From NCBI GenBank assembly GCA_030680795.1, contig JAUXUL010000038.1, positions 1 to 63,266 of the forward strand: a stretch of DNA of 63,266 bases, written 5' to 3'. The notes under the pieces are model-generated. The model had not been told where the DNA came from and made no database searches. It saw only the letters and a list, made by a program, of their open reading frames with translations. A program made the position numbers and the translations under genes. This DNA comes from Anaerolineales bacterium (GTDB taxonomy: Bacteria; Chloroflexota; Anaerolineae; Anaerolineales; Villigracilaceae). Below are positions 1 through 63,266 of this stretch, piece by piece (the first letter of the stretch is position 1; each line of letters starts with the position of its first letter).

Positions 1-132
1 GACTTCCAATCAGTTTCCAAGAAAGAGATTGAACAGGCTATGGCAAGGCTGAATTTCAGACCACGAAAAACCCTTCGTTTCAAAACACCCTTTGAGGTGT
101 TCTGTCATTCATCTGTTGCACTTACCAGTTGA
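1..132 (+). CDS. IS30-family transposase, C-terminal end only
   Basis: The frame is open from the first base and ends in TGA at 130-132, giving 43 residues. The motif RPRKTLRFKTPFEVF followed by a short tail ending in VALTS is the usual C-terminus of IS30-type transposases. The catalytic DDE core lies outside the window. The insertion sequence end should lie a few bases beyond the stop, so it probably abuts or overlaps the 3' end of the minus-strand gene that stops at 135. Family assignment rests on this tail only. Confidence 0.8.
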   Translation, partial: DFQSVSKKEIEQAMARLNFRPRKTLRFKTPFEVFCHSSVALTS

Positions 133-134
133 AT

Positions 135-776
135 TCACAATTCTAAAACTAATTCTTCAGCACTTCTTTTATTTGTTGCTTTGTAAACAATCCATTTCTT
201 GGCTTTTTGAGCAGCTTCAGCAGCATTGTACATAAATAGTGAAACTACATCTGTGCTGCTTGTGAACTCAAAAAGTGGAAGTTTTCCATCAACATAAAAT
301 GTGCTAACAAAATTTTCTGCATCACTAAGTACTCGCTGTAACCTCATCAATTTTGAAGACAACTCAGGCTCAATCAACGTCATTGAACTTGCCAATATCT
401 TGTCAATTTCTTCTTTTTCTTGCGAAAGCAGTTTTAGTATTTCAACCTTATTATCTAATGAAACTTCACTTAAATATTCTTTTAATTTCGAAAACAATTC
501 TTTACTAGTCTCTTTATTTGAAAAATCGACCTGAACATCTAATGTTGTTGCTACAGCATCGCCAAATTCATAAATATATTTACTGCCTGACATAATAAAA
601 GGAACGGTAGCCCACATTACTGCATCAAAATGACTAATCAATCTTGAATAAAGAAAAAATTTTGACGGTAACCATCTAGTATCTTCTCTTTTCTGTATCA
701 ACTTGTCAACAAGAAAAACGGTTATCGCTATACCAATAATTTCAGACACAATATTAAGAAGTAAGTCACCGCCCAT
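135..776 (-). CDS. hypothetical membrane-anchored protein
   Basis: 213 residues with one hydrophobic segment near the N-terminus (about residues 6-23), so probably anchored with a long soluble, mostly helical part that includes a Glu/Lys-rich coiled-coil-like stretch around residues 85-150. I do not recognise a family. The gene is clearly more AT-rich than the neighbouring dnaX, a sign of transfer. Its stop lies three bases from the stop of the IS30 transposase on the other strand, so the last residues may be encoded by the insertion sequence end and the original C-terminus may be lost. It is separated by only 5 bases from the stop of dnaX, which is read in the same direction. Confidence 0.6.
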   Translation of the reverse strand: MGGDLLLNIVSEIIGIAITVFLVDKLIQKREDTRWLPSKFFLYSRLISHFDAVMWATVPFIMSGSKYIYEFGDAVATTLDVQVDFSNKETSKELFSKLKEYLSEVSLDNKVEILKLLSQEKEEIDKILASSMTLIEPELSSKLMRLQRVLSDAENFVSTFYVDGKLPLFEFTSSTDVVSLFMYNAAEAAQKAKKWIVYKATNKRSAEELVLEL

Positions 777-781
777 GTCAA

Positions 782-2362
782 TTATTCCATATCCACGATT
801 TCGCCGCCGTGTTGAATGGCGGCAGCGACCATGCCGTCTTGCGCCACGTTGGCAGGAACTTTACCTTTGGCGTTGGTGACGATACATCGAATGGATAGCT
901 CGACGTTGAAATTATCTTTGATCAATTTTTGGATGGCTTCGATTTGATCGGGCTTATCTATCTTTGAGACAAGCACATCACTGGCTAACCCAAGCACAAG
1001 CGTTTTGCCTTGCACGTCGATCATCTTGACCGAGTTTAACAATGCAGAAAGATTCGCCTGCGATTTGGGCAGGGATGCGGCGAGATGTTTCCAAGATTTG
1101 ATGATGTCGCCTGAATTTATAATGGGTTTTTCGGACGCTTCGGCTTTGCTCACATCGTCCCGGTGCTCTTTCGGAAGCGCAGGCTTTTCGGCTTCGCTCT
1201 TAACCTCAGGTTGGGATTCTGTTCTCGAAACAGGAGCAGGCTGGGGCGGAGTCGGACGCGGCGCGGTGGGTTGAGGAGATTCTGTTGGGGCGTCCAGCAC
1301 TTCTGCGAGAGCAAGTTCAATGCTCAGGGATGGCTGCCAGCCGCCGCGCAAATCCGTCGCGGCGTTGTTGAAAATTTTCATCATGCGCAGGACATCGGAG
1401 GTGCTGAATGATTTCGCGTGCGCGTCCATTTGTCCTTTGACTTCGCGCGTGGCTTCGACTTGATCGATGTTGCCCATTTGAATGAGCATGAGACCGCGCA
1501 GATATTCGACGATTTGACGGGCAAGCGAGCGCGGGTCAGTGCCAGAGTCGAGGGCGCGGTGAATGGTTTCGAGACCGCGCGCAGGCTGATGATCGAGAAC
1601 AGAAGCGATGATGTCCAGCACGGTTTTGCTTGTGGCGGTGCCGAGGACAGTTTGCGCGAGGGCAAGCGTAATCTTCGTACCCGTGGATGCGAGTTGATCG
1701 AGCAGGGATTGCGCGTCGCGCATGCCCCCCGCAGACTGACGCGCGATGAGCGTCAGCGCTTCGTCATCGGCGGTAAGGTTCTCGGCGACGACGATATATT
1801 TGAGGTTGGCGACGATCTCGTCCACTGGCACGCGGCGAAATTCGTGACGCTGGCAGCGCGACAAAACGGTTGCAGGAATTTTATGAATTTCAGTTGTGGC
1901 TAAAACGAAGATGGCATGCGGCGGCGGTTCTTCGAGTGTTTTGAGCAGCGCGTTGAATGCCGCAGTCGAAAGCATGTGGCATTCATCAATGACATAGATT
2001 TTATATTTGCCTTGAGTTGGTGAGAAGTTGATCTTGTCGCGCAAATCGCGGACATCGTCAACGGATGTGTTGGAAGCCGCGTCAATTTCGATCAGATCCA
2101 TAAATCGATTCTGATTAACAGCTTCACAGTAATCGCAGGTGTTATCTGGTCTTTTCGCGGGGTCTTCGTTGAGACAGTTGACAGCCTTCGCCAGAAGGCG
2201 CGCGACAGTTGTTTTGCCTGTTCCGCGCGGACCCGCAAAAAGATAGGCGTGACCGACACGGTCCGCTTTTATGGAATTGGTCAGCGTCTGGACAACGTGA
2301 TCTTGTCCGATGACGGTGTCCCATCCTTTGGGGCGATATTTACGGTAGAGTGCTTGGGTCAT
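782..2362 (-). CDS. dnaX: DNA polymerase III subunit gamma/tau
   Basis: 526 residues. DnaX is the ATPase of the clamp-loader complex that opens the sliding clamp onto primed DNA. The N-terminus RKYRPKGWDTVIGQ is family-typical. It has a Walker A GPRGTGKTT near residue 44, a zinc-binding Cys cluster shortly after (residues about 64-80), a Walker B VIDECHML near 125 and the sensor/arginine-finger motif SRCQRHEF near 167. A Pro/Glu-rich linker (about 360-410) leads to a C-terminal tau-like domain. Start at the ATG giving MTQALYRKYRP, which fits homologues. I saw no obvious internal slippery run that would show a programmed gamma form. Confidence 0.95.
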   Translation of the reverse strand: MTQALYRKYRPKGWDTVIGQDHVVQTLTNSIKADRVGHAYLFAGPRGTGKTTVARLLAKAVNCLNEDPAKRPDNTCDYCEAVNQNRFMDLIEIDAASNTSVDDVRDLRDKINFSPTQGKYKIYVIDECHMLSTAAFNALLKTLEEPPPHAIFVLATTEIHKIPATVLSRCQRHEFRRVPVDEIVANLKYIVVAENLTADDEALTLIARQSAGGMRDAQSLLDQLASTGTKITLALAQTVLGTATSKTVLDIIASVLDHQPARGLETIHRALDSGTDPRSLARQIVEYLRGLMLIQMGNIDQVEATREVKGQMDAHAKSFSTSDVLRMMKIFNNAATDLRGGWQPSLSIELALAEVLDAPTESPQPTAPRPTPPQPAPVSRTESQPEVKSEAEKPALPKEHRDDVSKAEASEKPIINSGDIIKSWKHLAASLPKSQANLSALLNSVKMIDVQGKTLVLGLASDVLVSKIDKPDQIEAIQKLIKDNFNVELSIRCIVTNAKGKVPANVAQDGMVAAAIQHGGEIVDME

Positions 2363-2391
2363 TTTTAGTTACCAGTGATCAGTAATCAGTC

Positions 2392-2500
2392 GGTGGTTGA
2401 GTAGCGACGAACGAAGTGAGGAGCGCATAGAAACCACCAATTTTATTTTGACTTTTTATTGCTGGTTTCGATACGGCGGAAGAGCACCACCTACTCAACC
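2392..2500. repeat. inverted dispersed repeat (GGTTGAGTAG family)
   Basis: The stretch upstream of dnaX begins with GGTGGTTGAGTAG and ends with its complement CTACTCAACC, with GGTTTCGATACG inside. Related pieces (TCTCRATACG ... CTACT.GACCA) recur at 30213-30259 and 49031-49074, always between genes. It fills most of the gap between dnaX and the next gene. Confidence 0.6.
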
Positions 2501-2510
2501 AGCAGAGTTT

Positions 2511-3002
2511 TTAAGGAACTCGATACACTGCTCTCAAGTTGCCTTGCGCATCGAACAACCGTGCATTCTCGCCAGAACTCCATACCGCTTCACTTATGCC
2601 CCAATATAGGTCAATGACGGTATCTGTACCTGTGGCAGTGTGGACTTGAACTGCGCCGTTCGGGTAAAGTGTGAGTTGCGGGAATTTGAAAGTATTGCCG
2701 TCTTCGTCTTTCAATTGCCAGCTTGCCAGATCCAACTGACCTTCGCCTTCAAATTTCACAACCACGATCTCGGCACCTAAAGTCCCTGCGCCCACTACAC
2801 TGCTAACCTTGACGGCGATATCGGTCTGCGGGTTGACCGTGGACACTGGCGCAGAGTCACCGCTTGCGGGCAGGGCCTGCTGAACCGAAGACTGATTCAC
2901 GGCGCGGTAGTTGCGGTCATACCAAAAGAGGATGCCGCTCGTCACACAGGCTGAGACAAAGACGTTCAAGAGCAGGTAATAAACAAGTTTGCGGCGATCC
3001 AT
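2511..3002 (-). CDS. lamin-tail-domain protein, membrane anchored
   Basis: 163 residues from the ATG at 3002. An N-terminal hydrophobic segment (residues about 7-26) anchors the protein. The C-terminal part has the lamin-tail (LTD) signature: a Trp in ASWQLKDEDGNTFKFP, followed by a YPNGAVQVHTATGTDT turn and an aromatic DLYWG...AVWSSG motif. LTD domains in bacteria are extracellular beta-sandwich modules often on surface or secreted proteins. The function is not known. It follows prmA in the same direction after a short gap. A longer N-terminal form from an upstream in-frame start is possible but lacks support. Confidence 0.7.
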   Translation of the reverse strand: MDRRKLVYYLLLNVFVSACVTSGILFWYDRNYRAVNQSSVQQALPASGDSAPVSTVNPQTDIAVKVSSVVGAGTLGAEIVVVKFEGEGQLDLASWQLKDEDGNTFKFPQLTLYPNGAVQVHTATGTDTVIDLYWGISEAVWSSGENARLFDAQGNLRAVYRVP

Positions 3003-3046
3003 GATGGTTCGTATGATAGCACAAAACATTTAAACGTTTGGACGTT

Positions 3047-4030
3047 TTAACGTTTCAGAGATATGGCAACCCAATCACCCATTTGACGTTGAGCGCTTCT
3101 CTTTAGATCTTTAGCCTGCGCGGCCTCAATGACATTTTCTGCCTGATGGGCAAGGATTCCGCTCAAGATAATCTCACCATTTGATTCGACCAAGTCTGCG
3201 AGACCTGCGTCAAAAAGGCGGATGATGATGGGGGCAAGAATATTTGCGACCACAAGCGGCGCGGACTTAAACGGGAAGTTGCCACTCAGCACCTCAGTCA
3301 CTGAGCCCTGACCGAGAATCAACTCCTCCCCCACTCCATTTGAATCCGCATTCTCACGCGAGTTTTTGACGGACTCAATGTCTATATCAACGCCGAGGAC
3401 GGTTTTTGCGCCGAGTTTAAGGGCGGCGATGGAGAGAATACCTGAGCCGCAGCCGACATCGATCACATTTATGTCATTCTGAGCGAGCCGCTTTTCGGCG
3501 AGCGAAGAATCTCCAACACTATGTAGAGACCCTTCGCTTCGCTCAGGGTGACACTCGTCAAAGTATTTCTCCATCAACTCCAAACACAATTGCGTTGTGG
3601 GATGCGTGCCTGTGCCGAATGCCATGCCAGGGTTAATTTTAATGGGGATTCGATTTGGCTCAGGAGATTCCAACCACGCGGGCAGGATCAGGAGTCTCTC
3701 TCCGATGAGAATCGGCTTGTAGTGCTGTTTCCAGGCTTCCATCCAGTTTTGATCCGCGATCTGCTTGTAAGCAGGAGCAGGCACGGGCGTAATCATCCCA
3801 AAATAGAAAAGCGACTCTTCGAGTTTTTGTCGCGTCTCCTCCAATTGATCGTTGACTTCCAAATAAGCGCGCACGGTGATGGGACCTGTTGCCGTGCCTT
3901 CGTCTTCTTCGTCTAAAAATTTTACACCTTGCTCGGTCATCACGCCATTGGGCGCGAAACGGGCGAAAACATCCGCAACGGATTCGGCGAGTTCGCCATT
4001 TACAGTCAGTGAAACTTCCAGCCAATTCAT
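3047..4030 (-). CDS. prmA: ribosomal protein L11 methyltransferase
   Basis: 327 residues. PrmA trimethylates ribosomal protein L11 with S-adenosylmethionine. The family motifs NPGMAFGTGTHPTT and the SAM-binding VIDVGCGSGILSIAA are intact, as is VVANILAPIII (the NxxPP-like catalytic loop region). Between the helix ending LMEKYFDE and VIDVGCGSG there is an extra stretch of about 25 residues (CHPERSEGS...EKRLAQND) that normal PrmA proteins do not have. It is encoded by a palindromic repeat that sits in frame in the gene (3472-3558). Because the insert lies in a surface linker before the SAM motif, the enzyme could still work. Confidence 0.93.
   Translation of the reverse strand: MNWLEVSLTVNGELAESVADVFARFAPNGVMTEQGVKFLDEEDEGTATGPITVRAYLEVNDQLEETRQKLEESLFYFGMITPVPAPAYKQIADQNWMEAWKQHYKPILIGERLLILPAWLESPEPNRIPIKINPGMAFGTGTHPTTQLCLELMEKYFDECHPERSEGSLHSVGDSSLAEKRLAQNDINVIDVGCGSGILSIAALKLGAKTVLGVDIDIESVKNSRENADSNGVGEELILGQGSVTEVLSGNFPFKSAPLVVANILAPIIIRLFDAGLADLVESNGEIILSGILAHQAENVIEAAQAKDLKRSAQRQMGDWVAISLKR
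3472..3558. repeat. REP-like palindrome inserted in frame in prmA
   Basis: The stretch begins GTCATTCTGAGCGAGC and ends GCTTCGCTCAGGGTGACA, an inverted pair. The same family is seen between genes at 51848-51915 and 58547-58625. Here it lies inside prmA and is translated as HPERSEGS and following residues. Confidence 0.85.
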
Positions 4031-4064
4031 TTCTTATCTGCCTTATAAAAACGGATCGCAGACT

Positions 4065-4556
4065 TCAGTCTGCTTTACATTGCGGATTGAAGCCCGCGTT
4101 CCGAGTGTCCAAACTTTTCGCAACCACGTGGATCAAATTTTTTTCCGCGAACAACATGTGCGGCAGATCGTTCACATCGAAATATTTCATTTCAGAAATT
4201 TCGAGGCTTTCCTTGAATGTTCCGCTCACAATTTTACATAAATAGATCAAACTGACGTTGGGTTCTTCTTTTGCACTTTGTGCCAGGAATAATTTTTGAG
4301 CCTCTATCTGCATTCCCGTCTCTTCATAAAACTCGCGGACAATCGCCTTCTCTGGCTGTTCGCCGTGCTCAAGCCCGCCTGCGGGAATACCCCACTCGAA
4401 TATTCGATAGGTATGTTTGAACAAAAGAACGCGGCCCTGTTCATCAAAGATCATCGCCGCAACGGCCACGCGAAACCTCGGACGAACGATTCGAGAGGCT
4501 AGAAGATGAACCCACAGGGGCATGACGCGCCAAAGGCGTAAAAGAGTATTAATCAT
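4065..4556 (-). CDS. Nudix hydrolase
   Basis: 163 residues. The Nudix box GGLEHGEQPEKAIVREFYEETGM (conserved Gly, Glu, RE..EE.G) is complete at about residues 76-98. Nudix enzymes cleave nucleoside diphosphates linked to another moiety; the substrate cannot be told from the sequence. An N-terminal extension of about 28 residues (RLWRVMPLWVHLLAS) is amphipathic and may contact membrane or partner. It lies upstream of prmA in the same direction. Confidence 0.85.
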   Translation of the reverse strand: MINTLLRLWRVMPLWVHLLASRIVRPRFRVAVAAMIFDEQGRVLLFKHTYRIFEWGIPAGGLEHGEQPEKAIVREFYEETGMQIEAQKLFLAQSAKEEPNVSLIYLCKIVSGTFKESLEISEMKYFDVNDLPHMLFAEKNLIHVVAKSLDTRNAGFNPQCKAD

Positions 4557-4681
4557 ATGATTGATGCATTATAAGGCAATCAACCACCCGAGGCAGAACT
4601 TCAGTTCTCAAAAAAAAAGAAACGAGCAGACTCTCATCCACTCGCCTCTCATCACTATTCACCAATTACCAATCACTGATC

Positions 4682-5809
4682 TTATCCCCCAAACGCTTCA
4701 TTCAACCAATCCAATAATCCCTTTTCCTGCGGCTTGACCGTTGTTCCCAAACTTTCAGCCAACTTCTCAAACAACTCACGCTGATCCTTTGTCAACTTGG
4801 CTGGGATGGCCACATTCACCATCACCATTTGGTTACCGCGTTGATGTTTACTACGCACATGCGGAACACCTTTTCCTTTGAGCTGGAAGATCTTCCCGGG
4901 CTGTGTACCTGCGGGAATTTTCAATTTTTCATCGCCATCTATTGTAGGTACATGAATATCCGCGCCGAGCACGGCTTGTGCCACATTGATATCAAGGTTC
5001 AATAAAATATCGTTCTCGCGGCGCTTGAAGAATTGATGCGGCTTCACATCCAGCACAACGAATAAACTTCCATTCGGGCCGCCAAACACACCAGGGGCAC
5101 CCTCCCCATTCAAGCGGATCTGTGTACCGACATCCACACCTGCGGGGATTTGCACTTTCTTCTTTACATTCTTGCGTTCCAAGCCATTGCCGCGACAAGT
5201 TTTGCACGGTGACGAAATCATTTCGCCACGACCGTTACAAGCGGGACAAGTCGCAGTCTGCACCATCTGGCCAAGAAAAGTCTGACGTACCTGGCGCACT
5301 TCACCCTGCCCATTACAAGTGGAACATTTCGTCGGGGTTGTGCCAGGCTCTGCGCCTGAACCCGAACAGCGCGAACAAGTCTCTTCGCGTTGGAATTCAA
5401 TTTCTTTTTCAACACCAAAGACAGCTTCTTCAAAAGTCAACGTGACCTGCATTTGTAGGTCACGCCCACGGCGCGGGGATTTGCGCGAGCGGCGACCCGT
5501 TGAGAATCCAAATCCGCCGAGTATCTCCTCAAACAAGTCACCGAAGTCTGCGGAATAATCATGGAAGCCGCCGCTGCCCATGCCGCCAAGCCCCTCTTTG
5601 CCAAAGCGATCATAGCGCGCGCGCTTATCCGAATCCGACAGCACGCCGTACGCTTCATTGATCTCTTTAAATTTTTCCTCAGTATCAGGCTCTTTGCTCA
5701 CATCAGGATGATACTGGCGCGCAAGTTTACGGAACGCGCCTTTTATCTCGTCATCGCTCGCGTTTTTGTTCAGGCCAAGTATTTCGTAATAATCTCGATT
5801 GCTGCTCAT
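4682..5809 (-). CDS. dnaJ: chaperone DnaJ
   Basis: 375 residues. The J domain has the HPD motif ([10 protein letters not shown]) near residue 34 and is followed by a Gly/Phe-rich linker. The zinc domain has four CxxCxGxG repeats: [24 protein letters not shown] and CKTCRGNG. C-terminal substrate-binding domains follow. It stimulates DnaK ATPase and delivers substrates. It is the last gene of the hrcA-grpE-dnaK-dnaJ series and is separated from dnaK by a palindromic repeat. Confidence 0.97.
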
Positions 5810-5818
5810 AAGTCACAC

Positions 5819-5917
5819 CCCGTCATTGCGAGGAGCGCCTTTGCTTTTTGCGACGAAACAATCCCCAATTAAGTAGGAAATTGCTTCGGGCTAAGAACAA
5901 GAACGCCCTCGGTATGA
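5819..5917. repeat. dispersed repeat (GTCATTGCGAGGAG family)
   Basis: It starts GTCATTGCGAGGAG and ends AACGCCCTCGGTATGACG, with ATTGCTTCGGGC inside. Close relatives lie at 7842-7936 and 15592-15690, with pieces at 35214-35413. It fills the dnaK-dnaJ gap. Confidence 0.8.
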
Positions 5918-5925
5918 CGGATTAT

Positions 5926-7821
5926 TTATTCCTTCACTTCACCATCAACCACATCAGGACTCGCATCATCCTTACCGGATGAAGAACCGTCTGCCGCTTC
6001 CCCCTCACCTGTGGCCTGACCCTGCTCATAGACACTGGCGCCTATCTTTTGAACAGTCAGCCCCAACGCTTCCGTGGCGGCTTTGATCTGCTCTATATCC
6101 TCGCCCTGCGCCGCAGACTTTGCTTCCGCAACCTTGGCTTCGACATCACTGCGAACTTCCGCAGCGATTTTATCGCCAAACTCACGCAAAGCCTTCTCTC
6201 CAGCATAAACAGTGTTATCAGCATTATTACGAGCCTCGATCAAATTCTTGCGTTTACGGTCTTCTTCAACGTGTGCTTCAGCATCCTTGCGCATCTTTTC
6301 GACTTCACTATCACTCAAGCCAGAGGAAGCTGTGATCGTAATATGTTGCGAACGTCCCGTCGCTTTATCCTTCGCGCTGACTTTCATAATGCCGTTCGCA
6401 TCCACATCGAAGGTCACTTCAACCTGTGGAACGCCGCGCGGTGACGGCGGAATCCCATCCAAAGTAAACCTGCCCAATGACTTGTTGTCACTCGCCATCG
6501 GACGTTCACCCTGCAAAACATGGATCTCCACCTGCGTTTGATTATCCGAAGCAGTAGAGAACACCTGCGAGCGGCGCGTTGGAATAGTCGTGTTGCGTTC
6601 AATTTGAGCGGTGGCGACACCGCCCAATGTTTCAATTGAAAGGGTTAGCGGAGTTACATCCAAAAGTAAAATATCCTTTACTTCTCCGCCAAGCACGCCC
6701 GCCTGAATAGCCGCACCGATCGCGACCACTTCATCGGGATTTACACCCTTATGCGGATCCTTGCCAAAGAGCGCGCGCACACGATCCTGGATAGCAGGCA
6801 TGCGAGTCATGCCGCCCACCAACACAATTTCGTTGATGTCGCCCGCATTTATTCCAGCGTCAGACAATGCCTGTTTAACGGGAGCAATCGTTCGGTCAAC
6901 AAGATCGGCGCAAATCTGCTCGAGCCTGGCGCGCGTCATGGTCATCACCAAGTGTTTGGGGCCGCTTGCATCCGCAGTCAAATACGGCAAATTGATTTCT
7001 GTCTGCATCACAGTCGAGAGTTCGATCTTCGCCTTTTCAGCGGCTTCTTTCAAACGCTGTAAGGCCTGGCGGTCATTGTTTAAGTCAATGCCATTTTCTT
7101 TCTTGAACGTCTCGGTCAAATAATCCATAATGCGAAGATCAAAATCATCGCCGCCGAGGAAGGTATCTCCGCTCGTGGCGCGCACTTGAAAGACCCCATC
7201 GCCGACATCCAAAATAGAAACATCAAACGTACCGCCGCCGAGGTCATATACAACGATGACTTCATTTTTCTTTTTATCAAGTCCATACGCAAGTGATGAA
7301 GCAGTTGGCTCATTGATGATCCGCAAAACTTCAAGACCGGCGATCTTGCCGGCATCCTTTGTGGCATTGCGTTGGGCATCATTGAAATAAGCGGGGACGG
7401 TAATCACCGCCTGCGTGATCGTCTCACTGAGATACGCTTCCGCATCCGCCTTGATCTTCGCAAGGATCATCGCCGAAACTTCGGGCGGCGAATATTCTTT
7501 TTCATCCAACTTCACGCGGACATCGCCGTTATCAGCCGCAGTGACCTCATAAGGCACACGCTTCTTCGTATGCTCCACCTGCGGATCATCTGCCTTGCGT
7601 CCCATGAAGCGCTTCACTGAAAAAATCGTGTTGTGTGGATTTGTAATGGCCTGATTGCGTGCCACACGCCCCACCAAACGTTCGTGATTTTTATTCACTG
7701 CCACAACAGAAGGCACAAGTCTTTCACCCTCCGCAGATGGAATCACAACAGGCTCTCCGCCGCTCATCACCGCCGCGACAGAGTTTGTAGTACCTAGATC
7801 TATTCCAATGATTTTTGCCAT
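5926..7821 (-). CDS. dnaK: chaperone DnaK (Hsp70)
   Basis: 631 residues from the ATG giving [18 protein letters not shown]. ATPase signatures [23 protein letters not shown] and [11 protein letters not shown] are intact. A substrate-binding domain with [14 protein letters not shown] and a helical lid rich in Lys/Glu/Ala follow. The C-terminus ends DVVDGEVKE, resembling the acidic EEVD-like end of bacterial DnaK. An in-frame GTG 22 codons upstream lies inside a palindromic repeat, and the peptide from it is repeat-encoded, so the ATG is preferred. It lies between grpE and dnaJ. Confidence 0.97.
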
Positions 7822-7841
7822 GTTTGTTCCTTTGAAATATC

Positions 7842-7936
7842 CGTCATTGCGAGGAGGATGTTCTTTCCGACGACGCAATCTCCTCACAAGTTGGGGATTG
7901 CTTCGGGCAAGAACAAGAACGCCCTCGCAATGAAGA
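7842..7936. repeat. dispersed repeat (GTCATTGCGAGGAG family)
   Basis: Starts CGTCATTGCGAGGAGG and ends AACGCCCTCGCAATGA, with GGGGATTGCTTCGGGC inside. It fills the gap between grpE and dnaK and nearly matches the copy between dnaK and dnaJ. Confidence 0.85.
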
Positions 7937-7943
7937 GTTTAAT

Positions 7944-8495
7944 TTACTGTGCCACCCTAACAAGGGCAGGTCGTATCACACGTTCCCCAAGCATGTATCC
8001 ATTTTGCACCACTGCAATCACATGTCCGCTTTCAATATCATTGCTCGGCTCATGTGTGACGGCTTCATGAAAAACCGGGTCGAACATCACACCTTTTGCA
8101 TCAATGCGTTTTACGCCTTCGCTTTCCAAAATGTTCTGCAAGTTGCGCGCGATCAACCCAATGCCGTTCGTCCATGCATCATCTGCGGGGCGGTTTTGCA
8201 ATGCACGCTCCAGATCATCGAGCGTAGGCAATATCTTCTTAATAATGTTGCCTTTCATGCTGGCATACATCAACTCATTGTCGCGCTCAATGCGTTTTTT
8301 ATAATTTTGGAATTCCGCCTGAGAACGCACCCATCCATCCTTATATTCGGATGCCTTTGCCACAGCCTCCTCGAGTTGATGTTTCAGCGCCTCAGGCTCA
8401 TCCGAGGAATGCCCGGCTGCCTCAGGCATTTCCGGCTCTGTGGGTTGAGTTTCTTTTACTTCTTCCTCGTCTTTATGTTTCTTTTTATCGGTCAT
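7944..8495 (-). CDS. grpE: nucleotide exchange factor GrpE
   Basis: 183 residues. An acidic, disordered N-terminus (about 35 residues) leads to a long coiled coil, then a beta-wing with the family motif ...GVKRIDAKGVMFDPVFHEAVTHEPS and a C-terminal GYMLGERVIRPALVRVAQ. GrpE releases ADP from DnaK. It lies second in the heat-shock operon, after hrcA. Confidence 0.95.
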   Translation of the reverse strand: MTDKKKHKDEEEVKETQPTEPEMPEAAGHSSDEPEALKHQLEEAVAKASEYKDGWVRSQAEFQNYKKRIERDNELMYASMKGNIIKKILPTLDDLERALQNRPADDAWTNGIGLIARNLQNILESEGVKRIDAKGVMFDPVFHEAVTHEPSNDIESGHVIAVVQNGYMLGERVIRPALVRVAQ

Positions 8496-8562
8496 GTTCT
8501 CACTCTCAAAATTCGTAATGCGTAATTGCTAATTCTTTTTTACAAATTACCAATTACGTTTT

Positions 8563-9606
8563 TTATTCACCTGTGATCGTATCATTCACCAACTCGCTTA
8601 ATACTCCCGCAACATATCGCACAGTTGGGATCGTCCGCGCATAAGACATTCGCATCGGTCCCAACACACCAAGCGTGCCTGTCGCCATGCCAGGGACACC
8701 GTATCTTGCAATCACCAGCGAGCATTGACGGAGTTCCTCCCATTCGCCTTCGCCGCCGATCAATACTTGAAGTCCGTCGATGTTGCTGTTCGTGGTCGTA
8801 CGCGCCAACAAATCCTGCAAGGTGGCTGGTTCTTCAAAAATTTTCAAGGCACGCCTGGCATCATCCGACTCGCCAAATTCGGGACTCCCCAAAACGTTGG
8901 TTAATCCGTCCGTGTAAATTTCACCAGAGAGGCTGGCTGCTGCGCGACGAATATCCTGCAGAATCAGAAGAAGGATATCCTGATCGAGCGCGTCGGGGCA
9001 GGCTGGCAGGAGGGAAATTGCGTCCACTGTAAGACCAACTAAAAGGGCGTTAAGATGCGAGGCGGATTGGCTGAGTCGCTCCTGAGAGACGGGTTCTGCC
9101 AGCGTCAGAATTTGCTGAGAGACCTCCCCTCCCGCCATCACCAAAACCATTAAGACCTGCCGGCCTTGAGTCGAGATCAATTCAACGTGCTTGTAGTTCG
9201 CCTGCTTCACATGCGGGGCCGTGACCACCGAAACGCCCTGCGATTGATTGGCAAGGATGGAAGCCGCGAGTGTCATCCATTGATCCATATCCGGACGCGA
9301 TTGGTGAAACTGGTGCGAGATGGTATGCTGCACAATTTCTGGCAATTCGGCATTTTGGATCATCTCGCTGACGAAATAGCGATAACCTTCTTCGCTTGGC
9401 ACACGCCCTGCCGAGGTGTGAGGCTGGCGTAAATATCCCATATCAGTGAGCGCGGCCATTTCATTACGAATGGTGGCCGCGGAAAGGCCAAGGCGGTAAT
9501 GCTCTGCCAGCCGCTTCGAGCCAACAGGCTGAGCGGAATCAATGTAATCACGTATGATAAGAAGAAGCAGGGTCTTCTGGCGTTCGGTGAGATTGGTCAT
9601 ATTCAT
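8563..9606 (-). CDS. hrcA: heat-inducible transcription repressor HrcA
   Basis: 347 residues from the ATG at 9606 (a second ATG two codons later is equally possible). The N-terminal winged helix contains LTERQKTLLLLIIRDYI and the recognition region GLSAATIRNEMAALTDMGYLRQPHTSAGRVP. HrcA binds CIRCE operators and represses heat-shock genes; it is kept active by GroEL. It is the first gene of hrcA-grpE-dnaK-dnaJ and has a CIRCE element directly before its start, so the operon is autoregulated. Hydrophobic residues encoded further upstream in frame overlap the operator and promoter and are not part of the protein. Confidence 0.95.
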   Translation of the reverse strand: MNMTNLTERQKTLLLLIIRDYIDSAQPVGSKRLAEHYRLGLSAATIRNEMAALTDMGYLRQPHTSAGRVPSEEGYRYFVSEMIQNAELPEIVQHTISHQFHQSRPDMDQWMTLAASILANQSQGVSVVTAPHVKQANYKHVELISTQGRQVLMVLVMAGGEVSQQILTLAEPVSQERLSQSASHLNALLVGLTVDAISLLPACPDALDQDILLLILQDIRRAAASLSGEIYTDGLTNVLGSPEFGESDDARRALKIFEEPATLQDLLARTTTNSNIDGLQVLIGGEGEWEELRQCSLVIARYGVPGMATGTLGVLGPMRMSYARTIPTVRYVAGVLSELVNDTITGE

Positions 9607-9609
9607 AAT

Positions 9610-9636
9610 TAAGCACTCCCGAAGAGAGAGTGCTGT
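9610..9636 (-). promoter_or_regulatory. CIRCE operator for HrcA
   Basis: The inverted repeat AGCACTC - 9 bases - GAGTGCT (9612-9618 and 9628-9634) matches the CIRCE core exactly, including the 9-base spacer. It lies between the promoter and the hrcA start, where bound HrcA would block transcription of the operon. Confidence 0.95.
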
Positions 9637-9649
9637 TTTCAACGGAATA

Positions 9650-9678
9650 ATAATAACAGTGCAAAAAAGGGAAGTCAA
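9650..9678 (-). promoter_or_regulatory. sigma-A type promoter of the heat-shock operon
   Basis: On the minus strand TTGACT (9678-9673) is followed after 17 bases by TATTAT (9655-9650). Spacing and sequence fit a housekeeping promoter. The CIRCE operator begins 13 bases after the -10 box. Confidence 0.85.
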
Positions 9679-9695
9679 TAAGAGGAGTGTAAGAA

Positions 9696-9719
9696 AACCT
9701 CCCACGTGAGCGGGAAGTT
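9696..9719 (-). terminator. likely terminator after the kinase gene
   Basis: On the minus strand AACTTCCC and GGGAGGTT form a stem (one G-U pair) followed by TTTTCTT. It lies directly after the kinase stop and before the heat-shock promoter. Confidence 0.6.
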
Positions 9720-9723
9720 TGGG

Positions 9724-11814
9724 TTATGGAGTTGCGATTGCGGGCTGCCAGGCGGGGTGAAAATCCTGTCCTGTGTCAGTAGTAAGACGGACACGGTCTC
9801 CGCCTGCAACAGTCATGTAGAAAATATCCGGGTTGTTTGATTCTGCAACGCCTTCATAGGCCAGGAAAAATCCATCGGGTGAATAATCCACATTTTGTAT
9901 GGGGACCAGGTTAATCTGTAAGCGCTTGCCTTGTTCGACGGTGCGATCAACGGCGGAGATACTCATCAGATAAGGATTGCAAAACTTAGTGGCGCAGCGC
10001 TGGTTGAAAGTGATCAGTTCGCCATTTGGAGACCAGGACGGCAAATAATCTGAAAAAGCGATACCGCTGCGCACGATCTGTTTTGGTTCGGTTCCATCTG
10101 CATTCATTACCCAGATCTGATAGACGCCATACCTTTTGACAGTGTAAACGATTTGAGAGCCATTGCGCGACCATGCCGGCTGACGGGATTCGACGGTGCG
10201 AGCGCCTTTGGTGATCTGCGTAGCCGATGAAAGGTCGTCCAAATTTACAGAGAAGATTTCCATCTGCCCGGTGCGTAGCGAAGTAAAAGCAATGGATTGC
10301 CCATCCGGCGACCAGGCCGGGTCAAAATCCCCACCAGTTGACGTGTCAATGGGTATCAACCCAGTGCCATCCACATTAATAAGGTATAGGCTGACATTTT
10401 TGTAAATATCATCCAACCCTTTGCACGGGGAGATGAACACCAGGCTCGCACCATCAGGAGACCAGGACGGCTGACATGCGCCATTCGATATATCTGTTAC
10501 TTGAACATCCTTTTCACTTGCAATATCAACAATGTAGATTTGGGGAATCCCAGTTCGGCTGGATGCATAAGCGATCTGCCCGGAGCCGCCGCCAATATGA
10601 GTGACAATAACCTGAGTGGGAAGCGCCGTATCCTCAAGCGCAGGAATGAGCGTGTAGGTTGGCGCAACAGTTACGGTTGGAGGTCTGACAGTGGCAGTCA
10701 GGGTAATTGTTGGGAGAAGTGTTTGAGTTGGCAGAGGGGATGGCGTGACGGAAGGCATTCTGGTACTGGTCGGCACAAGGAAGGGAAGCATGCCGCGCAC
10801 ATCTGCCGACAAAATTCCCGGCGCAAAAAATGGAACGCTGACTGCAAGTAGTACCAACAGAATCAAAATAAAACGTACCCATGCTAAGCGTCGTTTTCGT
10901 TCACGTTCTTTCTGCCTTTTAAGAGGCGAGACGAACGGTAGATCTTCTTCTTTAGTGGCTGGAGGCGGAATGACCGTATAACTTCCCGGTATCTGCTGGG
11001 TTTTGGATTTTGCACCAAGCAGGGCTTTTTTGAATTCCTCGGCTGTTTGAAAACGATCGCTCGGATCAACCGCCATTGCTTTTTCGATTGTCGCAGCTAA
11101 ACGGCGGGATATTTTTGAATTCCGTTTTCTAAGCGGGGTTAACTGCGCGTTGTCCATTGCGCGGGCGAGGCCGTCTTCAGGGATGACGCCGCTCAGAGCG
11201 GCATATAAAGTAGCGCCCAAAGAATAAATATCGGTGCGTGGATCCGTACGCGCAGTACCATATTGCTCAGGCGGAGAATAACCAGGTGTCATTGCGCGGG
11301 CGCCGGTTGTGGTAGCCTGGCTTGCGCTATGATAAACCTTCGCCAGTCCAAAATCCACCAAAAAGATATGGCCATCCGGTGTGATCTTTACATTACCGGG
11401 CTTGATATCGCGATGCAAAATGGGGGGTTTGCGCGTGTGTAAATAGCCAAGCGCATCACAGATGGCGGCGCCGATACGCACAGCTTCTTCTTCAGGAAGC
11501 ATACCGAGGCGTTCCATACGATAACGCAGGTCTTCCCCTTCGATAAAATCCATGACCAGGTATTGTTCCTGATCGCCCAGCAAAATGTGATCAGAAACAC
11601 GCGGCAAATTTGGGTGCCTGAGATTCGCAAGGATCACTGCTTCAAGGCGGAATTGCCGCGCATATTCATCGGTCGTAATGAGGTTTTCCTTGAGGGCAAT
11701 TGCAACGCCAATGTTTTCATCAATGGCACGATACACCGACCCCATGCCCCCCTGGCCGAGAATTTCAACAATACGATAACGATTATGAAGCAGGGTATCT
11801 TTTTCGAGCGTCAT
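9724..11814 (-). CDS. Ser/Thr protein kinase with extracellular TolB-like propeller
   Basis: 696 residues. The N-terminal Hanks-type kinase has GQGGMGSVY near residue 19, the lysine in ALKENL, the catalytic loop HRDIKPGN, DFGLAK and the activation segment MTPGYSPPEQYG. A charged juxtamembrane part leads to one membrane helix (about residues 312-332). A Pro/Thr-rich linker follows, then a C-terminal domain with TolB/WD40-like beta-propeller blades, seen as repeated PSWSPDG / PAWSPDGQSIAFTS / PAWSRNGSQIVYT. The likely topology is kinase inside and sensor outside. It is the sole gene between the heat-shock operon and a region of decayed genes. The ligand and substrates are unknown. Confidence 0.92.
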   Translation of the reverse strand: MTLEKDTLLHNRYRIVEILGQGGMGSVYRAIDENIGVAIALKENLITTDEYARQFRLEAVILANLRHPNLPRVSDHILLGDQEQYLVMDFIEGEDLRYRMERLGMLPEEEAVRIGAAICDALGYLHTRKPPILHRDIKPGNVKITPDGHIFLVDFGLAKVYHSASQATTTGARAMTPGYSPPEQYGTARTDPRTDIYSLGATLYAALSGVIPEDGLARAMDNAQLTPLRKRNSKISRRLAATIEKAMAVDPSDRFQTAEEFKKALLGAKSKTQQIPGSYTVIPPPATKEEDLPFVSPLKRQKERERKRRLAWVRFILILLVLLAVSVPFFAPGILSADVRGMLPFLVPTSTRMPSVTPSPLPTQTLLPTITLTATVRPPTVTVAPTYTLIPALEDTALPTQVIVTHIGGGSGQIAYASSRTGIPQIYIVDIASEKDVQVTDISNGACQPSWSPDGASLVFISPCKGLDDIYKNVSLYLINVDGTGLIPIDTSTGGDFDPAWSPDGQSIAFTSLRTGQMEIFSVNLDDLSSATQITKGARTVESRQPAWSRNGSQIVYTVKRYGVYQIWVMNADGTEPKQIVRSGIAFSDYLPSWSPNGELITFNQRCATKFCNPYLMSISAVDRTVEQGKRLQINLVPIQNVDYSPDGFFLAYEGVAESNNPDIFYMTVAGGDRVRLTTDTGQDFHPAWQPAIATP

Positions 11815-11967
11815 CTGAATGCCTAAGGATATGATTGTCCTGCACCCCTTAAATCAAATACATAAACGCAATGTAAATGTATTGACGAAAGTAATCTGCA
11901 TGATTTCTAGTGGTATTTACCGAATGAGTTGGTATTATATCAGATTGACGGAATGCCTTATCACAGC

Positions 11968-12282
11968 AATTCATGGCAGTTCATTCAAAGATTGGAGACC
12001 TTGTCTTTGCGAATGGAACGTCATGTGAGGAACGCGCAAGCCGTGGCTGAGTTTTTAGCAAATCATCCCAAAGTGAACTGAGGCACTTATCCGGGTCTGC
12101 CGAATCACCCTGATTATGCGCGTGCTCAATAATATTTACTGAAAGGTTCAAGCGCTGTTTTAGGTTTTGGTGCAAGAGGCGGACGTGAAGCAGGCGCGCG
12201 CTTTATTGAATGCTTGAAGTTTTTCAGCCGCGTTGCAAACTTTGGCAACGAGAAGTCCGTTGCCATTCATGTCACCAAAAAT
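11968..12282 (+). pseudogene. remnant of O-acetylhomoserine sulfhydrylase (metY-like)
   Basis: One plus-strand frame reads [16 protein letters not shown], then [44 protein letters not shown] and FIECLKFFSRVANFGNEKS. These match, in order, the C-terminal half of O-acetylhomoserine/cystathionine gamma-synthase type enzymes. Stops interrupt it after HPKVN and after YARAQ, and the N-terminal two thirds with the PLP lysine are absent. The gene is therefore dead. It lies upstream of another remnant in the same frame direction. Confidence 0.85.
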
Positions 12283-12285
12283 TAA

Positions 12286-12412
12286 TATCCCAACGATGAC
12301 CCGACACAGACTCCCAAAGTCCGCGAGCGCGGGCATGCCATCTGCTTTATGCAAACTGGCTGAATTACTATGTCTATCAAGTCACGCCGTTTGACCCGAA
12401 TGAGATTCCTCA
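12286..12412 (+). pseudogene. remnant of homoserine O-acyltransferase (metA-like) C-terminus
   Basis: Directly after the metY-like remnant, the plus strand encodes [18 protein letters not shown] and, after a one-base frame shift, [19 protein letters not shown]. The MetA family normally ends with YFPNDDP...W.SHA...[14 protein letters not shown]. Only the extreme C-terminus is left. The end overlaps the 3' end of lysK on the other strand, so lysK now terminates inside this remnant. Confidence 0.75.
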
Positions 12413-13533
12413 AGTAGGTCACGCTTGAAGCGTGACTGCGCTGTTAATTTAACCAATGCGGCGCTCAACACATCCACCGCTTTTTGATACTCATCCAAAT
12501 CAATATGCTCATTCGGTGTGTGATCCAAAGCAGAATCTCCTGGACCATACACCACAGACGGACACCGCCAAACGGGTGCGACGATATTCAAATCAGTCGT
12601 TCCCGTTTTATAGACGAAGCGCGGCTCCCCGCCCTGTGACCTGATGCCACTTAAGAATGCACGCACCAGCGGAGTATTTTTCTCGCAACTCCACGCTGGG
12701 ATGGCGAATCCTATCGGTTCGACCAGTAAGTGACAGTCACCTTGAAGGTGACTGTCACTTGTTAATTCTTTTAATTTTCCATACCAATCCTCTGGTGAAA
12801 CAGTCACAGGCAGGCGCACACCAACCTTCAACATCGCCCATTGCTCGAAATCATTTGAGTCGGAATCCATGCCGCGCAACGAGAGCAGCAATTTATCGAA
12901 TACCTTTTGCTTATCCACGTTGAACGAATCCACATACGCTTTGATCTTCAGCCACGCTTCCACTGCCGCTTCAGCCGCGGTCTGTTCACCGCTTGCCGAG
13001 TGGACTTGTCCGCGTTTGACCGTCACATTTGCCCATGCGCTGCCTTTATATCCAAGCGCAATCCTGTCCCATTGATTTGGCTCGCCGATAATTGCGAAAT
13101 CTGGCTTGTATCGCGTTGCGACAAATCTTGCACCTTCTGAATTGCGTTCCTCTTCCACTGCCCCAATCACCACAAACTGCCATCCATCAATTGCTCCAAC
13201 CTGCGCCACCGCATCTACAAAACACGCCAGCGCACCTTTTGCATCCACAGAGCCGCGCCCGTACAATATGGTTGATGATGGTAGGGGCGACTCGCGAGTC
13301 GCCCCTACGGTTTCCACGCGGACAGGAATCTCCCCAAGCACCGTATCAATGTGACCCAACAAAACAACCTGCTGCGGTCCCTGCCCCATCATGCCGATTG
13401 CATTGCCAGCCTCGTCAATGACCGCCTCGTCATATCCAAGCGACTTCATCCGCGCGACAAGCCATTCCACCGCCCCGCGTTCCTGTCCCGAGGGGCTATA
13501 TTGTGAAACCAATCCAATTAATGTATCGCTCAT
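12382..13533 (-). CDS. lysK: LysW-lysine/LysW-ornithine hydrolase (M20 family)
   Basis: 383 residues. LysK removes the LysW carrier to release lysine or ornithine, the last step of the LysW route. M20 metallopeptidase features are present: GHIDTV (zinc ligand His, Asp), the bridging Asp in [21 protein letters not shown] (catalytic and ligand Glu) and TGTTDLN. Three palindromic repeats lie in the gene. One puts [12 protein letters not shown] before GRGSVDAKG, one encodes [12 protein letters not shown] around residues 260-272, and one forms the C-terminal tail ([10 protein letters not shown]). The last 15 or so residues come from the repeat and the metA remnant. It is last in argGH-lysWXYZJK. 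Confidence 0.9.
12418..12436. repeat. short palindrome at the 3' end of lysK
   Basis: GTCACGCTTGAAGCGTGAC is a perfect palindrome around one central base. It is translated as part of the LysK tail and lies at the border with the metA remnant. Confidence 0.8.
12728..12760. repeat. perfect 33-base palindrome inside lysK
   Basis: Arms AAGTGACAGTCACCTT and its exact complement flank a single G. The sequence is read through in frame in lysK. 33 bases is 11 codons, so the frame is kept. Confidence 0.9.
13281..13308. repeat. perfect 28-base palindrome inside lysK
   Basis: GTAGGGGCGACTCG and its complement join directly without a loop. It is translated as VGATRESPL in lysK, just before the metal-ligand motif GRGSVDAKG. 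Confidence 0.9.
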
Positions 13534-13547
13534 CGCTTATTCCTCGA

Positions 13548-13580
13548 CCATAGACCACGGTCCATCGTCCATGGTCTATC
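13548..13580. repeat. ACCATAGACCA-type repeat between lysJ and lysK
   Basis: ACCATAGACCACGG and CCATGGTCTAT form an inverted, partly tandem pair around GTCCATCGTCC. It fills the gap between lysJ and lysK. Confidence 0.65.
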
Positions 13581-13588
13581 GTCCAACA

Positions 13589-14764
13589 TCACTCACTTGC
13601 TTCTTCTGTCAGCACTTCCGCCAGCACATCCACCAAACGGTCAATCTGCCCATAAGTAATCACCAGGGGAGGTAACAACCGAATCACCGTCATGCCCGCG
13701 TTCAACGCGATGATCTTCTTCTCTTGCAATTTCTTCAAATACCGCGCGGCCTTCTGCTTCATTTCAATGCCGATCATCAAGCCAAGTCCACGCACTTCGC
13801 GGATGTTGGTTGATTTGATCTTATTCAACTTCTCCATCAAATACTTGCCCTTCGCTTCAGCCTGACCTGGCAGGTCTTCTTCTTCCATCACAGCCAACGC
13901 CGCGACTGCCGCCGCGCACGAAAGCGGATTCCCGCCAAACGTCGAGCTATGCACGCCTGGAGTTAGATTCTTCACATTCTTGCCAATCAACACCGCGCCC
14001 ATCGGCACACCGCCCGCCAGAGATTTTGCGCAGGTCAGCAAATCAGGTGTGACTCCAAAATGTTGAATCGCGAACATTTTGCCCGTGCGACCAAATCCTG
14101 TTTGGATTTCGTCCACGATCAACAACGTACCGCGCTCATCGCAAATCCGCCGTGCGGCTTGGATATATTCTGCGCTGGCAGGATACACGCCGCCTTCGCC
14201 TTGCACCACTTCCAAAATCACAGCAGCGGTTTCATCGGTCACGGCTTTGTCCAACGCTCCGATATTGTTATAAGGCACATGACCAAACCCAGGCAGGAGC
14301 GGCTCGAATCCCTCGCGATATTTTTTATTGAAAGTTGCAGATAGCGACCCATAGGTTCTTCCATGAAAGGCTCTCATCGCAGCGACGATATTTTTTCGTC
14401 CCGTTGAAATGCGTGCAAACTTGAACGCGGCTTCGACAGATTCTGTCCCAGAGTTGCAAAGAAAAACTTTATCCAGCCCATCCACAAGCAAAGTGATCTT
14501 CTTCATCAACTCCGCGCGTTTATCGTTTGGGAAGGTTTCGAAAAGTGTTATCAGCGTGGAGGCCTGCTTATAGATCGCCTCCACAATTTTCGGATGGGCA
14601 TGACCGAGATTGGCAACGCCATGTCCAGAAGAGCAATCCAAATATTCCACGCCATCCACGTCAAATAACGACGCGCCTTGTCCGCGCACAATGACCAGCG
14701 GCTGTTTGGCATACGTCCCCGAAGTGTGTTTTGTTTCGATCTCAATAATTTCCTGTGCGTTCAT
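13589..14764 (-). CDS. lysJ: LysW-semialdehyde aminotransferase (class III)
   Basis: 391 residues. It converts the LysW-bound semialdehyde to LysW-lysine or LysW-ornithine. Class III aminotransferase signatures are seen: [28 protein letters not shown], the PLP-binding [13 protein letters not shown] and the lysine in [15 protein letters not shown]. The start ATG overlaps the lysZ stop (ATGA), so the two are translationally coupled. ArgD of the acetylated route is the closest alternative, but the LysW neighbours decide. Confidence 0.92.
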
Positions 14765-15576
14765 TGGATCACCGTTCCGTTTCCTGATAAAGCATTTGAA
14801 ATTGGATTTTGAATTCGTCCATCCGCGATGACGACGCGACTCACGCCGCCCCTCAACGCTTCCTGCGCGCCAAGCACTTTCTTCTTCATGCGACCTTGCG
14901 CCGCCTCACTCGCCGCCGCGAGTTGCCCCTGCGGCAGTTGCCGAATGAGTGTAGACTCGTCTGGAAAATTCTTCATCAGCCCAGGTACCGCCGTGAGCAA
15001 CAGCAGAGTCTCCGCCTTGAGCGCGGACGCCACCATCGCCGCCGCGCGGTCTGCATCCACATTCAACGCCTCTCCTTTTTCGCTGACAGCCACAGGCGCA
15101 ATCACAGGCAGGTAACCAGCGTTCAACAATAAATGAAGTAACTCACTGTTCACATTCTCAATTTTGCCCGTGTAATCATCGCGGATAATTTTGTGCTTAC
15201 CGTTCTCAACACTTTGAATCGAATCCTTGCGCGTGGCTTGAATTAATTTTCCATCAAGACCGCACAACCCAAACGCATTGACACCCAGCATTTGCAACTG
15301 CTCCGTCAGCAGCGAATTGACCTTGCCATTCACCGCCATCAAAAAGATTTCCAGCGTCTTGCGGTCGGTGTAGCGTGACGTATATCCCGAAGGCGAAGTG
15401 ATCATCTTCGGCGGCGCACCCAAAACTTCGCCAAGCGCATTCGCTTCCGCCGAACCGCCATGCACAAAGACAAGCTGTTTACCCTGCTTCAACAATCCCA
15501 CGGCATCTTGGCAAATTGCCAAAAAGTCCACGCCTCCCGTGCCGCCGAGTTTTACGACAATTACTGATTCAGCCAT
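14761..15576 (-). CDS. lysZ: LysW-aminoadipate/glutamate kinase (ArgB-like)
   Basis: 271 residues from the ATG giving MAESVIVVKLGGTGGVD, preceded by GGAGAAATT. It phosphorylates the carrier-bound side-chain carboxylate. It has the amino-acid kinase motif VVKLGG, VHGGSAEAN, the KMITSPSGYTSRYTD region found in LysZ proteins and VDADRAAAMVASAL. A longer version would start inside a palindromic repeat and is rejected. It overlaps lysJ by four bases and follows lysY. Confidence 0.92.
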   Translation of the reverse strand: MAESVIVVKLGGTGGVDFLAICQDAVGLLKQGKQLVFVHGGSAEANALGEVLGAPPKMITSPSGYTSRYTDRKTLEIFLMAVNGKVNSLLTEQLQMLGVNAFGLCGLDGKLIQATRKDSIQSVENGKHKIIRDDYTGKIENVNSELLHLLLNAGYLPVIAPVAVSEKGEALNVDADRAAAMVASALKAETLLLLTAVPGLMKNFPDESTLIRQLPQGQLAAASEAAQGRMKKKVLGAQEALRGGVSRVVIADGRIQNPISNALSGNGTVIQ

Positions 15577-15591
15577 AATTTCTCCTATACC

Positions 15592-15690
15592 ATGTCGTTG
15601 CGAGGAGGGTGATCTTCCCGACGAAGCAACCTCCTTGCCATGTTGGGGATTGCTTCGGGCGAAGAACAAGAACGCCCTCGCAACGACATG
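15592..15690. repeat. dispersed repeat between lysY and lysZ
   Basis: Starts ATGTCGTTGCGAGGAGG and ends CCCTCGCAACGACATG, a clear inverted pair, with GGGGATTGCTTCGGGC inside. Same family as 5819-5917 and 7842-7936. Confidence 0.85.
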
Positions 15691-16725
15691 TTAAATTGGA
15701 TGCAACCCCACAAATTCCAACCCAAGAGTCTCCTCCCACTTCATCATCAAATTCATGCACTGCACCGCGGACCCGGACGCGCCCTTCATCAAATTATCAA
15801 TCGCGCACATCGAAACGACATGCCCATTGCTCTCGTCCAATTCAAATCCAAGATCGGCATAGTTTGAGCCAGATAAGATCTTAGGCTCAGGGACTCGGTA
15901 AATGCCACGCTGTTCCTTGACCACGCGCACGAACGGATTTTCGTTCGCAACATTACGATAGGCTTTCCACAAATCTTTCGTGGCTACACCTTGTTTCACT
16001 TTCGTATGAGCCGTCGCCAACACGCCGCGCACCAAATCCACAGCGGTCATGGTCAGCGAGATATCCTTCACGCCCATTTCTTGAATCACTTCCGCAGTGT
16101 GACGATGTCCAAACGCAGAGAATGTCCGAATCACATTCGCACGTTCTGCATGAAGCGAACCAGAATTCCCTTCCGCACCGCCTTCCGATGAACCAACCTT
16201 AATTTCAATAATCACTGGCGCGGACAGATCAATCAACTCCGCTTTGACCAAAGGCAGAAGCGCGAGATTACTTGCCGTGGCATTGCATCCCACACCACTA
16301 ATGTAATTGGCTTTGGAAATTTCTGCTCGATGAAGTTCAGGCAAGCCGTACACAAACTTGCTCAACCACTCAGGCGCGGCATGTTTCTCGCCATACCACT
16401 TCTCGTAAAACGCCGCATCCCGCAGACGAAAGTCTGCCGCGAGGTCAATGATCTTCGTTCCCAATTTGGAATACTGCTCGATGTTGTGCTGTGCCTGTCC
16501 ATGCAGCTGGGCGAGGAACAACACATCCACTGGTTCAAGTTGCAAAGGGTCGCTAAACTTCAACTGTGTGCGCTTTCGTAAATTGGGGTGCGTCTGATGC
16601 ACATATTCACCGATACGCGAGCGCGATGTCACCTGCTTCACTTCCACATGCGGATGACTCAACAGCAAACGCAGCAACTCCCCGCCGCCATAACCAGAAC
16701 CGCCGATAATAGAAACACTTGTCAT
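15691..16725 (-). CDS. lysY: LysW-gamma-phosphate reductase (ArgC-like)
   Basis: 344 residues. It reduces the acyl phosphate on the LysW carrier to the semialdehyde with NADPH. The N-terminal nucleotide-binding GGSGYGGGELLRLLL and the active-site Cys in YISGVGCNATAS are present, with the downstream GSSEGGAEGNSGSLHAER region and FGHRHTAEV typical for the LysY branch. It lies between lysX and lysZ. The stop falls at the border of a palindromic repeat. Confidence 0.93.
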   Translation of the reverse strand: MTSVSIIGGSGYGGGELLRLLLSHPHVEVKQVTSRSRIGEYVHQTHPNLRKRTQLKFSDPLQLEPVDVLFLAQLHGQAQHNIEQYSKLGTKIIDLAADFRLRDAAFYEKWYGEKHAAPEWLSKFVYGLPELHRAEISKANYISGVGCNATASNLALLPLVKAELIDLSAPVIIEIKVGSSEGGAEGNSGSLHAERANVIRTFSAFGHRHTAEVIQEMGVKDISLTMTAVDLVRGVLATAHTKVKQGVATKDLWKAYRNVANENPFVRVVKEQRGIYRVPEPKILSGSNYADLGFELDESNGHVVSMCAIDNLMKGASGSAVQCMNLMMKWEETLGLEFVGLHPI

Positions 16726-16739
16726 AAATTCTCCTTAAA

Positions 16740-16828
16740 AACTTAAACACGAAGGACACAAAGTACACAAAGGGAAGGCGCTCAGGTTTTGTTTTTCCTT
16801 AGTGACCTTCGTGCCCTTTGTGTTTAAA
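16740..16828. repeat. inverted repeat AAACACGAAGGACACAAAG family
   Basis: Starts CTTAAACACGAAGGACAC and ends TGCCCTTTGTGTTTAAAT. A relative lies at 22490-22570 inside the his operon. It fills the gap between lysX and lysY. Confidence 0.75.
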
Positions 16829-17690
16829 TCTTTTCTTTTGCCACACTCATTGTGTATTCCACGATCTCGCCCGCAATATCAATGCCGCTCAATGGCTGCA
16901 TGGTATGGAACTCCATCGTGTGATTGATCTCATTGACGATCAACCCGCGCTCAGGATGTTCAACAATATCCACAGCCAGTACACCCCCACCGACAGACTT
17001 CGCCGCGCGCAAAGACAATTCTTCAATCTCAGGCGTGAGTGGACACAACTCGCCTTCGCCGCCGCGCGCTGTATTCGTGATCCAATGCTCGGATTTGCGA
17101 TACATGGCAGTCAATACGTGCTCGCCGATGACCACCGCACGAATGTCACGGCCTGGTTTCTCGATAAATTCTTGAATATAGAAAACAGAGTGTTGCACTG
17201 AGCCGAGTGTAGCCTTATGTTCAAGCACCGCTTCCGCAGCATCGCGATCATTGATCTTCGCCAGCAGCCTTCCCCATGAACCCACAACTGGTTTCAGCAC
17301 TACAGGATAGCCAAACGCTTTAATCGCTTCCAGCGCGGCTTCGGGCGTGAACGCAGTCGCGTTATGTGGCTGCGGGATGCCGTCGCGGGCGAGCGCCGCG
17401 CTCGTCATCAACTTGTCACCACAAATCTCAGCCACTTCTGCCGTGTTCACCGTCGGCACGCCAAACGCGTTCAACAGCCGCAACGCGTATAGCCCAGTGT
17501 TGTAGCTGATACTGCGTTCCAACACTGCGTCGAACATGCGCCATGGTTCGGGATTTTCCAAATCAAACGAAATCGCACGATCGTCGAGTCGGACATAATC
17601 AATGCCGCGTTTTTCCATCGCGGCGAAAATCCATTTTTCTTCCACACGCACGCGGGAAAATAAAACACCAATCTTGAGTCGTCTCTGCAT
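16824..17690 (-). CDS. lysX: LysW ligase LysX/ArgX (ATP-grasp)
   Basis: 288 residues. It ligates the amino group of 2-aminoadipate or glutamate to the C-terminal Glu of LysW. ATP-grasp features include [11 protein letters not shown], the lysine in [14 protein letters not shown] and the metal-binding [17 protein letters not shown]. The loop [13 protein letters not shown] lies where LysX (aminoadipate) and ArgX (glutamate) proteins differ; I cannot decide the substrate from it alone. lysW lies directly upstream. Confidence 0.92.
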
Positions 17691-17764
17691 AATGAACTCA
17701 ATTCACCATGATGAACGGAGATGAACAAAGATTTTTATCTCTGTTTATCTCCGTTCATCTCTGG

Positions 17765-17935
17765 TTATTCTCCCCAATCTTCCTGTTCCATGGGCGCGAG
17801 TTGCACCGCCGCAGGTTCGAGTGCGGTCACTTCCAGATCCACGCCGCAATCCGAACACACGATGATCTCACCAACTTCGGTGCCAGCATCCAACTCAATT
17901 TGGGCTTCACATTCTGGGCAGGTAATAGCAGGCAT
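17765..17935 (-). CDS. lysW: amino-group carrier protein LysW
   Basis: 56 residues, a small acidic carrier protein. CPECE and CSDCG form a zinc ribbon in the N-terminal half. The C-terminus ends EDWGE, the hallmark motif whose last Glu is loaded by LysX. The start ATG at 17935 gives MPAITCPEC. It lies directly upstream of lysX, with a short inverted repeat (around 17700-17760) between. It carries the biosynthetic intermediates through LysZ, LysY and LysJ until LysK releases the product. Confidence 0.96.
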   Translation of the reverse strand: MPAITCPECEAQIELDAGTEVGEIIVCSDCGVDLEVTALEPAAVQLAPMEQEDWGE

Positions 17936-18023
17936 TTTTTATTCTCCTTTGATTTGTTTACCGCTTGTTTCATTGTTCTCTAAATTTTTGAAATAGATTG
18001 CAATTTGGATTTCTATTTCAAGT

Positions 18024-19388
18024 TTAGATATTTTTGCGGCACTTCGTAATTTGATTTTTGACGGATTGGGGACTCGTGCCGCCAATCGCATTTCTTTTTT
18101 CGACGGATTTCAGCGGGTCGAAAACCTGATACACATCCGCTTCAAACGCGGGACAGAGAGCCTGATACGCTTCGAGCGGCAGTTCCTCCAGCCCAATATT
18201 TTTCTCCCCCGCCGCACGGACAGCTTTTCCTGCTATCGCATGCGTCTCGCGAAACGGGATTCCCTTGCTAACCAGATAATCTGCCAGATCAGTCGCCATC
18301 ATGAACGAGTCAATCGCAGAGCGCATTCGTTCAGGTTTCGCGGTGATCGTCCGCAATGCGCCAGCGATGACGGGCAGGATTGCAAGCAAAGTATCTGTCG
18401 CTTGGAAGACAGGCGCTTTATCTTCCTGCAAATCTTTATCGTACGTGGATGGCAAGCCTTTGAGTGTTGCAAGCAAACCAGTCAACATGCCGATCAACGT
18501 ACCAGCCTTACCTCGCGTCAACTCAAAGACATCTGGATTCTTCTTCTGCGGCATCAGGCTTGAGCCTGTTGAAAAAGAATCAGACAGTTCAAAGAAACCG
18601 AACTCGGCGCTGGTATACAAAACGATTTGCTCGGCAAGTTTACTCAAATGGATGCCAGTCATTGTGGCGCAAAACAAAAACTCGGTGGCAAAGTCTCGGT
18701 CTGAAACAGCATCCAAACTATTTGGCGACGCAACTGCAAAGCCAAGCGACTCTGCCAACGCGGCGCGGTCAACAGGGACAGGCGTGCCAGATAATGCACC
18801 AGACCCAAGAGGCAGAATTGAAACGCGGGCAGTTAAATCAGTGAGGCGTTCACGATCACGTTGCAAAGGCCAGTAGTGACTCAGCCACCAATGCCCGAGC
18901 AAGATCGGCTGTGCGCGTTGCAGATGGGTATAGCCAGGCATGAGCGTTTCACCCGCCAGTTCTGCTTGCTCAACCAACGCAGACTGCAAATCCTTCAACG
19001 CGGCATTGAGAACGGGAATAGCTTCCAATACCCACAATCTGAAATCGGTGGCGACCTGGTCGTTGCGGCTTCGTCCCGTGTGAAGTTTGCCAGCGATGGG
19101 TCCGATGAGTTCTGTCAGACGGCGCTCAACGGCGGTGTGAATATCTTCGTCGGAGGGGACGAAGGAAAACTGTCCCGACGAGAATTCTTCTTTGACAGCA
19201 GCAAGCCCGAGGGCGATTGAAGCGTGTTCTTCATCCGATAAAATATTTGCTTTATACAAAGCATCCGCCCACGCGAGACTCCCATCCACATCCTGAATTG
19301 CCATGCGTCCGTCAACAGGCAGGGAGGAATTTAATTCCCACGCGAGGTCGTTTAATTTTGTTGAAAAGCGTCCACCCCAGAGGGTCAT
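18024..19388 (-). CDS. argH: argininosuccinate lyase
   Basis: 454 residues. It splits argininosuccinate to arginine and fumarate. The fumarase/aspartase signature GSSLMPQKKNPD is intact, as are TGRSRNDQVATD and HLQRAQPILLGHW (catalytic His region). It lies downstream of argG and upstream of lysW in one minus-strand series, joining the last arginine step with the LysW genes. Confidence 0.96.
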   Translation of the reverse strand: MTLWGGRFSTKLNDLAWELNSSLPVDGRMAIQDVDGSLAWADALYKANILSDEEHASIALGLAAVKEEFSSGQFSFVPSDEDIHTAVERRLTELIGPIAGKLHTGRSRNDQVATDFRLWVLEAIPVLNAALKDLQSALVEQAELAGETLMPGYTHLQRAQPILLGHWWLSHYWPLQRDRERLTDLTARVSILPLGSGALSGTPVPVDRAALAESLGFAVASPNSLDAVSDRDFATEFLFCATMTGIHLSKLAEQIVLYTSAEFGFFELSDSFSTGSSLMPQKKNPDVFELTRGKAGTLIGMLTGLLATLKGLPSTYDKDLQEDKAPVFQATDTLLAILPVIAGALRTITAKPERMRSAIDSFMMATDLADYLVSKGIPFRETHAIAGKAVRAAGEKNIGLEELPLEAYQALCPAFEADVYQVFDPLKSVEKRNAIGGTSPQSVKNQITKCRKNI

Positions 19389-19399
19389 GGTATCTCCTT

Positions 19400-19480
19400 T
19401 GGTGAAGTAAACAGGTAGACAGGTAGACAGGTAAACAGGTTTTGTATACGTGTGTACTTGTTTCCTTGTGTACGTTCTCC
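19400..19480. repeat. short tandem repeat between argG and argH
   Basis: AACAGGTAGACAGGTAGACAGGT repeats a roughly 8-base unit (ACAGGTAG), followed by GTGTACTTGTTTCCTTGTGTACG. Nothing coding is seen; it is another spacer element in the operon. Confidence 0.6.
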
Positions 19481-19481
19481 A

Positions 19482-20753
19482 CTAATCACGTTTGAACCTC
19501 GAATAATCGGGCTTGGGCATGTCGAGACCAGAGGTCGGCAGACCATTCAACGCGCGGACTTTCATGCTCAGGCCAAAGAGGCGAATGAAACCCTCAGCGT
19601 GACTCTGGTCGTAAACATCCTCTTCGCCAAAAGTGGCGAAATCTTCGCGATACAAACTGAACGACGACTTGCGTCCCGCGGCGATGATGTTGCCCTTGTA
19701 AAGTTTAAGCCGCACGAGACCAGTAACGGGGCCTTGGGTGGCGTTGACAAAGGCGTCAATCGCTTCGCGCAAAGGCGTGAACCACAGCCCGTTGTAAGTG
19801 AGTTCAGCATATTTCACCGCGACCATTTCCTTAAAGTGCATGGTTTCGCGGTCAATGACGAGTGACTCAAGTTCGCGATGTGCATAAAGCAAAATTGTTC
19901 CGCCAGGAGTTTCATACACGCCATGCGACTTCATACCGACGAGACGATTCTCAACGAGGTCCACGCGGCCAATGGCATGTGCGCCGCCAATGGCATTGAG
20001 CGTTTCAACGATCTTTGCCGGTGAAAGTTTTTCACCGTTCACGGCAATTGGATTGCCGCTTTCAAATTCAATTTCGACATACTCGCCTTGCTCAGGCGCA
20101 TTCTCTGGCGAAGTGGAAAGTTGATACATTGCTTCTTCAGGTTCGTTCCACGGGTCTTCGAGCAGGCCGCCTTCGTGTGAAAGATGCCAGAGATTCGAGT
20201 CACGGCTGTAAATGGATTTGATGGTGGCGGTTACGGGAACATTATGTTTCGCGGCATACGCAATTGCATCTTCGCGCGAGCGAATGTCCCACTCGCGCCA
20301 CGGAGCGATGATCTTAAGGCGCGGATCGAGCGCCATGACGGTGAGTTCAAAACGGACCTGGTCATTGCCTTTGCCTGTTGCGCCGTGCGCAATTGCATCG
20401 GCACCGACATCGTGAGCGACATCCACAAGGTGTTTTGCGATCAACGGGCGCGCAACAGATGTGCCCAATAAATACTTGTGCTCATACACCGCCCCCGCCT
20501 TGAGCATCGGGAAAAGATATTCAGAAGCGAATTCTTCCTTCATGTCGTGGATAATGCACTGACTCGCGCCGCTGTTGATGGCTTTCTGTTCGAGTCCGCG
20601 CATATCTTCGTCGCCCTGGCCCACGTCTGCACAGAAGCAGACCACTTCACAGCCGTAATTATCTTTGAGCCACGGCACGATCACGGATGTGTCGAGTCCG
20701 CCTGAATAGGCAAGCACGACTTTCTTGACTTGCGGTTTTGGTTTTGGATTCAT
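19482..20753 (-). CDS. argG: argininosuccinate synthase
   Basis: 423 residues. It joins citrulline and aspartate with ATP. The PP-loop motif [13 protein letters not shown] lies at about residue 12, [13 protein letters not shown] at about 142, and the substrate-binding [14 protein letters not shown] is intact. It is the first structural gene after the arginine leader and terminator, so its expression should answer to charged tRNA-Arg. Confidence 0.97.
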
Positions 20754-20777
20754 TTTTTCTCCTGTGTAGTTTTCGCT

Positions 20778-20850
20778 CCCTCATCCCCAGCCCTTCCCCC
20801 GAAGGGGAAGGGAGTCCCCTCTCCCTTTGGGAGAGGGTTAGGGTGAGGGA
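20778..20850. repeat. CCCTCATCCCCAGCCC-type repeat before argG
   Basis: Starts CTCCCTCATCCCCAGCCCTT and ends AGGGTTAGGGTGAGGGA, with two internal inverted G/C stretches. Relatives lie at 37705-37756 (inside thyX), 38408-38510, 41640-41672, 44344-44419 and 45532-45606. It sits between the attenuator hairpin and the argG ribosome binding site. Confidence 0.8.
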
Positions 20851-20885
20851 AAATAAAAACAGCCCTCCGAGAAGGAGGGCTGTTT
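20851..20885 (-). terminator. attenuator terminator of the arg/lysW operon
   Basis: On the minus strand AAACAGCCCTCC - TTCTC - GGAGGGCTGTTT is a perfect 12-bp stem followed by TTTTTATTTT. Part of its 5' arm and loop (CCTTCTC) can instead pair with GAGAAGG in the leader-peptide coding region (20961-20955), with a further GGG/CCC match next to it. It lies between the arginine leader peptide and argG. Confidence 0.88.
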
Positions 20886-20906
20886 GGGTTGACCTGTGCT
20901 TATATG

Positions 20907-21014
20907 TTAGCGCACTATTGCGTTCGTTCCGCCGTCAAAACAAAAAAATCCCGACCTTCTCTGGGAAGTGGGCTTCGGACGACGTGTACGCGGCAGTGCA
21001 AAACAGCTAAACAT
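20907..21014 (-). CDS. arginine leader peptide (attenuator) for argG operon
   Basis: A 35-residue open frame starts 10 bases after the -10 box and stops before the terminator. Its sequence begins MFSCFALPRTRRPKPTSQRR and has six Arg in total, clustered as R.RR and RR. Arg codons CGT, CGT CGT and AGA AGG lie just before and in the segment that can disrupt the terminator. Slow translation at these codons under arginine shortage would leave the antiterminator free. There is no ribosome binding site and the inferred transcript start lies only a few bases before the ATG, so leaderless initiation is likely. The existence of the peptide is inferred from design, not from homology. Confidence 0.78.
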   Translation of the reverse strand: MFSCFALPRTRRPKPTSQRRSGFFCFDGGTNAIVR

Positions 21015-21024
21015 GTTGGGCGGT

Positions 21025-21052
21025 ATTCTACTCGAAAAGCAAAATGTGTCAA
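21025..21052 (-). promoter_or_regulatory. promoter of the arg/lysW operon
   Basis: On the minus strand TTGACA (21052-21047), 16 bases, TAGAAT (21030-21025). The stretch from -35 to the leader ATG is almost identical to the his promoter at 29330-29357. Confidence 0.85.
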
Positions 21053-21067
21053 TGATTTTGAGGAACT

Positions 21068-22195
21068 TCATTCCAACTCATTAATAAGTTCCGTCCAATT
21101 TTCAAAACAGTCTATGCCCGCTTGTGCAAATGCTTCCGCTTTGGCTTGGCTTCCACTGGTCATACCAAGGGCGCGTGTCTGCACATCCAATCCGAATCTT
21201 CTTAAGATTTCGCCAGCCTCAAGAGTTGACCGAATCCCGCCCAATGTATCTTCAACAACAATTAATTCAAATGCGTGCGGCAGGCCTGCCAAAACACCCT
21301 TGATCTGACTTGTCTGCAACCAGTCTCCCGCAGACTGCAAGCCGGTCCATTCATCGCCAGTGAACGCCGCGGCAATAGCCGCGAGCGCATGCACTGGTGA
21401 TGGTTTTAGCAAAGAACGCGCATCAAGTCCGCGTTGAGATGCAAGATATTCCAGTTTTCCAAAACCGATCAGGGGAATATCAGATAGCCCCACCATCTTG
21501 AGGGCAAGTTCTGCTTCGGGTGCATATCCAAAATGTGAATCGTTAACCTCTCGCGGCGGGGCGGATGGGCGCGCTGTCAAGGCTGCTAAACGAATATCTT
21601 CATGGCGCAGCCTGACGCGGACCTCTTCATTGATATTGGAACGATCATGTGTGAGTAAAAAGGATTCCGTTTCCACTTCTGCGGGCAGGCCGTATGTCTG
21701 GCTAAATGCACGGCTGCCCAGTGAGTAATGCTGGAATAACCGCATCGTATGAGAAAAATTGATATTACGCGACTGGCTTAAAAGGTTTGTGCGCAAATCA
21801 ATTGGAATAAAGGGAAAGCATCCATTTTTGAGGGCGGTTTCTGCGGGATATTGACCTGAAATCATTTCAAACTCAGGAACAACCAGCTCGCGGAGGCAAC
21901 ATCCATTTACGTTGCGCCCAATCTCCACCGCCGCAGAAGTCAGGTCAGGCGGCAGGGCTAAATTTGGGTAATGGGACAGAATATCGTTCCATAATGCGCC
22001 AAGCAAAAGCGGAATCATGTCCCACTCGCTAAATATTCCGCGCTTTTCCAATTCAGCCAGTTTTTCTTCTGGAAAATCAAAATGTGACAATCCCATCAGG
22101 CTGACAAAATGATTTAATGTGGTATGCAAAGCGGCACGATATCCGCCATGATCAACAAGGACGCCGTCAATATCAAGCAGGATGACTTTTTTCAT
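21068..22195 (-). CDS. HAD-superfamily hydrolase, candidate histidinol-phosphatase
   Basis: 375 residues. HAD motifs: DIDGVLVD at residues 8-15 (nucleophile Asp plus Asp), LTARPS as motif II near 200, a lysine in LLKPSP as motif III and VVEDTLGGIRS as motif IV. A large cap of about 180 residues separates motifs I and II. The start overlaps the hisE stop by four bases (ATGA), so it is coupled to the his operon. The operon has no hisN and its HisB is the dehydratase alone, so this could supply the missing histidinol-phosphate phosphatase. That role is inference; the cap does not resemble known HolPases that I recognise. Confidence 0.75.
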   Translation of the reverse strand: MKKVILLDIDGVLVDHGGYRAALHTTLNHFVSLMGLSHFDFPEEKLAELEKRGIFSEWDMIPLLLGALWNDILSHYPNLALPPDLTSAAVEIGRNVNGCCLRELVVPEFEMISGQYPAETALKNGCFPFIPIDLRTNLLSQSRNINFSHTMRLFQHYSLGSRAFSQTYGLPAEVETESFLLTHDRSNINEEVRVRLRHEDIRLAALTARPSAPPREVNDSHFGYAPEAELALKMVGLSDIPLIGFGKLEYLASQRGLDARSLLKPSPVHALAAIAAAFTGDEWTGLQSAGDWLQTSQIKGVLAGLPHAFELIVVEDTLGGIRSTLEAGEILRRFGLDVQTRALGMTSGSQAKAEAFAQAGIDCFENWTELINELE

Positions 22196-22467
22196 TTGTA
22201 CCGCTTCTCCAATTCAGCCAGTACATCCGCCGGGGTTAATCCGCGCGCAGCCAGTAGAACGAGGGTGTGATACGTAAGGTCTGCAACTTCTTCGATCAGG
22301 CGCTGGTCTTCCTGCGCAAGTGTTGCCACGACAACTTCTGTGCCTTCCTCGCCGACTTTCTGCGCGATTCTCGGCAAACCCTCTGCAAACAGGCTTGCTG
22401 TATAGGATTTTTCGGATGGATTATTCTTGCGGTCTTCAATTACGTCAAACAGCCATTGAATACTCAT
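22192..22467 (-). CDS. hisE: phosphoribosyl-ATP pyrophosphatase
   Basis: 91 residues from the ATG giving MSIQWLFDVIEDRKNN, preceded by GGAGAATAACAAC. It hydrolyses PR-ATP to PR-AMP. The MazG-like helical motif KVGEEGTEVVVA..EE.ADLTYH is complete. In many bacteria it is fused to HisI; here hisI is a separate gene upstream, with a repeat-filled spacer between them. Further upstream in-frame codons are repeat-derived and not part of the protein. Confidence 0.93.
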   Translation of the reverse strand: MSIQWLFDVIEDRKNNPSEKSYTASLFAEGLPRIAQKVGEEGTEVVVATLAQEDQRLIEEVADLTYHTLVLLAARGLTPADVLAELEKRYK

Positions 22468-22489
22468 GTTGTTATTCTCCAAAAAATTA

Positions 22490-22570
22490 TTAAACACAAA
22501 GTGCACAAAGGTCACGAAGGAAAACCTGTGAAGGTAAAATGTTTTTCCCATTGTGCGCTTCGTAACCTTC
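22490..22570. repeat. inverted repeat AAACACAAAG family between hisI and hisE
   Basis: Starts TTAAACACAAAGTGCACAAAGG and ends GTAACCTTCGTGTTTAA. It is a relative of 16740-16828 and fills the gap between hisI and hisE. Confidence 0.7.
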
Positions 22571-22574
22571 GTGT

Positions 22575-22895
22575 TTAAAAAGCGCGATAAAAACAAGTTT
22601 GGTTTCCTGTGTGACAGGCGGGACCTGCTGGGTGAACGCGAATTAGTAAAGTATCAGCGTCACAGTCCACGCGGACATCAACTACGCGTTGCGCATTACC
22701 TGATGTCGCGCCTTTGTGCCACAACTCGCCGCGACTGCGCGACCAGAAATGAGTCTCGCCTTTTTCTAATGTGAGCCGCAGGGCTTCTTTATTCACATAC
22801 GCCAGCATCAACACTTCATTTGTGTCCGCGTCTTGAATGATTGCGGGGATGAGGCCATTGTTGTCGAATTTAATTTCAGGTAAAGATACTTGCAT
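22575..22895 (-). CDS. hisI: phosphoribosyl-AMP cyclohydrolase
   Basis: 106 residues. It opens the purine ring of PR-AMP. The family motifs [19 protein letters not shown], the metal-binding VDCDADTLL and [11 protein letters not shown] (His and Cys ligands) are intact. The stand-alone length fits the cyclohydrolase domain. It lies between hisF and hisE. Confidence 0.95.
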
Positions 22896-22912
22896 TAATT
22901 ACTCCTTGAACG

Positions 22913-23683
22913 TTAAACGTTCAACGTTTCCATTCTCACAGGCACGCCCCAACCCTGCAATTCCTTTTTTAGTTCGGCGATTCTCAACTTCCCATCATGG
23001 AACAGCGACGCGGCAAGCGCTGCATCTGCTTTGCCTTCGGTCAACACATTCGCAAAATGGGACGGCGTCCCTGCGCCGCCTGAAGCGATAACAGGCACAG
23101 ACACAGCCTCCGCAATCGCGCGAGTCAATTCGATATTGTAGCCCGCGAGCGTGCCGTCCGCGTCCATGCTGGTTAATAAAATTTCACCCGCGCCCAATTT
23201 CACACCGCGCACTGCCCACTCGATTGCATCCAATCCCGTTGGAACACGCCCGCCGTTGACATAGACTTCCCAACCCGAATCGCACCGACGCACATCAATT
23301 GCCAGCACGATACATTGCGCGCCAAAACGCGACGCGCCTTCGGATAAAAGTTTCGGGTCCTTGACCGCTGCTGAATTGATACTGATTTTATCCGCGCCAG
23401 CCAAAAGCAGGTCACGCATATCGTCCACTGTGCGAATGCCACCGCCCACCGTGAGCGGCATAAAGACCGTATCTGCCACGCGCCCGACGAGTTCGCGCGT
23501 GGTCTGGCGTCCTTCGTGCGTCGCGGAAATATCTAAAAAGACAAGCTCGTCCGCGCCCTGCTCATCGTAGAGGTGCGCCTGTTCAACAGGGTCACCCGCA
23601 TCACGCAGGTTGACAAAGTTCACGCCTTTGACCACGCGCCCGTCTTTGATATCAAGGCAGGGGATGATTCGTTTTGCTAAAAT
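22913..23683 (-). CDS. hisF: imidazole glycerol phosphate synthase cyclase subunit
   Basis: 256 residues if read from ATT at 23683. The first conserved residues ([19 protein letters not shown]) contain catalytic Asp11 in CLD and are encoded, but no ATG, GTG or TTG lies before them in frame. The codon at the normal start position is ATT, preceded five bases earlier by GGAG. The first GTG would remove 18 residues and the catalytic Asp. The second catalytic Asp is in [10 protein letters not shown]. HisF and HisH together make imidazole glycerol phosphate and AICAR. AUU initiation is the simplest reading; a point error at the start codon is the alternative. Confidence 0.9.
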
Positions 23684-23709
23684 AATTTCTCCAATTCGAC
23701 TGTCAAAAG

Positions 23710-24447
23710 TCAGGAGACTTTTGACTCCAGAGCGGACTTCAAATCAATCGTCCCCTCATACAAAGCGCGGCCAATGATCGCACCTGAAAGATTCGCGTCA
23801 CGCGCTGCGATCACATCGTCCAATGTATGCACGCCGCCCGAAGCGATCACATCCAACCTGCTGACATTAGCCAGCGCGCGCGTCGCGGAGATGTTCAAGC
23901 CATGCCCCATTCCGTCGCGGCTGACATCGGTAAAGATGATGGTACGTAGCCCCACAGCTCGCATTTGAAGCGCGAGGTCTTGAGCGGATATTCCGCCATC
24001 CGATTGCCAGCCGCGCACGCGTACGACTCCATCGCGCGCGTCAATGCCCGCGGCGATTTTTTCCGCGCCAAATTTTTTCAAAGCAATTGCGACCACAGCA
24101 GGCTGTTCCACTGCAATTGTGCCAAGCACGATACGACTCACACCAAGGCTTAAAACTTTTTCCGTTGCATCCAATGAACGCAAGCCGCCGCCAAACTGCA
24201 CACCGGCATTAAATTCATTTGCAATTTTTAAGATGGAAAGAAGCGCCTGTTGATTTGCCGTGTCGCCTTCGCCGAACGCGCCATCCAGGTTGACCACATG
24301 CAGCCACTTCGCGCCCATCTCCAGCCAACGCTTCGCCATCTCAGCGGGTTCATCGCTGTACGCGGTCATGCGCGCAGGATCGCCTTCCTTCAAGCGGACA
24401 GCTTTTCCGCCGCGCAAATCAATTGCGGGATAAATTGTAAAACTCAT
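23710..24447 (-). CDS. hisA: ProFAR isomerase
   Basis: 245 residues, (beta/alpha)8 barrel sharing ancestry with HisF. It starts [18 protein letters not shown], with catalytic Asp8 in AIDLRGG and the second Asp in [18 protein letters not shown] and ASGGV mark the two phosphate-binding sites. The start overlaps the hisH stop by four bases, so the pair is coupled. Confidence 0.96.
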
Positions 24448-25058
24448 GCCGCCTCCAAAAAATTTTTCAATATTCGCAATCCCACCGACTGGCTTTTCTC
24501 TGGATGAAATTGCACGCCGAAAATATTTTCATGCTGCACCGCACAGGCGTATTGCAAACCGTAGTCTGTTGTCGCAATTACATCGGATGAATTTCGCGGC
24601 TGGCAGTAATATGAGTGATTGAAATAAACATACGCCCCGTCATTGACCTGATTGAACAGCGGCGCGTCTTTCTTCGCCTCAATTTGATTCCATCCCGTGT
24701 GCGGGATCTTCACTGACAGCGACTCTGCAAAGCGTATCACTTTACCCGCAAGCAATCCCAAACCTTTATGCTCGCCCATCTCTTCACCGACGTCAAACAA
24801 GGCTTGCATACCTACGCAAATCCCAAGCAAAGGAAAACCGCGCGCTGTGATGTCTTTGACCGCAGACTCCAGGTTCCGCGCGCGCAGTCCCGACATAAAA
24901 TCACCGAATGCGCCAACACCGGGCAGCACAACACGCTCCCCCGATGAAATTTTGTGCGGGTCATCTGTGCGCAACACATTTGCGCCGATACTTTCCAGCG
25001 CTTTTTGCACAGAACGCAGATTGCCTGTGCCAGCGTCTACCAAAATCACTTCTTTCAT
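24444..25058 (-). CDS. hisH: imidazole glycerol phosphate synthase glutaminase subunit
   Basis: 204 residues. Class I glutaminase with the nucleophile Cys in LLGICVGMQALF, and the His and Glu of the triad in FGVQFHPEKSQ. LPGVGAFGDFM is the oxyanion region. It supplies ammonia to HisF. It follows hisB, with a small perfect palindrome (CGCGAAATTAATTTCGCG, 25075-25092) in the gap at the hisB stop. Confidence 0.96.
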   Translation of the reverse strand: MKEVILVDAGTGNLRSVQKALESIGANVLRTDDPHKISSGERVVLPGVGAFGDFMSGLRARNLESAVKDITARGFPLLGICVGMQALFDVGEEMGEHKGLGLLAGKVIRFAESLSVKIPHTGWNQIEAKKDAPLFNQVNDGAYVYFNHSYYCQPRNSSDVIATTDYGLQYACAVQHENIFGVQFHPEKSQSVGLRILKNFLEAA

Positions 25059-25092
25059 ATTTCACTTCCCGCAGCGCGAAATTAATTTCGCG

Positions 25093-25680
25093 TTACAGGA
25101 CTCCTTTCGTGGATGGGATCACACCCACACGGCGCGAATCAATTTGCGTAACCTGATCGAGCGAGCGCGCCCAGGCTTTGAAGAGCGCCTCGGCTTGATG
25201 ATGATCATCGCGCCCATATAAAATCCGCGCGTGCAAGTTGCAGCGCGCTGTCACTGCAAACGATTCGAAGAAATGCGGGAATAATGTAGCGGGAATATTA
25301 CCGACATAAGGCGTATGCCATTCCGCTTGAACCACCGCATAAGGACGTCCCGATAGATCAATTACGACATGTGCCAGCGTGTCATCCATCGGTACGAAGA
25401 AACTTCCCATGCGGACAATGCCCTTGCGGTCGCCAAGCGCTTGATCGAAAGCTTCACCCAACGCCAGCGCAACATCTTCAACGGTGTGATGAACGTCAAT
25501 GTGCAAATCCCCTTTTGCCTGTACGGTGAGGTCAAACAATCCATGCACAGCAAGATGTGTGAGCATGTGGTCGAAAAATCCAATGCCAGTGGAAATCTCG
25601 TGTTTGCCTGTTCCATCCAAATCAAGTTTAATTTCGATTTGTGTTTCGTTTGTTTGACGTGATATTTCAGCAGTTCGCAT
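25093..25680 (-). CDS. hisB: imidazoleglycerol-phosphate dehydratase
   Basis: 195 residues, the dehydratase only. Metal-binding motifs [31 protein letters not shown] and [21 protein letters not shown] are complete. The N-terminal histidinol-phosphatase domain found in enteric HisB is absent, so a separate phosphatase is needed. It starts two bases after the hisC stop. Confidence 0.96.
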
Positions 25681-25682
25681 GT

Positions 25683-26771
25683 TTACTCCTTCAACGCATT
25701 CAACAACGCATCTGTATCTTCAGGTCTGCCCACACTGATACGGATATGGTCGCGCAAGCCGGGCTTATTGAAATAGCGTACAAAAATTCCGTGCTGCTGC
25801 GCGAGATTCGCTTTGAGCACAGCGGCATCTTTTTCAATGACACGGCAAAGGATGAAATTTGAATATGTTGGATATGGCTGCAAATATGGGATATTTTGCA
25901 AACCTTCAAATAACCGCGTCCGTTCTCGCTTCAGAAGATCAACGACCTTTGCAAGTTGATCCACATGCGCGAGCGAAACCTGCGCTGCGACACTCGCCGC
26001 TACATTGACGTTGTATGGCTGCTTGGCTGCCCACAATATAGGCATTAACCATTTTGGAAACGCTCCATGCCCGATCCTCAAGCCAGCCAAGCCAGCCCAT
26101 TTGCTGAATGTTCGCAAGACGACAAGATTATCCCGCGAGGGAACTTCCCGTATCTGGCTTACACTTGCGCCGAGATTTTCACCTGCAAATTCGATATAGG
26201 CTTCATCCAACACGATCAAAGTGGGCAACTCCAGTAATGCATCAATGGTCTTTGCGTCAATCACTGAACCGTCTGGATTATTAGGCGATGTGATAAAGAA
26301 AAGTTTTGGGCGGTGAGTTTCCACTGCTTTGCGGATGGATTCCAAATCCAGCGAAAAATTCGCGCGGCGAGGAATTTCTACACAGCGCGCGGCATTGAGT
26401 TCCGCATCAAAGGAGTACATTCCAAATGTGGGCGGGCAGGAAAGAACGCAATCATCCGGTTCAAGAAAGACACGCATCAGCAGGTCAATCAACTCGTCTG
26501 CGCCAGCGCCAGCCATTAAATATTCAGCGGGGACGCCTGTGAATTCTTCAAGCGATTTTCGCAAAGCGCGGCTTTCCGGGTCGGGATAAATGTGGGGGAA
26601 TTCCATATTTCCCAATGCTTCGCGGACAACAGGCAGCAATCCATAAGGATTTTCGTTCGCATCCATTTTGACGATCTGCTCCGGGCTGCGTCCGAGTCGC
26701 GCGGATAGAACTTCAAACGGTTCAATGGGCGTGTACGGCGGTAGTGATTCCAAATGCTTGCGAATTTTCAT
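25683..26771 (-). CDS. hisC: histidinol-phosphate aminotransferase
   Basis: 362 residues, PLP-dependent class [16 protein letters not shown] is the N-terminal family motif, [13 protein letters not shown] the PLP phosphate region, [10 protein letters not shown] the Asn motif and [16 protein letters not shown] carries the PLP lysine. The start overlaps the hisD stop by four bases. Confidence 0.95.
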
Positions 26772-28141
26772 GCGGATTTCTCCAATCGCAGAAGCGCGGC
26801 GTTGGCGTGCGCGTCCAAGCCTTCGGATGTTGCAATTGTCGCCGCAGTTGAACCAATCGTCTGTACCGTGTTTTCATCGAGCGCAACCAGACTGATGATT
26901 TTTATAAAGTCCCATACATTAAGTGGAGAAGCAAAACGCGCAGAGCCGCCTGTCGGCATGACATGACTGGGACCCGCAAGATAATCGCCAAGCACCTCGA
27001 AGGAATGTTCGCCGAGGAATACGCCGCCCGCATTATTCACTTTTTCAACCCAGCGCCAGGGATCACTGACAGATAAAGCAAGGTGTTCGGGTGCATAATC
27101 GTTCGCCAACTGCACGGCTTCATCCAGGTCGCGAGTCAATACAGCGCCACCGCGATTCTCAAGCGAGGCGAGGATGATGTCCGCGCGGCTGCGTTGTTCG
27201 AATTGTCCTCCTACTTCAACTATTACCTTCTCGATCAATGTCTGTGATGGGGTTAATAAAATAGCAGAGGCTAATAGATCGTGTTCAGCCTGTGCGAGCA
27301 TGTCTGCCGCAACCCAGGCAGGATTTGCGGACTCATCTGCGATGACGACAGTTTCTGTGGGACCCGCCAACCCGTCAATGCCAACCACACCGTAGACCTG
27401 TCGTTTCGCGAGGGTGACGAATAAATTTCCGGGGCCGAAGATCTTATCCACTGGCTGAATCGTTTCCGTGCCGTAAGCCAGCGCCCCGATTGCCTGTGCC
27501 CCGCCGAGCAGATAAACTTTGTCCACGCCTGCAATCGCGCAGGCGGCTAATATCATCGGGTCAACAGGCGGCATTGTATGCTCTCTCGACGTCCCCGCCG
27601 CCGAGGATGGCGGCTTGAGCGATGGCGGCGTGACAACGATGATCTCTTTCACGCCCGCCACGCGCGCAGGAATGGCGCTCATCAAAACTGTGGATGGCAG
27701 CGGCGCGGTCCCGCCGGGGACATATAACCCCACGCGTTGAATGGGGCGAATGATCTGTCCAAGCGTGCCGCCGAGTTCATTGGTGAACCACGACGTCAAC
27801 GGCTGGCGGCGATGAAACCCTTCAATGCGCACGGCGGATTTTTCCAGCGCGATTCTTTTCTCCGGCGCGAGTGAATCCAGCGCGGATTGAATCGCATCTT
27901 GTGAAATCGGTGTGGGTGGAAGATTCATCCCGTCGAGCATTTGAGTCCATTTTTGAAGGGCTGTGTCTCCATTGGCGCGTACATCTTTCAAAATTTTCGT
28001 CACTGCCTGCTCGACGGTTAGCGGCTCGCCAAAAAGTTTTGCGATCCCATCCAACACGCGCTGGCTGACGGGGAATTCATCGGGCGGCGTGCGCTGGAGG
28101 ATGGTTTGTTTTGCAGTTTGAGGGTCGTATTGTTTGAGCAT
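26768..28141 (-). CDS. hisD: histidinol dehydrogenase
   Basis: 457 residues from the ATG giving MLKQYDPQT, preceded by GGAGTCC. It oxidises histidinol twice to histidine. Zinc ligands and catalytic residues are in LLAQAEHDLLAS, YAPEHLAL and PSHVMPTGGSARFASPL. After VVTPP there is an insertion of about 20 residues (SLKPPSSAAGTSREHTMPP) where other HisD proteins have a short turn before DP.ILAAC. The DNA there contains a GCCGCCATC/GGCGGCGGGG inverted stretch, suggesting another repeat insertion. It lies second in the his operon. Confidence 0.94.
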   Translation of the reverse strand: MLKQYDPQTAKQTILQRTPPDEFPVSQRVLDGIAKLFGEPLTVEQAVTKILKDVRANGDTALQKWTQMLDGMNLPPTPISQDAIQSALDSLAPEKRIALEKSAVRIEGFHRRQPLTSWFTNELGGTLGQIIRPIQRVGLYVPGGTAPLPSTVLMSAIPARVAGVKEIIVVTPPSLKPPSSAAGTSREHTMPPVDPMILAACAIAGVDKVYLLGGAQAIGALAYGTETIQPVDKIFGPGNLFVTLAKRQVYGVVGIDGLAGPTETVVIADESANPAWVAADMLAQAEHDLLASAILLTPSQTLIEKVIVEVGGQFEQRSRADIILASLENRGGAVLTRDLDEAVQLANDYAPEHLALSVSDPWRWVEKVNNAGGVFLGEHSFEVLGDYLAGPSHVMPTGGSARFASPLNVWDFIKIISLVALDENTVQTIGSTAATIATSEGLDAHANAALLRLEKSA

Positions 28142-28151
28142 GATGGACTCC

Positions 28152-29150
28152 TTATTCGAGGGCTTTGAGCATGGCGCTGTAACGCGGCGGCTCTTCTTCA
28201 AAAATATAAGTGATGGGCGAAACGATAATGCCGCTGCCGCCAATGAGACGAAGTTCGGAGACGGCTTGGGGTAAATGATCGCGCCGCACTACGACTGTGA
28301 CTGAGTACCAGTTCGGCATTCCATGGCGCACACCGATCGGGCTGATGGTCGGTCCCTGTAAGCCGCCCACATTAGTTTGCGTAAATATTTTTTCAGCGAT
28401 CATTTCCGCGTTATCGCCGCGCATATTTGCGATAACCAAAACATTTTCCTTGGCGCGCATGTGCGCTTCGAGGTATTCGAGCAGGCGGCGCGCCATCTCA
28501 AGGACTTCGGGGCGGGTTTTCAAGGCGTTACGATTTGCGATCAACACCGCCTGCGATGGTTGAATGACCCCGTCGGTCAGCGGGCGCAGACGGTTATCCA
28601 ATAGAGTTTGTCCCGATGAAACCAGGTCAGAGATGATGTCGGCGTATCCAATGGTGGGCGCGGTTTCGAGCGTGCCTTCAGCGGCGATGAGCGTGTGCGC
28701 GATGTTGTTCTTATCGAGAAAACGTTTTGTCAGAACCGGGAATTTTGTCGCCACGCGCAGCGGGCTTGTTAATGCAGCCGCGTATGCTTTGAGCGACTCA
28801 ATGTCTGTCACTGTTTTCCAAATTTCCGGCACAGCCAATGTCAGAGCGCAACTTCCAAAGCCGAGCGAATCGTGTAAGATGAGAATATCACCGTTGCCAC
28901 CGCGTTTTTCCTCGATCATATCGAGTCCGGTAATGCCAAAGTCAATGCTGCCCTGGCGCACGCTGACAACAATGTCGCCGGGACGTTGAAAGATGACGCC
29001 CATTTCAGGCAGGGCGGGTAACTCAGCTTGATACTGGCGCGGGTTTGATTTGATAACACGAAGCCCGGCGGCGGAGAGAAAATCCAGCGCGCCACTTTCG
29101 AGGCGGCCCTTGGATGGGAGGGAAAGACGGATGGATCGTTGCGGGAGCAT
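28152..29150 (-). CDS. hisG: ATP phosphoribosyltransferase, long form
   Basis: 332 residues. First step of histidine synthesis. The N-terminal type II periplasmic-binding fold has LSLPSKGRLESGALDFL, the central DIVSDLVSSGQTLLDNRLRPL motif carries the PRPP region, and the C-terminal part (GPTISPI...YSVTVVVRR...GGSGIIVSPITYIFE) is the regulatory ACT-like domain of the long form. It therefore does not need HisZ and should be inhibited by histidine. It is the first structural gene after the histidine attenuator. Confidence 0.95.
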   Translation of the reverse strand: MLPQRSIRLSLPSKGRLESGALDFLSAAGLRVIKSNPRQYQAELPALPEMGVIFQRPGDIVVSVRQGSIDFGITGLDMIEEKRGGNGDILILHDSLGFGSCALTLAVPEIWKTVTDIESLKAYAAALTSPLRVATKFPVLTKRFLDKNNIAHTLIAAEGTLETAPTIGYADIISDLVSSGQTLLDNRLRPLTDGVIQPSQAVLIANRNALKTRPEVLEMARRLLEYLEAHMRAKENVLVIANMRGDNAEMIAEKIFTQTNVGGLQGPTISPIGVRHGMPNWYSVTVVVRRDHLPQAVSELRLIGGSGIIVSPITYIFEEEPPRYSAMLKALE

Positions 29151-29169
29151 GTAGTTTTCCTTTGTGTGA

Positions 29170-29204
29170 AATTAAACGAAAAACCCCGATCAAAGACCGG
29201 GGTT
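29170..29204 (-). terminator. attenuator terminator of the his operon
   Basis: On the minus strand AACCCCGGTC - TTT - GATCGGGGTT forms a 10-bp stem (one G-U pair) followed by TTTCG. Its 5' arm CCCGGTCTTTG is exactly complementary over 11 bases to CAAAGACCGGG in the leader-peptide region (29270-29260). The two pairings exclude each other. Confidence 0.9.
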
Positions 29205-29238
29205 GATGTGACAAAGAACGCTATCCTGTTAATTTAAT

Positions 29239-29319
29239 TCAGGTACGCGCGCAGAATCTCCCGGTCTTTGGGGGCATGTGATGATGAACATGGTGATTGT
29301 GCGCGAACATTGAATTCAT
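29239..29319 (-). CDS. histidine leader peptide (attenuator) for his operon
   Basis: A 26-residue frame starts 10 bases after the -10 box. It reads MNSMFA, then HNHHVHHH (six His in eight residues), then MPPKTGRFCART and TGA. The His run lies directly before the segment that can break the terminator. This is the layout of enteric his attenuators, with a different peptide. No ribosome binding site precedes the first ATG, and the inferred transcript start is only about 3-5 bases before it, so initiation is probably leaderless. A second ATG at codon 4 is possible. Confidence 0.88.
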   Translation of the reverse strand: MNSMFAHNHHVHHHMPPKTGRFCART

Positions 29320-29329
29320 GATGGGCGGT

Positions 29330-29357
29330 ATTCTACTCGAAAAGTGGAATGTGTCAA
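29330..29357 (-). promoter_or_regulatory. promoter of the his operon
   Basis: On the minus strand TTGACA (29357-29352), 16 bases, TAGAAT (29335-29330), then ACCGCCCATC and the leader ATG. It matches the arg promoter in both boxes, the spacer end (TTTTCGAG) and the stretch to the ATG (ACCGCCCA). Confidence 0.87.
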
Positions 29358-29387
29358 TGAATTTTGATGATCAATTTTGAAGTTGGG

Positions 29388-30200
29388 TCAACCTTTGAAA
29401 CGCGGATACGATCCGAGCACACGCAGCATCAGCGCATATTCTCCCAAGTGATCCAGCGCGCGTTTTGTAGTCTCTTCATATGTCGCACCGATGAAATCAA
29501 TATAAAACAAATATTCCCACGGCTTGCCCTGCAATGGACGCGATTCGATCTTGGTCAGGTCAATATCGCGCAAGGCGAAAACACTCAGGGCTTTGAACAA
29601 CGCTCCTGGCACATTTTTCAAAGTGAATACGATGGATGTTTTTGCCTCGCCTTCGGGCATTTTTGTTTCATGCTGAATGGCAAGAAACCGCGTATAGTTT
29701 TCAGGATTATCTTCAATCCCCTCTTCCAAAATTTCCATTCCATACAATTCCGCCGCGCGGCGTGACGCGATCGCTGCCACATCACGCGCACCAGACTCTT
29801 TGAGTATCTTCACACTTCCAGCTGTATCATAGACCTGCTCGGCTTTGATTCCATGAGTCCGTAAATAGTCTGCGCACTGTCCCAATGCCTGCGGATGGCT
29901 GATCGCTTTTGTAATTTCTTTTTTCTGCACGCCAGGTATGGCGATCAAACAATGCCGCACGCGCAGGAGATACTCACCCACAATATACAAATTGTGACGT
30001 AATAGCAAATCATAATTCTGGTGAATGCTCCCCGCCAATGAATTCTCAATTGGGATTAACGCCAATTCACATTTCTTTGAAACGACAGCATCGAATACCG
30101 CGTCAAAGGACTCACACGGAAGGGTTTCGACGCTTCCGAAATACCCGAAAACTGCCAGCTCGGAATAAGCACCTGCCTCGCCTTGAAATGCAACTTTCAT
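29388..30200 (-). CDS. pheA: prephenate dehydratase
   Basis: 270 residues. It converts prephenate to phenylpyruvate. The catalytic domain has FQGEAGAYSELAV, PIENSLAGSIHQNYDLL and the Thr of NYTRFLAI (TRF motif). A C-terminal ACT domain contains GALFKALSVF and the Phe-binding KIESRPLQG, so feedback inhibition by phenylalanine is expected. GGAGGCAAA precedes the ATG. It ends just before the his promoter, with no clear terminator between. Confidence 0.95.
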   Translation of the reverse strand: MKVAFQGEAGAYSELAVFGYFGSVETLPCESFDAVFDAVVSKKCELALIPIENSLAGSIHQNYDLLLRHNLYIVGEYLLRVRHCLIAIPGVQKKEITKAISHPQALGQCADYLRTHGIKAEQVYDTAGSVKILKESGARDVAAIASRRAAELYGMEILEEGIEDNPENYTRFLAIQHETKMPEGEAKTSIVFTLKNVPGALFKALSVFALRDIDLTKIESRPLQGKPWEYLFYIDFIGATYEETTKRALDHLGEYALMLRVLGSYPRFKG

Positions 30201-30212
30201 TTTGCCTCCAAT

Positions 30213-30259
30213 GTGGTCTCAATACGACCTCGAAAAACACTCGGTCTACTCGACCACCA
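30213..30259. repeat. short repeat TGGTCTCAATACG ... CTACTCGACCACCA
   Basis: The ends TGGTCTC and the later CGACCACCA are partly complementary, and the core TCTCAATACG and CTACTCGACC recur at 2392-2500 and 49031-49074. It lies between pheA and the aminotransferase. Confidence 0.6.
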
Positions 30260-30284
30260 TTGATAAGTGATTACTGTTCACTGA

Positions 30285-31466
30285 TTACTTCTTTTCCGCC
30301 CACTCCACAATCTTCCTAAACCCTGCTTCCACATCTTGATCCGAAGCCGCGATGGTCATACGGATAAAGCCTTCGCCCTGCTCACCGAACGCAGACCCAG
30401 GGACAAGCCCCACGCCTGCTTCATCCAAAATCCTTTCGCATATTTCGATGGAGGACGTTTTCAAAGCGCGAAGGTCAAGGAAGAAATAAAATGCGCCCTG
30501 CGGTGGAATTACTTTTACTTTTTCGCTTTCCAATTCATGCGATATTTGTAGAACCAGTTCACGGCGACGCGCATACGCGGCACGCATATTTTCAGTGACT
30601 TGTTGAATCGCGGGGTCGGTTAATGCGAAGGCGGCGGCTTTCTGAATGAAGGGAGCGACGCAGGTAATGGAGTTTTGCCCTGCTTTTAAAGCATTCTCGA
30701 TCACGCGCGGGGGGGCGGCGAGATAGCCAACCCGCCAGCCTGTCATGGCGTAGGATTTTGACAAACTATTTACGAGCAATGTTCTTTCTTTCGCACCCGC
30801 AATTCCTGCCGCAGAGGTTGGCTTCTCTTCATAATATAAACTTCCATACACTTCGTCACTGACGACCCATAAATTATGTTTCGCGGCAAAGGCTTGCAGT
30901 TTCTGCAAATATTCACGCGTGGGATATGCGCCGGTCGGATTGGATGGATAATTCAAAACGATGACACGCGTCTTTGGAGTCAATGCTTTTTCCCATGAAT
31001 CAAAAAATGGGATAAATCCATTTTCAGCGGGCGCAGGGATGCGAATTACATTCCCGCGCAACATGATGGCCATGTTGGAATGAGTCGACCAGGATGGATC
31101 GGGAATTAAGACATCGTCGCCGGGGTTCAAGATGGATTGCATAGCAAGATAATAGGCATGGATGCCGCCATGTGTGATCAAAATTTCGGAGGCGGGGTCG
31201 TAGGGAATGCCTTCGGCACGAGTCAGCTTGGAAGCAGCAGCAGTTCTCAGGTCCGCATAGCCGCGTGAGGGTCCGTAATGGGTCAAGCCGCTCCGCATCG
31301 CCTTGAAGGCAACATCCAACACTGCTGGCGGAGTCGCAAAATCAGGGTCGCCAACTTGCAAGCCGATGATATTTTTTCCGCTGGCTTTGAGTGCTAGAAT
31401 TCTATCCGCCATTTCTATCGTGGCGGATTGGCGAATGAGATCGAATTGTGAGTTGATGCTTTGCAT
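30285..31466 (-). CDS. class I aminotransferase (aspartate/aromatic type)
   Basis: 393 residues from the ATG giving MQSINSQFD; an ATG six codons upstream is also possible. Motifs are LQVGDPDFATPP, the Asn in NYPSNPTGAYP, the Asp/Tyr in VSDEVYGSLYY and the PLP lysine in NSLSKSYAMTGWRVGY. Such enzymes transaminate aspartate, prephenate or aromatic keto acids. Its place next to pheA suggests a role in phenylalanine/tyrosine synthesis, but the substrate is not shown by sequence. Confidence 0.88.
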   Translation of the reverse strand: MQSINSQFDLIRQSATIEMADRILALKASGKNIIGLQVGDPDFATPPAVLDVAFKAMRSGLTHYGPSRGYADLRTAAASKLTRAEGIPYDPASEILITHGGIHAYYLAMQSILNPGDDVLIPDPSWSTHSNMAIMLRGNVIRIPAPAENGFIPFFDSWEKALTPKTRVIVLNYPSNPTGAYPTREYLQKLQAFAAKHNLWVVSDEVYGSLYYEEKPTSAAGIAGAKERTLLVNSLSKSYAMTGWRVGYLAAPPRVIENALKAGQNSITCVAPFIQKAAAFALTDPAIQQVTENMRAAYARRRELVLQISHELESEKVKVIPPQGAFYFFLDLRALKTSSIEICERILDEAGVGLVPGSAFGEQGEGFIRMTIAASDQDVEAGFRKIVEWAEKK

Positions 31467-31502
31467 AAGCTGTTCTTCAATCATTAGTGGGTGTGAGTGT
31501 AT

Positions 31503-31540
31503 CAAAAAAATAATAATCCCGTCAACTGATTTGACGGGAT
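31503..31540 (-). terminator. terminator after the histidine kinase gene
   Basis: On the minus strand ATCCCGTCAA - ATCAG - TTGACGGGAT is a perfect 10-bp stem followed by TATTATTTTTTT. It lies 22 bases after the kinase stop. Confidence 0.85.
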
Positions 31541-31562
31541 CAATGCTGTGCTGATTGAAATT

Positions 31563-32822
31563 TCATTCAACGAAGGGCTGGGGAGGTACTTCGAGCTTGC
31601 TTTTTTGCTTGACCGGCAATAGAAAGGTGAATTTGCTTCCAACGCCTTCGGTGCTTTCGACCCAGAGGTCCCCGCCGTGCATTTCGATCATCACCTTCGC
31701 AATGGAAAGGCCAAGCCCCATGCCGCCATGCCTGCGGGTAAGGTGAGATTCAACTTGATAGAAACGGTCAAAGACAAGCGGCAAATCCTTGGCAGGGATA
31801 CCCAGGCCATTATCCTCTACAGAAACTTTTATACATTCAACTTGTTGCTCACCGCGGATGGCGACTTGCCCGCCCTCATTTGTAAAGGTCAGGGCGTTCT
31901 TTAAAAGGTTGCTTAATACAATTGCAATTTTCCCGCTGTCAATATCCACCCACAATTCATTATTGCGCTCTACTTCGATGTTGAGCACAATGTCTTTCTT
32001 TTTCGCCATATCATGAAAAGATGCAGAGACATCCTCGATGACCCGTCCTACAGAAACCATGTGTGAACGGACAAGCGAGCCGCCCGTCTCATAATTATAG
32101 ACACTGGAAAGACTTTCGATGATGTCCTTGAGGCGCGAAGCATTGCGGATAATGGAATCCACCTGCTCCTTGTATTCACTACCGATCAATTCCTTCAAGA
32201 AGGTGGAATGACCCAGAATCAAGCCGAGCGGTGTGCGGAGTTCATGCGAAGTGATCGCAATAAATTCCGACTTTAATTCGTCAAGTTTGCGGGTTTCATC
32301 CTGTGAGGATAGCACCTTTTTCTCCAGCATATCGTTTTGCAAGGCATTTGCCGCGAGAGATGCCAAAGTTTCAAGGATGAGAATATCCCGCCCGGTATAA
32401 CTGTCCTTCTTGTTGAAAATTTCAATTACGCCAACGGGTTTGCCATGTACGACCAGCGGCGCACATAAAATAGAACGAGTGGTAAAGCCGGAGATATCGT
32501 CTATCGCCTTGTAATGACGATCATCTTTTGTGACATCATCAATTGCCAGCGGCTTCTTTTGTAGAAATACCCAGCCCGCAATACTGCCATATAATGGGAC
32601 TTTGGCAGAACTGATCGCGGCACGATGAAACCATGGCGCGAATTTAAAAGAGAATTCCTGCGAGACTTCATCATATTCCAACAGGGAAGCACTCTCGCTC
32701 TCTGTCAATTCGGAGGCGGCGGAGAGAATGGATTGAAGGTACGGTTCAAGATCCACCATCGTGCTAAAGCCACGGGTTAATTCGATAAGACGGGAAAGAA
32801 GTATGTCCTGATCAACAGCCAT
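31563..32822 (-). CDS. GAF-domain sensor histidine kinase
   Basis: 419 residues, no membrane segment. A GAF sensor domain spans about residues 20-165, followed by a coiled linker, the HisKA H-box ITSHELRTPL near 200, and an HATPase domain with N box LSNLLKNALTF, G1 DNGLGIPAKD, F box FDRFYQVE and G2 HGGMGLGLSIAKV. It should autophosphorylate on His and act with a response regulator that is not in this window. It is monocistronic, with its own terminator, and is divergent from the inositol phosphate synthase gene. Confidence 0.92.
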   Translation of the reverse strand: MAVDQDILLSRLIELTRGFSTMVDLEPYLQSILSAASELTESESASLLEYDEVSQEFSFKFAPWFHRAAISSAKVPLYGSIAGWVFLQKKPLAIDDVTKDDRHYKAIDDISGFTTRSILCAPLVVHGKPVGVIEIFNKKDSYTGRDILILETLASLAANALQNDMLEKKVLSSQDETRKLDELKSEFIAITSHELRTPLGLILGHSTFLKELIGSEYKEQVDSIIRNASRLKDIIESLSSVYNYETGGSLVRSHMVSVGRVIEDVSASFHDMAKKKDIVLNIEVERNNELWVDIDSGKIAIVLSNLLKNALTFTNEGGQVAIRGEQQVECIKVSVEDNGLGIPAKDLPLVFDRFYQVESHLTRRHGGMGLGLSIAKVMIEMHGGDLWVESTEGVGSKFTFLLPVKQKSKLEVPPQPFVE

Positions 32823-32901
32823 ATTTAAACCATCAGTAAGGTTATACTTGACAAGTATATCTTAAGTTTTGCGGCAAAAAATCTACAAGGAGAATAATTC
32901 T

Positions 32902-33987
32902 ATGGCAAACAAGAAAGTACGCGTCGCCATTATCGGCGTGGGGAATTGCGCCTCAGCCCTCGTGCAGGGTGTTCAATTTTACAAAAATGCAAAAAAGAAT
33001 GAGGTCATCCCCGGAATTATGCACACCCAGCTCGGCGACTATCATGTGCGGGATATTGAATTCACAATCGGCATTGATGTGAATGTCACCAAGGTCGGCA
33101 AGGACCTTTCCGAAGCCATCTTCGCCGAACCGAATAATACCTATAAATTTGCGGATGTTCCCAACCTCAACGTGCCGGTTGTGCGCGGTATGACCCACGA
33201 TGGGCTTGGCAAATATCTGAGCGGCATCATTCAAAAAGCCCCGGGCGCAACTGCCAATATTGTGAAACTGCTCCGCGAAACAAAAACAGACGTGCTCATT
33301 AACTTCCTGCCGGTTGGCTCTGAAATGGCAACCAAATGGTACGTGGAACAATGTCTCGAAGCAGGCTGTGCCTTTGTGAACGGCATTCCCGTGTTCATTG
33401 CGTCCTCTGAATATTGGGGCAAACGCTTTGCAGATGCTGGTTTGCCCCTCCTCGGCGACGACATCAAGAGTCAGGTCGGGGCGACGATTGTTCATCGTGT
33501 CCTCACCAGCCTGTTCGTAGATCGAGGCGTTAAGATCGACCGCACCTATCAACTCAACTTCGGCGGCAATACCGATTTCCTCAACATGCTCGAACGCGAA
33601 CGTCTCGAAAGCAAAAAGATCTCCAAGACCAACGCCGTCACCAGCATGATCCCGTATGAGATCGATCCAGGCAATGTGCATGTCGGTCCCAGCGATCACG
33701 TACCCTGGCTGACAGACCGCAAGTGGTGCTACATCCGCATGGAAGGCACAACCTTTGGCAACGTGCCGCTCAACATGGAACTCAAGCTCGAAGTATGGGA
33801 CAGCCCCAATTCTGCCGGTGTCATCATCGACGCAGTGCGCTGCGCCAAGATCGCGCTTGACCGCGAACTTGCAGGCCCCATCATTGGCCCGTCCTCTTAT
33901 TTCTTCAAGACGCCGCCCAAGCAATTCCGCGATGACATCTGCCGCGATAAGGTGGAAGATTTTATTTCAGGAAAATCAGACGAATAA
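32902..33987 (+). CDS. ino1: inositol-3-phosphate synthase
   Basis: 361 residues from the ATG giving [20 protein letters not shown], preceded by AAGGAG. It makes inositol 3-phosphate from glucose 6-phosphate with bound [15 protein letters not shown] is the Rossmann motif and [14 protein letters not shown] and [15 protein letters not shown] are conserved in the short actinobacterial/archaeal type. Inositol phospholipids or compatible solutes are likely products. A 323-residue open frame on the opposite strand is a shadow. Confidence 0.93.
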
Positions 33988-34044
33988 TTCGGTAGGGACA
34001 CAGCGGTGCTGTATCCCTACAATTTTATTGGTACAATCCGCCGC

Positions 34045-35208
34045 ATGACAAAAAACCGCATCTTTCTTATCCCGAACCTGCTGGCCCTGCTATTGGCAGC
34101 CTGCCAATCCGTGCCTGCCACCGCTGACCCAGACATTATCATGACTGCGGCAATTGAAACCGCATTCGCACAAATAAGTATCCCAACCGAAGCGCCCGAA
34201 CCAACAGAAACGCCGGTCCCTACCGCAACCATTCCGCGCACACCGCCTGCCTTACCTGGGACTTATCAAACATCCATTCTGAAAGCGAACGACATCCCGC
34301 GTACCTACACCGCAGATACCTGCCAATATTTGCAAAATAAATGGAACCCAAACAACGCTGCGCCGGGGACTGTGGTGATGACTATCATGATTCATCGCAT
34401 TGATAAAGATGCCGCCATGTCCGATTTTGGAAATCTAACCATTGCAAGTAAAGATCTAAAACAATTAATGAACGATCTTCATGATGCCGGTTTTCAAGCC
34501 ATTAATATGCAGAAAATGGCAGATTTCATGTACACCAATGCAAAAATACCCGAGCTCTCTGTTTTATTAATTGTAGATGATCGTGCAGGAAGCTCTTCAA
34601 AATATAACGACCATTTCCGAATCTATTTCGAAAAATGGGGTTGGCCAGTGATTAATGCCTATATCGGGATAGATGAGAGGCCCGATCTTTGGGCAGAACA
34701 TGCCGTGCTTTCTGCGGAAGGGTGGGTGGATTTTCAAGCTCATGGGTACATTCATAACATCCCCATTAGCGAAGGTTCAACAGATGAGTTTATTATGTCT
34801 GAAATGGGTGGCGTAATCTCAACTTTTCAAAAATACTTCAACAAAACCCCCATCGCCTATATCTGGCCTGGCGGCGGATTCTCCAAACGCGCTGTTGAGA
34901 TCGGCACAGAACTTGGCTATAAACTCGGCTTCACCGTCAACTCGCGCGGACCGGTCATGTATAACTGGATTCCGCAGGCTGATGCATATAATGACGACAA
35001 TCCGTATGCCATACCTGAAATACCCGCGGGCAATCCTGTAATGACCATCCCTCGCTATACAGACATTACAGCCCGTGATCATATTGATGAAGTCCGTACG
35101 ATCGGGCAAGAAGCCGCGCAATATGCCGAACAGAGTAAAGCCATCGAACTCGAATATTACGATATTATCTGCGCGCCCACGTACGGACCAATTCCGTCCA
35201 CGCCATAA
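34045..35208 (+). CDS. polysaccharide-deacetylase-like lipoprotein, copy 1
   Basis: 387 residues from the ATG giving MTKNRIFLIPNLLALLLAAC, a lipoprotein signal with Cys at the lipobox. A Pro/Thr linker follows. The rest resembles NodB-type deacetylases: LLIVDDRA stands at the TFDD position, FQAHGYIHN at the metal-binding HxxxH, and IAYIWPGGGFSKRAVEIG at the RxPGG motif. The motifs are divergent but the metal ligands (DD, H...H) could remain. Its tandem paralogue lies at 35480. Substrate is unknown, presumably a cell-envelope glycan. Confidence 0.8.
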   Translation: MTKNRIFLIPNLLALLLAACQSVPATADPDIIMTAAIETAFAQISIPTEAPEPTETPVPTATIPRTPPALPGTYQTSILKANDIPRTYTADTCQYLQNKWNPNNAAPGTVVMTIMIHRIDKDAAMSDFGNLTIASKDLKQLMNDLHDAGFQAINMQKMADFMYTNAKIPELSVLLIVDDRAGSSSKYNDHFRIYFEKWGWPVINAYIGIDERPDLWAEHAVLSAEGWVDFQAHGYIHNIPISEGSTDEFIMSEMGGVISTFQKYFNKTPIAYIWPGGGFSKRAVEIGTELGYKLGFTVNSRGPVMYNWIPQADAYNDDNPYAIPEIPAGNPVMTIPRYTDITARDHIDEVRTIGQEAAQYAEQSKAIELEYYDIICAPTYGPIPSTP

Positions 35209-35213
35209 AGCAC

Positions 35214-35413
35214 ATGTCTTTGCGAGGAGGGGATACTTCGACAGGATTTCGACGGGCTCAACCTACCAGCTCAGCACGACGCTTTCTCTTCCCGACGACA
35301 CTTGCGCCGTACGCCAGTGCGGTGAGCAAGCCCCTGTCGTGAGGAGACTGCTTCGACTCACCTGTCCTGCGTGGTTTTGCAGGAAAGAACAGGAGCGCCT
35401 CGCAGCGACATTA
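35214..35413. repeat. composite repeat, one family nested in another
   Basis: The gap between the two deacetylase-like genes begins CATGTCTTTGCGAGGAGG and ends AGGAGCGCCTCGCAGCGACA (GTCATTGCGAGGAG family). Inside lies CTTCGACAGGATTTCGACGGGCTCAACCTACC, which belongs to the CGACAGG..GACGGGCTCAACC family also seen at 40915-40965 and 59700-59752. No gene was seen in it. Confidence 0.7.
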
Positions 35414-35479
35414 TTCATATTGGGAATTACTGATTGCTTAATTTATCATCGCTTGAAATTAGTTTACAATGTACTCCCT

Positions 35480-36610
35480 ATGAATAAGCAGACTGACACA
35501 ATTAAACAATCCTCTTACCGATTCACCCTCCTTCTATTAACAGTATTTATCCTGGTTTCATGTGAACCTTTCTCATCGCATCCCGCCATACAAACAGAAA
35601 AACCATTAATAACAGGCGCCACTCTCCTGGAAATACCCGAGACCACAGCCGTCTCATGGCCTGCGCTCCCGGCAACATTTGAGACCACCCTATTAAATCC
35701 TCTAGATATACCGAATACCTATGTGGATGAAACCTGCAGGTATTTAAAAAACAAATGGAATCCAGCCAATGCCGAACCTGGCACGGTCGTGATGATTGTC
35801 ATGTTCGGAAAAATACAAGCCGGTCCAGTGACAAATCCAAATGGAATCAATGTTTGGGACTTCATGAAAACCATGCAGGAACTCAAATTCCAGGGCTTTG
35901 AAGCCATTACCATGAAGCAATTCCTTTTCTTCATCGAACGAAATATAATAATTCCACCGCGTTCAGTATTGATCATCCAGGACGGCAATTACGAAGAAGA
36001 ATATTTCAATAAGAATTTCCGCGTATATTGGGAAAATTGGGGCTGGCCTGTGGTCAATGGCTGGCAGAGCGATTTCGAAACACCAGAAAACCTCTGGCGG
36101 GAAAACATCAACATGGAATATGAAGGCTGGGTGGACCATCAAGCCCATGGAGTTATGCCAGATACAAAGTTATCCGATGAATCTTCAAAGACAGTCATTG
36201 CGCGAGAACTGCAAGGGTCACTGGATGCCTTTGCTGGTCAATACGGAAAGACCCCCATCGCATTTATCTGGCCCACTGGCGGCTTCGGCCTGCGACCGGT
36301 GACAGCCGCGCGCCTGCTCGGCTATCAACTCGGTTTCACCGCCAACTCACGCGGACCGGTTATGTATAACTGGATTCCCCTCGCAGATAAATTTGATCCC
36401 GAACGCCCAGACTCCGTCCCTGAAGTTCAAATCAATGATCCATTAATGACCCTGCCGCGTTACTCATCAGATCAAGCCTATAACGCAATTGACCAGGTAC
36501 GCGCCATTGGCAATGAAGCCTCGGCCTACGCGCAAGCCAATAAAGAGATAGAGCACGAATACTACGAAATTGTATGCAGTGAAACATTCGGACGCATGCC
36601 AACCCCATAG
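35480..36610 (+). CDS. polysaccharide-deacetylase-like lipoprotein, copy 2
   Basis: 376 residues from the ATG giving MNKQTDTIKQSSYRF, with a lipoprotein signal ending LVSC. It is a tandem paralogue of the preceding gene: the CRYLKNKWNPANAEPGTVVM, HQAHG and ANSRGPVMYNWIP stretches match closely. The metal motifs are weaker than in copy 1: LIIQDG stands for the DD motif, and HQAHGVMPDT keeps one His and has lost the second position. It may be a binding protein rather than an enzyme. In-frame codons upstream run through a repeat and are not counted. Confidence 0.8.
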   Translation: MNKQTDTIKQSSYRFTLLLLTVFILVSCEPFSSHPAIQTEKPLITGATLLEIPETTAVSWPALPATFETTLLNPLDIPNTYVDETCRYLKNKWNPANAEPGTVVMIVMFGKIQAGPVTNPNGINVWDFMKTMQELKFQGFEAITMKQFLFFIERNIIIPPRSVLIIQDGNYEEEYFNKNFRVYWENWGWPVVNGWQSDFETPENLWRENINMEYEGWVDHQAHGVMPDTKLSDESSKTVIARELQGSLDAFAGQYGKTPIAFIWPTGGFGLRPVTAARLLGYQLGFTANSRGPVMYNWIPLADKFDPERPDSVPEVQINDPLMTLPRYSSDQAYNAIDQVRAIGNEASAYAQANKEIEHEYYEIVCSETFGRMPTP

Positions 36611-36628
36611 TCTTTCAGGAGATTCCAA

Positions 36629-36973
36629 ATGTCAGATTGTATCTTTTGCAAAATCATCAAAGGCGATATCCCCAGCGCCAATGTATATCGCGACGAGCAA
36701 GTGACCGCCATCCGCGATATCAACCCCGCCGCGCCCACCCATATTCTCATCCTGCCAAACAGGCACATTGACTCGGTTAATGCATTGTCCAACGACGACG
36801 AACAACTTATCGGTCATCTCTTCACAACCGCAAAACAACTCGCCGCGCAGGCAGGCGTTGCCGATGGCGGCTATCGTCTCATCATGAACACAGGCGCAGA
36901 TGGGGGACAAACAGTCTTTCACATCCACCTTCACTTTTTAGGCGGCGCGCCAATGAAACACCCAATGGGATAA
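36629..36973 (+). CDS. HIT-family nucleotide hydrolase
   Basis: 114 residues. The histidine triad HIHLHFLGG lies near the C-terminus and CIFCKIIKGDIPS at the N-terminus, with PAAPTHILILPNRHI in the middle. HIT proteins cleave nucleoside phosphoramidates and AMP-linked compounds. It begins 18 bases after copy 2 of the deacetylase pair, with AGGAG before the ATG, and is followed five bases later by the thyX-like gene. Confidence 0.92.
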   Translation: MSDCIFCKIIKGDIPSANVYRDEQVTAIRDINPAAPTHILILPNRHIDSVNALSNDDEQLIGHLFTTAKQLAAQAGVADGGYRLIMNTGADGGQTVFHIHLHFLGGAPMKHPMG

Positions 36974-36978
36974 ATAAA

Positions 36979-38409
36979 ATGCCTGAACGAGATATTTATC
37001 TACTTTCCCCGCGTGCACTCAGCCCCGAAACCATTGCTGTCGCGTTTGCAAAAACATCGCGCGCGCCAGAATCCTTTCGCGAGATCGCCGCAGAATTAAG
37101 TGACGAAAAATCCGCGCAGTTCCATGAAAAATGGGTCGTTGGCTATGGGCACGCCTCCGTAGCAGAACATGCGGTTTTGCATATTGCCTTTGAAAATGTC
37201 TCGCGCGTTGCCATTGAAACCATCGAAAGCAGCCGCCTCGCTTCCTACACTGAAAAATCAACCCGCTATCAAAAATGGGGACAAGACGATTTCACGATTC
37301 CTCCCGAACTTCGCGAAGCGGGACATCCCCTGCGTGACGAATTTATCCAAACCGTTCGCCTCCTTTTCTCGACCTATGCTGAATCGCTAAGCCCTGTCAA
37401 GAATCTCATCCTCGGCAGATCCCCGCGCCGCGAAAATGAATCGGATGAAGCCTATGACCGCCGCATCCGCTCACAATACGTGGACAGATGCCGCTTCATC
37501 CTGCCTGCCGCCGCCAACGCCAACGTGGGCATGACAGCCAACGCGCGTGTGATCGAAATGATGATTCGCAAAATGCTCTCTCACCCGCTCGTGGAAGTTC
37601 GACAGATCGGCGAGAAAATGAAGGAAGTGGCAAAATCCGAAACGCCAACTTTGGTCAAGTATGCAGATGCTTCCACCTACTTCATTGAAACGACTGCTGA
37701 AATCGCCCTCACCCCAACCCCTCTCCCTAAGGGAGAGGGGCAAGGGGTGAGGGTAGATTGGTGTAATTTAATTGACTACGACAAAGACGGCGAAAAGAAA
37801 GTCATCGCCGCCGCCTTGTATCGCTGCAATGAAATACCTTTTGCAGATGCATTCGCCTACGTCAAATCATTGAAGAAAAAAGAACGCGCCGCCCTCGCAG
37901 ATACATTGCTCGAAAAGTTGGGCAAATATGACGTCCCTCTGCGTGAACTGGAATATTGCAACTACACCTTCGACCTCGTCATGGATCAGGGCGCGTATGC
38001 CGAATTCAAACGTCACCGCATGATGACTCAAACGCCGCAACGGCTGACGACGCGGCTTGGGTACACGATCCCGCTTCTCGTAACAGAAGCAGGCTTCGGG
38101 TCCGAATATGAAGCGGCGATGGAATCTGCGATGATGATGTATGAGAAGTTATATGCTTTCAATCCCGATGTCGCGCAATATATTGTCCCCAATGGATTTA
38201 ATCGCCGCGTGCTGGCTCAATTCAATTTGCGCGAAGCTTTTGCATTCTGTCAGTTACGCTCAGCAGCAAACGCGCATTTTTCGATTCGAAGAGTGGCGCA
38301 AAAAATGTATGAGGAAATGTTCCGTGTGCACCCGCTGTTGACGAAATACATGAAATTGCGTGATGAATCCTGGCAGCAGGTGGAAGAAAATTATTTTACG
38401 AAAATCTAA
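36979..38409 (+). CDS. thyX: ThyX-like protein with two ThyX domains
   Basis: 476 residues, about twice the length of classical ThyX (220-250). Both halves look ThyX-like: YGHASVAEHAVLHIAFENVSR and ESSRLASYTEKSTRY in the N-terminal half, EFKRHRMMTQTPQRLTTRLGY and QLRSAANAHFSIRRV in the C-terminal half. RHR is kept only in the second half, and the Ser that follows it by seven residues in ThyX is Arg here. A repeat encodes ALTPTPLPKGEGQGVR in the middle (37705-37756). Thymidylate synthase activity from dUMP, methylene-THF and FAD is likely only if the half-domains complement each other. Confidence 0.8.
   Translation: MPERDIYLLSPRALSPETIAVAFAKTSRAPESFREIAAELSDEKSAQFHEKWVVGYGHASVAEHAVLHIAFENVSRVAIETIESSRLASYTEKSTRYQKWGQDDFTIPPELREAGHPLRDEFIQTVRLLFSTYAESLSPVKNLILGRSPRRENESDEAYDRRIRSQYVDRCRFILPAAANANVGMTANARVIEMMIRKMLSHPLVEVRQIGEKMKEVAKSETPTLVKYADASTYFIETTAEIALTPTPLPKGEGQGVRVDWCNLIDYDKDGEKKVIAAALYRCNEIPFADAFAYVKSLKKKERAALADTLLEKLGKYDVPLRELEYCNYTFDLVMDQGAYAEFKRHRMMTQTPQRLTTRLGYTIPLLVTEAGFGSEYEAAMESAMMMYEKLYAFNPDVAQYIVPNGFNRRVLAQFNLREAFAFCQLRSAANAHFSIRRVAQKMYEEMFRVHPLLTKYMKLRDESWQQVEENYFTKI
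37705..37756. repeat. CCCTCACCCCAACCCC repeat inserted in frame in thyX
   Basis: CCCTCACCCCAACCCCTC pairs with GAGGGGCAAGGGGTGAGGG around CCCTAAGGG. It is translated as LTPTPLPKGEGQGVR. The same family lies between genes at five other places in the window. Confidence 0.9.
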
Positions 38410-38510
38410 CCTCTCACCCAACCCTCTCCCAAAGGGCGAGGGGACTCCCTTCCCCTTTCGGGGGAAGGCGCTGTCCTAAGCTTGTCGAAGGGGTTGGGGA
38501 TGAGGGCAAA
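38408..38510. repeat. CCCTCTCCCAAAGGG-type repeat, composite
   Basis: Between the convergent thyX-like and aldo/keto reductase genes. Two G/C-rich inverted stretches are joined, with CTAAGCTTGTCGAAGGGG inserted before GGTTGGGGATGAGGGC. It may end transcription from both sides, but no T-run follows. Confidence 0.65.
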
Positions 38511-39494
38511 TCAATCCTCTTCTTCTTCCTTTTTCACCCCAAATATCTCATCAATTCTTTCCATAATCTCTGGCGTGATCTTTTCCACCACATCAGAAGC
38601 CTTCATATTTTCATGGACCTGTTCCACACGGCTTGCGCCAGTGATGACCGTGCTCACGAATGGAGTCTTCAAACACCAGGCCAGCGCAAGTTGTGAAAGT
38701 GTGCAACCAAGTTCATTTGCAATCGGCTCCAACGCAGCGACTTTGGCCAGTTTTTGTTCGTCACTCAATCTATCCTTTAGCCATTCATAACCTTTCAGCG
38801 CGCCGCGGCTATCCTTTGGTATACCTTTATTGTATTTTCCAGAAAGCAGACCCGAAGCCAGCGGGCTCCAGATCGTTGAACCATAGTTATATTCCTTGTA
38901 GAAACGGGCATAATCGCCTTCCATGCGCTTGCGCGCAAACAGATTGTACTGCGGCTGTTCCACAACAGGCTTGTGCAGGTGATGACGCTCTGCGATTTGA
39001 ATCGCCTCGATGATTTCCGAAGCCGCCCACTCAGATGTGCCCCAATACATGGCTTTGCCCCATTCAATAATGTTGTGCATTACCCAGACAGTCTCTTCAA
39101 TGGGAGTTGTTGGGTCGGGGCGGTGACAGTAGATCAAATCCACATAATCGAGCTGCAATCTTTCAAGTGAATCATTAATGCCTTCGATGAGACGCTTGCG
39201 ATTAAGTGTATTTTTCTCATTGATGCCATCATGCAAACCCCAATAGAATTTTGTGGAGATTAAATAACTTCCGCGGCGCCACTTCAACTGCTTAAGCGCC
39301 TCGCCCATCACTGCTTCCGATTTGCCGCCTGCATACACTTCGGCGTTATCGAAAAAGTTTACGCCCGCATCATATGCCGCGGACATCATATCCATGGCCA
39401 GCTTCACATCTGCCTGATTATGAAAGGTAACCCACGAGCCAAATGACAACTCGCTTACTTGAATTCCAGTCTTGCCTATAAAACGGTATTTCAT
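38511..39494 (-). CDS. aldo/keto reductase (Kv-beta/YghZ type)
   Basis: 327 residues, (beta/alpha)8 barrel. The catalytic tetrad is visible: Asp and Tyr in [12 protein letters not shown], Lys in YLISTKFYW and His in [14 protein letters not shown] binding is in [13 protein letters not shown] and [15 protein letters not shown]. The sequence resembles the voltage-gated potassium channel beta-subunit-like branch. Substrate unknown. The C-terminus is very acidic (KKEEEED). Divergent from the LysM lipoprotein gene. Confidence 0.92.
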
Positions 39495-39535
39495 TATGCC
39501 TCCAGAGAATTTTATATGTCTATTATAATCATTGA

Positions 39536-40462
39536 ATGCGTAAACCTTTGTTAATCCTGGTGTTTTTCATCAGCGCCTGTACATCCGCCCAGCCCGCACA
39601 GACCTCATCCAACGTATCACTCGAACTTTACATCACATCCACGTCGAGCGTCACATCCACACCCGATGTGATTGTCATTGCAGAGTCACCGCTTCCTACC
39701 TCTACGCCCTTCATCTACAATGTTGAAGCGGGTGACACGCTCAGCGGGATCGCCGAGAAATTCAAAATCTCACAGGATGACCTAAGAGCGGCAAATCCAG
39801 ATGTCAGCCCGAACAGCATGACCATCGGGATGACTCTTCTGATCCCAGACAGTTCAGCCGCCACCGCAGACGCAGCGACTCTGACACCCGTGCCTGCTCC
39901 CATCACCCAAATAGTTTGCCACCCCTCAGCAGATAATGGCTTGTGGTGTTTCGCGCTCATTCAAAATAACACGCCTGATATTCTCGAAAACCTCTCCGCG
40001 CAAATTACGTTGATTGATCAAAATAATAATGTAATCGCAAGTCAAACCGCATTCATGCCGTTGGACATCCTCCCGCCTAATTCATCTTTGCCCGTGTATG
40101 TGTTCTTTCCAAACACACCTGCAAATGTAAATCCGCAAGTCCAATTAATTAGCGCGATACAATTAAATTCCAATACCACTCGTTATCTTCCAGCAGCCCT
40201 AAACAACACCATCGCCCAAATTAACTGGGACGGCAAAACCGCGCAACTCAGCGGACAAATTTACCTGCCCGCAGGATCACAGGCCGCAACTCAGGTTTGG
40301 GTTGCAGCGGTGGCTTATGATAAAGATGGTCGGGTCGTTGGAATCAAACGCTGGGAGGGCGGAGCGATCCAGCCGGGGGCGGGTATCAACTTCAATTTTT
40401 CAGTAGCAAGCCTCGGGTCCGCGATTGAGGCGGTGGAGTTTGTGGTGCAAGCCAAGCCGTAG
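39536..40462 (+). CDS. LysM-domain lipoprotein
   Basis: 308 residues. Lipoprotein signal [16 protein letters not shown] Ser/Thr-rich linker leads to one LysM domain (about residues 60-103: [28 protein letters not shown]), which binds peptidoglycan. The C-terminal 180 residues contain an Ig-like stretch ([24 protein letters not shown]...) as in FxLYD-type domains. Probably surface-exposed on the cell wall. Function unknown. Confidence 0.85.
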
Positions 40463-40470
40463 CCCCCACC

Positions 40471-40563
40471 CAGCCTCCCCCAAATCCGCAATTAAGATTC
40501 TAAAACTTTCGAGACTTAACATACGGATTTGGGGGAGGTGCTCCGCGAAGCGGGCGGAGGGGG
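40471..40563. repeat. inverted repeat CCTCCCCCAAATCCG
   Basis: GCCTCCCCCAAATCCG and CGGATTTGGGGGAGG are exact complements flanking about 36 A/T-rich bases, followed by TGCTCCGCGAAGCGGGCGGAGG. It lies between convergent genes. Confidence 0.75.
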
Positions 40564-40863
40564 TCAATCATCCACATGATCTTTGCGGTTTTGATTGCGA
40601 ACGACAACTCCGAGGACAAATACCCCGATAATCAATAACAACATAAAACAAAAGCACAGCATGGAAATGGTTAAGCTGAGCGGCGGTCCGCCTGGGTTGG
40701 GTTGTGCCGGCAGCTGTGCAGGTACGGGGGTAGTGAGCGGATTTGCGTTTGATAAGCGCACTTCAACGGGGCTAAAAGACGGCTGGGCAGAAACATCTTG
40801 AAATGCCAGTGTGGATATGATTGCGAGCAACAATAAAGTGAAAAAAGTTAATTGGGTTCGCAT
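40564..40863 (-). CDS. small secreted or membrane protein
   Basis: 99 residues from the ATG giving MRTQLTFFTLLLL, preceded by GGAGGATTTTTTG. A signal peptide with likely cleavage after VSA-Q (about residue 27), a Pro-rich middle and a C-terminal membrane helix (LSLTISMLCFCFMLLLIIG and onward) make a type I membrane protein with a short charged cytoplasmic end. No family recognised. Confidence 0.65.
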   Translation of the reverse strand: MRTQLTFFTLLLLAIISTLAFQDVSAQPSFSPVEVRLSNANPLTTPVPAQLPAQPNPGGPPLSLTISMLCFCFMLLLIIGVFVLGVVVRNQNRKDHVDD

Positions 40864-40914
40864 CAAAAAATCCTCCGACAAGATGGGCAACTATATCACC
40901 AAAAGAAAGGCGTG

Positions 40915-40965
40915 TCTCGACAGGGGTTCGACGGCTCAACCTGCCAGCTCAACAACCATCATATT
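40915..40965. repeat. CTCGACAGGGGTTCGACGGCTCAACC repeat
   Basis: Fragment of the CGACAGG..TTCGACGG.CTCAACC family, also inside the composite repeat at 35214-35413 and the attC-like site at 59670. The 253 bases between the small membrane protein and ccmE hold this and probably the ccmE promoter, but I could not fix its boxes. Confidence 0.55.
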
Positions 40966-41116
40966 GCAAATAGGACATATTCAGGAGATATTAGTGACAT
41001 CCATCCACCCATAAATCTCAGCGTCATTTAATGTCACCATGTAAAATGGATATTGTTTGTAACCTTTCGCACTTTGTAACCATAAAGCATCCCGACAAAC
41101 TTATTTGGAGGAACAC

Positions 41117-41602
41117 ATGAAGATGAACAAGTTCTTTATCGGTGGCGCACTTATTCTGGCGGCTGTGGTCTATCTGATTGTCTCATCAACCCAGGCAAGC
41201 GCAGAATATTTCATGACCGTGAACGAATTAAAAGAAGAAGGCGCTTCGGCCGTTGGAAAAAGCCTGCGCCTTTCGGGCGCAGTGATCGGTGACACGATCC
41301 AATATGATGCAGAGACGCTCAGCCTTACATTTGAAGTCGCGCATGTCACTGGTGATAACAATGAAATTGAAGCGCAGGGCGGTTTGGCTGAAGTGCTTTA
41401 TCAAGCAGTGAATGACCCGTCCCGTGAGCGTGTATCTGTCGTTTATGTCGGTCCCAAACCAGATTTACTGCGCGGCGAGGCGCAAGCCATAATGACAGGC
41501 AAAATCGGCGAGGATGGCATCTTCCAGGCCGATGAGCTTTTGCTCAAATGTCCCACTCGGTATGAAGAAGCGGTTCCAGAACAAGCCGCAAATAGTAATT
41601 AA
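41117..41602 (+). CDS. ccmE: cytochrome c maturation protein CcmE, Cys type
   Basis: 161 residues from the ATG at 41117, with GGAGG five bases before it. An N-terminal anchor (about residues 5-24) and an OB-fold follow. CcmE carries heme covalently in the periplasm. Instead of the His of HxxxxY, this protein has KCPTRY, a CxxxY motif as known from archaeal and some bacterial CcmE proteins. It is first in a ten-gene cluster for system I maturation. Confidence 0.9.
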   Translation: MKMNKFFIGGALILAAVVYLIVSSTQASAEYFMTVNELKEEGASAVGKSLRLSGAVIGDTIQYDAETLSLTFEVAHVTGDNNEIEAQGGLAEVLYQAVNDPSRERVSVVYVGPKPDLLRGEAQAIMTGKIGEDGIFQADELLLKCPTRYEEAVPEQAANSN

Positions 41603-41639
41603 TAGTACGGCCTGATAGGATTTGCCTGTCAGGTTTTAT

Positions 41640-41672
41640 TTCCCCTCACCCCCTGCCCCTCTCCCATAAGGA
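41640..41672. repeat. partial CCCCTCACCCCCTGCCCC repeat
   Basis: Only one arm of the family is present (TTCCCCTCACCCCCTGCCCCTCTCCC then ATAAGGAGAAGG). It lies between ccmE and ccmF. Confidence 0.55.
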
Positions 41673-41696
41673 GAAGGAAGATAAAAGGAAATTCTT

Positions 41697-43772
41697 ATGT
41701 TGGCACAATTTGGATATGGCGTTTTAGTGGTAAGTTTCATGGTCGCGATCTACAGCGGCATTACAGCAGTTTACGGCGCGGCGCCTTCGGCCAAATCTGC
41801 TGCGCTGGTGGAAAGTGCGCGGCGTGCCATGCTGCTCACATTCCCGCTTATTTCTCTTTCAGCCGCAGTGCTGATCTACCTGCTGATAAACAATCACTTT
41901 GAAGTGGCTTTCGTCTACGAAGTGACCAGCCGCAGTATGCCCACTTACCTCAAAATTACTGCCTGGTGGGGCGGACAAGCCGGCTCGCTCGTATTTTGGT
42001 CCTGGCTTCTGGCGGTCTTTACCTCCGCAGTCACCTTGCGAAAATGGGATCGTGACATTGAATTCCTGCCTTGGGTGATCGTGGTCTCAGCCGTCACGCT
42101 CATATTCTTCCTCGGCATGTCGGTCTTTTTTGAAAATCCTTTCGCACGTTTCTGGCTGGTTGACGGAAACGTTCAACCAGGCATGTTCGCACCGGCTGCA
42201 AATGCGACTTTGTTCACGCCGCAGGATGGGCAGGGATTGAATCCGCTTCTGCGCCATCCGGGTATGGTTATTCATCCGCCCTTGCTTTATCTTGGCTTCG
42301 TCTCTTTCGTTATCCCTTACGCCTTTGCCATGGCGGCGCTCATCACAGGCCGCACAGATGACCGTTGGATCCGCATCACCCGCCGCTGGTCTTTATGGGC
42401 CTGGTTATTCCTATCCTTTGGACTTGTGCTTGGCGGACGCTGGGCTTATGACGTTTTAGGCTGGGGCGGTTATTGGGGCTGGGATCCGGTTGAGATCGCC
42501 GCCTTCATGCCGTGGTTAACCGGCACAGCCTTTTTGCACTCCGTCATGATCCAGGAAAAACGCGGTTTGCTCAAACACTGGAACATGATCCTCGTCATCC
42601 TCACCTATGCGCTTGTCATCTTCGGCACTTTCCTGACACGCTCCGGCGTGCTTTCATCTGTCCACGCTTTTGCAAACAGCCCGATCGGGCCCTTCTTCAT
42701 GGGCTATGTCACCTTGACACTGGTTGTATCTGTGGCGCTGGTGATTTGGCGCTGGCCGATCCTGCGCAGCGAAACCGAAATGAAGTCCATGCTTTCCCGC
42801 GAGGCATTGTTCCTGCTCAATAACCTGCTTTTCATGAGCATTCTGGTTGTTTGTTTCTGGGGCGTGATCTTCCCGCTCATTTCCGAGTTGTTCACGGGTC
42901 AAAAAGTGACCGTCGGCCCACCTTTTTATGAACGCGCCACGGCTCCGCTCTTCTCGGCCTTGCTCTTCCTGATGGCAATCGCTCCGTTCTCTGCCTGGGG
43001 ACATTCCACAATGCAGACGCTTGGACGCGCAATCTGGAAATCCGCAGCCGCCGCCCTGGTTGTGACCGTCACACTGTTTTTAACTTACACACAAAACATC
43101 GGCGCATTGGTCGGCTTCTTTTTGGTCGCGTTGGCTCTGTTCGCTACTTTCCATGAATTTTGGCGCGGCGCGCGGGCAAGGCAAAAAGCGCAGAACGAGA
43201 ATTTTTTCACCGCCCTCTCACGCTTGATGGGACGCAACCGCCGCCGCTATGGCGGATACATCATTCACATCAGCATAGCGTTTATGGCAATCGGCATTCT
43301 CGGCATTGAGATCTTCCAGAAAGAAACGCAAGGCACGCTCACACAAGGCGAGCAATTAAATATTGCAGACTACACCATCGAATACCGCGAACTCGCCTCA
43401 TGGGACAGCCCCGGCGAAGGCGTGAATTACACCCGCGCTATTTTGGATGTATACGAAAACGGAATTTACCTTGGCCAACTCAACCCGCGCATTGACTATT
43501 ACTTTGACTCCCAGCAAAACATGACCATTCCCGGCCTGCGCTCCACCTTAAGGGATGATCTTTACATCCTGCTCGTAGACTGGCAGCCTGTATCCAACAT
43601 GGGTGCGACATTCAAAATATATGTCAACCCCCTGGTGAACTGGCTGTGGATCGGCAACCTGCTCTTCCTCTTTGGCATCATCTTCGCCGCCTGGCCCGAT
43701 CAGGACCCGGCGGAGGAACCTGCACGACGCAGTGTGGCGAGAAGCAATAAGCAGACCAGCGCGGCGGATTAA
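41697..43772 (+). CDS. ccmF: heme lyase CcmF
   Basis: 691 residues with about 14-15 membrane helices. CcmF joins heme to apocytochrome thiols together with CcmH. The WWD domain reads GGYWGWDPVEIAAFMPWLTG, and WWGGQAGSLVFWSW, HPPLLYLGFV and LLKHWN (His ligands region) are conserved. A soluble C-terminal domain precedes the last helix. It lies directly upstream of ccmH. Confidence 0.95.
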   Translation: MLAQFGYGVLVVSFMVAIYSGITAVYGAAPSAKSAALVESARRAMLLTFPLISLSAAVLIYLLINNHFEVAFVYEVTSRSMPTYLKITAWWGGQAGSLVFWSWLLAVFTSAVTLRKWDRDIEFLPWVIVVSAVTLIFFLGMSVFFENPFARFWLVDGNVQPGMFAPAANATLFTPQDGQGLNPLLRHPGMVIHPPLLYLGFVSFVIPYAFAMAALITGRTDDRWIRITRRWSLWAWLFLSFGLVLGGRWAYDVLGWGGYWGWDPVEIAAFMPWLTGTAFLHSVMIQEKRGLLKHWNMILVILTYALVIFGTFLTRSGVLSSVHAFANSPIGPFFMGYVTLTLVVSVALVIWRWPILRSETEMKSMLSREALFLLNNLLFMSILVVCFWGVIFPLISELFTGQKVTVGPPFYERATAPLFSALLFLMAIAPFSAWGHSTMQTLGRAIWKSAAAALVVTVTLFLTYTQNIGALVGFFLVALALFATFHEFWRGARARQKAQNENFFTALSRLMGRNRRRYGGYIIHISIAFMAIGILGIEIFQKETQGTLTQGEQLNIADYTIEYRELASWDSPGEGVNYTRAILDVYENGIYLGQLNPRIDYYFDSQQNMTIPGLRSTLRDDLYILLVDWQPVSNMGATFKIYVNPLVNWLWIGNLLFLFGIIFAAWPDQDPAEEPARRSVARSNKQTSAAD

Positions 43773-43809
43773 TGCGTAATTCGTGATCCGTAAGGAGATA
43801 ATCCTATGA

Positions 43810-44340
43810 ATATCACTTTCAACAAAAAGCACTTTACGCATTACGCATTACGTATTTCGCATTACGTATTTCGTATTACTGCTTATCGCGCTCACCTCCA
43901 CTACTACAACCGTCTTCGCGCAGGACAACCTCCCCACTGACGACGAAGTGAATGCAATTGCCAAGCAGTTGTATTGTCCCGTCTGTGAAAGCACGCCGCT
44001 GGATGTGTGCCCAACGGAAGCCTGCCGTCAATGGCGCGAACTGATCCGCACCCAACTTTCACAAGGCATGTCAGAGACGGAGATCAAACAATATTTTGTG
44101 GATAACTACGGCGCGCGCGTGCTGGCTGAACCTCCGCGCACGGGGTTGAACTGGCTGGTTTACATCCTGCCGCCTGTCATCATCCTGGCGGGTGCGTTCT
44201 TCCTCTTCCGCTCCTTCCGGGAGTGGACCAAACCCAAAGTCGCCTCAGCAGGCTCGGGCGCGGAAAGAACCGAAGCGTCTTCTCCAGACAAAGATGATTA
44301 TGTTACCCGTCTTGAAGAAGAATTGAAGAAAAGAAAATAA
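43810..44340 (+). CDS. ccmH: cytochrome c maturation protein CcmH (start disturbed)
   Basis: CcmH keeps apocytochrome thiols reduced. QLYCPVCES carries the CxxC pair and VYILPPVIILAGAFFLF is the C-terminal anchor. In the same frame upstream, FVLLLIALTSTTTTVFAQ is a clear signal peptide, yet no ATG, GTG or TTG lies before it; the first GTG (43948) would lose the export signal. An ATG at 43806 with AAGGAG before it is in another frame. A run of TTACGCA/TTACGTATTTCGCA units lies between. Loss of one 7-base unit would join the ATG to the signal peptide. The gene is either off by frameshift, started unusually, or affected by a sequence error. Confidence 0.75.
   Translation: MSLSTKSTLRITHYVFRITYFVLLLIALTSTTTTVFAQDNLPTDDEVNAIAKQLYCPVCESTPLDVCPTEACRQWRELIRTQLSQGMSETEIKQYFVDNYGARVLAEPPRTGLNWLVYILPPVIILAGAFFLFRSFREWTKPKVASAGSGAERTEASSPDKDDYVTRLEEELKKRK
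43834..43878. repeat. heptamer-type tandem repeat in the start of ccmH
   Basis: TTACGCA occurs twice in a row, then TTACGTATTTCGCA and TTACGTATTTCGTA (7, 7, 14 and 14 bases). It lies between a well-placed ATG and the signal peptide of ccmH, and changes in copy number by one heptamer would shift the frame. Confidence 0.75.
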
Positions 44341-44343
44341 TAA

Positions 44344-44419
44344 TCCCCCTCACCCTACCCCTCTCCCTTCGGGATAGGAGACTCCCTTCCCCCTCGGGGG
44401 AAGGGTCGGGGATGAGGGT
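44344..44419. repeat. CCCCTCACCCTACCCC-type repeat
   Basis: Starts CCCCCTCACCCTACCCCTCTC and ends GGGTCGGGGATGAGGG, between ccmH and ccmG. Same family as 20778-20850. Confidence 0.8.
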
Positions 44420-44433
44420 TTTTGGAGAATGTT

Positions 44434-45000
44434 ATGACTGAAACCATCCCACAAAAACGCGGCGTGCCGCTCTGGGTACAGATTATCATCTGGTTATTTA
44501 TCGTTGGTTTGCTTGCGCTGGTAGGCGTGATCCTCAGCAAACGCCAGCAAGGGACGGTACAACCGGGCGCTGCGATCCCCGATTTTACATTGCCCTTATT
44601 CAGCGGTTATGAATATGAGGGCAGGAGTGAAGTGAAACTTTCGGATTTTCAAGGCAAGCTTGTGGTATTGAATTTCTGGGCTTCATGGTGCAAGCCCTGT
44701 GAACAGGAAGCTGCCGAACTCGAAGCCGCATGGAAGTTTTACGAACCGGGCGGTGAGGTGATATTCCTCGGCATAGATTATGTGGACACTGAACCCGAAG
44801 GCCGCGCATACTTGAAAAAATTTGGCATTACCTATTCCAACGGTCCCGACATGGGCACAAAGATCTCACAGATGTTCCGCATTCGCGGCGTGCCTGAAAC
44901 GTATTTCATAGACCAGTACGGTGTCCTGTATTATGTGAAGGTTGGACCCTTCCTTTCGGTAGATGAAATCAAATCCATCATTGCGCAAAAACTTCCTTAA
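44434..45000 (+). CDS. ccmG: thiol-disulfide oxidoreductase CcmG/ResA type
   Basis: 188 residues from the ATG at 44434, six bases after GGAG. One N-terminal membrane helix (about residues 10-32) and a thioredoxin fold with NFWASWCKPCEQEA (CxxC), followed by GVPETYFID with the cis-Pro. It should pass electrons to CcmH and apocytochromes outside the membrane. It lies between ccmH and the CcmI-like gene. Confidence 0.92.
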   Translation: MTETIPQKRGVPLWVQIIIWLFIVGLLALVGVILSKRQQGTVQPGAAIPDFTLPLFSGYEYEGRSEVKLSDFQGKLVVLNFWASWCKPCEQEAAELEAAWKFYEPGGEVIFLGIDYVDTEPEGRAYLKKFGITYSNGPDMGTKISQMFRIRGVPETYFIDQYGVLYYVKVGPFLSVDEIKSIIAQKLP

Positions 45001-45009
45001 GGCGGAAAC

Positions 45010-45522
45010 ATGGAATTAGGCTCACTTTTTTTTGTACTGGCTGTGATCATGATCGTCGGCGTCTATTTATATGCGCCGTTCACCAAAAGCGCGCGCCGCG
45101 CGCCGCATTCACGTGAAAGCCATGAAGTCTCTGCTTTGAAGGCGGAACGTGACCGCGTGATCAACTCTTTACAGGAACTTGATTTCGATTTCCAACTCGG
45201 TAAAATCCCCGCAGAGGATTATCCCGAACAACGCACCGCGCTTCTACAAAAAGGCGCGCAGGTGCTTAGCAAACTTGATGAACTCGCGCCGACAGCCTCC
45301 TCCGCCAACAATCCCGAAGCGCGCATTGAAAAAGCTGCAGCCGCAAAACGAGCGGACTCCTCCGAGAAAACCGTGCAATTCAACGATGATGAACTTGAAT
45401 CCATGATCGCGGCGCGGCGCAAGGAACACAAAAGCAAATCGGCAGGTTTCTGCCCAAAATGCGGCCAGCCTTTTTTGGTCAGTGATAAATTCTGCCCATC
45501 CTGCGGGAAGGCTTTGAAGTAA
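45010..45522 (+). CDS. CcmI-like membrane protein with zinc ribbon
   Basis: 170 residues. An N-terminal membrane helix (about residues 4-23) is followed by ALKAERDRVINSLQELDFDF..GKIPAEDYPE, which resembles the start of CcmI/CycH and many Chloroflexota CcmI-like proteins. A low-complexity Ala/Glu linker leads to a C-terminal zinc ribbon (CPKCGQPF and CPSCGKAL). It starts nine bases after ccmG. Chaperoning of apocytochrome is likely but inferred. The TPR part of true CcmI is missing. Confidence 0.75.
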   Translation: MELGSLFFVLAVIMIVGVYLYAPFTKSARRAPHSRESHEVSALKAERDRVINSLQELDFDFQLGKIPAEDYPEQRTALLQKGAQVLSKLDELAPTASSANNPEARIEKAAAAKRADSSEKTVQFNDDELESMIAARRKEHKSKSAGFCPKCGQPFLVSDKFCPSCGKALK

Positions 45523-45531
45523 ATAAAATTC

Positions 45532-45606
45532 CCTCATCATCCCCAACCCTTCCCCAGAAGGGGAAGGGAGTCCCCATCTCCCTTCGGGAGATGGTAGGGT
45601 GAGGGC
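45532..45606. repeat. CCCTCATCATCCCCAACCC-type repeat
   Basis: Starts TCCCTCATCATCCCCAACCC and ends GGTAGGGTGAGGGC, between the CcmI-like gene and the cytochrome gene. Same family as 20778-20850. Confidence 0.8.
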
Positions 45607-45620
45607 AAACTGAGGAACAC

Positions 45621-47480
45621 ATGAAATTACGTCACACAATTATTTTTGCGATCAGCGCAACCCTGCTCGCCGCTTGTAACTTTACCCTTGCGGCGGATGT
45701 CACTCCCCCGCCTGGCTATGTGGCCCCCGCCCCCGCTCCCACGCTTGGGCCGCTTTATCCCGCCAGGGCACCAGACATTGAAAATGGCAAACTCATTTTT
45801 GCAGAAAAATGCGCTCCTTGTCATGGCGCTGCCGGCCTTGGTGATGGACCCGATGGAAAACAATTACCAGTCGCCGTTGCGGCCTTTGCCCTGCCCGAAA
45901 CCGCGCGCAAGGCATCTCCCGCAAAATGGTACATCACCGTCACGCAAGGCAACCTTGACCGCTTCATGCCTCCGTTTTTAAGCCTGAGCGATCAGGAACG
46001 CTGGGATGTTATATCGTATGCTCTCACATTCCACACCACACCCGATCAAATCGAAACTGGCAAATCTTTATTTGAAGAAAACTGCGCCGACTGTGCCAAA
46101 AATTTCAGCAACCAGGAAATGATGTCTGCATTAACTGCGGATGATCTTGTCAAGATGATCAAAGCAGGTTCAGGCGACCTGCCCGCTTTTGGAAGCAATT
46201 TCAGCGACGACGAAGCCTATGCAGTGGCGGCATATATCCGCACATTGACTTTTGCGCCTCCCTCCGCACCGACGGTTGATTCTGCTAAGGAGACTCCCGT
46301 CGCCGCTGAGGCAGGGACTCCGTCAGCGCAGGCAACGCCCCTTGATGGCGGGCAAGCCGAAGTCAGGCCTGAAGCGACTGGAGAACCAGTTGCCGCCAGC
46401 GCGGGCAAGGTCAGCGGTCTCATCGAAAATCGCACGGGCTCAGATCTGCCATCCGATCTTAAGATTACCTTACGCGGTTACGACCACGGCAGCGACCCAA
46501 ACGCGGGGCCGCAGGAAATTGTCACCCTCGAAGCAACGGTCAATGCAGATGGGACCTATGTTTTCGAAACTGAGATCGTTCGAAGCCAGATCTACCTCGC
46601 AGAACTTGAAGTGGGCGGCTTGAGTTATCAATCTGAATTTGCTGTTGTACCAGCCGAAACAACCGAGCTGGTCTTGCCAAACATTGTCGTTTATGCCACC
46701 ACAGAGGATTTCTCCGCTTTGAGAATTGATACGGTTCAAGTTTTCTTTGACTTTGCAAATGCCGATATCGCGCAGATCTTCGCGGTGTATTCCATCGTCA
46801 ACTCAAGCGATAAAACCATCATCATCACTATGGGCGATAAACAAGTTGTGCCTTTCATTGCATCCCCCGCAGGCGCAGAAGGACTTGGTTACGAAGCCAC
46901 GCAGGATAGCGCGCCCTTCGTGCCAACTGAAACAGGCTTTGCCATGCCGCCCAGCGAAACACCTTACGAACTGATCGCGTTCGCTTCCCTTCCGAAGACA
47001 AAAGAGGTCGCCATTTCACAGCCCGCACGCCTGCCCATTGGCGGCATCACCTTGTACCTGCCTGAAGGCATGGACGCAGAAGGCAAGGCACTTACTGATC
47101 AAGGGTTGCAGGCGTTGGAGACCATGAACTTCCACGTTTACTCAGCCAGCGGTTTGAAGAAAGATGAGAGCATTGATTTCACAATTACAGGCAAACCGGA
47201 GACGACAGCTGTCAACCCAGATATTACCCAAAATAAAACGATGTTGATCGGCGCGGGCGTGCTCGGCCTGGCGCTGATCCTGGCCGGCGTGTGGATGTAC
47301 ATGCGCGACAGGAAAAAAGAGGAGGAGTTTGAAGACGAAGAGATTGAATTTGGCAATACTGAGTCCATCATGGATTCCATCATTGCCCTCGACGACCTGC
47401 ACCGCACAGGCAAACTCACCGACCTGGCTTACAAACAACGACGCGAAGAATTGAAGAATGTGTTGAAGAGGAAAGGGTAA
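45621..47480 (+). CDS. membrane-anchored cytochrome c-like protein, one heme motif
   Basis: 619 residues. Signal peptide or lipoprotein signal (LLAAC). A cytochrome c domain with CAPCH near residue 64 is followed by a second, similar domain where the motif is CADCA: the heme-ligating His is Ala. A Pro/Ala-rich linker, a carboxypeptidase-regulatory-like beta domain (about 260-350), a further beta domain and one membrane helix (about 538-558) follow. The cytoplasmic end contains IALDDLHRTGKLTDLAYKQR, a SHOCT-like helix. It lies inside the ccm cluster and is a probable client. The axial Met ligand in domain 1 may be in DRFMPPF. Confidence 0.82.
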   Translation: MKLRHTIIFAISATLLAACNFTLAADVTPPPGYVAPAPAPTLGPLYPARAPDIENGKLIFAEKCAPCHGAAGLGDGPDGKQLPVAVAAFALPETARKASPAKWYITVTQGNLDRFMPPFLSLSDQERWDVISYALTFHTTPDQIETGKSLFEENCADCAKNFSNQEMMSALTADDLVKMIKAGSGDLPAFGSNFSDDEAYAVAAYIRTLTFAPPSAPTVDSAKETPVAAEAGTPSAQATPLDGGQAEVRPEATGEPVAASAGKVSGLIENRTGSDLPSDLKITLRGYDHGSDPNAGPQEIVTLEATVNADGTYVFETEIVRSQIYLAELEVGGLSYQSEFAVVPAETTELVLPNIVVYATTEDFSALRIDTVQVFFDFANADIAQIFAVYSIVNSSDKTIIITMGDKQVVPFIASPAGAEGLGYEATQDSAPFVPTETGFAMPPSETPYELIAFASLPKTKEVAISQPARLPIGGITLYLPEGMDAEGKALTDQGLQALETMNFHVYSASGLKKDESIDFTITGKPETTAVNPDITQNKTMLIGAGVLGLALILAGVWMYMRDRKKEEEFEDEEIEFGNTESIMDSIIALDDLHRTGKLTDLAYKQRREELKNVLKRKG

Positions 47481-47515
47481 TTGGTAATTTACCAATTACA
47501 AATTACTAACTTCCA

Positions 47516-48220
47516 ATGATCGAAGTAAAACAACTCGTCAAACGCTTTGGGCTGAAAACTATCCTGCGCGGAGTGGACTTTTCCGTTGAGCCTGGTGAAT
47601 TTGTGGCCTTGCTCGGACCAAACGGCTCAGGCAAAACCACCTTCCTGCGGATTCTCGCTTCACTCTCGCGACCATCCATGGGAAGTGTGAAAGTGGCAGG
47701 CTACTCTCTCCCGAATGAATCTGCACAAGTCCGCGCGAAGTTGGGAGTGGTTTCGCACATGCCTTTGCTGTATCCCGATCTTACCGCTGAAGAAAATCTG
47801 CAATTCTATGCGCGCATGTACGGCATACCCAATTACCAAGCACGGATTACTGAAGTCTTAGAGATGGTCGGGCTCGAAAATCGCCGCAAAGACCTTGTCC
47901 GCACTTTTTCACGCGGTATGCAGCAACGCCTCGCCATCGGCAGGGCGGTCATCCACGACCCTGAAGTGATGTTGTTTGATGAGCCTTATACAGGTCTGGA
48001 TCAGGACGCCTCCGAAATGCTGGATGATGTGCTGCGCACCGTCGCTGCAAAAGGACGCACCGTCGTCATGACCTCTCACGACCTGGCCCGCGCCGAAGAC
48101 CTCGCCACCCGTTTTGACATTCTCTCACGAGGCGTCATCGCGGCCTCTGCCAGGCAAAAGGATTTACAGAAAACAAATCTGCTCGCGTTTTACAAACAAT
48201 CGATTAATGGAAATCAGTAA
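47516..48220 (+). CDS. ccmA: heme exporter ATP-binding protein CcmA
   Basis: 234 residues. ABC ATPase with Walker A LGPNGSGKTT, Q-loop region, signature FSRGMQQRLAIGRA, Walker B VMLFDEPYTGLD and switch His in TSHDLARAED. With CcmB, CcmC and CcmD it releases holo-CcmE. It starts at ATG 47518-region after an A/T-rich repeat-like spacer. Confidence 0.93.
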   Translation: MIEVKQLVKRFGLKTILRGVDFSVEPGEFVALLGPNGSGKTTFLRILASLSRPSMGSVKVAGYSLPNESAQVRAKLGVVSHMPLLYPDLTAEENLQFYARMYGIPNYQARITEVLEMVGLENRRKDLVRTFSRGMQQRLAIGRAVIHDPEVMLFDEPYTGLDQDASEMLDDVLRTVAAKGRTVVMTSHDLARAEDLATRFDILSRGVIAASARQKDLQKTNLLAFYKQSINGNQ

Positions 48221-48279
48221 CTGGAAATTTGCAATTCGCCAGTCTCCAGTCTCCAATTACCAACCACAACCATCTCCTA

Positions 48280-48975
48280 ATGTCCTCCACCTCTCCCCGC
48301 CCCACCTTCTTCAAAGCCACCATGGCCATCGTCCAAAAAGACCTGGTCGCGGAGCTTCGCTCACGCGAATTGCTCTCCGCCATGCTGGTCTTTTCCATGC
48401 TTGTGATCCTGATCTTCAACTTTGCGCTGGAATTGGATATAAAAGTGCGGCAATCCGTCACCGCCGGCGTCTTGTGGACAACCTTCGCCTTCGCTGGCAC
48501 ACTCGGCTTGAACCGCTCCATGGCCGTGGAAAAAGATCGCGGCTGCATGGATGGTCTCCTGCTTGCGCCCGTGGACCGCGCCGCCATCTTCTTTGGAAAA
48601 GCCATTAGCAACCTGGCTTTTATGCTGATCGTGGAGGCGATTGTCCTGCCGCTGTATGCCCTGCTTTACAACGAAGTCCGCATCTTTCAACCGGCTTTTC
48701 TGGGCGTGGTATTTCTTGGTTCGATTGGCTATATTGCCGTCGGTACTTTGCTTTCGGCCATGTCCGTGCAAACCCGCACGCGGGATGTATTGCTCCCGAT
48801 CCTGCTTTTCCCCGTGGCGATCCCTGTCCTTTTAGCATCCGTCAAAGCCAGCAGCGGATTATTAAACAACGCAACCTTTGCAGAGATCCTTACCCCGCTC
48901 AACCTGCTTATCGTCTACGACGTGATCTTCATCGCTGTCGCTTTCATGGTATTTGATTTTGTCGTTGAAGAGTAA
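48280..48975 (+). CDS. ccmB: heme exporter permease CcmB
   Basis: 231 residues from the ATG giving MSSTSPRPTFFKATM; a start 14 codons later (MAIVQKDL) would give 217, nearer the family mean. Six membrane helices are visible. The family stretch VQKDLVAELRSRE..SAM and DRGCMDGLLLAPVDRAAIFFGKA is conserved. It forms the membrane part of CcmAB. No clear ribosome binding site precedes either start. Confidence 0.92.
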   Translation: MSSTSPRPTFFKATMAIVQKDLVAELRSRELLSAMLVFSMLVILIFNFALELDIKVRQSVTAGVLWTTFAFAGTLGLNRSMAVEKDRGCMDGLLLAPVDRAAIFFGKAISNLAFMLIVEAIVLPLYALLYNEVRIFQPAFLGVVFLGSIGYIAVGTLLSAMSVQTRTRDVLLPILLFPVAIPVLLASVKASSGLLNNATFAEILTPLNLLIVYDVIFIAVAFMVFDFVVEE

Positions 48976-49030
48976 ATGCGAGTCAGCGAGTCAGCGAGTC
49001 AACGAGTTGAAAATCGTAATTCGTAAATCG

Positions 49031-49074
49031 GGTCTCGATACGCCCTCTAAGAACATTCGGGCTACTAGACCATC
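49031..49074. repeat. short repeat GGTCTCGATACG ... CTACTAGACCATC
   Basis: GGTCTCGATACG and CTACTAGACC match the repeats at 30213-30259 and 2392-2500. It lies between ccmB and ccmC, next to a small tandem GAGTCAGCGAGTCA run (48980-49000). Confidence 0.6.
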
Positions 49075-49105
49075 AATCGTAAATTATTATAAAGGAGTTT
49101 GTCCA

Positions 49106-49804
49106 ATGCAATCCAAACCAATCGCACTCACAGTCCTGGATATTGTTTCAATCATCGTGCTCGGCGCTGCGGCCTACCTGGCGCTCGTCTTTGCGCCCAC
49201 TGAACTTGTCATGGGAGATGTACAGCGCGTCTTCTATTTCCATGTCGGCACGGCCTGGGTTGGCTTGCTCGGCTTTGTCCTCGCAGCTATTACAGGCATC
49301 GCCTATCTGGTCACCAAAGACATGAAATGGGACCGCTTCGAGGTCGCGGCAGTTGAAGTCAGCACCATGTTCTTCTTCATCACCATTGTGCTTGGCTCCA
49401 TTTGGGCGCGCCCGGCCTGGAACACCTGGTGGACGTGGGACCCGCGCCTGACCACCGCTGCCGTCACTGAACTGATCTACATCGCCTACTTCATGCTGCG
49501 CCAGGGCCTCGAAGACCCCGAAAAACGGGCACGCTTCGGGGCAGTCTATACCCTGCTGGGCGGTCTCAGCGCGCCGATCACCTTCATGGTCATCCGCCTC
49601 TTCCGCACCATTCATCCCGTCGTCATCGGAAACGCATCCGCCGAAGCGCAGGGCGGCTTCAGCATGACAGCCGACATGCGCACGGCCTTCTTCTTTGCCC
49701 TCTTCGCCTTCACCGTTATCTTTATTGACCTACTGTGGCATCGCATCCGTCTCGGCGGCCTGCAGGACAAGGTCGAACAACTCAAACTCAGCCTCTCAAT
49801 ATAA
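49106..49804 (+). CDS. ccmC: heme handling protein CcmC
   Basis: 232 residues from the ATG giving MQSKPIALTVLD, eight bases after AAAGGAG. Six membrane helices. The WWD domain reads WNTWWTWDPRLTTAAVTELIY and flanking His residues (VFYFHVGTAW, IHPVV) are the heme ligands. CcmC loads heme on CcmE. In-frame codons upstream overlap ccmB and the repeat and are not counted. Confidence 0.94.
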   Translation: MQSKPIALTVLDIVSIIVLGAAAYLALVFAPTELVMGDVQRVFYFHVGTAWVGLLGFVLAAITGIAYLVTKDMKWDRFEVAAVEVSTMFFFITIVLGSIWARPAWNTWWTWDPRLTTAAVTELIYIAYFMLRQGLEDPEKRARFGAVYTLLGGLSAPITFMVIRLFRTIHPVVIGNASAEAQGGFSMTADMRTAFFFALFAFTVIFIDLLWHRIRLGGLQDKVEQLKLSLSI

Positions 49805-49816
49805 TTGGAGCATAAA

Positions 49817-49957
49817 ATGGAAATCACTCCCGATACATCAGGCTACATGATCGCAGGCTATATCATCACCTTCCTTATCATGGGCATTTACGTCTTTAGC
49901 CTTTACCAGCGCAACAAGAACCTCAAACGGGATCTTGAAACCCTCAAGTCGTTTTAG
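49817..49957 (+). CDS. ccmD: small CcmD-like protein
   Basis: 46 residues: MEITPDTSGYMIAGYIITF and onward, one membrane helix (about residues 9-30) and a charged tail (RNKNLKRDLETLKSF). GGAG lies six bases before the ATG. Size, single helix, basic tail and place directly after ccmC fit CcmD, which connects CcmC/CcmE with CcmAB. CcmD is poorly conserved, so the call rests on position and topology. Confidence 0.75.
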   Translation: MEITPDTSGYMIAGYIITFLIMGIYVFSLYQRNKNLKRDLETLKSF

Positions 49958-49990
49958 ACCGAACAAACCAAAAAGAAATAACCCCTTTGA

Positions 49991-50025
49991 AAAAGAGTCC
50001 GCGTATAATTAAGGCGGACTCTTTT
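49991..50025 (+). terminator. bidirectional terminator-like hairpin after ccmD
   Basis: AAAAGAGTCCGC and GCGGACTCTTTT form a perfect 12-bp stem around GTATAATTAAG. The 3' T-run suits termination of the ccm cluster. The loop contains TATAAT, but no -35 box at suitable distance was found. It also lies just upstream of the lytic transglycosylase start. Confidence 0.8.
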
Positions 50026-50028
50026 CAA

Positions 50029-51672
50029 ATGCAGAGACGTCACTGGACGATTGGATTCATCTCGATCATGGTCGCCATCTCAAACATGGCCTTCACGCGT
50101 GATGCTTCGCCTCCGCTCAGCACAAGCCTTGTGACTGCTCCTGCTCCCAATCCACCGCCTGGCCCGGATAGATTCACGGTCATCGCTGTGGAATACACCG
50201 CCTACGAATGGTATGTGGCAACCTGGGACGGGGATAACGTCGTATGCTCAGTGAATACCGACCACGAAAGTACCCCGCTGCCGGAAGAAATTTATAGAGA
50301 TTGCGGGGAAAAGATCTACAATAAATGGATGTCTCAACCTCCATGCAATATTAACGATAAAGAAACTTGCATAGGCTATTACACTTTCCTTATGGATAGC
50401 GAGAAAAAAGAAAAAGAGATCGCCATGCAGCTCGCCCCTGCCAGCGCATGGATCTCGCTTGAAGACTGCGAACCTGTATTAAGTACAGCCACCAATATCT
50501 GCGAAACAAAACCAACGCTCGTCATCAGCGGGCAGGAACCCCTGCCAAACGAATCCATCCTCCGCATTGAGGGCACCTACGATGGCGAACCATTTTCATG
50601 TGATGACACGGACATTTGCAAATTCCGCATCCCCGAAACAGATGAAGATGGCGCGGCTGTTGAATTCTGGTCATACTCATCATATGGAGATAGCAGTCTC
50701 GTTTACAGCGCGCAAGTCCGCGTAATACTTACCGACCAAGGCGACCCAGACCAACTGTATTGGTATGTGGACGTACTCTCCTCACAATGGCAGGGAAATA
50801 CCGTTGCCAGCTGCTCCGATTCATGGGGGGTATTTGCTCCAGTTGGCGGCGCACCGGAATGGCTTAGCACGCCAAAACAAAGCGAGGAACTCAGCAGTGA
50901 CATTCCCTACACATACCTGGCCGCAAACCTGATCCTGCAAGGCGCAGTGGACGCAAGTTCATGCCCCGATGGCGGCCTGGCTGCGGGCAATTTCGTAAAT
51001 CAATGCGGGCTGGAAAAATCGCGCAATGCTGTGAATGAATGGCAGGATCAATTTGATCAACTGATCCTCAATACGGCCATAGGAACAGGTGTGCCAGCGC
51101 GGTTGATCAAAAATCTCTTCGCGCGTGAAAGCCAGTTTTGGCCGGGCATTTATCAGGCGGCGGGAGATGTGGGGCTTGGTCAATTGACAGAGAACGGTGC
51201 AGACACCACCCTCTTTTGGAATCGCTCCTTCTATAACCAATTCTGCCCGCTGGTAATGGATGCCGATGTATGCGGCGCAGGTTACATGCACCTGGACGAA
51301 GAATTGCAAATCGCTTTGCGCCGCGCATTGGTGGGAAGTGTGAATGCCACCTGCGAGGAATGTCCACTCGGGCTTGATCTCACGCAGGCGGATTTTTCAG
51401 TGAGCGTTTTCGCGCATACCATGCTCGCAAATTGTGAGCAGGCGGGACAGGTGGTCTATAACTACACAGGTGAAGTTCCCGCTGATGCGGCCTCCTATGA
51501 AGACTTATGGAAGTTCACATTGGTCAATTACAACGCGGGCGGCGGCTGTCTGGCGGAGGGCATCACCGACGCGCAGGGCAGAAACCTCGAACTGACATGG
51601 GAAAATGTCTCACCTTATCTCACTGGAGCCTGCTCCGGCGCAGTGAATTATGTCAACGATATCAGTAAATAA
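50029..51672 (+). CDS. secreted lytic transglycosylase (SLT domain)
   Basis: 547 residues from the ATG giving MQRRHWTIGFISIMV. N-terminal signal sequence, then a Cys-rich region of about 300 residues with no recognised family. The C-terminal SLT-type domain has the catalytic Glu in LFARESQFWP and GLGQLTENGADTT, followed by YNAGGGC. It should cut peptidoglycan strands. The many Cys pairs suggest disulfides outside the cell. It starts right after the terminator hairpin. Confidence 0.85.
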   Translation: MQRRHWTIGFISIMVAISNMAFTRDASPPLSTSLVTAPAPNPPPGPDRFTVIAVEYTAYEWYVATWDGDNVVCSVNTDHESTPLPEEIYRDCGEKIYNKWMSQPPCNINDKETCIGYYTFLMDSEKKEKEIAMQLAPASAWISLEDCEPVLSTATNICETKPTLVISGQEPLPNESILRIEGTYDGEPFSCDDTDICKFRIPETDEDGAAVEFWSYSSYGDSSLVYSAQVRVILTDQGDPDQLYWYVDVLSSQWQGNTVASCSDSWGVFAPVGGAPEWLSTPKQSEELSSDIPYTYLAANLILQGAVDASSCPDGGLAAGNFVNQCGLEKSRNAVNEWQDQFDQLILNTAIGTGVPARLIKNLFARESQFWPGIYQAAGDVGLGQLTENGADTTLFWNRSFYNQFCPLVMDADVCGAGYMHLDEELQIALRRALVGSVNATCEECPLGLDLTQADFSVSVFAHTMLANCEQAGQVVYNYTGEVPADAASYEDLWKFTLVNYNAGGGCLAEGITDAQGRNLELTWENVSPYLTGACSGAVNYVNDISK

Positions 51673-51746
51673 ATCATCATAAATAGATTACGTAATACCA
51701 GCCTCGCGGCGTTTTTATACACCCGAACTTGTGCTAAACTTAACAA

Positions 51747-51917
51747 ACGAATGTTTTTGCGAGGTCTGGCAGTTGAGTAGGATAAAGTCCATATCAGGAC
51801 CCAGCCCGAAGCAATCTACTTGATTTAACAACTCACCTTACGCAATATCATACTGAGCGGAGCGAAGAAACACTACGATTGTCTCAGAGACCTTTCGCTG
51901 GCGCTCAGGGCGAAATA
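51747..51917. repeat. two repeat fragments upstream of the HdrD-like gene
   Basis: The 265-base gap holds a piece of the GTCATTGCGAGG family (TTTTTGCGAGGTCTGG ... GCCCGAAGCAATCTACTTG) and then CATACTGAGCGGAGCGAAG ... CTTTCGCTGGCGCTCAGGGC, a copy of the family inserted in prmA. No gene seen. Confidence 0.7.
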
Positions 51918-51937
51918 CCTATAATTTCGGAGGTTCC

Positions 51938-53947
51938 ATGCTCACCCTTGTAGAAAAAATCCTCTTCATAGTTGCAACGCTTGTCTCTTTATATTTCACT
52001 TATCGCGGAGTTGCGCGCATTATGCTGCACATCAACAGCGGCCGGGGCAAACTAGACTGGGCATTGGCTTACAAACGGATTGGCGAACTTATCGTCAAGG
52101 TCGGGTTGTTCCAGCCCGTTTTTCGTTTTAGATTAGGACCCAGCATTTTGCACGCGCTCATCGGCTGGGGCTTTCTTTCCTTCCTGCTCATCAACCTCGC
52201 GGATTTGATCTACGCCTACACCGAATTTCGTCTGCTCGATAACACGGGCAGGTTTGGCGACGTGTACCGCCTCATCGCGGACTTTGCGAATGTCGCGATC
52301 ATCGTTGGCATTGTGGCGATGACAATTCGTCGTTTCATCCTGCGACCTGCGAATCTGTCCACGCGCGAGACGACTCTTCTACATCCCAAAGCACGAGCGG
52401 GCATCCTGCGCGATTCAGCGATCGTTGCGGCGTTTATCTTTGTCCATAACTCGATGCGTTTTTTGGGAGAATCTTTCGGGTTGGCTTTGGCCGGTCACAC
52501 TGACAGCTGGCAGCCAAGCATCTCAGCAGTGGCAGGCTTATGGTCAGGTGTGGATCCGCGCCTTTTAATCGCGGGAGAACATATTGCGTTTTGGCTGTCC
52601 ATTGGCGGAGTCGTCGCGTTCCTGCCATACTTCCCGTATTCAAAACATATTCACTTATTCTTTGCCCCATTAAATTTTGCGTTGAAGCCTGAAAGAAAAT
52701 CAATCGGGGAATTAAGTTATATCAATCTCGATGATCAAAGCATCGAACAATTTGGCGCGGCAAAAATGAAAGACCTCGGCTGGGAGCAGATCCTGGACAG
52801 CTACGCATGTATCATGTGCCTGCGTTGTCAGGAAGTTTGCCCAGCATATAACACGGGAAAAATATTATCACCTGCCGCGTTGGAAATTAATAAACGTTAT
52901 CATTTGAATCACGGCGGCACGACCGATGTTGAGTTAAAAGAATTGATCTCCGAAGAAGCGGTCTGGGCTTGCACATCCTGCGGCGCATGCGTGGATATTT
53001 GCCCCGTTGGCAACGAACCGATGCGCGACATTTTGGACATCCGCAGAAATCTTGCGATGATGGAAAGCGCGTTCCCCAAACAATTGGAGACGGCCTTCAA
53101 GGGCATGGAACGCAACATGAATCCCTGGAATATTTCGCAAGCAGACAGAATGAAATGGGCGGAGGGCATGTCCGTGCCAACCATTGAGCAAAACGCCGAA
53201 CCTGAAATTTTATGGTGGGTTGGATGCGCCCCTGCAACCGACGCGCGCGCGCAAAAGACCGCGCAAGCCTTCGCAAAGATTTTAAATGCGGCAGGAGTCA
53301 ATTACGCCGTGCTTGGAAAGAATGAAGCCTGCACAGGAGATTCTGCAAGACGCGCGGGGCGCGAAGATATTTTCTTTGGGCTGGCTTCACAGAATGTTGA
53401 GATATTGAATGAAGTAAAACCTAAGAGAATTGTCACAACTTGTCCGCATTGTTTGCACACGATCAAGAATGAGTATCCTGCCTTTGGCGGGAATTATCAG
53501 GTAATCCATCACACCCAATTAATTAATGAGTTGGTCGGCGCAGGAAAGATTTCCATGAACTTGGAAGGCGACAATATGAAAGTCACTTTCCATGATCCAT
53601 GCTATTTGGGCAGGCACAATAAGATCACAGACGCGCCGCGCGATGACCTGAAATCCGCGGGCATTGAATTGGTGGAAATGCCGCGCAATGGAGCCAAGTC
53701 CTTCTGCTGTGGCGCGGGCGGCGCGCAAATGTGGAAGGAAGAGGAGAATGGCACGGCGCGTGTGAATGAAGCGCGTTTTGCGGAAGCCAAATCCACCCTG
53801 CTTAATGCAGGACCTTCGGCAGGCGCGGATACGGTTGCAGTGGGCTGTCCATTCTGTTTGACGATGATGAGCGACGCATCCAAAGCAGATGGAGGAACAA
53901 TACAGGTTAAGGATGTCGCGGAGATCGTGGCGGAGAGGATAAAATAA
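51938..53947 (+). CDS. HdrD-like membrane Fe-S oxidoreductase (EMO type)
   Basis: 669 residues. The N-terminal 250 residues carry about six membrane helices resembling the NarI gamma subunit (heme b). Two 4Fe-4S motifs follow: CIMCLRCQEVCP and CTSCGACVDICP. The C-terminal part has two CCG domains: CPHCLHTIKNEYP, DPCYLGRHN, FCCGAGGAQMW and GCPFCLTMM. This domain order fits ETF:quinone oxidoreductases of the EMO type or related lactate/heterodisulfide-like enzymes. It likely links a cytosolic donor to the quinone pool. GGAGG precedes the ATG. No etfAB is nearby. Confidence 0.85.
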   Translation: MLTLVEKILFIVATLVSLYFTYRGVARIMLHINSGRGKLDWALAYKRIGELIVKVGLFQPVFRFRLGPSILHALIGWGFLSFLLINLADLIYAYTEFRLLDNTGRFGDVYRLIADFANVAIIVGIVAMTIRRFILRPANLSTRETTLLHPKARAGILRDSAIVAAFIFVHNSMRFLGESFGLALAGHTDSWQPSISAVAGLWSGVDPRLLIAGEHIAFWLSIGGVVAFLPYFPYSKHIHLFFAPLNFALKPERKSIGELSYINLDDQSIEQFGAAKMKDLGWEQILDSYACIMCLRCQEVCPAYNTGKILSPAALEINKRYHLNHGGTTDVELKELISEEAVWACTSCGACVDICPVGNEPMRDILDIRRNLAMMESAFPKQLETAFKGMERNMNPWNISQADRMKWAEGMSVPTIEQNAEPEILWWVGCAPATDARAQKTAQAFAKILNAAGVNYAVLGKNEACTGDSARRAGREDIFFGLASQNVEILNEVKPKRIVTTCPHCLHTIKNEYPAFGGNYQVIHHTQLINELVGAGKISMNLEGDNMKVTFHDPCYLGRHNKITDAPRDDLKSAGIELVEMPRNGAKSFCCGAGGAQMWKEEENGTARVNEARFAEAKSTLLNAGPSAGADTVAVGCPFCLTMMSDASKADGGTIQVKDVAEIVAERIK

Positions 53948-53983
53948 ATTTACAATATTAATAAGGCCTATACTAAGTGCACA

Positions 53984-54022
53984 AAAACATCATCCCCTTC
54001 TTAAGGAAGAGGATGATGTTTT
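53984..54022. terminator. bidirectional terminator between convergent genes
   Basis: AAAACATCATCC and GGATGATGTTTT form a 12-bp stem that can extend through most of CCTTCTTAAGGAAGA. A and T runs at both ends fit termination of the HdrD-like gene and of the LCP gene read from the other side. Confidence 0.85.
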
Positions 54023-54039
54023 AACTTTGAACTTTTTAA

Positions 54040-55503
54040 TTATTGTGGAATACTACCCGCAATATCAGAGCCAATCCTGATCTCAATATCCACTGAAGAA
54101 CTTGGGTCGGGGCTGAACTTGATCTGCCTGTTTGAAATACCGAAGACGCCCTGCATCCAGCGCAATGTATAAAGCTTGGGCCCATACAAAATGATAACCG
54201 TTGAACCGTGCGCCTCAGGCGCAGGACCGACCTCGGTCACGTTCATGCCGTAGGATTGGAAGAATGCCCCTGCGCGTTGATCAAGCCCGGGGGTAAAAGT
54301 ACCATCCATGATCCGCACGCGCGCTTCTTCGTCACGCATCAGCGCAGCGGGGTCACCCTGAGCAAGCGGGCTGAGAGGTCCGCTCGAGGTGAAGATCTCA
54401 TCCCGTAAGACACGGATCTTATCCGCAATCGGCTTCATGATGCTGGCATTTTCCCCGCCCAGAATTACATTATCAAATGTAACCATGCTGGTATCGATCA
54501 CACCGGTTTTGATGCTCTCGCGTGAAATATCCTTGCCGAGCACGGCCAGCCTTATGGCATCTTCAAGGGGCATATTGGTATGAATACCATTGGAAAGCTG
54601 TTTATAAAGTGTCGGGGCCTGGGCGATCAATGATGGAAACACCTCCGGGTCGAATATTTTTTTCTGGAGCGCGAAGATCACCTGCTGCTGGCGTTTGGAG
54701 CGATCAGAATCGCCGCCTTCAGTTTTGCGAGTACGGGCGTAAGCCAGCACCTTCCAGCCGCAAAGTTCACGCTCGCCGCCGGGCGTAATCACAACATGAT
54801 CCAGCCCTGAACCAATGGGATCGAGAACAAGGCGCTCCTCAGGCACAACCCTGATACACCCAAGAACATTTACCATATCAATGAAGGTTAAGAAATCAAT
54901 CTGGGCATAATAATGTACTGGCACGCCCAGCAATTGTTCAACAGTTTTCATGGCTAGGCCGGGACCGCCCCCAGGTAGTTGTGCGCCTTCCCCACTCGAA
55001 TAAGCAGTATTGATGCGGCTATAACCAAAACCAGGGATATTCACCCACAAGTCGCGCGGAATGGACAACATACCGGCAGTTTTTGTGAGCGGGTCAATCG
55101 TAAAAAGAATCATGGTATCCGAGCGCGGCGGGCCTTGATTCTCCGCCCAGTCACGCGCATCCAAACCAATAAAGAGAATATTGATACGACTGGCGCCATC
55201 CCAAGCGGGAGGCAGGGCAGATTCGGGGGCGACAATTGGGGTGGGAGGCAAATCCTCCAATGCAATCGGCGTGCCTTCAGGATTGAACCGAGTGAGAGCG
55301 CCCAACCCTCCCTCGCAACCGGCGGGGGGAATCCCGGGTAGATCAGTCAACGCCCAGCAGGCCGTGAAGTTACTAACAAAGATAAACGCGGCAACACTCA
55401 GCGCCACGGTCACTCCCAAAAATATCCACTGCCTAATGGAGGGACGCCCAAGTTTTGGAAATCTAATTTTTTTCAAGAATTCAAATCTATTCATTTTTTT
55501 CAA
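54040..55503 (-). CDS. LytR-CpsA-Psr family wall-polymer transferase
   Basis: 487 residues. Short cytoplasmic basic end, one membrane helix (about residues 26-46) and an extracellular LCP domain with INILFIGLDARD, SDTMILFTIDPLTKTAGMLSIPRDL, INTAYSSG and ARTRKTEGGDSDRSKRQQQV (the Arg/Asp cluster that binds lipid pyrophosphate). A C-terminal LytR_C-like domain (VRIMDGTFTPGLDQRAGAFF) follows. LCP proteins attach glycopolymers to peptidoglycan or protein. Confidence 0.92.
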   Translation of the reverse strand: MKKMNRFEFLKKIRFPKLGRPSIRQWIFLGVTVALSVAAFIFVSNFTACWALTDLPGIPPAGCEGGLGALTRFNPEGTPIALEDLPPTPIVAPESALPPAWDGASRINILFIGLDARDWAENQGPPRSDTMILFTIDPLTKTAGMLSIPRDLWVNIPGFGYSRINTAYSSGEGAQLPGGGPGLAMKTVEQLLGVPVHYYAQIDFLTFIDMVNVLGCIRVVPEERLVLDPIGSGLDHVVITPGGERELCGWKVLAYARTRKTEGGDSDRSKRQQQVIFALQKKIFDPEVFPSLIAQAPTLYKQLSNGIHTNMPLEDAIRLAVLGKDISRESIKTGVIDTSMVTFDNVILGGENASIMKPIADKIRVLRDEIFTSSGPLSPLAQGDPAALMRDEEARVRIMDGTFTPGLDQRAGAFFQSYGMNVTEVGPAPEAHGSTVIILYGPKLYTLRWMQGVFGISNRQIKFSPDPSSSVDIEIRIGSDIAGSIPQ

Positions 55504-55508
55504 AAACC

Positions 55509-56117
55509 TCAGGGTTTAAAATATACCATATCCAACCCAAGTCGTTCCAGGCCTACTTGAGCCCAATACTGCAAGACTGCCGATTCCTCGCCCAGGCAAT
55601 TCATCATGACCGGAATGGCACGATGGTCGCGAATCTCGGAAAGCGTGCGTAAAGCCACGCTCCGCGTGCGGATGGCGGTCGGCGCTTTGTTTCGACCCGG
55701 CTCAACACGAGCGGTCATGACCTGAAGCAGGCTCGGCACCGAGGGGCTTCCTATTTTCACGAGGGCATTGCCTGCCAAACCCGCCGTGAGAGAATCTTCA
55801 TCTGCCAGCGCATGAATCAATGCCTCAACAGCATCTTCGTGTGGATGAGTACACAGGGCCAGCGCGGTAGCGGCACGCACTTCCGGCGCTGAGTCGCTCA
55901 GGAGCGGGAGCAGGTCCACGGTGCGTGCGTGAGGCGAGGCGGCCAGGGCGCGCACTGCCCACCAGCGGGTATCCGCTTCTTCGGCGTGTGTCAAATCCAA
56001 TAATGCTGGGAGCGCCGCCATTCCCAATTCTGTAAGCGCGGGGATGGAATTTTCTGCGCGCGTGTCGTCGCCGCTGGTTAATTCTGCCAGCAGGTTTTGC
56101 ATTTCGACTACGCTCAT
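55509..56117 (-). CDS. HEAT-repeat protein
   Basis: 202 residues from an ATG at 56117 (a second ATG at 56102 is equally likely). About five HEAT-like helical pairs, e.g. ALPALLDLTHAEEADTRWWAVRALAAS, VRAATALALCTHPHEDAVEALIHAL and HRAIPVMMNCLG. HEAT proteins bind partners; some act on phycobilins or as scaffolds. The start lies inside a short GAGCGCAGTCGAAATGAGCG repeat, so the original start may have been changed. It follows the Trm112-like gene. Confidence 0.7.
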   Translation of the reverse strand: MSVVEMQNLLAELTSGDDTRAENSIPALTELGMAALPALLDLTHAEEADTRWWAVRALAASPHARTVDLLPLLSDSAPEVRAATALALCTHPHEDAVEALIHALADEDSLTAGLAGNALVKIGSPSVPSLLQVMTARVEPGRNKAPTAIRTRSVALRTLSEIRDHRAIPVMMNCLGEESAVLQYWAQVGLERLGLDMVYFKP

Positions 56118-56151
56118 TTCGACTGCGCTCAATGCAAGAATGCAAGCATAT

Positions 56152-56370
56152 TTATTTGGCGGGCGGCGGGATGGGAAGTTGATCCTGCGCGGTGCTGATC
56201 CATTTATCCCCTTCGTCAATCAACATCACGGGGATATCATCTACGATCGGGTATTTGCGTCCGCAATCCTGGCAAACGAGCCAGGTGTCTTTGTGCAACA
56301 CCAACATGCCGTCTTTTTCGCGCACGCAATTGGGACATCGTAAAATTTCAAGCAGTTCTGAACTGACCAT
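56152..56370 (-). CDS. Trm112-like zinc protein
   Basis: 72 residues. CPNCVREKDGML and CQDCGRKYPIVDDIPVML form a zinc ribbon as in Trm112/YcaR proteins, with the usual YPI.DDIPVML strand. In other organisms such proteins activate methyltransferases. Preceded by AGGAGAACAC. It is upstream of the HEAT protein gene. Confidence 0.85.
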   Translation of the reverse strand: MVSSELLEILRCPNCVREKDGMLVLHKDTWLVCQDCGRKYPIVDDIPVMLIDEGDKWISTAQDQLPIPPPAK

Positions 56371-56490
56371 GTGTTCTCCTTTTATTCAAGAAAAGATTGT
56401 ACCATGCGAAAATATTTCGGGTTTTTACTGTACTTAAGTTAACTCAAGTTGTTATCTTGATTCTCTGGGCCGCTTTCAACAAGGATTCTT

Positions 56491-56557
56491 AACGCAAAGC
56501 CGCCAAGACGCCAGGATTTAATATTTTTTCTTTGCGACTCTGCGACTTCGCGTTAAA
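56491..56557. repeat. inverted repeat AACGCAAAGCCGCCAAGACGCC
   Basis: TTAACGCAAAGCCGCCAAG and CTCTGCGACTTCGCGTTAAA are partly complementary. It lies in the 221-base gap between VanW and Trm112-like genes, where nothing else was seen. Confidence 0.55.
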
Positions 56558-56591
56558 TTTTGGACGATTTCTGCAAGGCGGTAACTTGGTT

Positions 56592-58463
56592 TTAAGTATT
56601 TGGAGATAAACAAAGCCCTTTCTTTTTGGCCGCCCTTTCAGGGTCTTCCGTGCCGGGACCATACTGACAAACTGCCTGCCAGGGTTGATAGAGTGTCCGG
56701 TATTGATCTGAAAAATAGACCTGCCCGCCGCGCCAGACCGTACGAGTAACGGTAACATCCGCGCCCTGTGCGGCATAATCCACCTGTGAGATCTGGTTCA
56801 CTTTTAATTCAGGATTCTCCTCAAAAAGCGGCGGCGGCGGCGGGACAACATTGGAGGGTCCTGTCGTTTCCCATGTAACACTGCGTCCATCAGATGTGGA
56901 ATAGAACTTCCATGTGATCGAGCTGGCGTTGACATAAGTTTCCATTAATAACCAGTAGGGGGTGTCGTTCTGGAATTTGAAATCCACAAGCGGGAAGTAG
57001 ACGGTGGCGTCCAAGCCTGCGAGGTTAGGGTCAATTGCGCCGCCGACGGTCTTTTCATAATATGAAACACGATAGGCGTGAGAGTATCTTTCAACAACAG
57101 GGAAACCTGCAAAGAACACGGTTCGGAAGAGCGTGGTGCTGACCTGGCACACGCCGCCCCCCACACCTTTGATGGTGCGTCCGCCGTAAATGATGAGGGC
57201 TTCGGCAAAGCCGTTATCAAGGCTGATATCGTCAAGCACACTGCCCATGGAAAAGGTTTCGCCGGGCGCAACAAGCAAACCGTGGTACCGTTCCGCCGCG
57301 GCAGTGATATTTTGAATACGCGCGGCGCTGGAGCCATAAAAATATGTGGTCTGCTCTGCTACAAGTTGGGTGATGCCCAACTCTGCGCCGTTTGCTGTAT
57401 CTGCCACGGCAGGCAGCTGTTCGACAACGGCGAGGGCAACGGTATGTTCGCCTCTTAATAACGAATCATTAATAGCAAGGAGGCTGGCTTCGACATCCAT
57501 GACTCGCCCAATGGCTGAGGCCTGAATAGGTTCGATCTTCCCCGTTCCATCGTTAAAGACGAAGCGGGCATTGGTTGATTGGCGGTCTGCCAAAACTTTC
57601 AGGTCAGCCAAGGAATTGCGCAATGCAACAGGATCAAGCCCAACCTGCATTTCTGTGATACCGCCATTATCAACGATATTCACAGCCAGCATGTTTGCAA
57701 GGACGGGAATATCAAAGGTCCACGGGCCGGGGTCACCCGGGCGGTAATTGGGCAAGGTAATGGTCAATGGCTGGCTGAGGATGCGGCGGGCGGCTTCTGC
57801 CTGCGATGAGACATCCAGAAACCTTGGCGAAGTCTCCTGAATGACCAAGGGCACTTCCCCATCGCGGAAGGACTGCAACTGCGCGCCCAGATAAATTAAA
57901 GTGGCATCCGGATTTAACGAACGCCCCAACCGACCTGGCTCTGAAACGACGTTCGTTCCTTCCACCCGTAAATTTGCCTCTACAACTGACTGGTCAACCT
58001 GTGCAGCAATATTCTGCAAATAGTTGTATGCCACGCGCTGGTCAAAGATCACTACGGGCGGGACATCTGACCCAGGTCCGCGTGCGTTGATCTGCCCGGC
58101 CAGGGCTGTGAAGAGACCACCTTTTCGTCCATGAGCATAAGCGCCCGTGGCGCTGGCAGTGGGGTCGAAGACCATGCCCATTTCTGCGGGAGCGGCAACC
58201 CAAACTCTATCCGCATCGCGGAACAGGATTTTTCCTGCAATGGGATATGACAAGGTTTGACTCAATTTCAGCGCGGCATCGTTGGGGGAAAGGCCGGAAA
58301 GGTCCACTCCTGCCACGGAGACACCGGGAAAAATCCGCCCTGCGTAAGCCAGTTGATAGCCGATCATCCAAACAAGGATAATCGCCAGGAACAATACAAA
58401 TCCGCTGATGAGTATGGCAAGAACCTGCTTGAATAGATTACGATGAGACATTAATGGCTGCAT
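56592..58463 (-). CDS. VanW-family protein with PG-binding domains
   Basis: 623 residues; a start four codons later is also possible. One membrane helix (about residues 12-35), two YoaR/PG_binding_4-like domains (about 45-330), then a VanW domain with GETFSMGSVLDD, GVGGGVCQVSTTLFRTVFFAG and ERYSHAYRVSYY. A short G5-like or terminal beta segment ends the protein. Probably an extracellular cell-wall protein. VanW function is not known. Confidence 0.9.
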   Translation of the reverse strand: MQPLMSHRNLFKQVLAILISGFVLFLAIILVWMIGYQLAYAGRIFPGVSVAGVDLSGLSPNDAALKLSQTLSYPIAGKILFRDADRVWVAAPAEMGMVFDPTASATGAYAHGRKGGLFTALAGQINARGPGSDVPPVVIFDQRVAYNYLQNIAAQVDQSVVEANLRVEGTNVVSEPGRLGRSLNPDATLIYLGAQLQSFRDGEVPLVIQETSPRFLDVSSQAEAARRILSQPLTITLPNYRPGDPGPWTFDIPVLANMLAVNIVDNGGITEMQVGLDPVALRNSLADLKVLADRQSTNARFVFNDGTGKIEPIQASAIGRVMDVEASLLAINDSLLRGEHTVALAVVEQLPAVADTANGAELGITQLVAEQTTYFYGSSAARIQNITAAAERYHGLLVAPGETFSMGSVLDDISLDNGFAEALIIYGGRTIKGVGGGVCQVSTTLFRTVFFAGFPVVERYSHAYRVSYYEKTVGGAIDPNLAGLDATVYFPLVDFKFQNDTPYWLLMETYVNASSITWKFYSTSDGRSVTWETTGPSNVVPPPPPLFEENPELKVNQISQVDYAAQGADVTVTRTVWRGGQVYFSDQYRTLYQPWQAVCQYGPGTEDPERAAKKKGLCLSPNT

Positions 58464-58546
58464 GGAAATGATTATAACGAAAAAACTGATTTTATTTATG
58501 CTGTTTATATAAGTTTTAGATTAGTAACATGACTTGTAGGATGTTG

Positions 58547-58625
58547 TGTCATGCTGAGCGCAGCGAAGCATCTCCAGCACGACAAACCAGATCCTTCGGT
58601 CGCGAAGAGCGCTCCCTCAGGTTGA
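58547..58625. repeat. REP-like palindrome (GTCATGCTGAGCGCAGC family)
   Basis: TGTCATGCTGAGCGCAGCGAAGC, then TCCTTCGGTCGCGAAGAGCG. Same family as the insert in prmA. It lies in the 228-base gap between the divergent VanW and SH3 genes, which should also hold their promoters. Confidence 0.7.
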
Positions 58626-58691
58626 GACCGATGATATGCAACGCACCCGACGTTTGTTTCACGGTACAATCCGGGCTTACCGGAGGAGTAA

Positions 58692-59525
58692 ATGATCGAA
58701 GAACAGATACCCACGGAACCTATGATGGGTAAAAACTTTTTAACATTATTCATTTTGATTCTTTTGCTGACATCCTGCTCCCCCGCTTCACACGCGACCG
58801 TTGAGCCCTTCGATCAAACTCCCCCTGCGGAGACTTCGCAGGACAAGCTTGCTCCTGCAGTTGAAACATTTACAACCGCTGGAACATTGATCCCCTCTCC
58901 CACCACAGCGACATTCACCCCGATCCTACCGACGGTTACATCAACCAGCACGCCGACACCGATTCCATTTGTAGACAATCTGAAAGCCAGCGTCACAGCG
59001 GACTTGCTCAGCTGCCGTTACGGACCTGGGTCTGAATACTTGTTTCTCTTTGCACTCAACAAAGGAGCGAACATCCGCCTGATCGGTCGCGCGGAAGGAA
59101 ATCATTGGGTGCTGGTTGAGAATGAACCTCAAAGATGCTGGGTCAACGCAAATTTTGTGGAAATAAAAGGCGACCTCCAAACGCTCAAACCCATGTACCC
59201 CGATGGATTTAAACTGATCCTCTCACCTTCCTATGCGCCCCCTACTGTTTTGACTGCCGAACGCAAAAGGGATGAGATCACCGTCACCTGGCTGCCTGTC
59301 CCAGTCAGCCGAGGGGACTATGAAGACGACAGTATGTTCCCCTACATGATCGAGGTCTGGCGTTGTGAAAACGGAGAGATCATCTTCGACCCGCTCGTCT
59401 CCAGATTCCCCTTGATCACTTTTGTGGATCAAGCCGGCTGTAACCTTCCGTCACATGGGCGTGTGTTCGTGCAGGAGAAACATGGCTATGCAGGGCCTGC
59501 TGAAATTCCGTGGCCTGCGCCGTAA
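58692..59525 (+). CDS. SH3-domain lipoprotein
   Basis: 277 residues. GGAGGAG precedes the ATG. Lipoprotein signal FLTLFILILLLTSC. A Thr/Pro-rich linker (about residues 30-95) leads to a bacterial SH3-like domain (SVTADLLSCRYGPGSEYLFLFALNKG...RCWVNANFVE) that may bind cell-wall peptides. The C-terminal half has a fibronectin III-like fold (TVLTAERKRDEITVTWLPV). The last 45 residues are duplicated as a fragment at 60600-60737. It borders the integron-like array. Confidence 0.8.
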   Translation: MIEEQIPTEPMMGKNFLTLFILILLLTSCSPASHATVEPFDQTPPAETSQDKLAPAVETFTTAGTLIPSPTTATFTPILPTVTSTSTPTPIPFVDNLKASVTADLLSCRYGPGSEYLFLFALNKGANIRLIGRAEGNHWVLVENEPQRCWVNANFVEIKGDLQTLKPMYPDGFKLILSPSYAPPTVLTAERKRDEITVTWLPVPVSRGDYEDDSMFPYMIEVWRCENGEIIFDPLVSRFPLITFVDQAGCNLPSHGRVFVQEKHGYAGPAEIPWPAP

Positions 59526-59669
59526 TAGAAAGACCTGCGAGTTCTTACATCGTCCCCCTTGGGGAAAGAACTTGGATGTCTGGATGGCTCTTTGCCTAGG
59601 AGTTGAACCTGGAACTTAGCAGGTTTCAGTTCAATTCCCATTGACATACATTTTTTGTTATCTGATCAT

Positions 59670-59867
59670 GACCAACGGTTTGTGTAGCGGACAGTGTGTG
59701 TTTCGACAGGCTCAACAACCAGGCGGGCACTTCGACAGGCTCAGTACAAGCGTGGACAATGCTTGGGAGCAGGACGCGAAGCGGCTCGAAGCCACGCATG
59801 CGCGAAATGCTTGACACGAAGCGTGCGGCACGCGAAGCGCCCCACCACCGTCCACGCTTTGTTAGGC
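59670..59867 (-). repeat. attC-like recombination site 1
   Basis: Ends are GACCAAC (plus strand left) and GTTAGGC (right). Read on the minus strand it starts GCCTAAC, matching the RYYYAAC of integron attC sites. Shared with sites 3 and 4: CAACGGTTTG.GTA, GCGTGGA..ATG.TTGGGAGCAG and a CGAAGCCA segment. Arms around the centre are imperfectly complementary. A CTTCGACAGGCTCA repeat (59700-59752) is inserted in one arm. It lies 22 bases after the higA stop, as expected for a cassette. Confidence 0.6.
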
Positions 59868-59889
59868 GTTTTTTGCCTTGCCTCGCTCT

Positions 59890-60171
59890 TTATGAATTGG
59901 CTAACCTGATTTGAAGATTAGCCCCAACTGCTTCGGCATATCGCCGTATTGTAGAAAGTCTCACATCATCGGCGTGATTTTCGATGCGAGAAATAGCAGA
60001 TTTTTTGGTCCGTAATTTTTGCGCTACTTCATCTTGAGTAAGTCCTGCCGCTTCTCTCGCTTGGCGCAAAATAACACCAATCTTGAAATCGGCATAGCCA
60101 ACTTCATAATTTTCTGCAAATTCTGGGTCACGTTCAGCGCGATTTTGAATATACCTTTTTACATCACTCAT
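59890..60171 (-). CDS. higA: HigA-like antitoxin (XRE helix-turn-helix)
   Basis: 93 residues. The helix-turn-helix lies in GVILRQAREAAGLTQDEVAQKLRTKKSAISRIENHADDVRLSTIRRYAEAVG. It should bind and neutralise the toxin and repress the pair. The start overlaps the toxin stop by four bases (60168-60171); the toxin gene comes first, typical of HigBA. It is a typical cassette-borne toxin-antitoxin pair and lies between attC-like sites 1 and 2. Confidence 0.88.
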   Translation of the reverse strand: MSDVKRYIQNRAERDPEFAENYEVGYADFKIGVILRQAREAAGLTQDEVAQKLRTKKSAISRIENHADDVRLSTIRRYAEAVGANLQIRLANS

Positions 60172-60521
60172 GGCTTTTTTCTCCTTGCCAAATATTCATT
60201 TTTATGGCGAATAGCAAGCGCAATTTCTTGCGAGGGCATCTTTTGCGTTTTCTTGGCAAAACCATTTGTCAAAATCAACAAAGCGCCGCTCTCAAAGAAC
60301 CCGAGCAATCTGAAAATATCATTCCCAAATTGTATGCGGACTTCCCAAATTCCTTCGCTATCACCCAGTTTTTTGAAATATTGGCGAGGAACTGACTCCA
60401 ATTCCTCGATTAATCGCAATACCCATAAAACTTTCTGCGCTTGCTTCCCAGTCAAAGAGTCCAAAAACGCTTCAACTGGACGTTGACCATTGGGGAGGCG
60501 ATAAAAATCTATTGTCCGCAT
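60168..60521 (-). CDS. higB: HigB-like toxin (RelE/ParE superfamily, Gp49 type)
   Basis: 117 residues. PVEAFLDSLTGKQAQKVLWVLRLIEE, LGDSEGIWEVRIQFGNDIFRLLGFFESG and LTNGFAKKTQKMP fit phage Gp49-like/HigB mRNA interferases that cut mRNA on the ribosome. Basic residues in the last 50 positions (K, R, H) are the presumed active site. The first gene of the toxin-antitoxin cassette, starting 63 bases after the end of attC-like site 2. Confidence 0.88.
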   Translation of the reverse strand: MRTIDFYRLPNGQRPVEAFLDSLTGKQAQKVLWVLRLIEELESVPRQYFKKLGDSEGIWEVRIQFGNDIFRLLGFFESGALLILTNGFAKKTQKMPSQEIALAIRHKNEYLARRKKP

Positions 60522-60583
60522 ATCCCCATGTTATCATAAATGTGAACTTGGTACAAAAGAATTTTGTGTGTGCAGAAGAAAAT

Positions 60584-60938
60584 GCCCAACGTTCCGCTTC
60601 CCCCGCTCGTCTCCAGATTCCCCTTTATCACTTTTGTGGATCAAGCCAGCTGTGACGGAACGTCACATGGGCGTGTGTATGTGCAGGAGAAACATGGTTA
60701 CGCGGGGCCTGCTGACATTCCGTGGCCTGCGCGGTGATGGAAAGACATCCGAGTTCTTTGCGAAGCAGTACTCGGAAGCCTGGATGGCTCTTGGACAAGG
60801 ACGTGAACCTAAATCCGCTAGGATCACGTCCTATTGAAGTACATTTTGCAGAGCCAGATCATTATTCCTGGTATGGAATGTGGGCATCAGCCGCCCGCGA
60901 GCGCAGCGAAGCGGGTCGGCTGCACGCGCTGGTTGGGC
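60584..60938 (-). repeat. attC-like site 2 with an internal gene fragment
   Basis: The ends GCCCAAC and GTTGGGC are exact complements and match attC consensus ends. On the minus strand the 5' side reads GCCCAACCAGCGCGTGCAGC, followed by a stable hairpin (GCCGACCCGC ... GCGGGCGGC), very like known attC arms. About 270 bases, including a copy of the end of the SH3 lipoprotein gene, lie between this and the 3' end. It follows the rhodanese gene at 50 bases. Confidence 0.6.
60600..60737 (+). pseudogene. duplicated 3' fragment of the SH3 lipoprotein gene
   Basis: Encodes PLVSRFPFITFVDQASCDGT and SHGRVYVQEKHGYAGPADIPW before a stop, matching the last 45 residues of the gene ending at 59525 with a few changes. 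Similarity continues past the stop to about 60815 (e.g. GCCTGGATGGCTCTT). There is no start or signal. It is a dead copy inside attC-like site 2. Confidence 0.88.
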
Positions 60939-60987
60939 CAGGGCTTTCAGAACGAAGGCGCCGTTCCTGTGACTTCAGTCTAACGAG

Positions 60988-61392
60988 CTATACTTCGCCA
61001 AGCTGCTTGGTTGGGAGTCCTGCATTCTTCCACGCTTGCACTCCCCCTTCCAGAATCCTGACGTCTGTGAAGCCCATATCCTTGAGGAGTTTGCCGCCAA
61101 GCGCTCCCATGGGGCCAAGTATACAGGTTGTGATAATGGGGCGGGAACGATCTTGAAGCTGCGGTTCGCGCCAGTCTTCTGGAACTTCATTGTCCGCTTT
61201 GTAAGTTAAGCTTCCCAAGGATACATTGATTGCCCCAGGGATAGTACCTGTGGCGGCAATGTCGGCGGCATCCTGTACATCAATCACCAGAGTCCTTGGG
61301 TCTTGTTGCATCCGCTCGCGGGCTTCTGCCGCGCTAACGGTCTGTACTTCGGCCAGCGCCTCGGCTACCATTTGGTTGAACGTCTTTGCCAT
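60988..61392 (-). CDS. rhodanese-like sulfurtransferase domain protein
   Basis: 134 residues, a single rhodanese domain. [25 protein letters not shown] is the N-terminal signature (Asp, His replaced by Thr in TGTIPGA) and the active-site loop is [21 protein letters not shown], with Cys in place. [12 protein letters not shown] ends the domain. The loop differs from the usual C.SG.RS form, so the substrate may differ. GGAGAGTAC lies before the ATG. It is the sole gene between attC-like sites 2 and 3. Confidence 0.87.
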
Positions 61393-61465
61393 GACTGTAC
61401 TCTCCTTTCTGTGGTCTGTCGGATTGGATCAAACTGGAACGTGGTTGGTCGCACACTACGCCCCG

Positions 61466-61590
61466 GCTCAACGGTTTGCGTAGTGGCGGTGGGGCGGGCG
61501 TGGACAATGTTTGGGAGCAGAAAAAACCCGAAGCCAGAAAAATGCTTGAAAATGCCACAGACTCCCACACATCCACTGCACGCGGTAGGC
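61466..61590 (-). repeat. attC-like recombination site 3
   Basis: 125 bases. Left end GCTCAAC, right end GGTAGGC (minus strand GCCTACC ... GTTGAGC). It shares CAACGGTTTGCGTA, GGGCGTGGA..ATG.TTGGGAGCAGA and CGAAGCCAG with site 4, and the arms are imperfectly complementary. It lies 17 bases after the stop of the 61607 gene and 74 bases before the rhodanese start, as expected between two cassettes. Confidence 0.65.
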
Positions 61591-61606
61591 GGGCACTACA
61601 AAATAA

Positions 61607-62002
61607 TTATGATTTCCTCAACTCTAGACGGTATTCTTCATAAGCCAGTTGGATACTGTCTTGTAAATCGCAAACCTTTTTTGCGATTCGTGATCCAGTA
61701 CGATTTTTCATTCTCCGGAGATTATAGAGAAGACTTCCGTCCTTCTTCCATTCAAGATAATTCATCTGATTTTCATCAAACGGATTATCAATAGTATCGA
61801 ACTGATACTTTGGCTCACGTTTCGTAAGTTCCTTGATTATCCAAGCATAGTCCTTTTGTAGCTCAGGTGGAATATCCTTCGACTGCAGGGTATGAAACTC
61901 ATTGAAGGCCCCCTGCAACCTTGACCTAATATCTCCTTCGCCTATTGCAAGAATCCTTACTGAGGTTGATAGCTTTTCGTGAGCGTAAAGGTATGGAAAC
62001 AT
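61607..62002 (-). CDS. hypothetical cassette protein
   Basis: 131 residues, soluble, mostly helical, charged; N-terminus MFPYLYAHEKLSTSVRILAI, C-terminus rich in Arg/Glu. No family recognised. It is more AT-rich than the core genes, and sits alone between attC-like sites 3 and 4. Position and size fit an integron cassette. Confidence 0.65.
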   Translation of the reverse strand: MFPYLYAHEKLSTSVRILAIGEGDIRSRLQGAFNEFHTLQSKDIPPELQKDYAWIIKELTKREPKYQFDTIDNPFDENQMNYLEWKKDGSLLYNLRRMKNRTGSRIAKKVCDLQDSIQLAYEEYRLELRKS

Positions 62003-62037
62003 AATACGTCTTAGATAATCATAAACATAGGGTGCCT

Positions 62038-62202
62038 GCCCAACGGTTTGCGTAATCGACGGTGGACGGGCGTGGATTCTGCTTGGGAGCAGAAAAAAAC
62101 TCGAAGCCAGTGTCTCGACACAGCTACGCTAGTCGACAACCAAAAAATACTTGAAAACCGCGCAGACTTCCACCCCTTGACAACTGCTACTCATCGGTAG
62201 GC
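62038..62202 (-). repeat. attC-like recombination site 4
   Basis: 165 bases. Left end GCCCAAC, right end GGTAGGC (minus strand GCCTACC ... GTTGGGC). It shares CCAACGGTTTGCGTA, GGGCGTGGATTCTGCTTGGG and TCGAAGCCAGTG with the other sites. A segment GTGTCTCGACACAGC ... CTAGTCGAC looks like an extra small palindrome in the loop. It lies 14 bases after the stop of the 62217 gene. Confidence 0.65.
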
Positions 62203-62216
62203 ACTTTGAAATTTCA

Positions 62217-63104
62217 TTATAGATATCGATCTTGGCTCTCATACTTGATATCTATGTACTTTAATATTTTCTTGATCTCACGAGTCAGCCAATGAAGATG
62301 GACTAAAATGCTGAACTGGTAGAGGATTCTAAGCTCATTGACACAATCGGCTTGTGAATACTTTCGGAAAAGCTCCGGAATTAATTGAGAGGCTTTTTTC
62401 TCATAATCCCGCATCGCGTCTTTGTCTACAAACTTCATCGTTATGAAACCGGCGGTGCTGGTTTCTTCAAAATCGTTTCGCAACACACCTGAGAAGGCAG
62501 AAAATCCTTTGGCTTCTTTTATAAAACCTTGTTGAATTAGATTATTGCATAGAGCTAACTCAACAAATTCTGAGCATTTATCATAACTGTCATTGTATTC
62601 GGACAACTCCTTTAAAAAGGAGTCAAATGCCTTCGTGAGCCAATCGGGCACATCGATTCGTCTTCCATCAGAGGATATTTCGCTCCAAATAGAAAATGAG
62701 GGGTAGCTTTCTGATATATCTTCATCATGTATTAACCTAAAACCAATTTGCCAAGGGTAGGGATTCTCTTGTAGCGCTGTTGCCAGCGCTACAAGTTCTT
62801 CGTATAGAGGTCGGTAAATTCGTTCCTTCTTTGAGCGAAGAGCTTGTGCCTTGAATTGATCTGATTGCAGAGCAATAGAAACAAGGGCACTTATTCCCGC
62901 TCCGACGAACACACCTATGAAGCCAGCTGCTGTGGAACCAAATTCAGGAAAATAAGTTGATGCAAAAAGAAAAAAGAGAACCAGCATCGCACCAAGTAAA
63001 ACAATGATTACAGTAGCAACCACTTTGGCGACATAAGAAGTCACCAATGCATTCCGGAAGGAAACCTGTAAAGGTTCATGATATGGGCGATTAAATCTGA
63101 ACAT
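62217..63104 (-). CDS. hypothetical membrane protein, cassette-borne
   Basis: 295 residues. Two membrane helices near the N-terminus (about residues 26-50 and 58-80) and a soluble C-terminal domain of about 200 residues with helical, acidic stretches. No family recognised. AT-rich relative to core genes. It lies between attC-like site 4 and a further attC-like end at 63146. Confidence 0.65.
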   Translation of the reverse strand: MFRFNRPYHEPLQVSFRNALVTSYVAKVVATVIIVLLGAMLVLFFLFASTYFPEFGSTAAGFIGVFVGAGISALVSIALQSDQFKAQALRSKKERIYRPLYEELVALATALQENPYPWQIGFRLIHDEDISESYPSFSIWSEISSDGRRIDVPDWLTKAFDSFLKELSEYNDSYDKCSEFVELALCNNLIQQGFIKEAKGFSAFSGVLRNDFEETSTAGFITMKFVDKDAMRDYEKKASQLIPELFRKYSQADCVNELRILYQFSILVHLHWLTREIKKILKYIDIKYESQDRYL

Positions 63105-63145
63105 GAATGACCTGATGATAATCTTATACTATATTCAAAGAAAGT

Positions 63146-63266
63146 GCCTAACGAGACTGTCGAAAAACCATGTTTTCAGACAGAACGCAAGTCCGATGGT
63201 GGGTCAATCGCCTGATTATTCGCTATGAATGCGGCTGAACAGGACTGTGCGGGCTTAGGTCAACGT
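63146..63266 (-). repeat. end of a further attC-like site, cut by window
   Basis: GCCTAAC at 63146-63152 is, on the minus strand, GTTAGGC, the consensus attC 3' end, 41 bases before the start of the 62217-63104 gene. The remaining sequence does not share the repeats of sites 1, 3 and 4; the rest of the site, or another element, would lie outside. Confidence 0.4.

Follow-up and report, generated by a model that had tools for sequence, protein, structure and literature searches.

In enteric bacteria the his operon is preceded by hisL (Rfam family RF00514), which encodes a leader peptide with a run of histidines, has a normal leader and Shine-Dalgarno (SD) sequence, and is accompanied by protector, antiterminator and terminator helices. 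In Firmicutes, predicted His-run peptides with a terminator and antiterminator are described before his operons (17 species, PMC9413887) and before hisS (PMC2965389), and the available portions of these papers do not mention leaderless geometry. According to the part of PMC2965389 available, the only leader-peptide systems known in 2010 outside Proteobacteria and Actinobacteria were ermC and the hisS case of that paper itself. Actinobacteria carry leaderless leader peptides before amino-acid genes, several of them with a terminator: LeuL, TrpL and IlvL have been mapped in Streptomyces lividans (PMC8079986), and an ilvB leader in Corynebacterium diphtheriae (PMC5784534). As far as the accessible text of these sources goes, they sense Leu, Trp or Ile/Val rather than His, and the available part of PMC1262725 reports that no conserved RNA structure was seen upstream of actinobacterial histidine operons. 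For Chloroflexota, no report of any attenuator, and none from any phylum of his attenuation with a leaderless leader, was found in the open-access literature; in the accessible text of PMC9413887 the word "Chloroflexi" occurs only in a reference, and PMC4833913 names Chloroflexi as a phylum with too few genomes.

The locus described here comes from a member of the Anaerolineales and lies in a stretch of 63,266 nt (the window, meaning the whole stretch that was analysed), which is contig 9 of a 3.45 Mb genome in 54 contigs. It resembles the enteric system in its His-run leader peptide, its antiterminator and terminator helices, a probable protector helix, its place before the his operon and its proposed control logic, which is the same. 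It differs in that the leader start lies about 10 nt past the -10 box, in lacking an SD, and in having no match to RF00514, either in the window at the gathering score or in the leader region up to E 10. By function it is very probably a his attenuator, outside Rfam RF00514. It would join features that have been found separately, his attenuation in Proteobacteria and Firmicutes and leaderless leader peptides in Actinobacteria; if the interpretation is right, Chloroflexota would be added to the phyla with leader-peptide attenuation of amino-acid operons. An earlier, sequence-only reading of this DNA had set the nearly leaderless start apart from enteric leaders and knew of no parallel in Chloroflexota; the idea that a leaderless leader peptide is unprecedented is withdrawn in view of the examples mapped in Streptomyces and Corynebacterium.

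Organization of the his leader

The his operon of the window, which is complete, is very probably governed by a ribosome-mediated transcription attenuator whose leader peptide is read from an mRNA that is leaderless or has a 5' leader of about 4 nt. The parts of this attenuator are listed in Table 1.

Table 1. Features of the his leader and operon in the 63,266-nt window
Feature	Position	Strand	Basis or remark
-35 hexamer TTGACA	29352..29357	-	sequence read and promoter scan
-10 hexamer TAGAAT	29330..29335	-	sequence read and promoter scan
Leader-peptide ORF, probably leaderless	29239..29319	-	reads MNSMFAHNHHVHHHMPPKTGRFCART and a stop codon; 26 aa
Regulatory His codons H7, H9, H10, H12, H13, H14	29278..29301	-	sequence read
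Segment 1, 5' half of protector hairpin	29295..29304	-	constrained fold; duplex z -3.3 in this genome
Segment 2, 5' half of antiterminator	29249..29270	-	exact 11-nt core 29270-29260
Segment 3, terminator 5' arm and loop	29191..29204	-	29201-29191 pairs with 29270-29260
Segment 4, terminator 3' arm	29182..29191	-	sequence pattern and covariation
T-rich terminator tail TTTCGTTT	29174..29181	-	sequence pattern
SD-like AAAGGA of hisG (unlike the leader)	29158..29163	-	sequence read
hisG, first structural gene	28152..29150	-	NCBIfam TIGR00070 and TIGR03455 over cut-off
hisD, hisC, hisB, hisH, hisA, hisF, hisI, hisE	22192..28243	-	NCBIfam matches over cut-off; listed starts of hisD, hisF and hisE are mechanical calls and may be off

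The promoter has a 16-nt spacer and agrees with the consensus at 11 of 12 positions, and the leader ATG begins at 29319, 10 nt 3' of the -10 box. The ORF contains the stretch HNHHVHHH, six histidines in eight residues. Between the ORF and hisG lies a predicted terminator, AACCCCGGTC-TTT-GATCGGGGTT (29204-29182), recognized from its sequence pattern: a 10-bp stem, followed by the T-rich tail. A His-codon leader ORF and a terminator pattern before hisG, two features of this class of attenuator, are both present. Inside the ORF, CAAAGACCGGG (29270-29260) matches the reverse complement of CCCGGTCTTTG (29201-29191) at every base, and the duplex of this segment with the arm is computed at -18.5 kcal/mol, whereas shuffles average -10.2 (z -3.7, with 0 of 100 shuffles as good). 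The promoter with its 26-residue, His-rich frame (29357-29239), the terminator with its T-run ahead of hisG (29204-29174, hisG starting at 29150), and the ATG 10 bases past the -10 box with no ribosome binding site had all been recognized in the sequence-only reading and are borne out, the last being also kept among relatives. The same reading had placed the 11-base complement in the 5' arm of the terminator; the complementarity is exact, but only 7 nt of it fall in that arm, the rest belonging to the loop and, with a single base, to the beginning of the 3' arm.

Single elements of this kind are not all rare. In the region from 29.7 to 28.8 kb there is one promoter-like site where 1.1 would be expected, and there are three terminator-like sites where 1.0 would be; since the promoter alone is not above chance, the weight rests on the arrangement of the parts. 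When the two strands of the window were scanned from end to end for a short ORF that directly follows a promoter-like site and contains a residue run, 14 candidates were obtained, among which the his leader ranks top, with a promoter score of 11 (the next has 9) and the densest run (6/8). None of the other 13 is of comparable quality.

It is very improbable that histidine synthesis is controlled here by a T-box or a repressor and that the His ORF is a relic. In Firmicutes, his genes come under T-boxes or HisR, according to the portion of PMC9413887 available, and a T-box-like element does occur before trpE in a genome of the window's genus (see below). In the his leader region, however, the T-box family RF00230 has no match up to E 10, and in 21 genomes, the window's own among them, nothing exceeds the cut-off of PF01371 (the TrpR family, which includes HisR), the one weak match being in another genome (G438). 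Seven Rfam matches are listed for the region, all at chance level (best E 0.69; Trp_leader E 6.7), and no Rfam leader family stands above chance there.

Conservation of the His leader

A search of 201 Anaerolineales genomes matched hisG in 92, and 89 upstream regions were examined after three genomes with partial or weak hisG matches (G007, G156, G180) were left out. An ORF with a His run (at least 3 His in six residues) lies upstream of hisG in 76 of these regions, spread over 14 families of the order, although the sequences are related and not independent, which means that such counts overstate the evidence. ATG is the chosen start in 73 of the 76 leaders, and 61 of the 76 use both CAT and CAC. 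When a -10 box is also required (TANNNT, at least 4/6, 5-12 nt before a possible start), the combination is found in 74 of the 89 regions, compared with 0 of 416 control stretches near trpE, leuA, ilvB and ilvD and 2 of 890 shuffles. Under a looser rule without the -10 box, a His-run ORF turns up in 32 of the 416 control stretches and 30 of the 890 shuffles. In the set of titled loci, several of whose genomes are shared with the 201-genome set, 34 of 45 have a His-run leader (L117 being doubtful). The close relatives among the titled records are Anaerolineales; one of the titled loci, L090, encodes a HisG 88% identical to that of the window. Another, from Ornatilinea apprima strain P3M-1, a named, non-MAG record, carries the His leader.

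The peptide varies strongly between families outside the His run, and this argues against a reading in which the ORF encodes a working small peptide (for example a metal-binding one), the promoter and terminator beside it are ordinary, and the complementarity is incidental. His-rich peptides can bind metals and the ORF is conserved, as such an explanation would have it; yet a terminator and an antiterminator partner lie between the ORF and hisG, the His run sits where the computed switch requires it (see below), and the ORF with its -10 box is absent from the control stretches near other amino-acid genes. Taken with the variation of the peptide, these points leave that explanation scarcely credible, and an attenuator leader remains the preferred reading.

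Thirteen of the 89 regions in the order lack the leader. In 10 of the 13 an open frame of 318 nt or longer ends no more than 40 nt from the hisG match, which suggests that hisG may lie inside another gene row there. The His leader is missing from eight genomes of a single family (f12: G096, G088, G052, G161, G126, G140, G119 and G112), seven of which have an open frame of 381 nt or longer that ends no more than 17 nt from the hisG match; with open frames abutting hisG in this way, his control may differ in that family.

In a search of the class, hisG was matched in 190 of 249 genomes. Forty upstream regions were taken from the better matches and 39 were examined, that of G245 being too short. 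An ATG-started His ORF with a -10 box (at least 4/6) is present in 13 of the 39, in six families of the class outside the order, and by eye 11 of these 13 also show a terminator. Among 30 loci from the phylum search (30 of 121 genomes matched, 29 of the loci outside the class), where hisG may not be the first gene, no His leader was accepted, and one His cluster occurs without a -10 box. As the leader is kept over many families, some ninety natural variants are available (76 in the order and 13 outside it) for a comparison of where the segments lie, how long the His run is and how the 5' end is arranged.

Pairing of the leader segments

A terminator hairpin was returned between the leader stop and hisG in all 76 leaders of the order; in two of them (G090 and G095) the finder placed it wrongly, the right terminator being visible there by eye. 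The duplex between segment 2 and arm 3 has a mean z of -2.25 against shuffles and falls below -1.64 in 53 of the 76 leaders, lying above that value in the other 23. The sequences of the two strands co-vary: the window group has GACCGGG with CCCGGTC, the sister species GGTCGGG with CCCGACC, and elsewhere CGGTCAGG pairs with CCTTGACC and TGATCGGC with GCCGATC.

For the closest family an alignment of leaders was built, with L090-L116 as the only input from the titled loci; four identical rows were dropped, then four leaders of different structure (G095, G194, G079, G184), and 31 were left. Helix 2:3 is paired at 96.8% in this alignment, against 24-71% in slid registers and a mean of 90.4 (maximum 93.1) in shuffles, and two of its pairs show double changes (22 cells). 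Helix 3:4 is paired at 98.2%, against 30-66% in slid registers and at most 95.4 in shuffles, with double changes at three pairs, the changes in the two helices amounting to few independent events. Helix 2:3 has compensatory changes and is predicted to exclude the terminator, as an antiterminator does. When segments were swapped between families, the cognate segment had a median rank of 0.148, with 65 of 75 leaders below 0.5 and 19 of 75 below 0.05 (G090 was left out), a moderate effect.

A protector hairpin (1:2) would form between a 5' strand that precedes and overlaps the His codons and a 3' strand in the later part of the ORF, for which the 3' part of segment 2 does double duty. In the window a constrained fold pairs 29304-29300 with 29253-29249 and 29298-29295 with 29258-29255. 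The z value of the 1:2 duplex is below -1.64 in 42 of the 76 leaders, and the family mean is at or below -1.6 in 10 of the 14 families, f15, f10, f6 and f11 being those that do not support it. Covariation of this helix is weak in the closest family (73.5% paired, against a shuffle mean of 72.3 and a maximum of 74.6). With the protector hairpin added, most families would have the full 1:2 / 2:3 / 3:4 attenuator.

In six genomes of f15 (G075, G042, G083, G091, G066, G107) and two of f10 (G036, G049), a stretch near CGGACGCGGCGGGC (CGGATGCGGCGGGC in f10) lies 3' of the stop of a short His leader. It may pair with the terminator loop, and these families possibly have a different attenuator layout.

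Ribosome position and the proposed switch

In the proposed mechanism, RNA polymerase would start a few nucleotides 5' of the leader ATG, and the 5' AUG would receive a ribosome with no need of an SD. Where charged His-tRNA is scarce, the ribosome would halt on the CAT/CAC run, with segment 1 melted and segment 2 untouched; the free segment 2 could then capture segment 3 as it emerges, no terminator would form, and the his operon would be transcribed. With histidine plentiful, the ribosome would either cover segment 2 or be released, the 1:2 hairpin re-forming; with segment 2 occupied, 3:4 pairing would follow and transcription would be expected to end before hisG.

An equilibrium fold of the full RNA favors the terminated form in 75 of 76 leaders, with or without a stalled ribosome. 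Since this form wins regardless, such a fold is no test of the switch, and RNA truncated before segment 4 was used instead. The ribosome footprint was masked, and the readout was the probability of pairing between arm 3 and segment 2, in 74 leaders (G090 and G095 were left out because of the finder's wrong hairpin). The probability of the antiterminator over these leaders is 0.71 with the ribosome at the first His codon, 0.43 with no ribosome and 0.27 once it has reached the stop codon. A stall gives a higher value than the stop position in 65 of the 74 leaders (four show the reverse) and a higher one than the ribosome-free state in 49 of the 74 (three show the reverse).

A scan of ribosome positions along the window leader gives 0.72 through the last His codon, 0.52 one codon later and 0.02-0.20 across segment 2, then a rise at the stop to a value between 0.54 and 0.85 that varies with the assumed footprint. 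For this leader the equilibrium model does not separate a stall at the first His codon (0.72) from the ribosome-free state (0.72) or from a ribosome at the stop (0.84), and so does not explain low expression in the latter two states; release, the protector hairpin and timing would have to account for termination. Over the 74 leaders the scan gives a clear switch in 59 and lacks one in 15. In 46 of the 59 (78%) the change point falls 0 to +5 codons past the last His, with a median of +3, while a control with uniform change points gives 29% (maximum 51%). With the change point just past the run, the His run tends in this computation to mark the last place at which a stalled ribosome leaves segment 2 free.

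The sequence-only reading had proposed that ribosomes stalled at His codons free a segment that opens the terminator, and had pointed to an RNA fold of the leader and to conserved His codons and covarying stems in relatives as checks, with loss of the His run or of the alternative pairing in relatives counting against it. The His run is kept in most upstream regions of the order, the double changes in 2:3 and 3:4 supply the covarying stems, and the comparison did not refute the interpretation on either count; together with the conserved spacing, this supports it. The antiterminator and terminator of the earlier layout are kept; the protector hairpin was missing from it.

Promoter geometry and the probable leaderless start

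Leaderless genes are marked by a TA-like signal some 10 bp upstream of the start codon, and they make up 4.0-5.7% of the genes in 4 of 12 Chloroflexi genomes, according to the part of PMC3160421 available. The his leader has this pattern, a -10 box about 10 nt before the start and no SD. In the order as a whole, the -10 box ends 6-11 nt before the chosen start in 73 of the 76 leaders, and exactly 10 nt before it in 27 of the 76. The spacing of promoter and start is kept in 72 of the 76, where 8.2 would be expected, and a -35 element (at least 4/6, at a spacing of 15-19 nt) is found in 60 of the 76, where 14.8 would be; the leader starts were chosen partly by the -10 box, a bias from which the comparison of 74 of 89 regions with 0 of 416 controls is free. 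None of the 76 leaders has an SD run longer than 3 nt before its start, whereas a run of at least 4 nt precedes hisG in 68 of 75 loci, the hisG starts having been chosen partly by SD.

In Streptomyces the distance from the end of the -10 box to the transcript start is 4-9 nt, as given in the accessible part of PMC8079986. When this distance is applied, the leader RNA of the window is predicted to start about 1-6 nt before the ATG, at about 29325-29321.

It is unlikely that this is a true his attenuator with a transcript that begins further upstream, by read-through from pheA or from another promoter, and with some other route of initiation. The pheA gene (29388-30200, minus strand) is directly 5' of the his leader and ends at 29388, 31 nt before the -35 hexamer and on the same strand, which makes read-through possible; and the leader of ilvD in the same genus, with TATAAT about 19 nt before its ATG (by eye), indicates that strictly leaderless geometry is not universal. 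Against this, the -10 and -35 elements keep a near-fixed distance to the leader start across the order, no SD run of more than 3 nt is there to serve the leader ATG, and pheA stands beside hisG in only one of 75 loci, that of the window genome itself (nine of the 75 have less than 800 nt upstream). As the adjacency of pheA is not common to relatives, a local promoter is the better explanation, and promoter and leader appear to travel with hisG rather than with the preceding gene. The his terminator could also stop transcripts that read through from pheA.

If the leader is leaderless as preferred here, its start could be an old and functional part of the his attenuator and not a by-product, a suggestion to which we give slightly less than an even chance. 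It would mean, at the same tentative level, that a his leader transcript with a 5' AUG has been kept throughout the order and in several further families of the class, that the ribosome loads once the end of the RNA leaves RNA polymerase, and that loading on a bare 5' AUG sets the timing of ribosome and polymerase, as the SD and the pause do in enterics. Leaderless initiation in Chloroflexota would also become testable through an output relevant to growth. To judge from sequence, the strict leaderless geometry applies in this work to the his leader only.

Other amino-acid operons

By an automatic rule, Trp leaders were found in none of 13 loci before trpE in the relatives, and Ile/Leu/Val leaders directly before ilvB in one of 21, a weak candidate with a GTG start in G009. 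In the loci inspected, ilvD precedes ilvB, and the automatic rule missed a leader that was found by eye before ilvD. This second, putative leader peptide, in which Ile, Val and Leu abound, precedes the ilv-leu operon in 13 of 16 regions from the window's genus (L258, on contig C35 of G000, and L255-L257, L259-L262 and L264-L268). Its layout in G000 is TATAAT, about 19 nt, ATG and the peptide MNPTLFSLSLIVVVLAVLIIKDQFSVRMATVRVK, followed by a terminator, GCCGCCCTAACC...GGGCGGC. By eye, pairing of the 5' arm of this terminator with (A/G)GTTAGGATGGC inside the ORF is possible. The ilvD leader has no obvious SD, yet is not strictly leaderless.

The T-box-like element before trpE of G189 (L176, 3049-3377) matches RF00230 with 82 bits (E 3.8e-18), below the cut-off of 93 bits, and stretches like GGGTGGCACCACG occur before trpE in other relatives. 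Together, the ilvD leader and the T-box-like element suggest that attenuation based on stalling may be a general tool in these bacteria.
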